Assembly (NCBI GenBank): GCA_018969485.1
Contig: JAGWYG010000017.1
Coordinates: 1 to 52,169, forward strand
DNA from: Chloroflexota bacterium
GTDB taxonomy: Bacteria; Chloroflexota; Chloroflexia; Chloroflexales; Roseiflexaceae
Length of the DNA: 52,169 bases
Reading direction: 5' to 3'
Notes under the pieces: generated by a model
The model's database searches: none
Told to the model about the DNA's origin: nothing
The model's input: the letters and a program-made list of their open reading frames with translations, nothing else
Made by a program: the position numbers and the translations under genes
In this document: positions 1-52,169 of the stretch, piece after piece
Layout of the letters: each line of letters begins with the position of its first letter
Numbering within the stretch: the stretch's first letter is position 1

Positions 1-1642
1 GCGACGGGCGCACGCCCAGCGCGGCGGCGAGGCGCAGCGCCTCGGGCGCCACCACGCCGCTCTGCGCCAGCGCCGCGGCGTCCGCGAAGCATGCGTCGGG
101 CGTCGTGTCGGCGATCACGCGCCCGGCTGCCAGCACGACGACGCGGGTGGCCCAGCCGGCCACCAGTTCCATGTCGTGGCTGGCGATGAGCACGGTGGTG
201 TCGGCGCCGAGTCGGGCGATCAGGGTGGTGATCGCCTCGCGCTGCGCTGCATCGAGCGAGGCGGTGGGCTCGTCGAGCAACACCAGCGCCGGCGCGATCG
301 CCGCAGCGATCGCCAGCGCCGCCCGACGCATCTGGCCACCGCTCACCAGCCGGCCATTGCGCTGCGCCAGCCCGTCGAGGCCGAAATCGTGCAGCGCGCG
401 CCGCACGCGCTCGTGGGCATCGGCGATGCCGCGCCCGCCGAAGTACAGCGCCACATCCTCGGCGATGGTCGCCTCGAGAAACATGCGCTGGGGATCCTGC
501 GGCACCCAGGCGATGCGGTCGGCCAGACGCTCGGGTGGCGTCCGGGCGATATCGTCGCCGGCCAGCCGGATGCGACCGGCGCTGGGCCGCGCCAGGCCGG
601 TGAGCAGTCGCACCAGCGATGTTTTGCCGGCGCCATTGGCGCCGATGAGCGCCACGCGCTCACCTTGTGCGATGCGCAGGCTCACGCCGTCGAGCACGCG
701 GCGCGGCGCGTCCTGCAGCGTCGCGAGCGTCAGCACGACATGCTCGAGCTCGACCAGCGCCGGGCGGGCGGCAGCGGCGGCGGCTGGTGGTGCCGCCGCA
801 GGCTGGCCAACGCCGGACGGCTCCAGCACGGCCGCAGCATCGGCGATGCGCAACGGCAGCCTGGCATCGGCGATGCCGGCGTGCTGCGCCACCACCCGCG
901 CGATCTGTGTCACCACCGGCGGCGCCAGGCCAGCCCGGCGCAGCTCGGCAGCGTGCTGGAATGCTTCGGCGACCGGCCGGTGCCAGCGCACCGCGCCATC
1001 ATCCAGCAGCACCAGCGAGTCGCAGTGCTCGACGATCAACTCGGCGTGATGCTCGATCACCACGATGGTCGTCCCCCGGCTGCGCCGCAGCCTGGCCAGC
1101 AGCCGGTAGACCTGATGGGCGTGCGCCGGATCCAGTTGGGCCGCCGGCTCGTCGATCACCAGCACCGCCGGGTCCAGCGCCAGTGCCCCCGCCAGCGCCA
1201 CCAGATGCTGCTCGCCACCACTCAGCTCCCACACGATCCGCCCGGCCAGCCCGGTCGCGCCGACGGCATCGAGCGCCCGCGCGGCGCGCTCGCGATGATC
1301 CTGGCACCCCAGATTCAATGGGCCGAATGCCACGTCGTCGCCGACGCGCGGCTTGAGCAGCTGGTTCTCGAAATCCTGGCAGACATAGCCGACGTGGCGC
1401 GCCATCGTGGCGATCGAGGTCTGCGCGACGTCGTGCCCGGCGACCAGCACCGTGCCGTGCAGCGTGCCCTGGATGGCGTGTGGAATGATCCCGGTGAAGG
1501 TCTTGACCAGCGATGACTTGCCCGAGCCGTTGCTGCCGGCGATCGCGACGAAGGCGCCCTGCGCGATCTCGAGGCTGAGATCGCGCAGGGCTGGCCGGCT
1601 GGCGCCAGGATAGGTGAAGCTGACGTGCGACAGGTGAATCAC
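1..1642 (-). CDS. ECF-type ABC transporter, fused double ATPase (partial)
   Basis: This is the energising subunit of an energy-coupling-factor importer, with two ABC ATPase domains in one chain. The GTG start at 1642 overlaps the stop of the upstream membrane gene (GTGA). Domain 1 has a Walker A at residues 36-43 (GSNGSGKS), an LSGGEQ signature and a VLVIDEPAAQLDP Walker B. An Ala/Pro-rich linker follows. Domain 2 has a Walker A at residues 334-341 (GANGAGKT), an LVSGGQ signature and VLLDEPTASLD. About 547 codons are visible and the reading frame is still open at the left edge, so the C-terminus lies outside the window. The two-in-one layout resembles YkoD/CbiO-type EcfA fusions. The missing EcfT subunit would be expected just beyond the left edge. 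The substrate cannot be read from sequence. Confidence 0.9.
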   Translation of the reverse strand, partial: MIHLSHVSFTYPGASRPALRDLSLEIAQGAFVAIAGSNGSGKSSLVKTFTGIIPHAIQGTLHGTVLVAGHDVAQTSIATMARHVGYVCQDFENQLLKPRVGDDVAFGPLNLGCQDHRERAARALDAVGATGLAGRIVWELSGGEQHLVALAGALALDPAVLVIDEPAAQLDPAHAHQVYRLLARLRRSRGTTIVVIEHHAELIVEHCDSLVLLDDGAVRWHRPVAEAFQHAAELRRAGLAPPVVTQIARVVAQHAGIADARLPLRIADAAAVLEPSGVGQPAAAPPAAAAAARPALVELEHVVLTLATLQDAPRRVLDGVSLRIAQGERVALIGANGAGKTSLVRLLTGLARPSAGRIRLAGDDIARTPPERLADRIAWVPQDPQRMFLEATIAEDVALYFGGRGIADAHERVRRALHDFGLDGLAQRNGRLVSGGQMRRAALAIAAAIAPALVLLDEPTASLDAAQREAITTLIARLGADTTVLIASHDMELVAGWATRVVVLAAGRVIADTTPDACFADAAALAQSGVVAPEALRLAAALGVRPS

Positions 1643-2490
1643 GGCTGGCGGCGTTCGCGCACGGCCATGAACCCGCTGATCAGCGCGACCACGGCGCTGA
1701 TCGCCACTGCGACCCACACATACCACTCGCCGATGCTCTCGAGGAACTCCGGCTCCCATTCGATCAGCGTCATGCCCTGCGCCGCCACGATGGCGACCAG
1801 CGTACTGATCACCACGCCGACCACTACTGCGATCGCCAGCGTCGCCGGCGCGTCGGCATCGCTGCCGTCGCCCGGGCGCGGCTGCAGCCCCAGCAGCGGC
1901 TCGATGGTGCCGTACAGCCGCGGTGCCAGCCACATCGCCGGCAGCGCACCCAGCAGAATGCCGGTCACCACGTACTCCACCAGGAAGTCGAGCCCTTCGA
2001 CGACGACGATGCTCGCCGGCAGGCCTTCGACTGCCTCGAACTCCTCCACGCCGATCACTACTTTGAGGATGTCGATCACCGTGCCGGCGAGCTCGGCCAG
2101 CCCGTACGCGACCAGCCCCGCGATCAGGACCTGCATCCGGTCGCGCGGATTGCGCACCAGGCTGGCGGCCAGCTTCAATGCGACGGTAACCAGGATGACT
2201 TCCTCGAATTCGCCCAGGCCGCCGAATTCGCCGAGGACCAGATCCGAAAAGATCAGCTCGCCGACTGGTGCGGCGAGCGCGGCCCACCATGAGTTGAACA
2301 GGATGACCAGCACCAGCGGGACGAAGAAGAAGCTTGAGATGCCGATCTCGATCGGCCCGAGCTCCACTCCCGGGATGAGTTCGGCGATCAGGTTCTCGAA
2401 CCCCGACAATGCCAGTACGAGCATGAATGCCAACAACGTCCGCGTGCGATTCGACGATCCCTGGCTAGTGATCGACTCTGCGCTCATCAT
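1639..2490 (-). CDS. Putative ECF transporter S component (membrane protein)
   Basis: A hydrophobic protein of about 283 residues with roughly six to eight membrane segments, ending in a short RERRQ tail. It overlaps the start of the fused ECF ATPase by four bases, so the two are translationally coupled. This context is the main reason to call it a substrate-capture (S) component or related permease. It has unusually many acidic residues in loops, for example around GEFGGLGEFEE and the GVEEFEAVEG stretch. Two adjacent ATGs (2490 and 2487) follow a GGAG box, and the second has the better spacing. An upstream in-frame ATG at 2556 lacks a ribosome-binding site. I do not recognise the S-component subfamily, so the ligand (vitamin, metal or other) is unknown. 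Confidence 0.72.
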   Translation of the reverse strand: MMSAESITSQGSSNRTRTLLAFMLVLALSGFENLIAELIPGVELGPIEIGISSFFFVPLVLVILFNSWWAALAAPVGELIFSDLVLGEFGGLGEFEEVILVTVALKLAASLVRNPRDRMQVLIAGLVAYGLAELAGTVIDILKVVIGVEEFEAVEGLPASIVVVEGLDFLVEYVVTGILLGALPAMWLAPRLYGTIEPLLGLQPRPGDGSDADAPATLAIAVVVGVVISTLVAIVAAQGMTLIEWEPEFLESIGEWYVWVAVAISAVVALISGFMAVRERRQP

Positions 2491-3667
2491 GCTACTCCAC
2501 CGCTCGGTGACCCCATGTCGACGATCGCATGAGTGGATAAACGCCCGATCAAGCATTGGTTAAGAGACGACTCACGCCGCCGTCCTCGCGGTCGGCAGTG
2601 TGTGATCATGCGCCGCAGGCGTTCCGCTCGGCCGGCCAATGCCGATCGCTCCCTATCATCGATCCGGATGGTTCATCATGCATACGCACATTCGATACCC
2701 AATATCGGCCAATATATCATACAATGAATCGTGTGTTCCGAATAATCCACCACAATGACGTCAATCACGGAACAATGGAGTATTTCGCGAAGATGAGTTA
2801 CATATTCGCCTCCAATCACGACAACATTCGGTGGATCATCAACTGCATCAGGTATTGGCGATCGTTGATGACACATCCGGGCTGCGCGCGCCAGCCCGGC
2901 GTGCCGCCTCGCGCGTCACGTCACTAGCAGCGTCACGACACCAATGATTCGAACAGACTGCTACGACGGCAGTCCGTCGCTATCACGCGCCGCCATCATC
3001 GATCACGTCATGATCAGAATATTGGGGCAGTATCGTCGTTGCCAATGATACCCGTCATCAGTCGCCGGACAGTGCATCAGATCGCGACGCACATGCCCAT
3101 CAGACTGCAATCGTATTGCCAATTCGCAGCACCCTATGGTATTCTGGTGGTCATGCAGCGCCAACATCCCTGCGGCCACCAGGGTGTTCGTGATGTTCGT
3201 GCAACAGTTTGACGAGATCCACGGATCGTTAGTCCACCAGGGAGTCATGATGTATCGGACATTACTCGCAGCATTTGGCGGGTGCGTCGTCGCACTCCAG
3301 GTTCTGGTCACGATCTACGTTGCAATGATCTGGTTGCAGCCGGGCAAATCGTCACGGTACGATCGATTTGACCATCAGATGGCTCGCAGCATGTCGAGAC
3401 ACCGGATCGGTCAACGCGACCGCGTCTGACGCGATGTGTCATGCGACCAGGCGACACAAGCTGCCATGGTCCAGGTTCCGACGCCAGCACCCGCGTTGCT
3501 GCCGGCGTACTGGCCGCTGGGGCAGCAGACCATCGTGCGAGCGCGCCATGCTGGCGGAAGCATTCGCGGCACGCTGCGCGCGATCGCGGCTACAGCCACC
3601 GGCAATCGCATCGCTGGCGCATCCCTGAGCCGGGTTCGTCGGGCGACCGACCGCGAGGAGGGACACC
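2491..3667. other. Gene-poor, lower-GC interval
   Basis: About 1.2 kb separates the divergent ECF genes and the FGE cluster. From about 2640 to 3430 the base composition is visibly closer to 50 % GC, against about 70 % in neighbouring genes, with AT runs such as those at 2698-2730. Short open frames exist on both strands, but none has a recognisable family. Only one (3247-3429) has a plausible start signal. No tRNA, repeat array or transposon ends were seen. It could be a decayed or acquired segment, or a long regulatory region. Confidence 0.6.
3247..3429 (+). CDS. Possible small single-pass membrane protein
   Basis: A 60-residue frame beginning with two ATGs (3247, 3250) behind an AGGGAG box. 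Its first half is hydrophobic (LLAAFGGCVVALQVLVTIYV, then AMIWL) and could form one membrane segment. The second half is basic and polar. No family is recognised. It lies inside the low-GC interval, where chance open frames are less common than in the GC-rich surroundings. Support is limited to the start signal and the hydrophobic stretch, so it may equally be spurious. Confidence 0.22.
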   Translation: MMYRTLLAAFGGCVVALQVLVTIYVAMIWLQPGKSSRYDRFDHQMARSMSRHRIGQRDRV

Positions 3668-4348
3668 GTGACATTGAAACCATCCCGAACCGACCAGGCA
3701 GGTGCGGAGTACGTGTGGGTACCGGCGGGCGCGACGCTCGCCGGATTCTGGATGATGCGTACGCCGGTGACCAATGCCATGTGGCGCGCGGCAGTCGAAG
3801 CGGGGGCGGTGCAGCCGCCGCAGAGCACCGAAGCAGGCGACGACCCGGCCGGAGAGGCATACGACGATCCGGCCAAAGCTGACCATCCCGTCGTGGGCAT
3901 CACGCGCTACCAGGCCCGCTGGTATGCCGGCTGGGTCGGCGGGCGGCTGCCGCGCGACGACGAGTGGACGCGGGCGGCGCAGGGCGATGACGGCCGCATG
4001 TACCCGTGGGGCGACCAGCCACCGGACGACACGCGCGCAAACTTCGGCACCTTCCTCGCCCTGGGTGGCGACACGACGCCGGTGGGCAGCTATCCGGCGG
4101 GCGCCAGCCCGTATGGCCTGCTGGACATGGCCGGCAATGTGTGGGAGTGGGTCAACTCGGCACGCCCAGGCAGTGACGCGGAAGTCGGATACAGCGAGCA
4201 GCCCGGCATGCGCGGTGGCCCATTCATCGTCCGTGGCGGCGCATTCACCGTGCCGGGCGACTCGCTGCGGTGCACTGCGCAGATGGTATACGTCACCGAT
4301 CTCGCCCAGCGCACCATCGGCCTGCGGGTCGTCATCCCCGCGCGGTGA
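3668..4348 (+). CDS. FGE-sulfatase (SUMF1-fold) domain protein 1
   Basis: A 226-residue protein that is almost entirely one formylglycine-generating-enzyme-like domain (C-type-lectin-like fold, PF03781). The GTG start at 3668 follows GAGGAGGG. Landmarks are EYVWVPAG near the N-terminus, PVTNAMWRAAV, RLPRDDEW at 93-100, YPWGDQ, GLLDMAGNVWEWV (GNVWEW from 156) and a closing RGGAF...GLRVV. The paired catalytic cysteines of true FGE, which follow RGGS(Y/W), are not in place. Only a single nearby Cys (LRC) is present, so oxidase activity is doubtful and a binding or structural role is likelier. No signal peptide is seen. It is the first of three tandem paralogues and 27 bases from the second. Confidence 0.88.
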   Translation: MTLKPSRTDQAGAEYVWVPAGATLAGFWMMRTPVTNAMWRAAVEAGAVQPPQSTEAGDDPAGEAYDDPAKADHPVVGITRYQARWYAGWVGGRLPRDDEWTRAAQGDDGRMYPWGDQPPDDTRANFGTFLALGGDTTPVGSYPAGASPYGLLDMAGNVWEWVNSARPGSDAEVGYSEQPGMRGGPFIVRGGAFTVPGDSLRCTAQMVYVTDLAQRTIGLRVVIPAR

Positions 4349-4375
4349 TGGTCAGCAATCACGGGAGGGCATGAC

Positions 4376-6217
4376 ATGTCGCTTGACGCGTTGCTGGAGT
4401 GCATTCGTCGCCATCCGGAAACCCCGGGCTGGGGCATGGGCCGCTGGGAGGCTGCGCTGGACCGCGACGTCGCGGGCTGGCGCACGATCGTGGCCGGACC
4501 GGATTGCTGGCCCGCGCTGGAGCGGGCCAGGCCCAGGAGTGACTATGACGACCTGACGCGCGTGCTGGTCCGTTGTGCCGGCGACGACCTGGCATGGCGC
4601 TGGCGCAGGTCTGACGATACGCATCAGCGCCGCGCAGCCGAGGAATGGTTGCGGAGCAACTATTCATCGCACGATGACGGCTGGCGCGAATCCCGGCTGA
4701 TGGGCGCGATCGAGCATCGCATCGCCAGTCTGTTTGGTCGGCTTGAGCAGCGCCTCGACGCGCTGGTGGAGCGGCTCGGCCAGCGCGTGAGGTACGGCGG
4801 CATGCCGGTGAGGCGCGGGACTACATCGGCAGCGGGTGGATCAGGCGGCGGCATGGCCGGCCCAGCCTGGGCGTCGGCGGCGCCTGCTGCGCTGTACCTG
4901 CCGAGCCGCGCCGAGCGCGAGCTGATTGCGCGGGTGCTGGACTACCTGCAGCACGGCGGCTATGAGACGGCAGCGCTGCCACCGATCGTGCTGTCCGACG
5001 AGCCGCCACCGCTGTTCATCCGCTACCCCGAGCTCGAGGATGACGAGCCGCAGCCGCGGGGCGATGACCAGCCACGTCCGGCCAGCCTCGACATCCCGCG
5101 CAATCGCAAGCGTGGCCGGCCGGAGACATACCCGATCGAGCAACTGCTCGGCTGCTACCGGCCGGGCGACCAGACGATCGTCCTGTACGAGCGCGGCATC
5201 GGCTGGTACGGCCGGCAGGTGGGCGCCGACGCGCAGGCGCTGCAGGCGGTGGTGCTGGTGCACGAGATCGCCCACTGGGCGGCGCACGTGCTGCCGCACC
5301 CGGAGGTGCCGCTCTGGCCGCTGGACACCTACGTCGCGACATCGACCGCTGTGCACGAGGGCTGGGCACAGCTGATCACCTGGTGGATCGTGCGCGACGT
5401 CGGCGGAGCGGTCAAGGACAGCTTCGAGACGCTGAACCGGCGGCAGTCGCCACCATACCTGGTGTTCAGGGAGTTCGCCGGGCTGCACAGCGCGGGAGTG
5501 GTCGCCTCGCTCGCCATGCTGCGGCAACTCGGCCGCGGCGCACGCTTGCCGGACTGGCGGGCGGCGCTGCAGCCGGCGGATGCGGCGGGTAGTGCGGTGC
5601 AGCCGCAATCGCCCCGGACCGACCGCGTGGGCGCGGAGTACGTGTGGGTGCCGGCGGGCGCGGGGCTGGCGGGGTTCTGGATGCTGCGCACGCCGGTGAC
5701 CAACGCCATGTGGCGCGCGGCCGTGCAGGTGGGGGCGGTCAAGCCGCCGAGGAATACTCACGCGTATGACGATGCGGCAAAGACGCAGCACCCGGTGGTG
5801 TATGTGACGCGCGAGCAGGCGCGGGCGTATGCGACGTGGGTCGGCGGGCGGCTGCCGCGCGACGCGGAGTGGACGTGGGCGGCGCAGGGCGACGACGGGC
5901 GGACGTATCCGTGGGGCGAGCAGCCGCCGGACGCGACGCGCGCCAATTGCCGGCCGCATGGCCCGGGTGACACGACGCCGGTGGGCAGCTATCCGGCGGG
6001 TGCCGGCCCGTATGGCCTGCTCGACATGGCCGGCAACGTGTGGGAGTGGGTCGACCCCGATGACGGCGGCGACCAGCCCTATCTGGTGCGCGGCGGCGCA
6101 TGCTTCGACGGCCCGGCCACCGTCGCCTGTGCCGCGCGGGAGACCGGCGACGCCGATACGGATGATTGCTACGACGGCTTCCGCGTCGTCATCGCGCGGG
6201 AGCTCGCCGGCATGTGA
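4376..6217 (+). CDS. HExxH metallopeptidase-like + FGE-sulfatase domain fusion protein
   Basis: A 613-residue protein with a GGGAGG box before its ATG. Residues 1-100 form an unassigned Trp- and Arg-rich domain. Residues about 105-140 look amphipathic or coiled (IEHRIASLFGRLEQRLDALV). Residues about 170-400 carry HEIAHWAAH (H296, E297, H300) followed by HEGW (E328). This is the HExxH...E spacing of a gluzincin-type zinc peptidase. Residues about 418-613 form an FGE-fold domain closely related to the neighbours (RLPRDAEW, YPWGEQ, GNVWEWV from 553, RGGACF...GFRVV). The canonical FGE Cys pair is absent. No signal peptide is apparent, so it is probably cytoplasmic. The middle domain matches no family I can name, and peptidase activity is inferred only from the motif. 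Confidence 0.85.
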   Translation: MSLDALLECIRRHPETPGWGMGRWEAALDRDVAGWRTIVAGPDCWPALERARPRSDYDDLTRVLVRCAGDDLAWRWRRSDDTHQRRAAEEWLRSNYSSHDDGWRESRLMGAIEHRIASLFGRLEQRLDALVERLGQRVRYGGMPVRRGTTSAAGGSGGGMAGPAWASAAPAALYLPSRAERELIARVLDYLQHGGYETAALPPIVLSDEPPPLFIRYPELEDDEPQPRGDDQPRPASLDIPRNRKRGRPETYPIEQLLGCYRPGDQTIVLYERGIGWYGRQVGADAQALQAVVLVHEIAHWAAHVLPHPEVPLWPLDTYVATSTAVHEGWAQLITWWIVRDVGGAVKDSFETLNRRQSPPYLVFREFAGLHSAGVVASLAMLRQLGRGARLPDWRAALQPADAAGSAVQPQSPRTDRVGAEYVWVPAGAGLAGFWMLRTPVTNAMWRAAVQVGAVKPPRNTHAYDDAAKTQHPVVYVTREQARAYATWVGGRLPRDAEWTWAAQGDDGRTYPWGEQPPDATRANCRPHGPGDTTPVGSYPAGAGPYGLLDMAGNVWEWVDPDDGGDQPYLVRGGACFDGPATVACAARETGDADTDDCYDGFRVVIARELAGM

Positions 6218-6244
6218 GGCCGGTGGCCGGCGCAGAGGCATACG

Positions 6245-6910
6245 ATGGCTGAGCTGATCCATCACGATCGTGTGGGCGCGGCCTATGCCTGGGTTCCGCC
6301 GCGCCATGAGCCTGCGCCCACCACCCCGGACCCCGCGTTCCTCCTGCGCCGTGCCACCCGACTGATCCGGCCGGGCGGGTGTTTCGTCATGCGTACGCTG
6401 GTGACCAACGCGATGTGGCGCCAGGCGGCAGCGGCCGGCGCATGCCGCGCGCCGCTCAGCACCATGCGCTACAACGACCCGGCATTCGCCGACCATCCGG
6501 TCACCTACGTGACGCGGGCGCAGTCCCGCGCGTATGCGGCGTGGATTGGCGGCCGGCTGCCGCGCGACAGCGAATGGACGCGGGCAGCGCAGGGCGACGA
6601 TGGGCGACTCTGGCCGTGGGGCGATGAGCCGGCAGACGCGACGCGCGCCAACTTCGACGAGCACGTCGATGACACGACGCCGGTGGGCAGCTATCCGGCG
6701 GGCGCCAGCCCGTACGGCCTGCTCGACATGGCCGGCAACGTGTGGGAGTGGGTCGACCCCGATGGCGGCGGCGATCGGCCATACATCACACGCGGTGGCG
6801 CGTTTCTCAATTCCGCACTCATGGTCCGATGCGACGCGCGGTTCACATTCGAATCCAGCGATGGCGGCAGCTACTTCATCGGCGTGCGCGTCGTGCTGCC
6901 GCGCCCCTGA
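6245..6910 (+). CDS. FGE-sulfatase (SUMF1-fold) domain protein 3
   Basis: A 221-residue single-domain FGE-fold protein and third member of the tandem set, 27 bases after the fusion protein. It has AYAWVPP near the N-terminus, then a unique insert (about residues 20-42, Pro/Arg-rich). RTLVTNAMWRQAA, RLPRDSEW, WPWGDE, GLLDMAGNVWEWV (GNVWEW from 164) and RGGAF...GVRVV follow. As in its neighbours, the catalytic cysteine pair of genuine FGE is not conserved. The central region is nearly identical in DNA to the other two genes, while the last 50 residues differ strongly. It probably forms one transcription unit with the two genes upstream. Its function is unknown beyond the fold. Confidence 0.86.
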   Translation: MAELIHHDRVGAAYAWVPPRHEPAPTTPDPAFLLRRATRLIRPGGCFVMRTLVTNAMWRQAAAAGACRAPLSTMRYNDPAFADHPVTYVTRAQSRAYAAWIGGRLPRDSEWTRAAQGDDGRLWPWGDEPADATRANFDEHVDDTTPVGSYPAGASPYGLLDMAGNVWEWVDPDGGGDRPYITRGGAFLNSALMVRCDARFTFESSDGGSYFIGVRVVLPRP

Positions 6911-6917
6911 GCAGCAC

Positions 6918-6944
6918 CCGCGGCGGCGGGCACTCCGGCCGCGG
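6918..6944 (+). terminator. Possible hairpin after the FGE cluster
   Basis: Seven-base arms CCGCGGC (6918-6924) and GCCGCGG (6938-6944) flank a 13-base loop directly after the last FGE stop codon. There is no T-run, so its activity as an intrinsic terminator is uncertain. Confidence 0.3.
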
Positions 6945-6985
6945 CGAGCGCACACCCGTCTCGTGCGTCGATCGCCGCAGATCCG

Positions 6986-6991
6986 TATAAT
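6986..6991 (+). promoter_or_regulatory. -10 element upstream of the esterase gene
   Basis: A perfect TATAAT lies 35 bases before the esterase GTG at 7027. No good -35 is seen at 16-18 bases spacing. Confidence 0.45.
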
Positions 6992-7026
6992 CGGGCGATC
7001 ATCCGATGATTCAGGAGGAAGCACCC

Positions 7027-8004
<978 letters not shown>

Positions 8005-8068
8005 CCCGCCTGGCCCGGGAGCAGCGCTTCGCGGCGCCCTGATCCGCCGGCAGAAACCGGCGACGATG

Positions 8069-8102
8069 CGACGACGCCACCGATTGCTCGGTGGCGTCGT
8101 CG
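8069..8102. terminator. Perfect 15-bp stem hairpin between convergent genes
   Basis: The arms at 8069-8083 and 8088-8102 are perfectly complementary over 15 bases around a TTGC tetraloop. The element sits between the esterase stop (8004, +) and the RlpA-like stop (8129, -). It is symmetric, so it can act for both strands. It lacks a T-tract, as is common for high-GC genomes. Confidence 0.7.
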
Positions 8103-8128
8103 GGGATACGGCCAGACCACCGTCGTGG

Positions 8129-9061
8129 TCAAGGGAAGTTCAGCACCAACTGCGGCTCGTCGGACCAGGGCTGACCGCGATTGAGCCAGTCGACCGCGCG
8201 GGCGCGGAAGCCCCACTGGCCGGGCTCGGGCGGCGCGAAGATCGCCTCGGCGAATACCGCCCCCATGTACCAGTCGGTCCACTGGCCATCGGGCAGCCGA
8301 CGGATCTGGAGATCATAGTGCGAGATGCCGATCACGTCGTCGTAGCCACCCCAGCGCACCAGCACCGAGCCATCGGGCTGGGGCAGCGCATCGCGCACCC
8401 GCGCCAGCGGCGTCAGCCGGTCAGTCTCGACGGGGTTCCACGGATCATGCGGCGGTGGCGGCCCGGGATCGGCGCCCAGCCAGAGGAAGCTCACCTCGAC
8501 CCAGTCGGAGTGCACCATCCCCAGATCGTCCCAGAAGGCGCCATCAGCGATGTCGATGCCATTCGGCGACAGGATCTGGCGGCCGAACACATCGAGGCCG
8601 CCATTGTAGCCGAAGCGCCGCGCCGCATGCGCCATCGGCAGCCCGACCGGCAGATCGTTGTAGCGCCGGTCGGCATTCCAGTAGTCATCGTTGGTGTTCC
8701 ACGGGCCGACATCCCACACCGGCAGCACCACGCTGCGGTCACGATAGGTGACGCGCACCTGGAATTCGTAGCCGTTGCGGCTCGATAGCGCCTTCCACGA
8801 CGGCAGGGCGACGAAGCGGTCGCGCGGCTGGATGATGTGGCCGTTGGCCGTGCGGTAGCCCACCAGGCCCTCGCGCGTCGCGTAGATGCGATAGGTCGGC
8901 GCCAGCGGCGTCGTCTGGGCGTCGGCGGCCGGCGGCGCCGCCGGCTGGCTCTGCGCGTCATCGGCCTGCGCCGGCACGACCACCGCAAGGATGGTGCCGA
9001 TCGCGGCGATGATGCTGATGCCGACCAGCACACGTGCCCACCGGGGTAATCGTCGTGACAT
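8129..9061 (-). CDS. Secreted RlpA-like (double-psi beta-barrel) protein with C-terminal Fn3-like domain
   Basis: About 310 residues, with ATG 9061 behind AGGAGTGAAG. Residues 1-35 form a signal peptide or anchor (RRLPRWAR, then a hydrophobic run ending VVVPAQA). Next is an exported beta-rich region, VWDVGPWNTNDDYWN ... YNGGLDVFGRQI ... GIDIADGAFWDDLGM. It resembles RlpA/3D-type double-psi barrels seen in cell-wall-acting proteins. The last 90 residues (VLVRWGGYDDVIGISHYDLQIR ... WGFRARAVDW) look like a fibronectin-III-like module. The role is probably extracellular, either wall binding or a lytic-transglycosylase-like fold. No catalytic residues can be assigned with confidence. A good promoter lies upstream at 9207-9234. 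Confidence 0.75.
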   Translation of the reverse strand: MSRRLPRWARVLVGISIIAAIGTILAVVVPAQADDAQSQPAAPPAADAQTTPLAPTYRIYATREGLVGYRTANGHIIQPRDRFVALPSWKALSSRNGYEFQVRVTYRDRSVVLPVWDVGPWNTNDDYWNADRRYNDLPVGLPMAHAARRFGYNGGLDVFGRQILSPNGIDIADGAFWDDLGMVHSDWVEVSFLWLGADPGPPPPHDPWNPVETDRLTPLARVRDALPQPDGSVLVRWGGYDDVIGISHYDLQIRRLPDGQWTDWYMGAVFAEAIFAPPEPGQWGFRARAVDWLNRGQPWSDEPQLVLNFP

Positions 9062-9184
9062 CTTCACTCCTGTCGTCTCTGCAGTCGTCACATTCGGATG
9101 AGACGGCATATTGTTGGACGCCCCCCGCCGGCCGCGCAGCGCGTGCGCCGCATTCGCGTCGGCGCATGCTGCGCCCGACCAGCC

Positions 9185-9198
9185 GGAGGTATACCTCC
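9185..9198. promoter_or_regulatory. Perfect 14-bp palindrome near the transcription start
   Basis: GGAGGTATACCTCC is a perfect palindrome lying 9-22 bases downstream of the TAGGAT -10 element of the RlpA-like gene. It overlaps the expected start of transcription. The placement suits a repressor operator. No cognate regulator is evident nearby except the BlaI-type gene at 10498. Confidence 0.45.
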
Positions 9199-9206
9199 AC
9201 AGACTC

Positions 9207-9234
9207 ATCCTAAGAGAAAACGACCGTCTGTCAA
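9207..9234 (-). promoter_or_regulatory. Sigma-70-type promoter for the RlpA-like gene
   Basis: On the minus strand, TTGACA (9234-9229) and TAGGAT (9212-9207) are separated by 16 bases. The predicted transcript has a leader of about 135-140 bases before ATG 9061. Confidence 0.65.
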
Positions 9235-9332
9235 TCAGGATCTGAAATTAGGCTGATTACGTTCTGATGACTCTCGCCGCTGGATGAGCCGCAGCAGCAC
9301 TCCAGCGTGACAGGGTCGTTGACCAGCCCCCA

Positions 9333-10343
9333 TCAGCCACGACGTCCGAGCAGCCCATCGGCGATCTGGCGCAGCTGCGCGACGCAGGCCGGATCGCCGT
9401 CCAGCCGTGCGAGCGCCGCCAGCGCCTGGCGGTGCTGCGCAGCCGCAGCCGCCTCGCAGGTAGCCCTGGCAGCGGTCGCATCGATGATCGCCAGCATCCG
9501 GGCGACTGCAGCAGCATCGGGGGCCGGAAGGCCGAGCAACCCGGCGAGCTGATCGCGCTGCGGGCTGTGCTGCAGCGCGACGATCACCGGCAGGCTGAGC
9601 TTCTTGCGCCACAAGTCCGCCGCCGCCGGCTTGCCGGTATCGGCCGGTTCGCCCCAGATCCCGAGCACATCGTCCTGGATCTGGAACGCGATGCCGAGCG
9701 CCAGGCCAAACTCGCCGAGCGCGGCCACCTGTGGCGCAGTCGCGCCGGCGACCATGGCGCCGAGGCTGGCCGACGCGCCGAGCAACGCCGCAGTCTTGCG
9801 GGCGATCATCGCCAGATACGCCGCCTCATCAATCGACAGATCACCCTCGTGATGCAGATCCAGGTACTGCCCCTCGCAGATCGTCAGGATGGTGTCATCG
9901 AACCGCCGGGCGATCGCGAGCACGACATCGGCGGCGACGCCGCGATCGCGCAGCTGATACAGGGCGCGATGTGCCACGACAAACATGCCATCGCCGGCAT
10001 TGATCCCCTGCGCCAGGCCCCACAGATGCCACAGCGTCGGGCGGCCGCGGCGCGTCGCGCTATCGTCCTCGATGTCATCATGGATGAGCGAGAAGTCGTG
10101 GATGAGCTGGATCGCCGCAGCCAGCGGCAGCGCCTGCGCAGCATCGCCGCCGACGGCACGACACGCCAGCAGCACCAGCCGCGGCCGGATCAGCTTGCCC
10201 GGATCGGAGTCCGCCGGCGCAAGCCGGGCATCACGCCAGCCGAGGTGATACTCCTGCATCGCATAGAAGCGCGCGACGCGCGCCTCGGCCTGAGGGAATG
10301 CCGCCGCCATCGCGGCCTGGATCGCACTACGCTCGTCTGCCAT
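9333..10343 (-). CDS. Polyprenyl diphosphate synthase (GGPP/FPP synthase family)
   Basis: A 336-residue trans-isoprenyl diphosphate synthase that condenses isopentenyl diphosphate onto an allylic diphosphate. It supplies C15-C20+ prenyl chains for carotenoids, quinones, lipids or bacteriochlorophyll tails. It shows the chain-binding KLIRPRLVLLACRAVGG region and the first Asp-rich motif HDDIEDD with the RRGRPTLWHLWG that follows. The second motif region is FQIQDDVLGIWGEP with TGKPAAADLWRKKLSLP. The second Asp motif reads DDVLG rather than DDxxD, a variant known to me from this subfamily. ATG 10343 follows AGAGGAGAGC. It is transcribed divergently from a BlaI-type regulator. Product chain length cannot be fixed by eye. 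Confidence 0.92.
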   Translation of the reverse strand: MADERSAIQAAMAAAFPQAEARVARFYAMQEYHLGWRDARLAPADSDPGKLIRPRLVLLACRAVGGDAAQALPLAAAIQLIHDFSLIHDDIEDDSATRRGRPTLWHLWGLAQGINAGDGMFVVAHRALYQLRDRGVAADVVLAIARRFDDTILTICEGQYLDLHHEGDLSIDEAAYLAMIARKTAALLGASASLGAMVAGATAPQVAALGEFGLALGIAFQIQDDVLGIWGEPADTGKPAAADLWRKKLSLPVIVALQHSPQRDQLAGLLGLPAPDAAAVARMLAIIDATAARATCEAAAAAQHRQALAALARLDGDPACVAQLRQIADGLLGRRG

Positions 10344-10382
10344 GCTCTCCTCTTACGTCATCCGGTCGTATCACAGCTCCCC

Positions 10383-10420
10383 GTAACCGTCCTGTAATCA
10401 AGTGTAACCCACGCGTAACC
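10383..10420. promoter_or_regulatory. Four helically phased GTAA(C/T)C direct repeats
   Basis: GTAACC, GTAATC, GTAACC and GTAACC start at 10383, 10394, 10404 and 10415, spaced 11, 10 and 11 bases, so all face the same side of the helix. They end 8 bases before a -35-like TTGCGT (10429). The layout resembles tandem half-sites for an OmpR/PhoB-type activator. They lie in the divergent region between the prenyl synthase and the BlaI-type gene, so either could be the target. Confidence 0.5.
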
Positions 10421-10428
10421 CCGCCGCA

Positions 10429-10457
10429 TTGCGTGGTATGCATGCGGTTAGTACACT
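10429..10457 (+). promoter_or_regulatory. Putative promoter of the BlaI-type regulator
   Basis: TTGCGT (10429-10434) and TACACT (10452-10457) are 17 bases apart, about 40 bases upstream of ATG 10498. Both boxes are imperfect. The phased direct repeats immediately upstream suggest an activator-dependent promoter. Confidence 0.4.
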
Positions 10458-10497
10458 CGGATGCGTACAGAATCCCCGCTCGAAAAGGAGTCGGCCG

Positions 10498-10917
10498 ATG
10501 GCACTCAACATGCGTTTCCGTTTCAGCCCGACCAAGGACGGTCTCGTCAAGGTGCTCGGGCCGCTCGAGACCGATATCATGCAGGTCGTCTGGCAAGACG
10601 AGCGCAGCACGGTCAAGAAGGTCCACCGCAAACTCTCGCAGACGCGCGAGATCGCCTACACGACGGTGATGACGACCATGAGCCGCCTCGCCGAGAAGGG
10701 CGTGCTGAAGCGGCACCGCGAAGGTCTGGCCTATGTCTATACGGCCGCGATCACCGAGGAAGACTTTGTGACGATGGTCGTCCAGCAGGTTCTCGACGGC
10801 CTGCTCGACGACTACAGCGAGACGGCGATCGACTACATGGTCGAATATCTGGCGCGCCGCAATCCCAGCGAACTGCGCCGGCTACAGAAGGTGATCCAGT
10901 CGCGCGTCGCCGCCTGA
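10498..10917 (+). CDS. BlaI/MecI/CopY-family transcriptional regulator
   Basis: A 139-residue winged-helix repressor, with ATG 10498 behind AAAAGGAG. The DNA-binding half contains LGPLETDIMQVVWQ, VKKVHRKL and the recognition helix AYTTVMTTMSRLAEKGVLKR. The C-terminal half (YVYTAAITEEDF ... LDGLLDDYSETAI) matches the dimerisation and cleavage region of BlaI/MecI proteins. In the classical systems such repressors are paired with a BlaR/MecR sensor protease. None is adjacent here, so the signal is unknown. The neighbour on the other strand is a prenyl synthase, which suggests but does not prove a role in isoprenoid or envelope control. Confidence 0.88.
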   Translation: MALNMRFRFSPTKDGLVKVLGPLETDIMQVVWQDERSTVKKVHRKLSQTREIAYTTVMTTMSRLAEKGVLKRHREGLAYVYTAAITEEDFVTMVVQQVLDGLLDDYSETAIDYMVEYLARRNPSELRRLQKVIQSRVAA

Positions 10918-11008
10918 TCACCGGCGCCGCGTCCGATGGGCGCAGGTGGAGCGGCAGCCACCCCGCCTGCGGCGATCGGATGCGTCGGCGACTGGCCGTG
11001 TGGCGAGC

Positions 11009-12436
11009 TCAGGCGTGCGTCGGCGGTGGCAGCACCTCGGCGCCGTCATCCGCGCCGACCAGCGGCTCGGCCCACACATCGTAGTCGCTGGTGCGCACCA
11101 CCCGCACAGCGCACCACGTGCCGACGGGCGGTGCCCCCCAGACGAAGACTTGGCCGTCGACCTCCGGGGCATCGCGATAGGAGCGTCCGAGCGCGATCGG
11201 CCGGCCGTCGTCGGCCGTTCCATTGCCTTCGATCAGGACGCGCAGCGTACGGCCGAGCATGCGGCGCGTCCGCTGGCGCGAGATCGCCTGCTGGACCTGC
11301 ATCACCTCATGCCAGCGGCGCTCGACGATGCGCGGCGCCACCGGATCCGGCAGCGTCGCAGCCGCAGTGCCGGGCTCGGGCGAGTAGCGGAACACGCCGA
11401 CGCGATCGAGCTCGGCCTCGCGCAGGAAGGCCAGCAGCGCATCGAACTCCTCGCGGGTCTCGCCGGGAAAGCCGACGATGAACGTCGAGCGGATGGCGAT
11501 GTCGGGCATCGCATGGCGCAGCGCGCGGATGGTGGCGAGCGTCCGCTCGCTGTCGGGTGGGCGCCGCATGCGTCGCAGCATCGCCGGATGGGCGTGCTGC
11601 AGCGGCATATCGAGGTAGTGGCACACCTGTGGATGGCGCGCCATCGTCTCGATCAGGCGCGGCGTGATGCCGTGCGGGTACGCATACATCAAGCGCAGCC
11701 AGACATCCGCGGGCAGCGCGGCGCACAGTGCGTCGAGCAGGCGTGCCAGACCATCATCGACGCGCAGGTCGCGGCCGTAGTCGGTGAGATGCTGGGCGAC
11801 CAGCACGATCTCGCGTACACCCTGGGCGACCAGTTCGCGCGCCTCGGCGACGATCGCCCCCAGCGCTTTCGAGCGCATGTCGCCCTTGAACGACGGTATG
11901 GTGCAGAAGGCGCAGCGCAGGTTACAGCCGTCGGAGATTTTGACATATGCCGACGGGCCGCGCGCCTGACGCTGGATCGGCGTCGTGCGCCAGTCGGCAT
12001 AGGCGCCGGGCACGACCAGGCTGGCGGGATCGCCGGGCGCTTCGCGCTGCGCCGCCGGGGCCGCCGTCAGGTCGATCATGAGTGCGGGCGCCGCCACGGC
12101 CGCCGCGCCGCCGACCAGTTCGTCGATGCGCGTCCATTCGCGCGTGCCGATGATCGCATCGACGCCGGGCACCGCCCGCACGATGTCGGGATGACTCTCG
12201 GCCATGCAGCCGGCAGCGATCAGCCGTTGCCCGGAGCGCTTCGCAGCAGCGACCTCACGCAGCACGCCGAGCGTCTCGTCGCGTGCGGCCGCGATGAAAC
12301 TGCACGTATTCACGATGATGACGTCGGCCTCGGCGGCCTCGGCCGCCCGATGACCGCGGGCGCGCAGGATGCCGCCCATGCCCTCGCTATCGACCGAATT
12401 CTTCGGGCATCCGAGGGTGATGATGTGATAGTTCAT
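11009..12436 (-). CDS. rimO: Ribosomal protein S12 methylthiotransferase RimO
   Basis: A radical-SAM/TRAM methylthiotransferase of 475 residues that adds a methylthio group to the conserved aspartate of ribosomal protein S12. The N-terminal UPF0004 domain carries the three auxiliary-cluster cysteines (TLGCPKNSVDSEGM, VNTCSFI, AAGCMAE). The radical-SAM motif is DGCNLRCAFCTIP (CxxxCxxC). RLMYAYPHGI and DMPLQHA, with RSTFIVGFPGET, are typical of RimO rather than MiaB. The C-terminal 70 residues form the TRAM domain. It is the last gene of a minus-strand operon, starting 4 bases after the YajQ-family stop codon. Confidence 0.95.
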   Translation of the reverse strand: MNYHIITLGCPKNSVDSEGMGGILRARGHRAAEAAEADVIIVNTCSFIAAARDETLGVLREVAAAKRSGQRLIAAGCMAESHPDIVRAVPGVDAIIGTREWTRIDELVGGAAAVAAPALMIDLTAAPAAQREAPGDPASLVVPGAYADWRTTPIQRQARGPSAYVKISDGCNLRCAFCTIPSFKGDMRSKALGAIVAEARELVAQGVREIVLVAQHLTDYGRDLRVDDGLARLLDALCAALPADVWLRLMYAYPHGITPRLIETMARHPQVCHYLDMPLQHAHPAMLRRMRRPPDSERTLATIRALRHAMPDIAIRSTFIVGFPGETREEFDALLAFLREAELDRVGVFRYSPEPGTAAATLPDPVAPRIVERRWHEVMQVQQAISRQRTRRMLGRTLRVLIEGNGTADDGRPIALGRSYRDAPEVDGQVFVWGAPPVGTWCAVRVVRTSDYDVWAEPLVGADDGAEVLPPPTHA

Positions 12437-12440
12437 CGGC

Positions 12441-12935
12441 TCAACGATAATTGGTGAACTGCAGCGGAATGCTGAACTCGTCCTGCCGCTCCTTCACCAG
12501 GCGGATCACCGCCTGAAGATCGTCGCGGCTCTTGCTGCCGACGCGCACCGCATCGCCCTGAATGCGCGCCTGCACCCGCGGATACTGGTCGCGGATGAGC
12601 TTCTGGATCCGCTTCGCGACGTCCTCGGCGATGCCGCGCTGCAGCGTGGCGCTCTGGCGCACGCGGCCGCCGGCGATCGTCGTGAGCGCGCCGAAGGCGA
12701 AGACCTTCAGCGACAACTGCCGGCGCAGCGCCCGTGTCTGGACCAGATCGCGCACCGCCGCGACATGCAACTCGGACTCGGCGCTGATGACCAACTCGCT
12801 CTCGCCGAGCGTGAGCTCGATGCCGGCATCTTTCAGATCATAGCGCGTCGTGATCTCGCGGCGCACCTGATCCACGACATTCACCACTTCCTGCCGATCA
12901 TAGTCCGAGACAATGTCGAAAGAACTCTCTGCCAT
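12441..12935 (-). CDS. YajQ-family nucleotide-binding protein
   Basis: A 164-residue protein of the YajQ family (UPF0234), members of which bind nucleotides or cyclic di-GMP. The start ESSFDIVSDYDRQEVVNVVDQ and the end QDEFSIPLQFTNYR are diagnostic. The ATG at 12935 gives the usual family length. An in-frame ATG at 12977 would add 14 residues and overlap the upstream gene. It sits between the rodZ-like gene (26-base gap) and rimO (4-base gap), so all three are very probably co-transcribed. Which ligand it binds here is not known. Confidence 0.92.
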   Translation of the reverse strand: MAESSFDIVSDYDRQEVVNVVDQVRREITTRYDLKDAGIELTLGESELVISAESELHVAAVRDLVQTRALRRQLSLKVFAFGALTTIAGGRVRQSATLQRGIAEDVAKRIQKLIRDQYPRVQARIQGDAVRVGSKSRDDLQAVIRLVKERQDEFSIPLQFTNYR

Positions 12936-12961
12936 CGCCCGATCTGCTCCCGCTGGTGCTG

Positions 12962-13768
12962 CTAGTTCGGCGGCCACGTGAAATTGACCACCTCGCCAGG
13001 GGTCGTACTCAACCGTTGTTCCTGGCCATTGATGACGACCGTCACGATGAATGCGTTGCCCGCCCGCACGAAGATGTCACGCTGCGCGGTGAACCTGAGC
13101 ACCTCGCCGGCCAGGGCCGTCTGCTGGTACACGACCTTGCCGTCGGTCGCGATGCGCAGCCACGAGCCCCGATTGTTGCCGGGATCGACGCGCACCTCGA
13201 TGACGATCGGCGCCTCGGGCGCCGGCGGCGGCGTGGGTGTCGCCGGAATGAGATCGACCGCCCCGCCCGCGGCGGGCGTCGTGCGCGGCGCGGTGGTCGG
13301 CAGGGTCGTCGGCAGCGGCGTGGGGAGCGCGCTGGGCTCGGCTGCCGGCGTCGGAAATGCGGTCGCCTCGCTCTCGAGCAGCGCATTCTCGCCGATGCGG
13401 CTCGTCAGCGTGAGGACCAGGTAGCTCAGGCCGATCATCGTGAGCACGACGAAGAACACGCCGAGGACGCTGGGCACAAACATGAGCCGCAGCCGTGGTG
13501 GTGCCGGCGCACTGATCACCGTCACGGGATCGGCCCGGCCACGTTCGATCCGGTACATCTCGAGCAACTCCTCGGCCGGGAGCTCGAGATAGTTGGCGTA
13601 GTTGCGGATGAATCCACGGGTGTAGACATCACCCGGCAGATTGATGAAATCCGAATCTTCGAGCGCAACCAGGTATCGTTGCAGGATACGCGTCTCGGCG
13701 GCAGCACGCGAGAGACTGATCCCGCGACTCTCGCGGGCAAGACGTAATCGTTCGCCCAGTCTGCCCAT
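12962..13768 (-). CDS. RodZ-like helix-turn-helix membrane protein
   Basis: A 268-residue protein with an N-terminal Xre-type HTH (GERLRLARESRGISLSRAAAE, YLVALEDSDF). The RodZ signature DVYTRGFIRNYANYLELP follows. One membrane segment spans about residues 98-120. A Pro/Thr/Ala-rich extracellular linker follows, then a C-terminal beta domain (DUF4115-like) at about 185-268 ending in VVNFTWPPN. RodZ anchors the MreB cytoskeleton in rod-shaped bacteria. Homologues in Chloroflexia may act in envelope or cell shape functions, which is inference here. It is the first gene of the operon with the YajQ family gene and rimO, with a plausible promoter at 13854-13882. Confidence 0.88.
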   Translation of the reverse strand: MGRLGERLRLARESRGISLSRAAAETRILQRYLVALEDSDFINLPGDVYTRGFIRNYANYLELPAEELLEMYRIERGRADPVTVISAPAPPRLRLMFVPSVLGVFFVVLTMIGLSYLVLTLTSRIGENALLESEATAFPTPAAEPSALPTPLPTTLPTTAPRTTPAAGGAVDLIPATPTPPPAPEAPIVIEVRVDPGNNRGSWLRIATDGKVVYQQTALAGEVLRFTAQRDIFVRAGNAFIVTVVINGQEQRLSTTPGEVVNFTWPPN

Positions 13769-13853
13769 CGGTGCGCTTCCCAGTGTGGTGCGGCCAGGGA
13801 TGTCCCGGCAGCGATGACGAATCTGTCACGGACCGGATGCTCCGCCTGGCCAC

Positions 13854-13882
13854 AGTATACGGCAAAAGCGCGACTCGGGCAA
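13854..13882 (-). promoter_or_regulatory. Putative promoter of the rodZ-like/yajQ/rimO operon
   Basis: On the minus strand, TTGCCC (13882-13877) and TATACT (13859-13854) are 17 bases apart, about 85 bases before ATG 13768. Its -35 lies one base from the -35 of the divergent macro-domain promoter. Confidence 0.55.
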
Positions 13883-13883
13883 C

Positions 13884-13912
13884 TTGACAGGCTGCGACAC
13901 GATCCCTATAGT
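13884..13912 (+). promoter_or_regulatory. Strong sigma-70-type promoter for the macro-domain gene
   Basis: TTGACA (13884-13889) and TATAGT (13907-13912) are separated by exactly 17 bases. This is one of the best consensus matches in the window. It predicts a leader of about 77 bases before ATG 13996. Confidence 0.75.
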
Positions 13913-13995
13913 TGGGGCTTGCGGCGGCGGGCACGTGATCAACCGGCGGTGTGCGCCGTGGCAGAATCCATGCGACGCACCACGGGGAGGGGAGG

Positions 13996-14544
13996 ATGCA
14001 GCGGTACGTGATCGGGCAGGCGACCTTCGAGCTCGTCGCCGGCGACATCGTCGTCCAGCAGGTCGATGCCATCGTGAATGCGGCAAATACGACGTTGCGT
14101 CCCGGAGGTGGGGTGTCGGGGGCGATCCACCGTGCGGCCGGCGCCGAGCTCGCGGCGGCATGCGCGGTCGTCGGCGCATGCGAGACCGGCGCGGCGTGCA
14201 TCACGCCCGGCTATCGCCTTGCGGCGCGCTACGTCATCCACGCCGTCGGGCCGCGCTACACCGGGCGCGAGCGCGATGCCGCCCTGCTGTGCGCCGCGTA
14301 CCGCGCGAGCCTGCATCTGGCCGACGCCCACGGCCTGCAGTCCGTCGCATTCCCCTCGATCTCGACCGGCATCTTCGGCTATCCGCTCGACGCTGCGGCG
14401 CGGCTGGCGCTCACCACCATCGCCGAGGCGCTCGCGCTGCCGACGAGCGTCAGGCTGGTGCGCATGGTGCTGTGGGATGCCGAGACCCGGCGCGCCTACG
14501 AGTATGCCGCCGAGAAGGCTGGTTTCACCGCAACCGCAGGGTGA
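13996..14544 (+). CDS. Macro-domain protein (O-acetyl-ADP-ribose / ADP-ribose hydrolase family)
   Basis: A 182-residue single macro domain. These bind ADP-ribose and often deacetylate O-acetyl-ADP-ribose or remove ADP-ribose from proteins. The motifs are VDAIVNAANTTLRPGGGVSGAIHRAAG (catalytic Asn and the glycine-rich loop) and SISTGIFGYP (distal phosphate loop), as in MacroD/YmdB-type enzymes. The ATG at 13996 sits behind a double GGAGG. An upstream in-frame ATG (13951) has no ribosome-binding site. It has its own consensus promoter. Downstream is an MFS transporter 60 bases away, possibly in the same transcript. Confidence 0.93.
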   Translation: MQRYVIGQATFELVAGDIVVQQVDAIVNAANTTLRPGGGVSGAIHRAAGAELAAACAVVGACETGAACITPGYRLAARYVIHAVGPRYTGRERDAALLCAAYRASLHLADAHGLQSVAFPSISTGIFGYPLDAAARLALTTIAEALALPTSVRLVRMVLWDAETRRAYEYAAEKAGFTATAG

Positions 14545-14604
14545 TGCCCGCACGGCACACGCTGCTCGCGCTCGCCGTCATCGATCCGCCAGACAGGAGC
14601 ACGT

Positions 14605-15759
14605 GTGACTGACTCGACCACGCTGTTCGCGCCGAAGCTCTTCTACTTCAGCTGGTTCGTCTCGATCGGTCTGATGATGCCGTTTCTCGGCATCTACTAC
14701 GAGTCGACCGGGCTGTCGCTGCCGCAGATCGGGGTGCTGATGGCGTTGCCCGGCGTGCTGCAGCTCGTCGCCGGGCCGTTCTGGAGCCTGCTGAACGACG
14801 CCCTGCGGCTGCATCGGGTGATGCTGCCGGTCGCCGTCGCAGCGGCCCTGCTGCCCGCGTTCCTGATCAGCCAGACGCGCGATTTCACGCTGCTGATCGT
14901 CCTGGTGGTGCTCTATGCGCTGGCGCTCGCGCCGGTACCGGCGCTCTCCGACAGCGCCACGCTGAACCTGCTGGGCGAGCGGCGCGAACGCTACGGCGCG
15001 GTGCGCGCCTGGGGGGCGGTGGGCTGGGCGATCAGCACGCTGGTGTCGGGCTGGCTGGTGACGCGCTACGGCATCACGATCGGCTTCGTCGGCTTCGTCG
15101 CCGGCGGATTGCTGACGGCGGCGGCGGCGCTGCGCCTGCCGAGCGGCGTGCCGCCCAATGTCGATATTCGTGCCGCGATCGCAGGGCTGCTCCGTGACCG
15201 GCGCTGGGGCATCTTTCTGATGTGCGGCATGCTGATGGGCGCGAGCAGCTCGGTGTTCCACAACTTCCTGCCGCTGTATCTGGTGCGCGGCCTCGGTGGC
15301 AGCAACGAGCAGGTCGGCTTCACCTTCATGCTGGCGAGCCTGACCGAACTGCCGGTGATGGCGCTCTCGCCGTGGCTGCTGCGCCGCTGGGGCGCGCGCC
15401 GCATGCTGATCGCCGCGGGCCTGTTCTACGTGGTACGCATGGCGCTCTCGGCGCTGGCCACAATGCCCGAGATCGCGATCGCGGCCCAGATGCTGCACGG
15501 CCCGTGCTTCGCGCTGCTCTGGACCGCCGGCGTCGTCGAGGCGCGCGCACTGGCACCGCGTGGCCTCGAGACGACGGCGCAGAGCCTGTTCGGCACGGCC
15601 GTGTTCGGCGTCGGCGGATCGCTGGCGAGCGCGCTCGGCGGGGTGATCTCGGACCAGAGCGGCTATCCGGCGGTATTCGCGGCGGGTGCGGCGACGGCGC
15701 TGCTCGGCACGCTGGGCCTGATCCTGGGGCGGCGCTGGATGGGAGCGCCCGCCGGCTGA
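14605..15759 (+). CDS. MFS transporter (MFS_1-like)
   Basis: A 384-residue major-facilitator protein with about 12 membrane segments. GTG 14605 follows AGGAG at five bases spacing. It resembles the MFS_1-like group (3-phenylpropionate or nucleoside symporter type): an early FYFSWFVSIGLMMPFLGIYYE, LYALALAPVPALSDSATLNLLGERRERYGAVRAWG between helices 4 and 5, and the short VVEARALAPRGLETTAQSLF loop near the end. No substrate can be assigned. It is followed by a MoxR ATPase that has its own -10 element. Confidence 0.88.
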   Translation: MTDSTTLFAPKLFYFSWFVSIGLMMPFLGIYYESTGLSLPQIGVLMALPGVLQLVAGPFWSLLNDALRLHRVMLPVAVAAALLPAFLISQTRDFTLLIVLVVLYALALAPVPALSDSATLNLLGERRERYGAVRAWGAVGWAISTLVSGWLVTRYGITIGFVGFVAGGLLTAAAALRLPSGVPPNVDIRAAIAGLLRDRRWGIFLMCGMLMGASSSVFHNFLPLYLVRGLGGSNEQVGFTFMLASLTELPVMALSPWLLRRWGARRMLIAAGLFYVVRMALSALATMPEIAIAAQMLHGPCFALLWTAGVVEARALAPRGLETTAQSLFGTAVFGVGGSLASALGGVISDQSGYPAVFAAGAATALLGTLGLILGRRWMGAPAG

Positions 15760-15780
15760 CGCCGCGACGGTGGCGCGCCA

Positions 15781-15789
15781 TGCTATACT
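15781..15789 (+). promoter_or_regulatory. Extended -10 element upstream of the MoxR ATPase
   Basis: TGCTATACT (TGnTATACT) is an extended -10 about 70 bases before ATG 15859. No -35 match is visible. Confidence 0.4.
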
Positions 15790-15858
15790 GGCGATGCGCG
15801 GGCCCCGCCCGCGACCTCCGGCAGGTCGGCGCCGCAGCAGCGGCAGGGAGGCGGCCCC

Positions 15859-16848
15859 ATGTTCACCTCGATTGATGATATCCGCGCGCGCCTTGAGGGC
15901 CAGCGCTATATCGCGTCGGACGAGATCGCCACCGTGGTATTCCTCGCCGAGCGGCTCGGCAAGCCGGTGCTGGCCGAAGGGCCGGCGGGCGTCGGCAAGA
16001 CGGAGCTCGCCAAGGCGTGGGCGGCGGCCAGCGGCCGTGACCTGATCCGCCTGCAGTGCTATGAGGGGCTCGACGAGACCAAGGCACTGTACGAGTGGGA
16101 ATACGCCAAGCAGTTGCTGTACACCCAGTTGCTGCGCGACGCCCTCGCGGACGTCCTGGCGGGTGCCGGCAGCCTGGCGGAGGCGGCCGACCGGCTGGCC
16201 GCCGAGGAGGACGTCTTCTTCTCGGAGCGCTTTCTGCTGCCGCGGCCACTGCTGCGCGCCCTCACCAGCGAGCGGCCGGTGGTGCTGCTGATCGACGAGA
16301 TCGATCGTGCGGATGCCGAATTCGAGGCGTTTCTGCTCGAGGTGCTCAGCGACTTTCAGGTGAGCATTCCCGAGATCGGGACCATCCGCGCGCGCCACCA
16401 GCCGATGGTCGTGCTCACCAGCAACAACACCCGCGAGCTCTCCGAGGCGCTGCGCCGCCGCTGTCTGTACCTGCACGTCGACTATCCGGCGCTCGAGACC
16501 GAACTGCAGATCGTGGCGCTGCAGGTGCCCGACGCGCCGGCGCGGCTGGCGCGCCAGGTCGTCGAACTGGTGCAGCGGCTGCGCGGCGCCGATCTGAAGA
16601 AGCAGCCGAGCGTCGCCGAGACGGTCGAGTGGGCGCGGTCGCTGATCGAGCTGAATGCCCGGCACCTCGATCGGGCCGCGCTCGACGCGACGCTGGGGGT
16701 GCTGCTGAAACACACCAGCGACCAGCAGCGCGCCCGGCGCATGCTGCCGCGCGCCGACGAGCCCGACGCGCCGGCCGCCCGTGATGATGATGAGGGGCCA
16801 CGCCGCAGGCGCGATGACGACCGCCCACGCCGCCGCCGCCCGGAGTGA
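15859..16848 (+). CDS. MoxR-family AAA+ ATPase
   Basis: A 329-residue AAA+ chaperone-like ATPase of the MoxR group, closest by eye to the CoxD-like subgroup. Walker A is GPAGVGKT (41-48), Walker B is VVLLIDEID (141-149), and sensor 1 lies in VLTSNNTRELSEALRRRC. The last 30 residues are an unusual Asp/Arg-rich disordered tail (DDDEGPRRRRDDD...). MoxR proteins usually insert metals or assemble complexes together with a von Willebrand factor A protein, often encoded next door. Here no VWA gene follows, and the next gene is PRPP synthetase. ATG 15859 follows CAGGGAGG. Confidence 0.9.
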   Translation: MFTSIDDIRARLEGQRYIASDEIATVVFLAERLGKPVLAEGPAGVGKTELAKAWAAASGRDLIRLQCYEGLDETKALYEWEYAKQLLYTQLLRDALADVLAGAGSLAEAADRLAAEEDVFFSERFLLPRPLLRALTSERPVVLLIDEIDRADAEFEAFLLEVLSDFQVSIPEIGTIRARHQPMVVLTSNNTRELSEALRRRCLYLHVDYPALETELQIVALQVPDAPARLARQVVELVQRLRGADLKKQPSVAETVEWARSLIELNARHLDRAALDATLGVLLKHTSDQQRARRMLPRADEPDAPAARDDDEGPRRRRDDDRPRRRRPE

Positions 16849-16887
16849 TGGCGCAGGTGCGCCGGACACATGAGAGAAGGATAGGCG

Positions 16888-17874
<987 letters not shown>

Positions 17875-17908
17875 CTGGCGGGCGCGTGACCGTCACGCAC
17901 GACCTGGT

Positions 17909-17937
17909 GCGGCATGCGCCGCGCGGCGTCATGCCGC
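17909..17937. terminator. Hairpin between convergent prs and YYY genes
   Basis: The outer arms GCGGCATG (17909-17916) and CATGCCGC (17930-17937) are perfectly complementary, with further CGCCG/CGGCG pairing inside. It lies between stops at 17874 (+) and 17956 (-) and can serve both strands. Confidence 0.55.
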
Positions 17938-17955
17938 CCGGCGCGTGCGGCCGCC

Positions 17956-20352
17956 TCAGCGCAGGCGGTAGATCGTCACCTGCTCCTCGCTGAAGGCCAC
18001 ATCGCCGAGCCCGGCGAATTTGTCGAGCGCCTCGGCCGGGTAGCGGGCGCGCTCCGCCGCGCCGACGTAGACATATGACACGTCGTAGCGCGCGAGCAGC
18101 TCGCGCGCCACCGTGGCGTCGAGCGTCGCATAGATCTGCGCCACGTCCGCCTGGCGCGGCGCAATCTCGGCCTGCGCCTGCGGATCGCCGGCGCGCCACT
18201 GCTGCTGGTGCCCCGGCCAGCCCAGCACCGTCGCCAGCCCGGTGCTCGCCGAGACGCCACCGATCCCCAGGCCTTCGGGATCGTACGAATCGCCCGGGCC
18301 GTTGCCGCTGGCCTCGAGGATCACCGCATCGCCGGGCACCTGCTCGCGCAGGAAGCGCAGCGCCGCCGCGCCGCCCGGCTCGCGATCGCGCGGCGTCTGC
18401 CCCGCCAGCCCGATCGGCGTCGCCTCGCGAAGCTGGCGGCCGAAGGTGTGCCATGGATACACCAGCGCCGCCGCCGCCAGCACGCCGACGAGCAGCGTCC
18501 CACCCACGCGCGCCAGCCGCCAGCGCTGCGGCGACCGGGCCAGCAGCCACCACAGCGCATAGCCGGCGGCCGCTCCCCAGATCACCCAGACCTGGTACGT
18601 GAACTTGAACACCGTGTTCATGCGCGACTCGAAGACGTCGCGGATGTAGACCACGTCGATGCCCAGGCAGATCAGGCTGCCGAGCATCACGAGCCCGAGC
18701 GTGAACGCCCGCGCCGGCTGCTCGACGCGCTCGAGCGCACTGGCGCCGGCCAGCACCGCCAGCGGGAGCAGCGCGAGCAGCGGAGCGCCGATGAGCGTCC
18801 CGACGATCAGCGCCACCGGCAGCGACGCGCGCAGCCACATCGGATGCGACGAACCCGCCCACCACACCAGCAGCACGAGCGGCACGAGAAACAGCCCGAA
18901 GATCATCAGCATGCTGTGCAATTCGGTGCGATCCCACGCCACGAGCCCGAGCGTCCGGCTCAGCGCCCCCAGCAGCGGCAGATCGATCAGCGGATCGCGT
19001 GCGCCGACCAGCGAGCGGAAGGTGGCATGAAATGGCAGGAATGCGAGATAGGCCACCAATGCGGTCAGCGCGGCCTGGCGCAGCGGCGGCGCGATGGCAC
19101 GGGGGGCTGGTGTGCGGCGCACGGCGATCACCAGGCCACCGATCACCAGCGCCACGCCCAGCGGCATGTCCCAGCTGTTGACCGCATACATGCTGCCGAT
19201 CACCAGGCCATTCAGGATCACGCTGCCGAGGCGTGCCGGATCGCGCCGGTAGCGCGGCCCGTCGCGGCGCGCCGCCAGCTGCAGCCCGGCCGCCGCCGCC
19301 AGCACGACCAGCGGGATGGCCATCACGTGCGGGTGCATATCGCCGAGCCAGAACGAGAAGAAGGGAAACTCGGTGATCGCGTAGCGGCGGTACGGCTGGC
19401 CGCCATCGCCCGCCGGGTAGTCGTCCCAGATCGCCCGTGACGGATTCCACCAGTTGAAGTCGGCCGCCTGGTCACTCGGCACGATCTGGCTGGTGCCGTC
19501 GAAGTATTCGCCGCGGAACGGCGGATCGAGCGTCAGTGGCGCGCGCGCGCCGAGGCCGTTGAGCAGCGCGCGGGCCGCCTGATCCCCCGGCAGCGCCGCG
19601 ATCAGCGCCGTTCCCGATGCAATCTGCGCCGCACCGACCAGATTGCCGGCGCACAGCACCAGCGCCGCCGTGCCGGCAGTCGCCAGCCAGACGCCCGCCT
19701 GGGTCGTGCGGCGCGGCTGCTCGGTGGCGCGCCGATCGAGGTGAATGAGATTCGATACCAGGCCAGCGATGCCCAGCGCCGCCAGCGCGAAGATCGTCGC
19801 CAGCGACAGATTGTAGCCGACCGCCGGTTCGGCACCGGTGACCACCGTCAGCATGGCCATCAGCAGGTAGCCGAAGTAGTAGTAGTTGATGCTGTACCCT
19901 GACAGCCACGGATCGTGCGGCGGGAATGCCGGGCTGCGCGCGATCGCGTTGAAGAAGGCGAAGTCCATCGGCCGCTCGGTGCCCCACGGATCGGGCTGGT
20001 AGCTGCGCATCAGGGCCATGCCGACCAGCGCCGCCAGGAAGATCGCCTCGTAGCCGAAGGCCATGCCGCGCCGCCGCTGCCAGGGGATGCGCGGCGCATC
20101 GCTCGCCGACCACCACGCCCCGGCGACGGCGACGCCGGCGGCGACGAGGATGATCAGCGGCAGGCTGAGGCCGCCGAAGCCGATCATCGCCAGCAGCCAG
20201 ACGCCATAGCCACACAGCAGGATGCCGACGATCTTGCTGAACGCATAGCCGCCATCGGGCAGGGCATCGAACCATCGCCGCGCGATCGGCCGGCCGACCA
20301 GGCCGAAGAGCTGCAGCACCAGCCAGGTGAGCGCGATCGATCCCAGCATCAT
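17956..20352 (-). CDS. YYY-motif (DUF2298-type) polytopic membrane protein
   Basis: A 798-residue multi-pass membrane protein of the Chloroflexi/archaeal YYY family (DUF2298). Its name-giving motif NYYYFGY is at about residue 156, after RPMDFAFFNAIARSPAFPPHDPW. Further conserved stretches are FPFFSFWLGDMHPHVMAIPL, NSWDMPLG and SRMNTVFKFTYQVW. A soluble C-terminal part (YVYVGAAERARYP ... VTIYRLR) follows. The two ATGs at 20352 and 20349 overlap the stop of the giant upstream gene (ATGA), so translation is coupled. The family is thought to be related to membrane glycosyltransferases. Its reaction is not established, and the link to the GT39-like neighbour is inference. Confidence 0.9.
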   Translation of the reverse strand: MMLGSIALTWLVLQLFGLVGRPIARRWFDALPDGGYAFSKIVGILLCGYGVWLLAMIGFGGLSLPLIILVAAGVAVAGAWWSASDAPRIPWQRRRGMAFGYEAIFLAALVGMALMRSYQPDPWGTERPMDFAFFNAIARSPAFPPHDPWLSGYSINYYYFGYLLMAMLTVVTGAEPAVGYNLSLATIFALAALGIAGLVSNLIHLDRRATEQPRRTTQAGVWLATAGTAALVLCAGNLVGAAQIASGTALIAALPGDQAARALLNGLGARAPLTLDPPFRGEYFDGTSQIVPSDQAADFNWWNPSRAIWDDYPAGDGGQPYRRYAITEFPFFSFWLGDMHPHVMAIPLVVLAAAAGLQLAARRDGPRYRRDPARLGSVILNGLVIGSMYAVNSWDMPLGVALVIGGLVIAVRRTPAPRAIAPPLRQAALTALVAYLAFLPFHATFRSLVGARDPLIDLPLLGALSRTLGLVAWDRTELHSMLMIFGLFLVPLVLLVWWAGSSHPMWLRASLPVALIVGTLIGAPLLALLPLAVLAGASALERVEQPARAFTLGLVMLGSLICLGIDVVYIRDVFESRMNTVFKFTYQVWVIWGAAAGYALWWLLARSPQRWRLARVGGTLLVGVLAAAALVYPWHTFGRQLREATPIGLAGQTPRDREPGGAAALRFLREQVPGDAVILEASGNGPGDSYDPEGLGIGGVSASTGLATVLGWPGHQQQWRAGDPQAQAEIAPRQADVAQIYATLDATVARELLARYDVSYVYVGAAERARYPAEALDKFAGLGDVAFSEEQVTIYRLR

Positions 20353-23300
20353 TCGCCCCCGAGTCGTTCGAGCAGGGTCAACGCGGCCGCACGGTACTGG
20401 CCATCGCCCGGCGCAATGTCCAGGTACCGCCGCAGTTGGTCGCGCGCCGCTGCGGCACGCCCGGCGCGCTCCTCGAGCGCACCGAGGAAGAAGTAGGCGT
20501 CGGGCGCCAGCGCGTCGATGGCAATCGCCTGCCGATAGGCCTCCGCCGCCCGCCCGTCGTCGCCGGCACGCTCCTGGCCCTGGCCGAGCTTGGTGAAGTT
20601 GCCGGCGGACGGGTCGATCTCGGCGGCGCGGCGGTATGCCGCCACGGCGGCGTCGTACGAGCCGAGCTCGACCAGCACGTCGCCCCAGAAGTGGTGCAGC
20701 CCGATGTCGTCGGGATTGGCGCGCGCCGCCTCGGCCAGAATCTGCTCGGCGCCGACCGAGTCGCCGGCGGCGAATGCCTGCTGCGCGCGGGCGAACGCGT
20801 CGCCGGCGTCGATGGCGGCCGAAGGCGGCGCCGGCGCATCCTGTGGCAGCAACTCGTCGGCGGGCAGCGGCTCGGGGGCAACCTCGGGCGCCGGCCGCAC
20901 CAGCACGGCGCCAGGACGCACCGGTGCGAGCGGCGCGACCGCCGCCAGCGCCTCGGTGGTGCGGTAGATGCTCACGTGCTCGTTGCGGTAGGCCACGGTC
21001 AGGTACTGGCCGACAAGCTGCTCCAGGGCGCCGATGCCGTCGTAGGCGGCGCGCTCGACCGGGCCGACGACGACATACGCCACGCGGTAGCGCGCCAGCA
21101 GACGCACGACCAGGTCGGCATCGTCGCTGCCATAGATCGTGGCGACGTCGCGGTCGCGCTGTGCGACGGCGGCGCCATCGCGCTGCTCGCTCTCGTGCAG
21201 CGGGCTGACGATGGTGGGGAAGCCGGTGTTGGCGGCGATGCGCACGCCGTACGCGCGATAGAACTCGAGGCTCGACTGCAGCACGACCTCGGGCCGGGTG
21301 ACCGTGCGCCGCAGCCACGCGATGGCGTCGTACTCGCCGGCGAGCACGACCTCGATCGGCGCCGCACCCGCCGGCGTGATGTAGTCGGGCAGGGTGTAGC
21401 GCGCCGTCTTGAGGAACGCGAGACCGTCGAGGCTCCAGGGCGTCGGCCGCTCGAAGCGCAATGCGACGCGGCTGGGGACGGCGATGAGCGGATAGGCTGC
21501 GCCGATCGCGCCCAGCAGCGTCGCTGCGGCGACGCCAGCCACGACTGCCGGGCGCCCGGCACGCCGGACGGCGGCGACGATCGCCGGCAGCACTGCCGCG
21601 ACGGCGATGGCGAACAGGACCCAGGCCTGCAGGCCGAACTTGAAGACGGTATTCATGCGATAGGCGTCGCCGCCATCCAGGTGATCCCGGATGTACACGA
21701 GATCGACGCCGAGCGAGACGAGCAGCGCGACACCGGCCAGCCACAGGCCGAACCAGTCGGCGCCGGGGCCGCGCCGCAGCAGCACACCGATCACGGCGAT
21801 GGCCAGCCCGGCCAGCCACCAGCGCGCGGCGAATGGCCCGGGAATGCCGCCGCCGACGGTGCCCGGCAGCCATGCGCCGAGCGCCAGCACTGCCACCGCG
21901 ACCAGCGCGATGCTGAGCCAGCCGAACCGGCGCACGCCGCGTGCCGCCCGGAACGCGCGCACGGCGATGAGCGGCACGAGCACCACCAGCATCGTGCCGA
22001 AGACCAGCAGGTAATCGCGGATGTCGAGGGCCTCTGGGGCGATCCCCACGCCGCTGACCATCGGACGGTACTGCTGGAAGAATGACAGGTAGGCCAGCAG
22101 GCCACCAGCCGCGGCCAGCAGCGTCGCCAGGCCGGCGCGCGCCACCTGCCACAGGCGGGCGCGCCAGTGCGCTGCCGGCGCCAGATGCGCCGCGATCACC
22201 GCAGCCCCGCCAAACACCAGCGCGTACGTCGGCATGTCCCACGAGTTGGTCACCGCCAGCGTGCCGAGCAGCAGCGCCATACCGAGCCACGCGGTCGCCT
22301 GCTCGAGGCGGCCGATGCGCCGCTCCACGACCAGCGCGTAGGTCAGCGCGATCGCCGCCACCGTCAGCGGCAGCGCGATCAGGTGCGGATGCAGGTCGGC
22401 GAAGAGCATGGTGAACGCCGGAAACTCGTTGATGGTCGTCGGCGCGGCGCTGGGGATGACCCGCGTCGGGCCGATGAACCAGTCACCCAGCGCGCTGCCG
22501 AACCGGTCGAGGCCATAGCCGAGCGCGCTGAATGCCGGTGCGAGGCCCCGTGCATAGCCGGCCGGCACCACGGCGGCGAGATTGCCGGCCAGCGCGACGG
22601 CGAAGACGCCCACCAGCGCCGCCCACCAGCGGCGGGTGAGCTGGAAGACCAGCGTGGCGACGCCGCTGACCAGCAGGCCATAGCAGGTGGCGACCGCCAG
22701 GTTGAAGCCGATCTCGGGCGGGATGCCACTCAGGCGCAACGGCAGCGAGACGAGGAAGAACCCGTAGTAGTAGTAGTTGAGCGTGCCGTCGGCGAAGAAT
22801 GGCGAATAGGGTGGCAGCACTGCGCTGCGCAGCACGCCGTTGAGGATGCCGAACTCGAAGGGCTTCTCGCCGCCCCAGATCGGGTGCCAGAGATCGGGGT
22901 TGAGCGCGCGGGTGAGGGCGAGCGCGGCGAATGCCCCCAGGAAGCTGAGTTCGATGCCCAGCGCGATGCGCCACTGGTGCTGCAGTGGCCGGACGATGAC
23001 CTGCCAGCCGCCGCGCAGCATGCTGGCCGGCGTCGCGGCGCCCTCGCGCGCACCGATGCGCGCGGTGAGCGCCAGCGCCAGCGCCACGGACGCCGCCATG
23101 CCCAGCGCCAGGCCGACGGTGTCGTACGACCACCAGCGGCCGCTCACCGGCAGCCACACCATGAAGCCGAGCAGCAGCAGGCCCGCCAGCCGGGCAAATG
23201 CCAGGCCGCCGCCCGCCCAGCGTGGCCCGAAGCACAGCGTCGTGATCGGCAGGCCGAGCGCCGCCAGGCCATACCAGACGAGCAGCCACACCAGCGTCGC

Positions 23301-26300
23301 CGCCGGCGAGCCGGCCGCCCACGTATTCCAGCCCGGCTGATGGGCCGCCGGCAGGCTGCCCACCGCCCACGGCAGCATCGCCGCCGGCCGCGGCTGGTCG
23401 GGTGGCGCACGGACCGGCCGGGTGTCGATGACGACGGCCGGGAAGGTGTCGCCGGGCGGCACCTGCCAGATGCTGGTCGTGCCGCGGAAGACCGGGCTGA
23501 GGCCCGCGGCGCCGAAGCGCGTCTCGATGTCGGCGCCATACAGCGCCCGCTCGAGCGCGCCGACGACGACGTACTCGATCCCGTAGCGCTGGAGCGTCGC
23601 GATCAGTTCGCTGCCCGTGGTGCTGCGGTACAGCGCGTCGACCAGCATCTGGCGCGAGCCGATCACCGGGTCGATCTGGGCGACGGAGCGCTGCTGCTGC
23701 TGGTGCCACGGCCATCCGAGCAGCGTCGGCAGCCCGGTGTAGTGGGCGAAGCGTCCGTTCCAGCGGTACCCCTCGCCGTGCGCTTCGAGGATGATCGGCG
23801 TTCCGTCGACCGTGCGCTGCATCCATTCGATCGCCGGCCAGTCGTCGGCCAGTGCGAAGAGCTGCCCCTGTTCAGACCAGCCGCTGCGCGGTGAGCGCAG
23901 GTACGCCGCGCCATCGAGCGTCGGCGCGATGCTGCTGTCGTACCGATCGGCCAGCCGTGCCGGCGTGGCGCTGAGCGGATAGGCCAGCGCGCCGAGGATG
24001 CCGAGCAGCACGATGCCGCGCCAGATCCACCACCAGCCCGCCCGCTGCGCCGACCACAGCGCCACCGTCGCGCCGGCTGCGGCGACGGCGAACAGCATCC
24101 AGCTCGACATGCCGAGCTTGAAGACGGTGTTCATCCGGCCGATGTCGCCACGGGCGACGGCGACTTCGCTCAGCACCGCCAGGCCGAGCGCGGCGACGCC
24201 CCAGGCGATGCCGAGCAGGGTCGGCGCCGACAGCCGCATGCCGTCGCGCCAGATCATGACACCGAAGCTGACCATGCCGCCGGCGAGCAGCACCAGCGCC
24301 AGCGGCAGCACGCTGCCACCGACGACCACCGCCGCCAGCGTGATCCCCGCCAGCACTGCCGCCGCCGCCGGAACCCAGCGGCGTATCGCCGCGCCGCGCC
24401 GCCCCCACACCCAGAGCAGTCCGCTCGCGCCGAGGAACAGCCACAGCCCATGGATCAGCAGCCAGACCGACACCGGCGTCTGGGCGCCGGTCCAGCGCTC
24501 GAGCCCGGCATAGTCGGTGACGAACCACTGGCGGAAGGGGGCGAAGGCGATGATGCCGCCGCCGACCAGCACCACCGCCCGGGCGATCCAGCCGAGCGCG
24601 GCGCGCGGCCGGTCTTCGTGCCGGCGCACGTGCCGCCAGCCGGCGATGCCCAGCGCCAGCAACCCCAGAACCGTCGCCACCGGATAGTCCCAGGTGTTGG
24701 TGGCGTACAGCGCGCCGCTCAGCAGTGCCAGCAACACCAGCGGCAGGGGCGTCGCGGCATGCACCAGCGCCAGCGAGAGCACCAGCACCGCGGCCATCAG
24801 CGGCAGCGCCATCAGATGTGCGTGCAGGTCGCCGAAGAGCAGCGTGAAGAAGGGGAATTCGTTGATCTCGCCCGAGCCGAGCGCCATGCCGGTGACGCGC
24901 GTGGCGTCCCAGAAGGCCCACTCGGCGCGGCCGGCACACATCTGCTGGGCGGCATAGCTGCTGCCGCACGCCGCGTCGGGCGCGATCGCGCTGCCCGGCA
25001 GCAGCCACCAGGCCTGCGCCAGATTGCCCGCGATGACGACGAATCCGGTCGCCAGCAATCCGGCGGCGATGGCGCGGCGTTCGCCGCGCAGCGCGGGTGC
25101 GGGCCGGCCGCGCAGTCGGGCGCGCACGGCGTGCCACACCGTCGTGAACGGATCGCGCACCGCCAGCAGATTGTAGGCGGCCCCAAACGCGCCGAGCCCG
25201 ATCAGGCCGGCCAGGGTGGGTATGGCCAGGTTGTACGCCACCGCCGGCGTCGCACCCGTCAGCAGCGTCAGCGCGCCGATCATGACGTAGCCGAAGTAGT
25301 AGTAGTTGAGATAGCCGCCGGCGAACCATGGATCGTATGGCGGGAACATCGCGCTCTTGCTCACCGCCGTCAGCAACGCGAGGTCCATCGGCTTCTCGCC
25401 GCCGCGCGCCGGGTGCCACAGGTCGGGATTGGCGGCACGGATCAGCAGGAAGCCGGCGAAGAGCCCGAGGAACACCAGTTCGCCGCTGAGCAGGGCGCTG
25501 CGGCGCAGACGGATGAACGCGCCCAACGCCACGCGCTGCCGCCAGCCGAGCGCCGCCGCCACCGCGACGAGCAGCAGCGTCAGGCTCCACAGCGTGGTGC
25601 CGTCGAACGACCACCACGGGCGACCGTCGTCGGCGCCCAGGCTCGCGCCGAGCCAGGCGACATAGGCGATCACCAGCAACCCGACCGTCCGGGCGATGCT
25701 GTAGCCGCGATCCGGCAGCATCGGCAGCCAGCGGAACAGCGCGACGAAGGTCGCTGCGCCGATCAGTTGGACCAGCAGCAGCCACGGCAGCCACGGCGCC
25801 CACGCCGGCGCCAGCCAGCCATGAAAGCGCTCACGCCAGGTGCCGGCGTCGCGAACCTCCGGCCATTGCGCATTGGTGAACCGCAGCGCAGTCGGCATCC
25901 GGCCGACCTCGACGGTCGGCAGGCGCTGGATCTCGCCCCAGGCGACCCCCTCGGTGATCAGCGCGCGCGCCGCCTCGCGGCGATACCCGGATGTCTTGCG
26001 ATAGATCAGGACGCGCGGATGATCGTAGACGCTGAACGCCTCCTCGGCGCCCTGGTCGTTCAGCGGCACGCCGAACAGCGTCGGGTACGACGAGATGTCG
26101 GCGACGAGCGTGAAGCCGAGGCGTTCGGCGAAGAGCGCGCGGTAGAAGTTGCTGATCGCGGGGAAGCGCATCGGTAGTCGCGAGACCGAGTCGTACACGC
26201 GATTGCTGCTGAGGATCAGGTAATCGATGCGGTCGAGTTGGTCGAGCATGCCTTCCTGGCCGGGGCTGCCATCGTATTTGAATGGCTCGTCCTCGGCGTA

Positions 26301-27923
26301 GGGGGCGAGTTGCACGCCGACGTACTCGTCGGAGCGCCGGCCGTCGAGCCCCAGCGGCAGCCCGTCGTCCCAAATCTCGGAGGAGATCGTGGCGCCGGGC
26401 GGCACGTTGGCGTAGATCCAGCGCGACGCGGCGATGCGGCTGTGTGGTTCGCTGTAGATCCGGGTGAAGGCGTGCGCCCAGGCGATGCTGAACAGCACGA
26501 CGGTCAGCGGCACGCCGATCGCCAGCATCCGCCGGACGCGACCCGGCCATCCCGGGCCGGCAGCCGTGCGCCAGCGCCACAGCCGCACCAGCGCCCAGGC
26601 GGCGAACAGCGCGAACAGGCCGTAGAGCAGCGCATAATAGCGCATCGACATCAGCAACTGGCCGCCCTGCCAGGCGAAGAACACGCTCACCCACGTCCAG
26701 GGGATGAGGTGCTCCAGCCGCCGCCGGCGCACCAGCGACCAGCCCGCCAGCGCCCAGCCGGCCCAGGCCGCCAGCCCGAGCGGCAGCCCCATGCCCCAGA
26801 CGATCATATTCTGCAGCGCGAAGACGAAGCGCGGCCGGTTGGCCCACTGCTGGGTCGGCGGCCAGTCGATCTCGCCGCTGGCAAACTGACCGATCTGCCG
26901 CATGTTGGTGAGGAAGCGCGGATCCGGTCGCATGTCGAACCAGCCGGCGCCCTGCAGCAGCGGATCCAGCGCCTCGATCGGGCCGGCGACCGGCGGCGTG
27001 CCGGCGCGCGTGCCGAGGAAGGCATCGGGCGAGAGCGTCCGGTAGGTGCAGAGCGCGATGACGCCGGCCAGCACCAGCAGCGCCACGCGCTGCAGCGCGG
27101 CGCGGTCGGGCCGTAGCCGGCGCAGCGCCGGCGCGATCGCTGCCGCGGTGGCGATGATGCCGACCAGGCCGAGCGTCGCCAGCGTGATGCGGCAGGCCAT
27201 CGCCGCGCCGATCGCCAGCCCCAGGCCGGCATATGCCGCGGCACCCGCGCCACGGGCGATCCGTGCTCCGGCATAGATCGCCAGCAGGACGAAGCACGCC
27301 GTCGCCGAATCGACCGTGAAGAAGTGGGCCAGCTGGATCGGCAACACCGACACCGCCAGCAGCAGCGCCGCCAGCAGCGCCACGCGCCGCCCGTAGAGCA
27401 GCCGGCCGATCAGGGCCACCAGCACCAGCGACACCATGTCGAAGAGCGCCGACCAGGCGCGCCCGACGACGAAGATCTCATAGAACCCGGTGAGATTCTG
27501 TCCGTCGGGGTTGAGCAGTGCCGGCAGCCCGGGCGGTCGCGGCAGCCACTCCTCCATTGTGCCCCGCTGATCCGGTCGCAGCGCATCGACCGGCGTCAGC
27601 ATCACCGCCGTCAGGCGCGTCAGCGTCTGGGGCAGCAACCCGTACACGAAGAAGTCTTTGCCATTATTGCGCGGATTGAGCGGGCTGTCGGTCGAGTCGA
27701 AATACGCGCCGGGCGAGTCGGGCAGCCGGATCAGGCTGGCGACATCGACCAGGAAGCGCTCGTCGGGATGCAGCCGGAACGACGGCTCGTCCCAGGTGGT
27801 CAGGCCGAAGAAGCGCAGATAGCCACCGAGGATGAGAATCGCCAGCATCGCCAGCCAGGTCAGGGCGCGCGTCCGCCCGGTCGGCATCGTGGCGGCGGCC
27901 TGCTCGATCTGGGTACGCGCCAT
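20349..27923 (-). CDS. Giant GT39-like / YYY / YYY / TPR membrane protein (2524 aa)
   Basis: One uninterrupted 7.6-kb frame with four parts. Residues 1 to about 690 are a GT39/ArnT/PMT-type glycosyltransferase-like membrane domain, with an early acidic site WDEPSFRLHPDE (Asp45-Glu46, Asp54-Glu55). Residues about 700-1490 form the first YYY domain (NYYYFGY at about 873). Residues about 1530-2330 form the second (NYYYYGF at about 1717). Residues about 2375-2524 are TPR repeats (QQAFAAGDSVGAEQILAEAA, AYRRAAEIDP, AYRQAIAIDALAPDAYFFLGALEE). Each YYY domain repeats the RMNTVFK element. ATG 27923 follows GAGG. It likely acts on lipid-linked sugars at the outer membrane face, inferred from the GT39-like domain. 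It is the first gene of a two-gene operon. Confidence 0.9.
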   Translation of the reverse strand: MARTQIEQAAATMPTGRTRALTWLAMLAILILGGYLRFFGLTTWDEPSFRLHPDERFLVDVASLIRLPDSPGAYFDSTDSPLNPRNNGKDFFVYGLLPQTLTRLTAVMLTPVDALRPDQRGTMEEWLPRPPGLPALLNPDGQNLTGFYEIFVVGRAWSALFDMVSLVLVALIGRLLYGRRVALLAALLLAVSVLPIQLAHFFTVDSATACFVLLAIYAGARIARGAGAAAYAGLGLAIGAAMACRITLATLGLVGIIATAAAIAPALRRLRPDRAALQRVALLVLAGVIALCTYRTLSPDAFLGTRAGTPPVAGPIEALDPLLQGAGWFDMRPDPRFLTNMRQIGQFASGEIDWPPTQQWANRPRFVFALQNMIVWGMGLPLGLAAWAGWALAGWSLVRRRRLEHLIPWTWVSVFFAWQGGQLLMSMRYYALLYGLFALFAAWALVRLWRWRTAAGPGWPGRVRRMLAIGVPLTVVLFSIAWAHAFTRIYSEPHSRIAASRWIYANVPPGATISSEIWDDGLPLGLDGRRSDEYVGVQLAPYAEDEPFKYDGSPGQEGMLDQLDRIDYLILSSNRVYDSVSRLPMRFPAISNFYRALFAERLGFTLVADISSYPTLFGVPLNDQGAEEAFSVYDHPRVLIYRKTSGYRREAARALITEGVAWGEIQRLPTVEVGRMPTALRFTNAQWPEVRDAGTWRERFHGWLAPAWAPWLPWLLLVQLIGAATFVALFRWLPMLPDRGYSIARTVGLLVIAYVAWLGASLGADDGRPWWSFDGTTLWSLTLLLVAVAAALGWRQRVALGAFIRLRRSALLSGELVFLGLFAGFLLIRAANPDLWHPARGGEKPMDLALLTAVSKSAMFPPYDPWFAGGYLNYYYFGYVMIGALTLLTGATPAVAYNLAIPTLAGLIGLGAFGAAYNLLAVRDPFTTVWHAVRARLRGRPAPALRGERRAIAAGLLATGFVVIAGNLAQAWWLLPGSAIAPDAACGSSYAAQQMCAGRAEWAFWDATRVTGMALGSGEINEFPFFTLLFGDLHAHLMALPLMAAVLVLSLALVHAATPLPLVLLALLSGALYATNTWDYPVATVLGLLALGIAGWRHVRRHEDRPRAALGWIARAVVLVGGGIIAFAPFRQWFVTDYAGLERWTGAQTPVSVWLLIHGLWLFLGASGLLWVWGRRGAAIRRWVPAAAAVLAGITLAAVVVGGSVLPLALVLLAGGMVSFGVMIWRDGMRLSAPTLLGIAWGVAALGLAVLSEVAVARGDIGRMNTVFKLGMSSWMLFAVAAAGATVALWSAQRAGWWWIWRGIVLLGILGALAYPLSATPARLADRYDSSIAPTLDGAAYLRSPRSGWSEQGQLFALADDWPAIEWMQRTVDGTPIILEAHGEGYRWNGRFAHYTGLPTLLGWPWHQQQQRSVAQIDPVIGSRQMLVDALYRSTTGSELIATLQRYGIEYVVVGALERALYGADIETRFGAAGLSPVFRGTTSIWQVPPGDTFPAVVIDTRPVRAPPDQPRPAAMLPWAVGSLPAAHQPGWNTWAAGSPAATLVWLLVWYGLAALGLPITTLCFGPRWAGGGLAFARLAGLLLLGFMVWLPVSGRWWSYDTVGLALGMAASVALALALTARIGAREGAATPASMLRGGWQVIVRPLQHQWRIALGIELSFLGAFAALALTRALNPDLWHPIWGGEKPFEFGILNGVLRSAVLPPYSPFFADGTLNYYYYGFFLVSLPLRLSGIPPEIGFNLAVATCYGLLVSGVATLVFQLTRRWWAALVGVFAVALAGNLAAVVPAGYARGLAPAFSALGYGLDRFGSALGDWFIGPTRVIPSAAPTTINEFPAFTMLFADLHPHLIALPLTVAAIALTYALVVERRIGRLEQATAWLGMALLLGTLAVTNSWDMPTYALVFGGAAVIAAHLAPAAHWRARLWQVARAGLATLLAAAGGLLAYLSFFQQYRPMVSGVGIAPEALDIRDYLLVFGTMLVVLVPLIAVRAFRAARGVRRFGWLSIALVAVAVLALGAWLPGTVGGGIPGPFAARWWLAGLAIAVIGVLLRRGPGADWFGLWLAGVALLVSLGVDLVYIRDHLDGGDAYRMNTVFKFGLQAWVLFAIAVAAVLPAIVAAVRRAGRPAVVAGVAAATLLGAIGAAYPLIAVPSRVALRFERPTPWSLDGLAFLKTARYTLPDYITPAGAAPIEVVLAGEYDAIAWLRRTVTRPEVVLQSSLEFYRAYGVRIAANTGFPTIVSPLHESEQRDGAAVAQRDRDVATIYGSDDADLVVRLLARYRVAYVVVGPVERAAYDGIGALEQLVGQYLTVAYRNEHVSIYRTTEALAAVAPLAPVRPGAVLVRPAPEVAPEPLPADELLPQDAPAPPSAAIDAGDAFARAQQAFAAGDSVGAEQILAEAARANPDDIGLHHFWGDVLVELGSYDAAVAAYRRAAEIDPSAGNFTKLGQGQERAGDDGRAAEAYRQAIAIDALAPDAYFFLGALEERAGRAAAARDQLRRYLDIAPGDGQYRAAALTLLERLGGE

Positions 27924-28044
27924 GAAGATCCTCGTCGCATTTGTCGCACCGTCGCCGGGCGGTTCATGGATGTTGCCGCTGCCGGCGGGCCGCTCTGGCA
28001 TGTGGATGGGGCTGGAGCACCCGCGCGCCGACGCGCCGGACCGG

Positions 28045-28078
28045 GCGACACCCCGTGCCTGCGTGGTATAATACCACG
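28045..28078. promoter_or_regulatory. Symmetrical -10 palindrome between divergent genes
   Basis: CGTGGTAT-A-ATACCACG (28062-28078) is a 17-base palindrome containing TATAAT (28067-28072, +) and, on the minus strand, TATTAT (28073-28068). A -35-like GCGACA (28045-28050) is 16 bases upstream for the plus direction. It could fire toward both the epimerase gene and the giant YYY gene, or be bound by a dimeric regulator. Confidence 0.55.
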
Positions 28079-28104
28079 TCAGTCATGCGTCGTGTGGAGT
28101 CTGC

Positions 28105-29121
28105 ATGCACATCTTGGTCACCGGTGGTGCCGGGTTCATCGGCTGCAATCTCACCCATGCGTTGCTGGCGCATGGGCATCGCGTCACCATCTTCGACAAC
28201 CTCTCGCGGCCGGGGAGCGAACGCAATCTCGCATGGCTCCACAGCACGGTTGGTGCGCTCGATGTGATCCGTGGCGACATCCGGCATGCCGCGGCGCTGG
28301 TCGCTGCCGCCGCCGCCGTCGACGTCATCGTCCATCTCGCCGGTCAGGTGGCGGTGACCACGTCGGTGCTCGATCCGCGCACCGATTTCGAGATCAATGC
28401 ACTCGGCACATTCAACGTGCTCGAGGCGGCGCGCGCCGCAGCACGCCCGCCAATCGTGCTCTACGCCTCGACGAACAAGGTCTATGGTGGCATGGACGAC
28501 ATTGCCATCGTCGAAGAGGCGACCCGCTACCGATACCGCGATCATCCGGCGGGCATCGCCGAGACGCAGCCGCTCGACTTTCACTCGCCGTACGGCTGTT
28601 CGAAGGGCGCCGGCGACCAGTACGTACGCGACTATCATCGCATCTACGGGCTACGGACGGTGGTGTTCCGCCAGTCGGCGATCTATGGGCCGCGGCAGTT
28701 CGGCGTCGAGGATCAGGGCTGGGCGGCACATTTCATCATCGCCGCGCAATGTGGCCGGCCGATCAGCATCTTCGGCGATGGCAAGCAGGTGCGCGACATG
28801 CTCTACATCGATGATCTGATCGCGGCGTACGAGCGGGCGATCGCGTCGATCGACCGATGTGCCGGGGCGGTGCTGAACATCGGTGGCGGCGCCGCCAACA
28901 CGCTCGCCATCTGGGCCGAGTTCGAGCCGCTGATCAGCCGCCTGTCCGGCGTGCCGATCGCCGAGCCACAGCGTGGCCCCTGGCGCCCGGGCGACCAGCT
29001 GGTGTGCGTCCTGGATACCGGCCGCGCCGGGCAGTTGCTCGGCTGGCAGCCGCAGGTCGGCGTCAGCGACGGCATCGCACGCCTGTGGCACTGGGTCGCC
29101 GCGAATCGGCACCTCTTCTGA
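28105..29121 (+). CDS. NAD-dependent epimerase, CDP-paratose 2-epimerase-like (extended SDR)
   Basis: A 338-residue nucleotide-sugar short-chain dehydrogenase. The N-terminal TGGAGFIGCN is the NAD-binding loop. YASTNKVYGG and the catalytic Tyr-Lys pair in FHSPYGCSKGAGDQYVRDYHRIYG, followed by RQSAIYGPRQFGVEDQGWAAHF, closely match the CDP-paratose 2-epimerase (tyvelose epimerase) group. It therefore probably makes an activated deoxy- or hexose sugar for a surface glycan. The exact sugar is uncertain. ATG 28105 follows GGAG. It begins a four-gene plus-strand run with gaps of 10-16 bases, followed by a GT4, a methyltransferase and an esterase. Confidence 0.9.
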   Translation: MHILVTGGAGFIGCNLTHALLAHGHRVTIFDNLSRPGSERNLAWLHSTVGALDVIRGDIRHAAALVAAAAAVDVIVHLAGQVAVTTSVLDPRTDFEINALGTFNVLEAARAAARPPIVLYASTNKVYGGMDDIAIVEEATRYRYRDHPAGIAETQPLDFHSPYGCSKGAGDQYVRDYHRIYGLRTVVFRQSAIYGPRQFGVEDQGWAAHFIIAAQCGRPISIFGDGKQVRDMLYIDDLIAAYERAIASIDRCAGAVLNIGGGAANTLAIWAEFEPLISRLSGVPIAEPQRGPWRPGDQLVCVLDTGRAGQLLGWQPQVGVSDGIARLWHWVAANRHLF

Positions 29122-29137
29122 AGCACGCCGGAGTCCT

Positions 29138-30304
29138 ATGCGCCTGCTCGTCGCACTGACATACTACCGCCCGTACACCAGCGGCCTCACGATCTACGCC
29201 GAACGCCTCGCCCGCGCGCTGGTCCGCCGCGGCCATCAGGTGACTGTGCTCACCTCGCAGTACGATCCGAGCCTGCCCGCCCGTGAGCTGCGCGATGGCG
29301 TGCAGGTGGTGCGGGCGCCGGTGCTGTTCCGCTTCAACAAGGGCGTGATCATGCCGACGATCGGCTGGATCGCGAGCGCACTGGCGATGCATCACGATGC
29401 GATGCACCTGCATCTGCCACAGTTCGACGTGCCGGGGCTGGCGCTGCGCGGCCGCGTGCTGCGCCAGCCGGTGGTGCTCACCTATCACTGCGATGTCAAG
29501 CTCGCGCCGGGGATGTTCAACCGGCTGGCCAATGGCGCCGTCGACACCGCCAATCATCTCGGGGCATCGCTGGCCACGGCGATCGTCACCTACACCCAGG
29601 ATTATGCCGACCACTCGGCGTTTCTCGCGCGTTTTCGCCACAAGGTCCACATCGTGCCGCCCCCGGTCGAGATGGCGCCGCCCAACGCCGCCGACGTCGA
29701 AGCGTTCCGCCAGCGCTGGAACATCACCGGGCCGGTGATCGGCATGGTGGCGCGCCTCGCCGCCGAGAAGGGCGTCGAGGTGCTGCTCGAGGCCCTGCCG
29801 CGGGTGCTGGCCGCCTACCCCGACGCGCGGGTGATGTTCGCCGGGCCGCACGAGCACGTGCTGGGCGAGGAAGCCTATCGCCTGCGGCTGCAGCCACTGC
29901 TCGAGCGCCATCGCGATCGCTGGACATTCCTGGGCAATGTCGCACAGGGCGACCTGCCGGCGTTCTATGCGAATTGCGCGGTGACCGTCCTGCCGAGTCT
30001 CAATTCGACCGAAGCCTTCGGCCTGGTGCAGGTCGAGAGCATGCTGTGCGGCACGCCATCGATCGCGAGCGCATTGCCCGGCGTGCGCCAGCCGGTGCTC
30101 ACCACCGGCATGGGCGAGGTTGTGCCGATCGGTGATGCTGCCGCGCTGGGCGCGGCGTTGGTGCGCGTGATCGGCGAGCGGTCCCGCTACGTGCGGCCGC
30201 GCGCCGAGATCGCGGCACGCTACAGCACCGGGCAGACGGCCGACGCCTATGAACGACTGTTCAGCCAGCTCGGCGTGCGCGATGCGATCGCGCCGCGCGC
30301 GTGA
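29138..30304 (+). CDS. Glycosyltransferase family 4
   Basis: A 388-residue GT-B glycosyltransferase. The N-terminal half begins ALTYYRPYTSGLTIYAERLARALVRRGH, the acceptor-side loop typical of GT4. The C-terminal half has IGMVARLAAEKGVEVLLEAL and the E-x7-E-type nucleotide-sugar site in LNSTEAFGLVQVESMLCGTPSIAS. The start is ATG 29138, behind CCGGAG and 16 bases after the epimerase stop. A longer upstream frame overlaps the epimerase and is not used. It likely transfers the sugar made by the neighbouring epimerase onto a glycolipid or surface glycan, which is inferred from context. Confidence 0.9.
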   Translation: MRLLVALTYYRPYTSGLTIYAERLARALVRRGHQVTVLTSQYDPSLPARELRDGVQVVRAPVLFRFNKGVIMPTIGWIASALAMHHDAMHLHLPQFDVPGLALRGRVLRQPVVLTYHCDVKLAPGMFNRLANGAVDTANHLGASLATAIVTYTQDYADHSAFLARFRHKVHIVPPPVEMAPPNAADVEAFRQRWNITGPVIGMVARLAAEKGVEVLLEALPRVLAAYPDARVMFAGPHEHVLGEEAYRLRLQPLLERHRDRWTFLGNVAQGDLPAFYANCAVTVLPSLNSTEAFGLVQVESMLCGTPSIASALPGVRQPVLTTGMGEVVPIGDAAALGAALVRVIGERSRYVRPRAEIAARYSTGQTADAYERLFSQLGVRDAIAPRA

Positions 30305-30314
30305 AGGGATTGCG

Positions 30315-31121
30315 ATGACCACGGAGCGGGATTTCCTGCGGCCACATCTGTTGGCGCTGCCGATCCACCGGGCGATGATCCGCTCGATCGAGGCGCGGCT
30401 CTTCGCCGAGCTTGCGCCAGATCTGCCCGAGCCGATCATCGACATCGGTTCGGGCGATGGCACGTTCGTCGAGATCGCCCTGCCGGGCAAGCGGGTCTTC
30501 GGCATCGACCCGCTGCTCGATGACACCCGTGAGGCGCGCGGCCGGGGGGTGTATGCCGGCCTGAGCCTGGCCGACGGCGCGGCGCTGCCATTCGCCGATG
30601 GACAGTTCGCCGCCGCGATCAGCAACTGCGTGCTCGAGCACGTCGTCCCGCTCGATGCGACGCTCCGCGAGATCGCGCGCGTGCTGCGCCCCGGTGGTAC
30701 ATTCGTCGCGTCGGTGGTGGGCGACCAGTTCCCGCGGCAACTGCTGGGCACGGCGCTGCTCGACGCGCTCGGCATGGACGGCGCGCGCTACGGCCGCTGG
30801 TTCAACCGGCTGTCGAACCACCACAACACGCTGAGCGTCGCCGAGTGGTCGGCCCGCTTCCGGCAGGCCGGGCTCGAGGTGGTATCGTGGCGGCCGTATC
30901 TCAGCTTCGCGGCGCTCAAGTGGTTCGACGCGAGCCACTACTATGGTGCACCATCGCTGCTCACCCGCCGCCTCACGGGGCGCTGGCTGCTGGCGCCACC
31001 GCTGACGCCCAATCTGCTGTGGGAGCCGGCGCTGCGCCAGATCTACACCGCGGCGCCCGAGGCCGATGGGCCGTACTACTTCTTCGTGTGTCGCGCCGTC
31101 GGCCCGTCTCCGACGGCCTGA
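30315..31121 (+). CDS. Class I SAM-dependent methyltransferase (type 11)
   Basis: A 268-residue Rossmann methyltransferase. Motif I is PIIDIGSGDGTFVEIA, followed by the acidic GIDPLLDD strand. The post-I/IV region is AAISNCVLEHVVPLDATLREIARVLRPGGTFV. The C-terminal 100 residues (WFNRLSNHHNTLSVAEW, HYYGAPSLL, ending PYYFFVCRA) are less typical and probably form the substrate lid. It follows the GT4 by 10 bases. It probably methylates a sugar or lipid in the same pathway, but no substrate can be read from the sequence. Confidence 0.87.
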   Translation: MTTERDFLRPHLLALPIHRAMIRSIEARLFAELAPDLPEPIIDIGSGDGTFVEIALPGKRVFGIDPLLDDTREARGRGVYAGLSLADGAALPFADGQFAAAISNCVLEHVVPLDATLREIARVLRPGGTFVASVVGDQFPRQLLGTALLDALGMDGARYGRWFNRLSNHHNTLSVAEWSARFRQAGLEVVSWRPYLSFAALKWFDASHYYGAPSLLTRRLTGRWLLAPPLTPNLLWEPALRQIYTAAPEADGPYYFFVCRAVGPSPTA

Positions 31122-31131
31122 GGAGGGTCGT

Positions 31132-32184
31132 ATGGATCAGTCGACGACGGTCGAAGCGGCGCTGTCGGCACGGTTCGCGCGGTTTGGCCGCCGCATGGGC
31201 CTGCGCGACGCCACGCCGGCCGGGATTGCCGCCTGGCAGCCGGCCACCCGCGAGCACCTGCGCCGCATCATCGGCCTGGACACCCACATCGCCTGCGCGC
31301 CCGAACCACAGACGGGCGCGTCGGTCGCGTGTGCGGGGTATCGCCGCGAGTGGCTCGCCATCCTGGTCGAGCCCGGGCTGCGCATGCCGTGTTTTGTGCT
31401 GTATCCGGCCGGCGATCCGCCGGCGGCGGGCTGGCCGGTGGTGATCGCGCCTCATGGGCATGGTGGCGGCGGCAAGGCGACGGTTGCCGGGCTGGACGAC
31501 ACGCCGGCACGGGCGCAGGCGATCGAGCGCTACCGGTACGATTACGGCGTCACGCTGGCGCGCGCCGGCTACCTGACGATCTGCCCCGATGCGCGCGGCT
31601 TCGGCGAGCGCCGCGAGCGTACGACCGCCCAGGCCGATGAGCTCGCCGGCTCGTGCCGCGAGATCAACAACATGGCGCTGCCACTGGGGCAGACGGTCAC
31701 CGGCATGTGGGTGCACGACCTGATGCAGCTTGTGTCGTATGTCCACACGCGCGCGGATTGTGATGCCCGGCGCATCGCCTGTGCCGGGCTCTCCGGCGGC
31801 GGGCTCCAGACGCTCTGGCTGGCCGCGCTCGACGTGCGCATCCGCGCGGCGGTGGTCAGCGGATACTTCTACGGCTACCGCGAGTCGCTGCTGCATATGA
31901 ACCAGAACTGCAGCTGCAACTACGTTCCTGGCCTCTGGAATGCCGTCGACATGGGCGATCTCGGCGCGCTGGTCGCGCCACGGCCGCTGCGCGTCGAGAG
32001 CGGATCGCACGACCCGCTGAACGGCGCCACTGGCCTGGCGAATGTCGCCGGGCAGCTCGCGATCGCCCAGCAGGCGTTCGATGGGTTCGCCGCTGCTGCC
32101 GCGCTCGACCACGTGATCTTCGAGGGTGAGCACCGGTGGGACGGGCAGCACCTCGCTGGATGGCTGGCAGCGGCGCTCGCCTGA
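31132..32184 (+). CDS. Alpha/beta-hydrolase (acetyl-xylan-esterase / abhydrolase-7-like)
   Basis: A 350-residue alpha/beta hydrolase. ATG 31132 follows GAGGAGG, 10 bases after the methyltransferase. Its features are the PVVIAPHGHGGGG oxyanion region, PDARGFGERRER, and the nucleophile elbow AGLSGGG with Ser221. A probable acid lies in VESGSHDPLN and a probable His in FEGEHRWDG. It resembles the large hydrolases annotated as dienelactone-hydrolase or acetylxylan-esterase type. There is no signal peptide. Its place in the glycan cluster suggests deacylation of a sugar intermediate, but this is inference. The stop lies 20 bases from the converging PfkB gene. Confidence 0.82.
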   Translation: MDQSTTVEAALSARFARFGRRMGLRDATPAGIAAWQPATREHLRRIIGLDTHIACAPEPQTGASVACAGYRREWLAILVEPGLRMPCFVLYPAGDPPAAGWPVVIAPHGHGGGGKATVAGLDDTPARAQAIERYRYDYGVTLARAGYLTICPDARGFGERRERTTAQADELAGSCREINNMALPLGQTVTGMWVHDLMQLVSYVHTRADCDARRIACAGLSGGGLQTLWLAALDVRIRAAVVSGYFYGYRESLLHMNQNCSCNYVPGLWNAVDMGDLGALVAPRPLRVESGSHDPLNGATGLANVAGQLAIAQQAFDGFAAAAALDHVIFEGEHRWDGQHLAGWLAAALA

Positions 32185-32204
32185 GCGCCGGCGGCGCGGT
32201 GCCG

Positions 32205-33155
32205 TCAGACTGGCCAGCCAGCGAGCCACGTGGCGACGTCGTGCTCGCCGGCCGCCGCGAGCAGCGCCCACACCTGTGCCCTGGTCGGCATCGCCGCGGC
32301 GGCGCCGTGCTGCGCCACGACCCACGCGCCGACCGCATTGGCGAGCCGGGCGCAGCGCGCTGGCGTGCCGCCCTGGCGCAGGCCACTGATGAACGCGGCG
32401 GCGAATGCATCGCCGCAGCCGGTCGCATCCACGGCGATCGCCGGATGTGCGGGAAACGCCTGCACGGTGCGACCGTCGCCGACGATGCAGCCGCGGGCGC
32501 CGAGTTTGGCCACCACCAGCCGGTGTGGCGTCGCCAGATGTTGCACCGCATCGGCGGCAGAACCCGGCGCCAGCGCCTGGAGCTCGGCCTCGTTGGCGAA
32601 CAGCACGGCGACGGCGTCGAGGATCGGCGCCCGCTCGGGATGGAGCCTGATGAACGGCAGGCAGACATCGAGCGAGCAGCGCAGGCCGTGCTGCCGGGCC
32701 GCAAACAGCATCGCCGTGGCGGTAGCACACTGCTGCCCCTCGATCAGCGCATGCCCGCACAGGTGCACCCAGTCGGCGCCGGCCCACCACGGGCCAGCGG
32801 GCGGTTGCAGCGCGGCGTTCGCGCCGCGAAAGCTGTACAGCGTCCGCTCGGCGTCGGGCGAGACGATCACGACGCAACTGCCGGTGGCCAGCGCGCTGTC
32901 GTGCTGGCAGAACCCCTCGTCGAGCGCCGCCGCCCGCGCCGCCGCCAGCGCCAGCCCGGCTGCCGCATCGCTGCCGACGCGCGTCACCAGCCGCACGTCG
33001 CCGGTCAGGTATTGGGCTGCCACCGCCGTGTTCACTCCGGCGCCGCCGCTGCTCCACGTCAGCGCGCGCACCAGGGCATCATCGCCCGGCAGCGGGTAAT
33101 GGTCGGCCACCACCAGCAGGTCGGCATTGGCATCGCCGATGATCACCACCGCCAT
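32205..33155 (-). CDS. PfkB-family carbohydrate kinase
   Basis: A 316-residue ribokinase-fold sugar kinase. GGAGVNTAVAAQYL near residue 38 is the substrate-binding signature. DATGCGDAFAAAF carries the catalytic Asp249 and the anion hole, with Cys in place of the usual Ala of GAGD. The closest functional classes are 2-keto-3-deoxygluconate kinase, fructokinase or adenosine-type kinases, and sequence alone does not decide. ATG 33155 follows AAGGAG. It is the third gene of a minus-strand set with the FAH hydrolase and the glycosidase-like lipoprotein. This supports a role phosphorylating a sugar or keto-deoxy-sugar released upstream. Confidence 0.9.
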   Translation of the reverse strand: MAVVIIGDANADLLVVADHYPLPGDDALVRALTWSSGGAGVNTAVAAQYLTGDVRLVTRVGSDAAAGLALAAARAAALDEGFCQHDSALATGSCVVIVSPDAERTLYSFRGANAALQPPAGPWWAGADWVHLCGHALIEGQQCATATAMLFAARQHGLRCSLDVCLPFIRLHPERAPILDAVAVLFANEAELQALAPGSAADAVQHLATPHRLVVAKLGARGCIVGDGRTVQAFPAHPAIAVDATGCGDAFAAAFISGLRQGGTPARCARLANAVGAWVVAQHGAAAAMPTRAQVWALLAAAGEHDVATWLAGWPV

Positions 33156-33214
33156 GATCGCTCCTTCTCAGTCGTCGGATGGCCTGCCGATGCCCGCCAC
33201 CGCACTGCGGCGGG

Positions 33215-35287
33215 TCATGCCCAGCGCACCACGATGACGGCGGTGGCGACGGCCATTACGACGGCATACCACGACCCGAACTGCTCGTCGAGCGTCACGC
33301 GTGCAGGAATGCCGTCGATCGTCGCCGCGCTCAGCGCCCGCACGCCCACGGGCAACAGGATGCGTACCCGCGCCCGCCGGAAGTTGCCCGTGACCGTGAG
33401 CTCGATGGCGCCGGGCGACAGGCGCCAGCGGTATGCCACATACCCGTCGGATGCCGCATAGCGTACCACCACGTCGGCCTGCTCGACGGCGTCGCCCGCC
33501 ACCCAGCGCGGGCTGAGCTCGACCTCGCCGAAGCAGCATGCGAGGTCCTCGACGCCCGCGGCCCCCTCGATGAGCGCCGCCAGCATCGCCGATCCGCCCC
33601 AACCGTCGGTCGCCAGCGTATGTTCGCCCGAGATTCCCGGATTGCCCGCCGGATAATACCAGAGATATGACGCGCCGGTGCTGTCGAGCAGGAACGCGTA
33701 GCGGTGCAGGATGTCGAAGCCGAATGGCTCGGCGCCGAACCGGAACGCGCCCCGCGCCAGTTCGCCGCCGACCAGTGGCATGATTCCGCCGTTGACATAT
33801 TCGCCGGGACGCTCGCCGGGGCGCCCGGCCAGGCCAAAACTTCCCGCGGGAAAGGGCGGATCGATCGAGTACCACGCGGCGAAGTCGGTGCCACGCGCGA
33901 CCGAGCGGCGGTAATATTCGTCGACGATCGCCCGGCCGGCGCGTGGGGGCAGCACGCCACGATTCAGCGCCAGCGCGTTCGACAGGCTGAGTTGCCGCTC
34001 GGTGTCGACGCCGGGCGGAATGAACGGCGTCAGCGGCACCTGATGGCGCAGGAATGCGCCATTCCAGCTGAGCGCCATCAGGCGCTCCATCACCGCCGCC
34101 GCCGCGCCACGCCATGCATCGGCCGCCGGCACGTCGCCCAGCGCCTCCTCGAGGTGCGCCATCGCGTGCAACGCCCACGCCAGCCCGGTATTGTCGCCGT
34201 GGAACACGCACCAGACCGTCTGGTCGTCGATCCAGTGGCGCGGCGCCGGCTGTCCCGACACCGGGTCGGTGGTGGTAGGACCGTAGGCGAAGTCCCAGGT
34301 GTCGATGGTGTAGGGCCGGATGACCAGCCCGAGCGTCGCATCCCAGCGCAGCGGATCGCTCATCGTATAGTGCAGCGCGCGCCGCATCGCCGACAGGTGC
34401 CGCCGGACCAGCGCGAGGTCGCCGGTCATCTGCCAGGCGTCGTGGACGCCCTGCACGAACAGGTATTCGACATCGGCCTCGACGTCCTTGCGCTCATCTC
34501 GCAGCACGCCGATCTCGGGCCGGGCGAGGAAATCCGGCAGGCTGCCATCGTCCCGCTGCGCCCCGGCGAACGCCGCCAGCGTGCTGGTGACATCGGTCTC
34601 GAAGTAGCGGAACCCGCGCCCCTGGTAGACGTGATCGCGCAGCCAGATCAGCGGGTTGTCGGGCGAACGGTATCCGCGCACGCTGCTGTCACCGCGCGGA
34701 TACTCCAGCACGCACTGCGCCATCAGGGTGCGAATCGTGGGATAGAGTGCGTCGTACTGCGGTCGGCCCGTGCGGATCACGGTCGCCGCGTCGAGCGTGA
34801 AGAGCTCGGCCTGGGCGACTGTCGCGCCGGCGATGTCGAGCAGCGCGCGCTGCGGCCCGAGCGCCCCACCCGGATCGATGGCGAGATGGATCGGCTCGCC
34901 GGTGCTCTCGACGGCGTAGCGCCGCACCACGCGCTCGCGGGCGTCGATCAGCCGCACGTCGCAGCGCCCGCGCCAGCCCGCCGGATCGATCGTGAGGGTG
35001 TACGGCTGTAGCGGCTGAGCCGTCGCCGCCTCGCCTGTGATGGTCATCGGCGGGAGCGGAACCGGACTGGGCGTCGCGGTGGGGCGTGGCGTCGTGGTCG
35101 CGGTGGGGCGTGGCGTCGCGGTCGCGGTGGGGCGTGGCGTCGCGGTCGCGGTGGGGCGTGGCGTCACACAGCCGACCAGCGCGCCGGCGGCGCCGAGCAG
35201 CCAGCGCCGGCGGGCGGCGGGCCGACCCGGCGCGCGGCGCGTCAGGCCGAGCCGCTGGAGCATCCTGGCGATCGGGGAGCGGGTCAT
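33215..35287 (-). CDS. Glycosidase-like (alpha/alpha-barrel) lipoprotein
   Basis: A 690-residue exported protein. The N-terminus has a long basic region and RRRW followed by LLGAAGALVGC (Cys40), a lipobox that may use the Tat route. Residues about 43-75 are a Pro/Thr/Ala repeat linker (PRPTATAT units). The remainder looks like an (alpha/alpha)-barrel glycoside hydrolase: PLIWLRDHVYQGRGFRYFETD, LFVQGVHDAW, HWIDDQTVWCVFHGDNTGL, GEYVNGGIMPLVGGEL and EHTLATDGWGGSAML. The GH family cannot be fixed by eye; amylo-glucosidase/GH63- or GH125-like folds are candidates. ATG 35287 overlaps the FAH stop (ATGA) behind GGGAG. A hydrophobic C-terminal tail (AVVMAVATAVIVVRW) could be a second anchor. Confidence 0.78.
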   Translation of the reverse strand: MTRSPIARMLQRLGLTRRAPGRPAARRRWLLGAAGALVGCVTPRPTATATPRPTATATPRPTATTTPRPTATPSPVPLPPMTITGEAATAQPLQPYTLTIDPAGWRGRCDVRLIDARERVVRRYAVESTGEPIHLAIDPGGALGPQRALLDIAGATVAQAELFTLDAATVIRTGRPQYDALYPTIRTLMAQCVLEYPRGDSSVRGYRSPDNPLIWLRDHVYQGRGFRYFETDVTSTLAAFAGAQRDDGSLPDFLARPEIGVLRDERKDVEADVEYLFVQGVHDAWQMTGDLALVRRHLSAMRRALHYTMSDPLRWDATLGLVIRPYTIDTWDFAYGPTTTDPVSGQPAPRHWIDDQTVWCVFHGDNTGLAWALHAMAHLEEALGDVPAADAWRGAAAAVMERLMALSWNGAFLRHQVPLTPFIPPGVDTERQLSLSNALALNRGVLPPRAGRAIVDEYYRRSVARGTDFAAWYSIDPPFPAGSFGLAGRPGERPGEYVNGGIMPLVGGELARGAFRFGAEPFGFDILHRYAFLLDSTGASYLWYYPAGNPGISGEHTLATDGWGGSAMLAALIEGAAGVEDLACCFGEVELSPRWVAGDAVEQADVVVRYAASDGYVAYRWRLSPGAIELTVTGNFRRARVRILLPVGVRALSAATIDGIPARVTLDEQFGSWYAVVMAVATAVIVVRWA
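35073..35165. repeat. Four-copy, 24-base tandem repeat coding a TP-rich linker
   Basis: An 18-base core recurs at 35073, 35097, 35121 and 35145 with a 24-base period and few differences. It lies inside the lipoprotein gene and encodes PRPTATAT-type octapeptides. Copy number may vary between strains by slippage. Confidence 0.85.
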
Positions 35288-36288
35288 GGCTCCCGAATGC
35301 GCGTACGCAGCACTCCGAGCCCGGTCACGTCGAGCTCGACCGTGTCACCGGCGCTCAACCATGGACCAGCACCGCCGGTGAGCTCGAGCAGGCACCCGCC
35401 GCCCACCGTCCCGCTGCCGATGACGTCGCCGGGCACCAGCAGTGCATCGCGCGACGCGTGGGCGATCAGCGCCGCGAACGAGTGGTACACCGAGCGCAGG
35501 CTGCCGCGCGAGCGCTCCTCGCCATTCACGCGCGCCACCATCGTCAGATCATAGCGATCATCGGGCAGCCGGTACGGCTCGAGGGCATCGAGCGTCACCA
35601 GCCACGGGCCCAGCGACGTCGCGAAATCCTTCGCCTTGGCCGGGCCGAGGCCGATGCGCATCTCGCGGCGCTGCACGTCGCGGGCGCTCCAGTCGTTCAT
35701 GATCATCAGCCCGGCCACGTGCTCCCAGGCATCCTCCTCGGCGATATCGCGCCCGGCGCGCCCGATGACGCATGCCACCTCGAGCTCGTAGTCCAGCGCC
35801 GCCGTGCGCGGCAGCGGCAGATCGTCCTCGGGGCCGAGGATGGCCTGATGGTTGCCGAAATAAAACACCGGCGCCTCGTACCAGGCGTCCGGCACGCCAC
35901 GCCCGCGCTGGGCCATCGTGGCAGCAACATGCTGCTCGAACAGGTAGCCGTCGCGCAGGCTCGCCGGGTGCGGCACCGGCGCCAGCAGGCGCACGCGTGA
36001 GCGCGGCACGAGCAACTCGATGCTGCCGATCGTCATGCCAGCGTCCGGCGGCGGCATGTCGGCGTCATCGACGCCGGCGTAGTCCAGCACCGCCGCGACG
36101 ATCTGCGCCACGCCGTCGAGACCGTCGCCATCGGGCAGCCCCATCAGGACATCGCGCATGCTCCAGCGCGATCCGGCCACATTCTCATAGACCAGCGGTG
36201 CTGCTGCGGCGAGATCGATCACGCAGTCACCGATCAGCACACCGGCATGGGCGAAACGGTCGACACCACCAAAACTCACCAGATGCAT
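35284..36288 (-). CDS. Fumarylacetoacetate-hydrolase-family protein
   Basis: A 334-residue FAH-fold hydrolase. Members cleave or isomerise beta-diketo or 2-keto acids using a divalent metal. The conserved core DYELEVACVIGRAGRDI, NDWSARDVQRREM and AKDFATSLGPWLVT holds the metal-binding acidic residues. GSGTVGGGCLLEL ends the fold. ATG 36288 (MHLVSFGG) matches the usual family N-terminus. Earlier in-frame ATGs reach into a putative promoter (TAGGAT at 36345-36350, minus). It overlaps the glycosidase-like gene by 4 bases and heads the operon ending in PfkB. Together these suggest a keto-deoxy-sugar route, such as 2-keto-3-deoxy acid breakdown, which is unproven. Confidence 0.88.
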   Translation of the reverse strand: MHLVSFGGVDRFAHAGVLIGDCVIDLAAAAPLVYENVAGSRWSMRDVLMGLPDGDGLDGVAQIVAAVLDYAGVDDADMPPPDAGMTIGSIELLVPRSRVRLLAPVPHPASLRDGYLFEQHVAATMAQRGRGVPDAWYEAPVFYFGNHQAILGPEDDLPLPRTAALDYELEVACVIGRAGRDIAEEDAWEHVAGLMIMNDWSARDVQRREMRIGLGPAKAKDFATSLGPWLVTLDALEPYRLPDDRYDLTMVARVNGEERSRGSLRSVYHSFAALIAHASRDALLVPGDVIGSGTVGGGCLLELTGGAGPWLSAGDTVELDVTGLGVLRTRIREP

Positions 36289-36589
36289 CGTGGCCACCAG
36301 CGGGATAGCATCGCCCGGAAGGCGGGCGAATGGTCGCTGCATCCATCCTAGCACACCTGGCACCGTCGCGGCAGGGCATCGGTGACGGAACCGGGCCGGA
36401 GGGTTGTGCCTCGACCATGCGTCGGCGCGCATGGCTGGTGGGATTGCGCAGCGACGCAGCACGCCCGGGCGGTGGTCGGCCGGCATGTGATAGGATGGAG
36501 CGCGGGCATCCGGCCGGCGCCGCGGGCGTCGCGCGACGTGCCGGCCCGGCGCATCGATGGACGACGCCAAGCGGGATCATTCCAGGCAT
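36289..36589. promoter_or_regulatory. Divergent intergenic region FAH operon / mnmG
   Basis: About 300 bases without a gene. Each side has a TAGGAT -10-like box: minus-strand 36350-36345 for the FAH operon, and plus-strand TGATAGGAT (extended -10) at 36488-36496 for mnmG. No consensus -35 is seen for either. Nothing else is recognised. Confidence 0.4.
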
Positions 36590-38593
36590 ATGAGCACACC
36601 ACGTTCGACAACACCGTACGATGTCATCGTCGTCGGTGCCGGCCACGCCGGCTGCGAGGCAGCCCATGCGGCAGCGCGGCTCGGCTGCCGCACGCTGCTG
36701 ATCACCATCGATCTCGACCGGCTCGCCCACATGTCGTGCAATCCGTCGATCGGCGGCCCGGCGAAGGGCCACCTGGTCCGCGAGATCGATGCGCTGGGTG
36801 GCTTGATGGGGCGGATCACCGACCAGACCTTCATCCAGATCCGGCTGCTGAATGAGAGCAAGGGGCCAGCAGTGCAGGCGTTGCGCGCCCAGGCCGACAA
36901 GCGGCTGTATGCTGCCGCGATGAAGCGGGCGCTCGAGCACACGCCGGGGCTGGATCTGCGGCAGGCGCTGGTCGAGCGCATCGTGCCGCTGCAGCCAGCC
37001 GACGGATCGCCGGCGCGGTTTGCGGTGATCACGCATACCGGACGCCGCTACGACGGCCGTGCGCTGGTGCTCACCACCGGCACGTTCCTGCGCGGTCGCG
37101 CCGTGACCGGCGAGGCGGTCTGGGCCGCCGGCCGCGCGGGCGAGGCACCAGCCGACGCGCTGGCCGGTGATCTGGCGGGGCTGGGGTTTCCGCTGATTCG
37201 GCTCAAGACTGGCACGCCGCCGCGCATCGACGCGCGCACCATCGATTTCAGCCTGTGCGAGCCGCAGGATGGCAGCCCGACGCCCTGCTACTTTGGTCAC
37301 TACGCGCCGTACGGCCCCGCCGAACCGCCCGAACCCTGGATCGCCGGCGCGCCGAGCCCGGTCTATCCCGTCGCGGCGATGCCGGCGTGGCGACCGCAGC
37401 TGCCGTGCTTCCTGATCCACACCACCGACGCGTTTCATGAGATCGTGCGGCGCAACCTGCATCGTGCGCCGCTGTTCACCGGCGTCATCGAAGGCGTCGG
37501 GCCGCGCTACTGTCCATCGATCGAGGACAAGATCGTGCGGTTTCAGGACAAGCCGGCCCATGGCATGTTCCTCGAACCCGAGGGATGGCACACCACCGAG
37601 GTGTATGTCCAGGGATGCAATACGTCGCTCCCCGAGGATGTCCAGTGGGCGATGCTGCGGAGCATCCCGGCGCTGCAGCGCGTCGAGCTGATGCGTTCCG
37701 GCTATGCCATCGAGTATGACGCGATCGCGGCCGGCGAGTTGACGGCGACGCTCGCGGCGCGGCGCCTCGACGGACTGTTCCTCGCCGGTCAGATCAATGG
37801 CACGACGGGCTACGAGGAAGCGGCGGCGCAGGGGCTGCTGGCGGGCATCAATGCTGCCTGCTGGCTGCAGCGGCGCGCGCCGCTCATCCTGCGCCGCGAC
37901 GAGGCGTATCTCGGGGTGCTGGTCGATGACCTGGTGACGAAGGCGCTCCACGAGCCGTATCGCATGTTCACGTCGCGCGCCGAGCACCGCCTGCTGCTGC
38001 GCCATGACACCGCCGACCTGCGGCTGGCGCCACATGCGGCACGCCTCGGGCTGATCGATCCGCAGCACGCAGCGCGGGTTGAGCAGCGCCGGGCGGCGCT
38101 CGGGCGGGTGCGCGCGGCGCTGGAGCAGCAGCGCATCTATCCGTCGGCGGCGGTCAATGCCCGGCTGCGCGAGCGGGGGATCGCCGAGCTGTTGCATGAG
38201 ACGACCGCCGCGCTGCTGCTGCGCCGCCCCGACGTGTGCTACGCCGATGTGCGCAGCCTGACCGAGTTGCCCGACGAGGCGCCGCACATCATCGCACAGG
38301 CCGAGACCGAGGCGCGCTACGGTGGGTATCTCGAGCGCCAGGAGCGCGAGGTGGCGCGTACGCAGCGGATGGAACAGCACCCCGTCCCCGATGACCTCGA
38401 TGTCGCGCGCATCGCGGGCCTGCGCCTGGAGGCGCGCCAGGTGCTGGCGCGCGTGCGCCCGCGGACCGTCGGTCAGGCCAGTCGTCTGGCGGGGGTCAAT
38501 CCGGCCGACATCGCCGTGCTGCTGGTGGCGATTCGCCGTCACGAGCAGCAGCGCGCCGCCGCCCGTGCCACGGCGCCGGAGCCAGGCCCATGA
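36590..38593 (+). CDS. mnmG: tRNA uridine-5-carboxymethylaminomethyl synthase MnmG (GidA)
   Basis: A 667-residue FAD enzyme that, with MnmE, modifies the wobble uridine of several tRNAs. The N-terminal FAD loop is VIVVGAGHAGCEAAHAAARLG. The GidA signatures MSCNPSIGGPAKGHLVREIDALGG, RLKTGTPPRID, YCPSIEDKIVRF, GYEEAAAQGLLAGINAA and PYRMFTSRAEHRLLLRHDTAD are all present. A C-terminal helical domain (LEARQVLARVRPRTVGQASRLAGVNPADIAVLL) follows. I chose ATG 36590, nine residues before the FAD strand. ATG 36557 is an in-frame alternative, and neither has a strong ribosome-binding site. The stop is 7 bases from the converging methyltransferase. Confidence 0.95.
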   Translation: MSTPRSTTPYDVIVVGAGHAGCEAAHAAARLGCRTLLITIDLDRLAHMSCNPSIGGPAKGHLVREIDALGGLMGRITDQTFIQIRLLNESKGPAVQALRAQADKRLYAAAMKRALEHTPGLDLRQALVERIVPLQPADGSPARFAVITHTGRRYDGRALVLTTGTFLRGRAVTGEAVWAAGRAGEAPADALAGDLAGLGFPLIRLKTGTPPRIDARTIDFSLCEPQDGSPTPCYFGHYAPYGPAEPPEPWIAGAPSPVYPVAAMPAWRPQLPCFLIHTTDAFHEIVRRNLHRAPLFTGVIEGVGPRYCPSIEDKIVRFQDKPAHGMFLEPEGWHTTEVYVQGCNTSLPEDVQWAMLRSIPALQRVELMRSGYAIEYDAIAAGELTATLAARRLDGLFLAGQINGTTGYEEAAAQGLLAGINAACWLQRRAPLILRRDEAYLGVLVDDLVTKALHEPYRMFTSRAEHRLLLRHDTADLRLAPHAARLGLIDPQHAARVEQRRAALGRVRAALEQQRIYPSAAVNARLRERGIAELLHETTAALLLRRPDVCYADVRSLTELPDEAPHIIAQAETEARYGGYLERQEREVARTQRMEQHPVPDDLDVARIAGLRLEARQVLARVRPRTVGQASRLAGVNPADIAVLLVAIRRHEQQRAAARATAPEPGP

Positions 38594-38600
38594 TGGCGGG

Positions 38601-39638
38601 TCACGCGCGGTGGTCGGTGCGTTCGAGCACGACCACCACCGGCGTCATGCCGCCGACGCGCACGCGCAGCCACTGGCGGACGTGCCACCAGCCCGCGGTG
38701 CGCTGCAGCGTCTGCTCGAGCAGGCGTATCTCGTGGGTCACCAGCACCATGCGCGCCCGTGGCTGGGCGATGCGCGCCGCCTCGGCGATCAGCGCCGGGT
38801 AGAGCTGCAGGTTGTCGTGATGCGAGCCCACCAGGCGACCATACGGCAGATCGACGCACACGACCGAGGCGAACGCATCGTCGAAGGGCAATGCGCGGGC
38901 ATCGTGGGCCGCCAACTGAACGCGCGCCCGCAGCCCGGCGGCAGTCAGGTTCTCGTCGGCACACGCCAGCGCATCGGCATCCAGGTCGATGCCCCAGGCC
39001 GCACGCCACGGCGCCCGCGCGCCGCGCTCGACCAGCAGCGTGGCCGAACCACAGCACAGGTTCACGATCACGTCGGCCGGCGCCGGTGCGCTGAGCTCCA
39101 TCATCGCCGCGGCGAGCGGCGCGGCCAGCGCGCCCGGCCGCGAACAGCGCCGCCAGGCGCGGCTGGCGAGCGGGCGGGGCGTGAGGCGGATCAGCACGTC
39201 CCAGCCGTCACGCCCGTCGCTCCGGCGCAGCCGCACCAGCAGATCGCCGTCGCCATCGGTGGCGGTGAGCCCGAGGTGCCCCGCCAGTTCGTCGCGCAGG
39301 CGGCGCATCACGACGCTCTGCTCGCCCGCTGCGCTCAGCCGCAGGGTCGCGAATGTCGCCGCCGGCCAGGCGGCACAGACCTGACGGCAGGCGTCGACGA
39401 TGTGGTGCAGGTTGGCGTGCCCGAGCAGCGCGCGCGGCCGGGGCTCGGCAAAGCTGCCGAGCGCGTAGATCGTGGTGATCATGCGCGGCGCGGCCAGCGC
39501 CGACAGGCTGCCGCTGAACCGGAAGCGCACCTGCCCTGTGCCGACGTGGTCGATGTCGTCGGCGATCTGGCGTAGCTCGGCGAGCGCCAGCGGCTCGATC
39601 CCCGGCACGATCTCGGCTTCGAAGTACTGCAACATCAC
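38601..39638 (-). CDS. RlmL/Trm14-type RNA methyltransferase (UPF0020, THUMP-like N-terminus)
   Basis: A 345-residue class I methyltransferase of the UPF0020 family, which N2-methylates guanosines in rRNA or tRNA. The N-terminal 155 residues (FEAEIVPGIEPLALAEL ... DVLIRLTPRPLASRAWR) look like the THUMP/ferredoxin-like RNA-binding part. The catalytic part has motif I IVNLCCGSATLLVERG, the acidic IDLDADAL, and motif IV DLPYG (an N/D-P-P-Y relative). GTG 39638 has AAGGG at nine bases spacing. ATG 39635 is the adjacent alternative. The exact RNA target is not decidable from sequence. Confidence 0.87.
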   Translation of the reverse strand: MMLQYFEAEIVPGIEPLALAELRQIADDIDHVGTGQVRFRFSGSLSALAAPRMITTIYALGSFAEPRPRALLGHANLHHIVDACRQVCAAWPAATFATLRLSAAGEQSVVMRRLRDELAGHLGLTATDGDGDLLVRLRRSDGRDGWDVLIRLTPRPLASRAWRRCSRPGALAAPLAAAMMELSAPAPADVIVNLCCGSATLLVERGARAPWRAAWGIDLDADALACADENLTAAGLRARVQLAAHDARALPFDDAFASVVCVDLPYGRLVGSHHDNLQLYPALIAEAARIAQPRARMVLVTHEIRLLEQTLQRTAGWWHVRQWLRVRVGGMTPVVVVLERTDHRA

Positions 39639-39916
39639 GAATGGTCACCCTTCAATACGGGACGCCCGGCGGCTTCGGCGGCGAGGAACGTCTCCCCGCT
39701 CGGGTGGTGTGCGCCTGGCATGCGCGTATTGCATCATACGGCGCAGCACACGATCGGGCCAGCGACTGCCGGCGCGCTGGCGTGCGACGCGCATGGGTCT
39801 CCCTCGCTGCCCCGGACGGAGATCGCGGGCGCGTGGGCTAGCCGGCCCGCCGCCTGGCGGACAGGCGCGCGCCGCGCGCTCGGCATGGCGGATGGCGCCA
39901 CGGTGCCAGCGATGTG

Positions 39917-40615
39917 CTACGCGACCGCCACGGCCGCGCGATCGGCCACGATGCGCCCGTCACGCAGCTCGACGATGCGTCGGGCGTAGTGCATCACCCG
40001 CGGATCATGCGTGGCGAACACGAAGGCAGTGCCCAGCTCGCGGTTCAGCCGCTGCATGATCTCCATCGCTTGCTGTCCGTTGGCAGTATCCAGGTTGGCC
40101 GTCGGCTCATCAGCCAGCACCAGCAGCGGTCGTGGCGCCAGCGCCCGTGCGATGGCGACGCGCTGCTGCTCGCCGCCGCTCAGTTGATCCGGGCGATGCT
40201 GCGCCCGGTCGGCGATGCCGACCGCATCGAGCAGCCCGAGCGCCCGTGCGCGCCGTTCGGCAGCCGCGACGCCCGCCAGCAGGAGTGGCAGTTCCACATT
40301 CTCGAATGCCGTCAGCACCGGCACCAGCGCAAAGAACTGAAACACGAAGCCGATGCTGCGCAGCCGCAGATCCGCCCGCTGGTCGGCCGACAGCCCCGTC
40401 ACGACCTGATCGCCCAGCGTGATCACGCCCTGGTCGGGCCGGTCGAGGCACCCGATCAACTGTAGCAGCGTCGTCTTGCCCGAACCGGACGGGCCGACGA
40501 GCGCGGTGAATTCGCCGGCCCCGATGGTCAGGCTGACATCATCGAGCGCACGGGTCTCGGCGGCGCCGATGGTGTAGCGCCGGGTGACGCGTTCGAGCCG
40601 GACGGTGGTCGTCAT
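39917..40615 (-). CDS. ABC transporter ATP-binding protein (LolD/MacB type)
   Basis: A 232-residue ATPase. Walker A is GPSGSGKTT, the signature is [15 protein letters not shown], and Walker B is [38 protein letters not shown] is the Q-loop stretch typical of the MacB/LolD/FtsE branch. These drive permeases that perform mechanotransmission (lipoprotein release, peptide or drug export) rather than classic import. ATG 40615 is used. It follows the two permease genes on the same strand, 247 bases after the nearer one, and probably belongs to the same system. Confidence 0.93.
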
Positions 40616-40861
40616 CAATGGCCTGCCTTTCGGTGCCAGGTTCTGGCGTCGCCGGTGTCGGGATGTGCGCCCGCCTGGGGCGCATCACTGCCCGCCGCTG
40701 GCGCCGGAGCGGACGACCGGGCGCCGCAGCGCCGCCGCCAGCGGTGTGGGGGAGCCGGTGCTGCGTGCGCCACGGCAGCACGGGCGGGCCGGCGCAAGGC
40801 CTGATCTGGCGCGATGATGCCGGCGCTGACGCGACGTGGCGCCACCCTCTGCATGCGTGCA

Positions 40862-42094
40862 TCAACGCCCACGCAATGCCTGCACCGGCTCCAGGCGGGC
40901 CGCGTACCACGCCGGATACCCCGCGGCGGCTGTCGTGATCGCCAGCATCGCCAGCGCCAGACCGGCGAACACCTCCGGTACCGCCCGCCCGTACATGGTA
41001 TTGCTGATCGCAATGGCATCACCCGCCACGCCCGCGACCGATCGGTCGATGCTGATGCCGATCGTCGCCAGATAGGCGACGCCTGCGCCACCGACGGCCA
41101 GCCCTGCCACGATGCCGGCAGCGCCGAGCAGCGCTGCCTCGAGCACCATCAGCCCGAGCACCTCGCGGCCACGCATGCCGATCGCCAGCAGCACCCCGAT
41201 CTCGCGCAGCCGCTCGAAGATCGACATCAGCAGCGTGTTGGCGATGACCGATGCGACGATCAGGATGACGATCGCATCGAGCAGGACATAGAACGCCGAT
41301 GCTGATCGCATCGTCTGGATGACCTGCTGGTTGAGCTGCTCCCACGTCTGCAGCCGCATGCCGGTCACATCCAGCGCGGCCGCGACCTCGCCCGTCGCGC
41401 GGGCGTCGTCGAGATGGATCACGATCGCGCTGGCGCGCCGGCTGGCGTCGCTCAGGCGTTGCACCGTCGCCAGCGGCGCCAGCACGGCATGATCATCGAA
41501 TGCCGGAATGCCAGTCGAGAAGACCCCCTGCACGATGAAACCTGCCTCGCGGGCCACGCCTGCGGAATCGGCGACCGTCAGGCGCACCTGACCGCCGACA
41601 TCGACGCGCAGCGTGTCGGCGAGCGACTCGCCGAGCACCACGCCATCGCGCATGTCGGCCGCCAGAAATTGCCCGCGCCGCAATGCCGCGCGCAATCGAT
41701 CATATGCCGGCGCCGCGGGATCGATGCCGTAGACCTGCAGCCCGACCGATTCGCCGGCGCTGGCCAGCATCCCGCTGGTCCACAGCACCGGTGTCGCCGA
41801 CGTCACGTGCGGCAGCGCGGCGGCCTGCGCGGCCTGGGGCCCGGGATCAAGCAGCAGATCACGCCAGCGCACGCTCAACTCGCCATCACGGGCACCTGCT
41901 GCCCGCAGTTGGATGTGGCCCGTGCGCAGCATGATGCTGTTCTGCAGCGAGTCGTCGACGACGCCGGCGATCAGGGCATTGGTCATCATCAGCAACGCCA
42001 TGCCGAGCGCGACCGCGATGATGGTGAACCCCGTGCGCCGGCGGTTGCGGCCGAGATCGCGCCACGCCAGGTGCCACAGACGGGCGATGGACAT
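40862..42094 (-). CDS. ABC transporter permease (FtsX/MacB/LolC type)
   Basis: A 410-residue permease. One N-terminal membrane segment (RRTGFTIIAVALGMALLMMTN) is followed by a periplasmic-type MacB core domain at about residues 45-260. Three C-terminal membrane segments with the FtsX motif IFERLREIGVLLAIGMRGREVLGLMVLEA follow, ending AARLEPVQALRGR. ATG 42094 follows AGGAGG. It pairs with a second, different permease immediately upstream and the LolD-type ATPase downstream, so the transporter is probably heteromeric like LolCDE. The substrate is unknown. Confidence 0.92.
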   Translation of the reverse strand: MSIARLWHLAWRDLGRNRRRTGFTIIAVALGMALLMMTNALIAGVVDDSLQNSIMLRTGHIQLRAAGARDGELSVRWRDLLLDPGPQAAQAAALPHVTSATPVLWTSGMLASAGESVGLQVYGIDPAAPAYDRLRAALRRGQFLAADMRDGVVLGESLADTLRVDVGGQVRLTVADSAGVAREAGFIVQGVFSTGIPAFDDHAVLAPLATVQRLSDASRRASAIVIHLDDARATGEVAAALDVTGMRLQTWEQLNQQVIQTMRSASAFYVLLDAIVILIVASVIANTLLMSIFERLREIGVLLAIGMRGREVLGLMVLEAALLGAAGIVAGLAVGGAGVAYLATIGISIDRSVAGVAGDAIAISNTMYGRAVPEVFAGLALAMLAITTAAAGYPAWYAARLEPVQALRGR

Positions 42095-42116
42095 GCCCCC
42101 TCCTCGCGCACGCGGC

Positions 42117-43337
<1,221 letters not shown>

Positions 43338-43386
43338 GTTCGCGTTCCATCGTGCATGCGGCCGCTGGACGCGGTCGCGTTGCGGC

Positions 43387-43416
43387 ATCCTACGCTCCGC
43401 ACCGGTCGGCTGTCAA
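43387..43416 (-). promoter_or_regulatory. Promoter of the MacB/Lol-type ABC operon
   Basis: Minus-strand TTGACA (43416-43411) and TAGGAT (43392-43387) are 18 bases apart, about 50 bases before ATG 43337. The boxes are the same as those of the promoter at 9207-9234. The rest of the 43338-43645 interval holds nothing recognisable. Confidence 0.65.
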
Positions 43417-43645
43417 GCCGGGTGGCGCGGTGCGGCTCGCTGCTGATGTGCGGCGGTGCTGTGCGAGGGGCATCGTCGCACGCGCCGCGACGGTGGCTCA
43501 GGCTCTGGTGGTGGAGTACCGTCGTGCGCTGCCGCGCGGGGGCGGTGGGAGGTGTCGGGCACGAGCATCATCGCTCGCGGGTCGCTGCGCAGCGATCGTG
43601 GCGGCATGGCCAGCGGGGCGCCGGGCTCGCCGGAGACGGCACGCC

Positions 43646-44101
43646 TCAGCGCGCGTCCTGCCGTACGGTCGATCCGATCACCAGCGCGGCGCTCACCAGG
43701 ACCAGGTTTTTGATGATGTACTGGCCTTCCATGGTCAGACCGAATGGCATCGCGACCCACACCAGGTCGGGTCGGATGAACAGCGGCGAGATGGTGCCGA
43801 CCATCTGCAATAGCAGCAGCAGGATGGTGGTGCGCATCCAGCGGTTGCTGATCAGCCCGATGCCGATCACGATCTCCCACGATGCCAGCAGCGGGATGAA
43901 GATGTCCATCGGCACCAGCGGCACTGATGCGCGGATCAGTCCCTCGGCTGGGCTCAGCCCCGGGATGAATTTCAGCGCACCGAACCAGATGAAGACAATG
44001 CCCATCGACCAGCGCAGCAGGCTGATGCTGTGGCGCGCCAGAAATCCGGCGATCTGCCGATCGATGTGCTCGTAAAGCTGGGGAATGGAGCGTACGACCA
44101 T
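43646..44101 (-). CDS. DoxX/DUF417-like small membrane protein
   Basis: A 151-residue protein with four predicted membrane segments: LLRWSMGIVFIWFGALKFIPG, IFIPLLASWEIVIGIGLI, TTILLLLLQMVGTISPLFI and YIIKNLVLVSAALVIG. This is the DoxX/YkgB-type layout, with the W-x-G-x-L-K-F motif in the first segment. ATG 44101 follows GGGAGG. The same reading frame stays open far upstream, but that part is antisense to the LysR gene and is not used. It is divergent from the LysR regulator, which probably controls it. DoxX-type proteins are linked to redox or oxidative-stress functions in other bacteria. The role here is unknown. Confidence 0.85.
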   Translation of the reverse strand: MVVRSIPQLYEHIDRQIAGFLARHSISLLRWSMGIVFIWFGALKFIPGLSPAEGLIRASVPLVPMDIFIPLLASWEIVIGIGLISNRWMRTTILLLLLQMVGTISPLFIRPDLVWVAMPFGLTMEGQYIIKNLVLVSAALVIGSTVRQDAR

Positions 44102-44163
44102 GTGTGCCTCCCTGTGACTGATGTGCTGCCCGCTGCGATCGACTGCATCACCATACCATGCCA

Positions 44164-44199
44164 GTTCTATCACGTCTAATACCAATACTGTGATAGAAT
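44164..44199. promoter_or_regulatory. Inverted repeat with divergent extended -10 elements
   Basis: TTCTATCAC (44165-44173) and GTGATAGAA (44190-44198) are perfect 9-base arms 16 bases apart. The right arm contains the plus-strand extended -10 TGATAGAAT (44191-44199). The left arm contains the minus-strand TGATAGAAC (44172-44164). The site sits in the divergent DoxX-like/LysR region. It may be the LysR operator, a pair of mirror-image promoters, or both. Confidence 0.6.
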
Positions 44200-44239
44200 C
44201 AGAGCGTCCGGCGATGAATTGACCAGCAAGGTAGCGGCG

Positions 44240-45127
44240 ATGGAACTCCGGCTTCTGCGGTATTTCGAGGCAGTTGCCCGACACCAGCACGTCACGCGCG
44301 CATCGGCAGAACTCGCCGTCGCGCAGCCGGCGCTGAGCAAGGCCATGCGCGATCTCGAGCGCGCCTACGGCGGGGTCGCGCTGTTCGAGCGCATCGGGCG
44401 CAACATCCGGCTCACCGAAGCGGGCGAGTTCCTGCTGGTACGGGCGCGCAGCATTCTCGCACAGGTCGATGCCGTCCACGAGGAGATGCAGGCGCGGCTC
44501 GGCGTGCGCGGCGGGCGCGTCACCGTCGGCGCGCCGCCGACCGTCGGCGTCCGGCTGTTGCCTGCAGTGCTGGCCGCCTTTCACCGGCTCTACCCACAGA
44601 TCGAACTGCGCGTGCGCGAAGCCGGCACCCAGGCGCTGACCGGCATGCTCGCCGCCGGCGAGATCGACATCGCGGTCGTCACGCTGCCCACCATCGAGCG
44701 CGGCTTCCGGGTGACGCCGCTCTTCGAGGAAGAGTTGGTCATCGTCGCTGCCGAAGGTCACCCGCTGGCGCAGCAGCGCAGCATTCCCTTCGCCGCGCTG
44801 GTCGACGAGCCGTTCCTGCTCTACCCACCCGGATACGAGATGCGCGACGCGACGCTGCGCGCGTGCCGCCGCGCCGGCTTCACCCCACGGGTCGTCCTCG
44901 ATGGCGGCGACATGGATATGCTGCTGCGCCTCGCCGAGGCCGGGCTCGGCGTCACCCTGATCGCCCCGCTGGCGCTGGGAAGCGCACGTCTCGCCGTGCT
45001 GTCGATCGCCGACCAGGAGTTGCGTCGGACCATGGCGCTCTCGATGCGCGACGATCCGGCGACATCGCCGGCGACGCTGACGCTGCATGCATTCCTGGCC
45101 GAGCGTCTCGTGCGCCGAACCACCTGA
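44240..45127 (+). CDS. LysR-family transcriptional regulator
   Basis: A 295-residue LysR-type regulator. The N-terminal HTH is ELRLLRYFEAVARHQHVTRASAELAVAQPALSKAMRDLE, followed by LFERIGRNIRLTEAG and the linker helix. The effector domain (GGRVTVGAPPTVGVRLLPAVLAAF ... GEIDIAVVTLP ... LAEAGLGVTLIAPLAL) has the periplasmic-binding fold. ATG 44240 is preferred; an in-frame TTG at 44219 precedes it. It is divergent from the DoxX-like gene across an inverted repeat, the standard geometry for autoregulation plus control of the neighbour. The effector is unknown. Confidence 0.93.
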   Translation: MELRLLRYFEAVARHQHVTRASAELAVAQPALSKAMRDLERAYGGVALFERIGRNIRLTEAGEFLLVRARSILAQVDAVHEEMQARLGVRGGRVTVGAPPTVGVRLLPAVLAAFHRLYPQIELRVREAGTQALTGMLAAGEIDIAVVTLPTIERGFRVTPLFEEELVIVAAEGHPLAQQRSIPFAALVDEPFLLYPPGYEMRDATLRACRRAGFTPRVVLDGGDMDMLLRLAEAGLGVTLIAPLALGSARLAVLSIADQELRRTMALSMRDDPATSPATLTLHAFLAERLVRRTT

Positions 45128-45152
45128 ACACACGATGAGAGGAGCACAGACG

Positions 45153-45557
45153 ATGTGGCGTGGATTCAAGAAATTTCTGTTCCGTGGCAACGTCATCGAC
45201 CTCGCGGTCGCAGTAGTGATTGGGGCCGCGTTCAATGCCGTCGTCACCTCGCTGGTGAAGGACATCATCACGCCGCTGATCGCGGTGATCGTCGGCCAGC
45301 CCGATTTCTCCAGCATCGCCATCGGGCCGATCATGATCGGTAGCTTTCTCAACGCGGTGGTGTCGTTCCTGCTGATGGCGACGGCGGTCTATTTCGTCAT
45401 CGTCGTGCCGACCGCGCGGTTGAATGACGTGCTGAAGCACATTGATCCGCCCGAGACGCCCAAGCCCGCAGCGGCTCCTGAACCGACCCGCGAGGAGGTG
45501 CTGCTGCAGGAGATCCGCGACCTGCTGCGACAGTCCGACCGATCGCAGGCGCGCTGA
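45153..45557 (+). CDS. mscL: Large-conductance mechanosensitive channel MscL
   Basis: A 134-residue channel that opens on membrane tension to release solutes during osmotic downshock. The N-terminal amphipathic helix WRGFKKFLFRGNVIDLAVAVVIGAAFNAVVTSLV is the family hallmark, including the pore constriction. TM2 is FLNAVVSFLLMATAVYFVIVVP. The C-terminal helix (REEVLLQEIRDLLRQ) forms the cytoplasmic bundle. ATG 45153 follows AGAGGAG. It lies 25 bases after the LysR gene, and co-transcription is possible. Confidence 0.96.
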   Translation: MWRGFKKFLFRGNVIDLAVAVVIGAAFNAVVTSLVKDIITPLIAVIVGQPDFSSIAIGPIMIGSFLNAVVSFLLMATAVYFVIVVPTARLNDVLKHIDPPETPKPAAAPEPTREEVLLQEIRDLLRQSDRSQAR

Positions 45558-45595
45558 TGTGGCGCTGCGTGTGGCCTGGCGGCGTGCCGCGGGGC

Positions 45596-46693
45596 TCAGC
45601 CGACGCGCGGGCCGGCGTCGAGTGCCCGGGCATAGCCCGCGAGCATGGCGCGCGCCGTGTGGCGCCAGGTGAAGCGGGCCGCATGTGCCAGGCCACGCAT
45701 GCGCCAGCCTGACGCGAGCGCGGCGTCGCCGCCGATCTGCTGCGCAGCGGCGACCAGCGCCGCGATGTCGTCGGCCGGGTGGCGCCACCCCGCATCCCCC
45801 AGCACTTCGGCCAGGCTGGAGTGGCCGGCGTAGATCACGGGCGTGCCGCACGCCATGGCTTCGAGGGGCGGCAGACCAAAGCCTTCGTAGCGCGAGGCGC
45901 AGACGAATGCGCTGGCGCCGCCATAGAGCGCCGGCAGGTCGGCATCGGCGATGGCACCGAGATCGCGCATGGCGCTCCCGGGCGCATGGAGCGCGCCGCC
46001 GAACCCGGCGCGTACCAGGGCGAGCGGCGCGCCGGCTGGCCAGGCTGCCGCCAATGCTGCCAGCCGCTTGTGGCCGCGCGGTGTGCCGAGCGTCAGCGCA
46101 TAGCGTGCAGGGAGCCCGAGGCGCGCGCGCAACTCGGCGATCGCCGCGGCGGTTGGCGGCTGGAACCGCGCGTCGATGCCGAGCGGGATGATGTCGATGC
46201 GCGCCGGATCGATGCCGTAGAGCGCACATGCGCCGGTGGCGGCGCTGTGCGAGACGGCCTGGATGCGCCGGGCCTGACGCAGCCGCAGGCGCGTCGCCAG
46301 CTCGAGTGGCAGGCGGCGCCCGCGGGCGAGGCTCTCGGGAAACACCCGTGGAATGACGTCGTAGTGCGTGGTGATGATCGGGCACGGGCTGACGATGATC
46401 GGGGCCAGCAACGTCGGGCTGTGCAGCAGGTCGGCGCCGACGCGCCAGGCGATGTGTGCCAGTGCCAGCGCACCGGCCAGCCCGCCGGCCGGCACACGGC
46501 TCGGCAGCCAGCGCACCCCCGGCGCACGCCGCTCAATGCCGGCGAAGCGCGCATCCCGACGCTGCGGATCGACGACGGCCACCACATCATGGCTGCCACG
46601 CTCGGCGGCCAGACCCACGAGCATGCCGGCGGTCGCACGGCCGATGCCGGGGTATTCGTCGCCGATCAGGCGCGCATCGATCACGATTCGCAT
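45596..46693 (-). CDS. Glycosyltransferase family 4 (mannosyltransferase-like)
   Basis: A 365-residue GT-B glycosyltransferase. It begins IVIDARLIGDEYPGIGRATAGML, a start seen in GT4 mannosyltransferases. The nucleotide-sugar site lies in CASRYEGFGLPPLEAMACGTPVIYAGHSSLAEVLGDAG. HYDVIPRVFPES and VSHSAATGACALYGIDPARIDIIPLGID complete the core. ATG 46693 follows GGAG. It lies 27 bases after the GT2 gene on the same strand, and the two are likely one transcript. A role in surface polysaccharide synthesis is inferred. Confidence 0.92.
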   Translation of the reverse strand: MRIVIDARLIGDEYPGIGRATAGMLVGLAAERGSHDVVAVVDPQRRDARFAGIERRAPGVRWLPSRVPAGGLAGALALAHIAWRVGADLLHSPTLLAPIIVSPCPIITTHYDVIPRVFPESLARGRRLPLELATRLRLRQARRIQAVSHSAATGACALYGIDPARIDIIPLGIDARFQPPTAAAIAELRARLGLPARYALTLGTPRGHKRLAALAAAWPAGAPLALVRAGFGGALHAPGSAMRDLGAIADADLPALYGGASAFVCASRYEGFGLPPLEAMACGTPVIYAGHSSLAEVLGDAGWRHPADDIAALVAAAQQIGGDAALASGWRMRGLAHAARFTWRHTARAMLAGYARALDAGPRVG

Positions 46694-46720
46694 CGCATCT
46701 CCGGCATGATCGCACCGCCG

Positions 46721-47584
46721 TCAGGGTGCCCGATACCAGCCCACGCAGTAGCCGAGCACGCCGGCGTACAGCGCCAGCGCCTTCAGCGGCCTGAACCCGG
46801 GACGCCACGCAGGCTCGGCGTACGAGAACGGTATGACGACGCTCGGCAGCAGCCACACCGTGCGCGCCAGCAGATAGGCAGCGGCGTGCCATGGCGTCGT
46901 CAGCATCCGGCCGCGGGCGCGCCGTGGATCGCGCCGTACCTCCTGGGCATGGCCATACCCATACCAGAAGTGCTTGACCAGCAGCGCGCCGAGCGAGGCT
47001 GGCGCCGGATGGCTGACCCAGGCCGCCGCCGCCTGAACGATGCGATACGTGCCACCGTCCGGTGCGACCGTGCGGCGGACCCGAATCAGAAACTCGGTGT
47101 CGACGCCGCGCACCAGCGCCGGATTGAATCCGCCGGCGGCGTCGAACGTCGCGCGGCGCATCGCGCAGCAGGTCGTCGTCACCGCGCTGGAGAAGTGCGG
47201 CGGGTCCGGGTCGCTCGCCGTCGTGACATGGACGATGGCGTGTTCGATGCGCGGCACCTCGCGCGCGACCCGACGCTGAAACCAGGAGGAGTCCTGCGGC
47301 AGGCATTTGGCCGCACCGCTCACGCCGATCGCCGGGTCGGCCAGCGGTGCGAGCAGGCGGGCGCACAGCCGATCGTCGCCGGGCAGCGCATCGTCATCGA
47401 TGAACACCAGCCACGGCGCCGTCGACTGTGCCACGCCGCGATTGCGCGCCAGCCCGTTGGGCCGGACGCCGGCTACCTCGATGATGGCGTGTGGCGCCGG
47501 TCGCTGCCGCGCCAGGGCCGCACGGAGCTCCGCCGGGGCGCCGTGGAGCGTCGGAATGATCACATCGTATATCAGATCCGTCAT
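46721..47584 (-). CDS. Glycosyltransferase family 2
   Basis: A 287-residue GT-A transferase. It begins YDVIIPTLHGAP, and FIDDDALPG is the metal-binding DxD. SSAVTTTCCAMRRATFDAAGGFNPALVRGVDTEFLIRVRR matches the acceptor-side catalytic region with an E/D base. The C-terminal 80 residues contain one or two membrane-associated helices (AAYLLARTVWLLPSVVIPF, ALALYAGVLGYCVGWY). The start ATG 47584 has no strong ribosome-binding site. It is upstream of the GT4 gene and probably contributes to the same glycan. Confidence 0.9.
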   Translation of the reverse strand: MTDLIYDVIIPTLHGAPAELRAALARQRPAPHAIIEVAGVRPNGLARNRGVAQSTAPWLVFIDDDALPGDDRLCARLLAPLADPAIGVSGAAKCLPQDSSWFQRRVAREVPRIEHAIVHVTTASDPDPPHFSSAVTTTCCAMRRATFDAAGGFNPALVRGVDTEFLIRVRRTVAPDGGTYRIVQAAAAWVSHPAPASLGALLVKHFWYGYGHAQEVRRDPRRARGRMLTTPWHAAAYLLARTVWLLPSVVIPFSYAEPAWRPGFRPLKALALYAGVLGYCVGWYRAP

Positions 47585-47887
47585 CGCCGATCACGCTGGT
47601 TCGGACGATCGCCGACTGGGGCGATCATCCGTCCGCTGGCTGGCGGCGCGCCCATCTGCCGCCGCATGGGTTGCCGATCATTCATCTCATACACCAGAGC
47701 GATCGCGAGCGTGCCGATCCGCCGGGCAGCGCCCCGGCCCGTCGCTGCCCCGCAGTTCATACCGTCGTGCGATGCATCCCAAGGGTTGTCGATCCTCACT
47801 GCCATTCGTCGATGCCCCGTGGTATAATCATGGGCACTGGCGCAGGCAATGGCGGCCGCGCCGTCGATCAACACAAAGGAGCACGTC
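47585..47887. other. Intergenic region before the 25-residue protein gene
   Basis: About 300 bases between divergent genes. A perfect TATAAT (47823-47828) lies within an 11-base stretch CGTGGTATAAT (47818-47828), which is identical to that at 28062-28072. It is 60 bases before ATG 47888. Nothing else is recognised. Confidence 0.5.
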
Positions 47888-47965
47888 ATGGGCGACAAGA
47901 GTCCGAAGAACGTCTCGAAGCAGAAGAAGCAGACCGAAACCAAGAAGGCTCCCAAGTCCAAGTAA
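47888..47965 (+). CDS. Very small, highly basic protein (25 aa)
   Basis: ATG 47888 follows AAAGGAG at good spacing, and the frame codes 25 residues starting MGDKSPKN and ending KKAPKSK before TAA. Nine or more lysines and no hydrophobic core imply a disordered, nucleic-acid- or ribosome-binding peptide. I recall similar tiny proteins starting MGDKSPK in unrelated bacteria, usually annotated hypothetical; their function is unknown. It has its own -10 (TATAAT 47823-47828). AAG is used for every lysine, in keeping with the high GC content. It is easily missed by gene callers. Confidence 0.72.
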   Translation: MGDKSPKNVSKQKKQTETKKAPKSK

Positions 47966-48048
47966 GCGTCGGTGCCGTTGCAGCAGGCTGGTTCCCGTCG
48001 GGCGCGCCGCACGGATGATGCGGCGCGTCGCACATGTGGCAGGGGGCG

Positions 48049-48576
48049 ATGAGGCAGGAACAACGCGTGATGGTGCCCATCGATGGCGGTGCGATCCGCC
48101 CGCGTCACCCCGGTCATGCCGGCATCGCGGCATGCGTCGTCGTCTGGCTGCTGGCAGCCTGCACCTTGCCCGAGCCAGGGTCTGCGGCACCGCGCGTGAC
48201 CTCGACCATCGAACTGGCGATCTCGCCGGCTCCGACGCGCGACGTCGACGCCACGGTGACAGCCTACGCGCTGGCGGTGATCGCCTCGCCCACGCCCACC
48301 GGCCTGTACATCGTCCAGCCAGGCGACACGCTCAGCGGGATCGCGCTGGAGTTCGGCACCACCGTGCAAGAGTTGATCGCGCTCAACGGCCTGACCGACC
48401 CCAACGCCATCCAGGTCGGCCAGACGCTGATCGTCCCCTCGATCGCCAACGTCTCGCCGATCGTCAGCACCCTCACCCCGACTCCGGGCGGCCCGAGCCC
48501 GACGGCTGACGGCACCCCCGTCGTCGATGGCACTCCCGCCCCCGACGCTGTCACACCGACGCTCGCCACGCCCTGA
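48049..48576 (+). CDS. LysM-domain lipoprotein
   Basis: About 175 residues. A hydrophobic segment ends in VVWLLAAC, a lipobox, so the mature protein is probably lipid-anchored from that Cys. A Pro/Thr-rich spacer leads to one LysM domain (YIVQPGDTLSGIALEFGTTVQELIALNGL ... IQVGQTLIVPS), which binds N-acetylglucosamine in peptidoglycan. The remainder is a Thr/Pro-rich tail with no fold. The start is uncertain: ATG 48034, 48049 (chosen, GCAGGGGG upstream) or 48070. It probably tethers the envelope to the wall. Confidence 0.82.
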   Translation: MRQEQRVMVPIDGGAIRPRHPGHAGIAACVVVWLLAACTLPEPGSAAPRVTSTIELAISPAPTRDVDATVTAYALAVIASPTPTGLYIVQPGDTLSGIALEFGTTVQELIALNGLTDPNAIQVGQTLIVPSIANVSPIVSTLTPTPGGPSPTADGTPVVDGTPAPDAVTPTLATP

Positions 48577-48607
48577 CGGGGTCGGTCGCCCGGTGTGAGC
48601 GTGTCAG

Positions 48608-48641
48608 GGCGCGCCGGCCAGCCGCCGGTCGTCGGCGCGCC
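48608..48641. terminator. Hairpin between convergent LysM and DinB genes
   Basis: GGCGCGCCG (48608-48616) and CGGCGCGCC (48633-48641) are perfect 9-base arms around a 16-base loop. It lies between stops at 48576 (+) and 48647 (-). There is no T-run. Confidence 0.5.
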
Positions 48642-48646
48642 GCGGC

Positions 48647-49153
48647 TCAACCCGCCGTCGCGCGCTCGCGCAGCAGCAGCGCCATGTCGAGGTCCCCCGG
48701 CGAGCGCCCGAGGTCGGTCAGGATGACTGCCGCCTCGCTGCGATGTTGGGTGCCATGGTTGACGCAGTGCATCAGCAGTTGCCAGAGCGGCACCGGCGCC
48801 TGCGCGACCCCGCGCGTGTTGGTGAACGTCACCGGACGCGCCAGCGCAGCATCGTCTAGCTCGGCCAGAAACGCGCGCATCGCCTGCTGCTCCGCATCCC
48901 AGCGCACGATCACGTCCGCCAGTGTGGCAAATGCGCGCTCATCGAGCATCGCCGTCGGCGACGCCCCGAGCCAGCGCTGACGCCAGATCCACTCGGCGCT
49001 GAGGATGTGGACGAACGTCCCGCGCAGGCTGCCGCACGGCACCGCCCGCGGGGCCACCAGATCGGCCCCATCGATGCCATCGGCCGCGCGCAGCAGTCGC
49101 GCATTCGCCCAGTAGTGATAGTCGACCAGCCACTGTGCGGTTGTGATGTCCAT
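48647..49153 (-). CDS. DinB-family putative metal-dependent protein
   Basis: A 168-residue four-helix-bundle protein of the DinB/YfiT superfamily. The metal-binding histidines appear to be those in GTFVHILSAEWIW and HCVNHGTQHRSEAA, the usual triad spacing. YHYWANARLLRAADG near the start is also typical. ATG 49153 follows GGGAGG. The frame extends six residues upstream without a better start. Family members include thiol transferases (bacillithiol or mycothiol S-transferases). The cofactor and substrate here are not known. Confidence 0.9.
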   Translation of the reverse strand: MDITTAQWLVDYHYWANARLLRAADGIDGADLVAPRAVPCGSLRGTFVHILSAEWIWRQRWLGASPTAMLDERAFATLADVIVRWDAEQQAMRAFLAELDDAALARPVTFTNTRGVAQAPVPLWQLLMHCVNHGTQHRSEAAVILTDLGRSPGDLDMALLLRERATAG

Positions 49154-49167
49154 GCCCGCCTCCCTGT

Positions 49168-50424
49168 TCATGGCCGCGCCGTCAACACCCGCAGCGCCGC
49201 CACCAGTTGTCCGTCATCGCCCTGCCACACCGTCGCGCCGAGCTGTGCCGCACGCGCCGGGCTCAGCGGCGTCGCGCCCGCCGCCAGCACCACCTGCACG
49301 TCGGGGGCGACGCCACGGCTGCGCACCACCGCGCCGCCGGGCGTGAGCCACTGGGCGATCGCCAGGCGCAGCTGCGCCCCGCTCGCCAGCGTGAACGGCT
49401 GCAGCACCGTCGCCGTGCCGAAGGTCGCCTCGCCCACCAGTGTCGCCCGGCCGGCATCGCGCAGCGCTGCAGCCAGAATCTCGGCAGCGCTGGCACTGTT
49501 GCGGTTGATCAGGATCGCCAGCGGCAGATCGCGCGCCTCGCCGGCGCCCGTGGTGCGGTAGGGCCGGCTGGCGCCGTCGCGATCCTGCTCGATCATCACC
49601 GTCGTCCCGGCGGGGACGAACTCACCAGCGACCGCCACCAGCTGCGACACCAGGCCGCCCGGATTGTTGCGCACATCGACGATCAGCGCCCGGGCTCCCG
49701 CAGCGCGCGCCGCGACCAGCGCCGCACGCACATCGGCGCCGGTCTGCTCGGCGAACCGCGTGATGCGAACGTGGGCCACCAGATCGGGCAGCATGGCCCA
49801 GGTCACGCTGTCCAGCCGGATCTCGCCGCGCGTGACCGTGATCTCGCGCGGCAGCGCCTCGCTGTCGCGGCTCACCGTGAGCACCACATCGCTTCCGGCC
49901 GGGCCACGCAGCCGGGTGCGCAGATCATCGATGGTGATGCCGCGCACCGCGACGCCGTCGATCGTGAGGATCCGGTCGCCGGCGCGCAGCCCGGCGCGCT
50001 CCGCCGGCGATCCTTCGAGCGGCTCGACGATGAGGGGCTGTTCATCGCGCACATCGACATACGCACCGATCCCCTCGAACCGACCGCTGGTCTGCTCACG
50101 ATCGAGTGCCGCCGCAGCCGGCGACAGGTACGCCGTATGGCCGCTGTCGCCGAGGCTCGCCAGCATGCCGTTGATCGCGCCTTCGGTCATGCGCGCCGGA
50201 TCGAGGGCGGTCGGGTCGACGAAATGGCGCTCCGCCAGGCGCCATGACTCCCAGAAGTCGGCCAGGGCGGCGCATGCGGCGGCGTTCAGCGGGCAGGTGG
50301 CGGCAGTCGCGCGGGCCAGCGCGAATCCGCCCGCTCCGCCGGCCAGCACGGCCACCAGCACCACGATGACCACCTGGCGCAGCGCGACGGAGCGAACCGC
50401 CGGGCGGGATGGCAGGTCGTTCAT
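49168..50424 (-). CDS. S41-family C-terminal-processing-protease homologue (catalytic Lys replaced)
   Basis: A 418-residue exported protein with an N-terminal anchor (VVIVVLVAVLAGGAGGFALA). The CtpA helical region follows (LAERHFVDP, INGMLASLGDSGHTAYLSP), then a PDZ domain (FEGIGAYVDV ... GLRAGDRILTIDGVAV) and the S41 core (LIVDVRNNPGGLV, INRNSASAAEILAAAL). Ser312 matches the nucleophile. Where CtpA/Tsp has the catalytic lysine in TFGKG, this protein reads EATFGTATV, with Thr337 exactly 25 residues after the Ser. It may therefore be inactive or use another base. ATG 50424 overlaps the fmt stop (ATGA). Confidence 0.88.
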   Translation of the reverse strand: MNDLPSRPAVRSVALRQVVIVVLVAVLAGGAGGFALARATAATCPLNAAACAALADFWESWRLAERHFVDPTALDPARMTEGAINGMLASLGDSGHTAYLSPAAAALDREQTSGRFEGIGAYVDVRDEQPLIVEPLEGSPAERAGLRAGDRILTIDGVAVRGITIDDLRTRLRGPAGSDVVLTVSRDSEALPREITVTRGEIRLDSVTWAMLPDLVAHVRITRFAEQTGADVRAALVAARAAGARALIVDVRNNPGGLVSQLVAVAGEFVPAGTTVMIEQDRDGASRPYRTTGAGEARDLPLAILINRNSASAAEILAAALRDAGRATLVGEATFGTATVLQPFTLASGAQLRLAIAQWLTPGGAVVRSRGVAPDVQVVLAAGATPLSPARAAQLGATVWQGDDGQLVAALRVLTARP

Positions 50425-51347
50425 TGCAGGCACTCATCGGCATGCGCGCGCTGCCCACGCCACCAGTCGGCCGCCGGCATGGCGCGCCGCCCGGCTGGCT
50501 GCACCACGCGCACGGCCAGCCGCCCGGCGGCCGTCGCGATGCGCATGTCGGGCAGGACACAGCCCGGTCGCGCGTCGGTCGGCGCCGGATCGACCGCGGC
50601 GTCGAGGATGCGCAGCGGTGCGCCGCGCCACAGGCACCACGCGCCCGGCCAGGGGTCGTAGGCGCGTATCATCCGCTCGAGATGCTGCGCCGGGGCTGCC
50701 CACGAGATGCGACCGTCGTCACGCGTCAGCAGCCGCGTGTACGTCGCGGCCGCCTCGTCCTGCGCCCGCTCGCTCAGGGTGCCGTGCGCCAGCGTCTCGA
50801 GCGTCGCCAGCAGCAGGTCTGCCCCAAGCATGAACAGCGCGTCCGTCAGCGACCCGGCGCGGGCATCCCCGGGCAGCACCACGGTCGTCTGTGCCACGAT
50901 CGGCCCGGCGTCCATGCGGCGCGTCAGCCGCATCAGCGAGACGCCGGTCGCCGCATCGCCGGCCAGGATGGCGGCGCTGACCGGCGCCGGGCCACGATAG
51001 CGCGGCAGCAGCGAGGGGTGGATGTTCAGATAGCCGTGCGGCAGCAGCGCCAGCACGTCGCGGCGCAGAATCTCGCCGTAGGCGGCGACCACGCCGACGT
51101 CGGCGCGGGTGGCGGCGATCCATGCGTGCATTGCCGGGTCGCGCAGCGTGGCCGGTTGCACGACCAGCGCACCGAGCCCGAGCGCGTCGGCCGTACGACG
51201 GACCGGCGGCGGCTGCGGCTGGCCACCGCGGCCCGCCGGCCGGTCTGGCTGTGTGATGACGCCGACCACCGTGTGGCGGCCGTCGCGCACGATGCGTTCG
51301 AGCACCAGCGCTGCCGGCTGCGGTGTTCCGAGAACGATCAGGCGCAC
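50421..51347 (-). CDS. fmt: Methionyl-tRNA formyltransferase
   Basis: A 308-residue enzyme that formylates initiator Met-tRNA using 10-formyl-tetrahydrofolate. The N-terminal Rossmann-like domain starts RLIVLGTPQPAALVLERI. VITQPDRPAGRGG, VVAAYGEIL, the catalytic NIHPSLLPRYRGPAPVSAAIL and the GVSLMRLTRRMDAGPIV stretch are all present. A C-terminal beta-barrel (WAAPAQHLERMIRAYDPWPGAWCLWRG) completes the usual length. GTG 51347 follows GAGGGTC. It is coupled by a 4-base overlap to the S41 gene. Confidence 0.94.
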   Translation of the reverse strand: MRLIVLGTPQPAALVLERIVRDGRHTVVGVITQPDRPAGRGGQPQPPPVRRTADALGLGALVVQPATLRDPAMHAWIAATRADVGVVAAYGEILRRDVLALLPHGYLNIHPSLLPRYRGPAPVSAAILAGDAATGVSLMRLTRRMDAGPIVAQTTVVLPGDARAGSLTDALFMLGADLLLATLETLAHGTLSERAQDEAAATYTRLLTRDDGRISWAAPAQHLERMIRAYDPWPGAWCLWRGAPLRILDAAVDPAPTDARPGCVLPDMRIATAAGRLAVRVVQPAGRRAMPAADWWRGQRAHADECLQ

Positions 51348-51404
51348 TGCGTGACCCTCACCAACGCCGACGGGCGCCCTGCCGCCCGCCCTGGGATGCT
51401 GTGT

Positions 51405-51412
51405 AGTATAAT
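51405..51412. promoter_or_regulatory. Overlapping divergent -10 elements (fmt / dehydrogenase)
   Basis: Plus-strand TATAAT (51407-51412) overlaps minus-strand TATACT (51410-51405). The first would serve the dehydrogenase gene (ATG 51532) and the second fmt (GTG 51347). No clear -35 is found on either side. Confidence 0.45.
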
Positions 51413-51531
51413 GCACTCCGTGAAGCGGTGCGCGCTGCTGGCGTGCCGCGAACCTGTGCAGCATGCCGGTTGCGGCGCTCGCCGCGTGCGGGCGCGTTCC
51501 AGCGATCAGGCCGACGACCTCGGGGGGCACC

Positions 51532-52169
51532 ATGGATGCGCTCGTCTTCGATGGTCAGCTACGCTTCGATCGCAATCAGCCGGCGCCAGTGCTGATCGCC
51601 GGCGAGGCGATCGTCGCGCCGCACCTCGTCGGGATCTGCAGCACGGATCTCGAGATCATCCGCGGCTACAAGGGCTTCCGCGGCATTCCGGGCCATGAAT
51701 TCGTCGGGACGGTGCGCGCATGTCATGATGCCGCCTGGATCGGGCGGCGCGTCGTCGGCGAGATCAACGCCGCCTGCGGGCACTGCCCGCGCTGCCGCAC
51801 CGGCGATCCCGCACATTGCCCGGCGCGCACGACGCTCGGGATCGACCGCCGGCCGGGTGCATTCGCACAGCGTGTCAGCGTGCCGGTCGCCTGCCTGCAC
51901 GCAGTGCCCGACGGGCTCACCGACGAGGCGGCTGTCTTTGCCGAGCCACTCGCTGCGGCGCTCGAAATTCTCGAGCAGAGCCACATCACGCCAGGCGCGC
52001 GCGTCGCCGTCGTCGGCGATGGCCGGCTCGGCACGCTGTGCGCGCTCGTGCTGCGCCTGCCCGGCTGTGCCGTCGAGCTCATCGGCCGGCATCCCGAGCG
52101 CTGGCCGCTGTTCGCCAGCATGGGCGTCCGCGCGTGTGCCGCCGCCGATGCCGGCGACGCAGCATACGA
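51532..52169 (+). CDS. Zinc-type medium-chain dehydrogenase (partial)
   Basis: The first 212 codons of an alcohol/threonine-dehydrogenase-like MDR enzyme; the frame runs off the right edge. ATG 51532 follows GGGGGG. VGICSTDLEIIRGY (Cys36) and IPGHEFVG give the catalytic zinc ligands. NAACGHCPRCRTGDPAHC holds the four structural-zinc cysteines. FAEPLAAALEILEQ and VAVVGDGRLGTLCALVL begin the NAD-binding Rossmann domain. The substrate (alcohol, sugar alcohol or threonine) is not decidable from this part. Confidence 0.9.
   Translation, partial: MDALVFDGQLRFDRNQPAPVLIAGEAIVAPHLVGICSTDLEIIRGYKGFRGIPGHEFVGTVRACHDAAWIGRRVVGEINAACGHCPRCRTGDPAHCPARTTLGIDRRPGAFAQRVSVPVACLHAVPDGLTDEAAVFAEPLAAALEILEQSHITPGARVAVVGDGRLGTLCALVLRLPGCAVELIGRHPERWPLFASMGVRACAAADAGDAAY

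Follow-up and report, generated by a model that had tools for sequence, protein, structure and literature searches.

Three adjacent FGE-fold genes in a Roseiflexaceae genome as probable fixed relatives of DGR variable proteins

The window, a 52,169-nucleotide stretch of contig JAGWYG010000017.1 from a Chloroflexota bacterium, carries three consecutive genes (A, B, and C) that share a nearly invariant piece of DNA and then end in loops with almost nothing in common. Because this loop is the one that diversity-generating retroelements (DGRs) vary in proteins of the same fold, the locus raises the question of whether the loops are still being rewritten or have long been fixed. We favor, with a probability of about 0.7, the reading that A, B, and C are old, non-catalytic ligand-binding members of an expanded family of DGR variable-protein paralogues and are no longer rewritten. 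The evidence for this reading includes mismatches to the skeleton of the DGR-type variable regions, the retained loops of gene C and of several paralogues, the absence of the catalytic cysteine pair, and the fold match.

Layout and fold of genes A, B, and C

The features of the three genes are collected in Table 1. All three match PF03781 (Pfam E values from 8e-41 to 8e-30), and the AlphaFold2 model of gene C (pLDDT 92) matches CalU17, FGE, EgtB, and the DGR protein TvpA (PDB ID 2y3c) in Foldseek, placing the genes in the FGE/SUMF family by sequence profile for A–C and by fold for C. The preliminary description of three tandem FGE paralogues is correct as to the fold and needs qualification for gene B, in which 613 residues include a different first domain of about 400 residues. 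These N-terminal residues gave no match in Pfam, PADLOC, or NCBIfam and weak, partial matches in only 3 of 119 relatives; judged from its HEIAH motif, the domain may be a protease. Between EWV and RGG, gene A carries an insert that is longer and unrelated. An Rfam search of the window returned no match.

Table 1. Positions of the genes, conserved blocks, and loops in the window
Feature	Coordinates	Strand	Evidence or value
Gene A, stand-alone FGE/SUMF-fold (PF03781), 226 aa	3668..4348	+	Pfam E 8e-41
Conserved 84-base block, copy A	4070..4153	+	3–4 base differences among copies; dS 0.11–0.17
Diverged loop of A, RGG to GLRVV, DGR variable-region position	4241..4318	+	15/35 skeleton mismatches
Gene B, 613 aa, N-terminal HExxH-bearing part and C-terminal FGE domain	4376..6217	+	Pfam FGE, residues 431–605
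Gene B N-terminal part, no named family	4376..5590	+	profile searches without match
HExxH motif HEIAH, putative zinc-protease motif, in gene B	5262..5276	+	sequence reading
Conserved 84-base block, copy B	5969..6052	+	3–4 base differences among copies; dS 0.11–0.17
Diverged loop of B, RGG to GFRVV	6098..6175	+	13/35 skeleton mismatches
Gene C, stand-alone FGE-fold, 221 aa	6245..6910	+	Pfam E 2.6e-30
Conserved 84-base block, copy C	6671..6754	+	3–4 base differences among copies; dS 0.11–0.17
Diverged loop of C, RGG to GVRVV	6800..6880	+	12/35 skeleton mismatches

The catalytic role of the FGE cysteine pair, C336 and C341 in the human enzyme (numbering as in the PDB entries named C336S and C341S), is established. 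None of the A, B, and C loops has the corresponding Cys-x4-Cys after RGG, which makes an enzyme function of these proteins unlikely; the loops contain one, three, and one cysteines, respectively (those of B spaced by 9 and 13). Instead, their FGE/SUMF-fold (C-type-lectin-like) domains would bind a ligand, with the C-terminal loop located at the DGR writing site. In gene B the FGE domain would sense the ligand and the N-terminal part would respond, possibly by proteolysis in conflict or signaling.

Conserved block and age of the genes

The sequence GACACGACGCCGGTGGGCAGCTATCCGGCGGG recurs exactly over 32 bases at 4070–4101, 5969–6000, and 6671–6702, as described earlier, with no adjoining base on either side common to all three copies. 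Over the 84-base segments ending at GNVWEWV, the pairwise differences are 4, 3, and 3 bases, in agreement with the 3–4 reported. The "near-identical cores" of the preliminary description apply to this 28-codon block but not to the whole scaffold, where residue identity outside the block is 61–75%. Where residues are identical, the codon differs in 8–12% of cases within the block versus 37–43% in the remainder of the domain (Fisher p 0.006–0.026 per pair), indicating that the likeness of the block exceeds what chance or protein constraint alone would produce. The dS profile, 0.11–0.17 within the block compared with 0.75–1.01 in the N-terminal part and rest of the domain, likewise sets the block apart at synonymous sites. 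From RGG to GxRVV, the loops are nearly unshared, as had been noted, with residue identities of 15, 27, and 27%, a pairwise dN of 0.79–1.09, and a pairwise dS of 0.64–1.18, both kinds of change thus occurring at near-equal rates. Along their length the genes diverge very unevenly, the opposite of the pattern named beforehand as speaking against the original proposal.

A short gene-conversion tract that evened out the 84-base block would account most simply for its low dS, and the gene conversion proposed earlier is plausible for this tract alone, the only place where dS is low. Our confidence in it is moderate because the block is not special when averaged over the paralogues of the genome (synonymous difference of 0.29 in the block and 0.33 in the N-core), an average that also led us to reject a family-wide synonymous constraint on the block.

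The age of the genes was judged against the sister species (MAG G001, GenBank LaPlata_bin-0339, 85% complete), in a comparison of one MAG with one sister species. The neighboring gene AXE1 has a dS of 0.39 between the two species and a dN/dS of 0.09; because dS among A, B, and C is 0.75–1.0, these genes split at or before the separation of the species. The FGE part of gene B is 89% identical in DNA to that of a Ser/Thr-kinase fusion on contig C142. In a tree of loop-less FGE domains B is nearest to the same fusion and groups with A, C155, and C202; only this A/B/C155/C202/C142 group holds in the tree, which has an unresolved deep backbone and includes a frame-broken row (C141). The high dS values and the nearest relative of B on another contig leave a recent local triplication unsupported, and the recent duplication of the scaffold proposed in the preliminary description is not supported either.

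In the sister, the syntenic orthologue of gene C lies at one end of contig C187, gene A is represented by a broken start remnant only (contig C419, with the break inside the FGE gene), and neither A nor B has an intact orthologue there. The loop of gene C and that of its orthologue are equal in length and identical at 14 of 27 residues (dN 0.31, dS 0.80), and the resulting dN/dS of about 0.4, from 27 codons of one pair, corresponds to weak constraint. The loops of three paralogues outside the skeleton group (C31, C128, and C90:19962) are strongly kept between the two species. Conserved loops across strains had been named as evidence against diversification; in this comparison of species they are found in part for gene C and clearly for several paralogues. 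Current diversifying selection or loop replacement in A, B, and C, as first suggested, is not supported, given the kept loop of C and its dN/dS, and the 12–15 of 35 skeleton mismatches of the three loops.

Recombination through the 84-base block might instead have brought in new C-terminal cassettes. The block of gene C is identical in codons to that of a gene on contig C202 (0 of 24 synonymous differences) while their loops are unlike, and such swapping would also suit the kinship of the B domain with the C142 kinase fusion and the break inside the FGE gene of the sister's A orthologue. However, the genome yielded no matching donor loop for any of A, B, and C, and breakpoints within the family are also expected from plain gene conversion; we regard loop swapping as quite improbable.

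Variable regions of paralogues and loops of the window

Six genes elsewhere in the genome (on contigs C21, C115, C141, and C142, and two on C90) share a common loop skeleton in which changes fall almost only in the first two bases of NNC/NNT codons, which bears out the earlier remark that this loop is the position varied by DGRs. Among the five intact variable regions, 200 of 322 comparisons differ at the inferred adenine sites versus 8 of 836, arising from two mutations, at the other skeleton sites. Because the adenine sites were picked from the alignment by eye, part of this contrast is inherent in the assignment. Immediately upstream of the variable regions, an 81-base block shows 72 differences in 810 comparisons. 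Two tests are independent of the site assignment. C or T is the last base of each of the 71 variable codons, against 53 expected from the codon use of the same genes (P about 10^-13.6), and the base is variously A, C, or G at two synonymous positions (GGN and CGN) where the template, which was inferred rather than seen, has A. Both point to adenine-specific copying from one template and not to protein selection. Read from sequence, the six dispersed paralogues thus bear an adenine-specific DGR footprint at a common skeleton. An identical GC-rich 3' end of 21 bases, GTTGTCTCCCCCGGGCCCTGA, adjoins the varied synonymous sites; its 24-base form is confined to this genus and is present in our genome in the six genes and in none of A, B, and C. 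Two sister genes have the same skeleton together with the sister's own constant-site changes, and the one on sister contig C115 is syntenic with the C90 genes.

The C141 copy (L074:163-521) belongs to an incomplete FGE gene and is broken by two single-base insertions in its variable region. The tandem genes C90:38790 and C90:40887 correspond to a single gene in the sister (C115), with flanks that are 88% identical, and the number of variable-protein copies therefore changes between species. About 15 bases past the stop of C21, C90:38790, C115, and sister C115 lies a hairpin, GCGGGCG...CGCCCGC, with flanking direct repeats CTCTGGCCTCTGG. Its z value is −3.2 to −3.9 in C21, C90:38790, and sister C115 and −0.2 in our C115, and it is not common to C90:40887 and C142. 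It resembles the hairpins of DGR targets (PMC3240598) and could be a terminator.

Genes A, B, and C have the C-type-lectin/FGE fold and the loop at the gene 3' end that are characteristic of DGR variable proteins. Their loops deviate from the skeleton at non-adenine sites (Table 1), compared with 0–1 mismatches in the intact DGR-type copies and intermediate values of 5 in C202b and 9 in C208. No region matching the inferred template except at adenines is present in A, B, or C, though they could match a different, unseen template. They lack the GC-rich, IMH-like 3' end, and the hairpin after C is not significant. Codons ending in C or T are slightly enriched in the window loops (25 of 41 versus 149 of 340, p 0.046); since this bias is weak and similar in all paralogues, it does not prove DGR writing of the loops, and we rejected it as proof of such an origin.

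These observations bear on the possibility that a DGR using another template still acts, or acted very recently, on A, B, and C and thereby produced the loop divergence. The fold, the position, and the placement at the gene 3' end are right for a target, and DGR-type paralogues exist in the genome. Against this, the loops differ at third codon positions and constant codons as well as by 12–15 of 35 skeleton mismatches, the GC-rich 3' end is not common to the three genes, the hairpin after C is not significant (z −0.29), and the C loop is kept in its orthologue. We consider active targeting highly improbable.

The genes might also be ordinary old paralogues with no DGR history, in which a surface loop is under relaxed or weakly positive selection and the block is maintained by codon preference and protein constraint. 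Loop dN of about 0.8–1.1 and dS of 0.6–1.2 between the paralogues fit such a history, as do the dN/dS of about 0.4 between the C orthologues versus 0.09 in AXE1, a block hardly more conserved than the N-core over the genome's own paralogues (0.29 versus 0.33), and the block being the best-kept part in distant relatives too. This explanation nevertheless leaves unaccounted for the difference in codon changes inside and outside the block (8–12% versus 37–43%) and the loop layout (A, C, and V at fixed places) held in common with the DGR-type paralogues, and it appears unlikely to us. In the favored reading, that of fixed relatives, the loops of the window would once have been written by a DGR and then fixed.

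The wider family, its retroelement, and known systems

PF03781 has 37 matches in the 4.02-Mb MAG (95.6% complete, 247 contigs) and 14 in the sister. In the fusions that were read, the FGE domain is C-terminal and follows exchanged partners, including Ser/Thr kinases (C142, C125, and C16), WD40 repeats (C231), carboxypeptidase-regulatory-like repeats (C134 and C2), membrane- or lipoprotein-like leaders, and the HExxH part of gene B. On contig C245 (L077:5074-6597, minus strand), a CARF-HEPN protein (Csx1/Csm6-like, PADLOC E 3e-79), seemingly missing the start of its CARF domain, ends in an FGE domain. Sister contig C424 (L163) contains an array of at least five FGE domains spread over two long open reading frames, with several domains in each protein. 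The binding domain is joined to varied N-terminal parts, from HExxH in B to kinase, WD40, CARF-HEPN, and membrane or lipoprotein parts elsewhere.

Neither a DGR-type reverse transcriptase nor a template repeat was found in either our MAG or the sister. A pattern search with the skeleton core at 0 mismatches returned only the six variable regions and hence no template copy. The sole reverse transcriptase found in our MAG, on contig C161, was rejected as a DGR enzyme, as its class is group-II-like and its orthologues carry QGGALSP and not IGNxTSQ; the gene is cut by the contig end (L062) and adjoins a CARF (Csm6-like) gene. The candidate template C128:5-121 is a near copy, at a contig end, of a gene 250 bases on and is most likely an assembly duplicate. 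A search of viral contigs with two patterns found no DGR parts. Because several contigs (C142, C155, C128, and C21) end at or near variable regions, loss of the enzyme and template in assembly is likely, and we infer that they lie on DNA absent from the assembly or were recently lost. With neither in either MAG, the family is linked to a working DGR by its footprint only. Complete DGRs occur in order-level relatives, with FGE-type template/variable-region pairs near IGNLTSQ reverse transcriptases and the template layout inferred here, and the mismatches of these pairs fall at template A in 15 of 15 (L087), 17 of 18 (L174), and 9 of 10 cases. A DGR-type reverse transcriptase is present within the same family (G007), and relative G029 has an NTPase-type protein with an FGE domain together with a DGR reverse transcriptase. 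A more far-reaching idea, which we regard as very improbable, is that the genus has no DGR reverse transcriptase of its own and that its dispersed variable regions are rewritten in trans by an enzyme on a separate mobile replicon or of another class; A, B, C, and other fixed copies would then make up an expanding collection of frozen receptors coupled to new effectors.

The case of the window is more ordinary, that of three old paralogues. Across the genome and its sister, the genus offers one receptor domain that is newly hypermutated in some copies, decaying in others, and fixed in still others, in which the fixing of DGR products and the handing over of the binding domain to kinase, WD40, CARF-HEPN, and HExxH partners could be followed directly.

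Our reading is in line with cyanobacteria, whose dispersed kinase-lectin paralogues occur with and without template homology (PMC7517822), and with the trans-acting DGRs of multicellular bacteria (PMC10907252). The remote variable proteins and variable-protein homologues of cyanobacterial DGRs (Vallota-Eastman et al. 2020, PMC7517822) are like the present family in having a C-terminal C-type-lectin/FGE-type domain on kinases, WD40, and other proteins dispersed over the genome, with some copies free of template homology and one with remnant homology and no reverse transcriptase nearby. In contrast to the cyanobacteria, the present case concerns a Chloroflexota genus with 37 FGE domains, six copies of one skeleton, and neither reverse transcriptase nor template in the assembly, and HExxH and CARF-HEPN partners are seen here. 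In multicellular bacteria, DGR targets are diversified in trans and include STAND NTPase-FGE proteins (PNAS 2024, PMC10907252; eLife 2020, PMC7159879). These share with our genes a C-terminal FGE-fold sensor of putative conflict proteins, whereas A, B, and C are stand-alone or HExxH-fused, without an NTPase or a reverse transcriptase. The TvpA protein of Treponema denticola (PDB ID 2y3c) has the same fold as the gene C model (Foldseek E 1.3e-8) and is a DGR target, unlike the window genes, which show no fresh footprint. SUMF1/FGE (PDB IDs 1y1e and 2q17) shares fold and Pfam family with A, B, and C, and the catalytic Cys-x4-Cys is present only in FGE.
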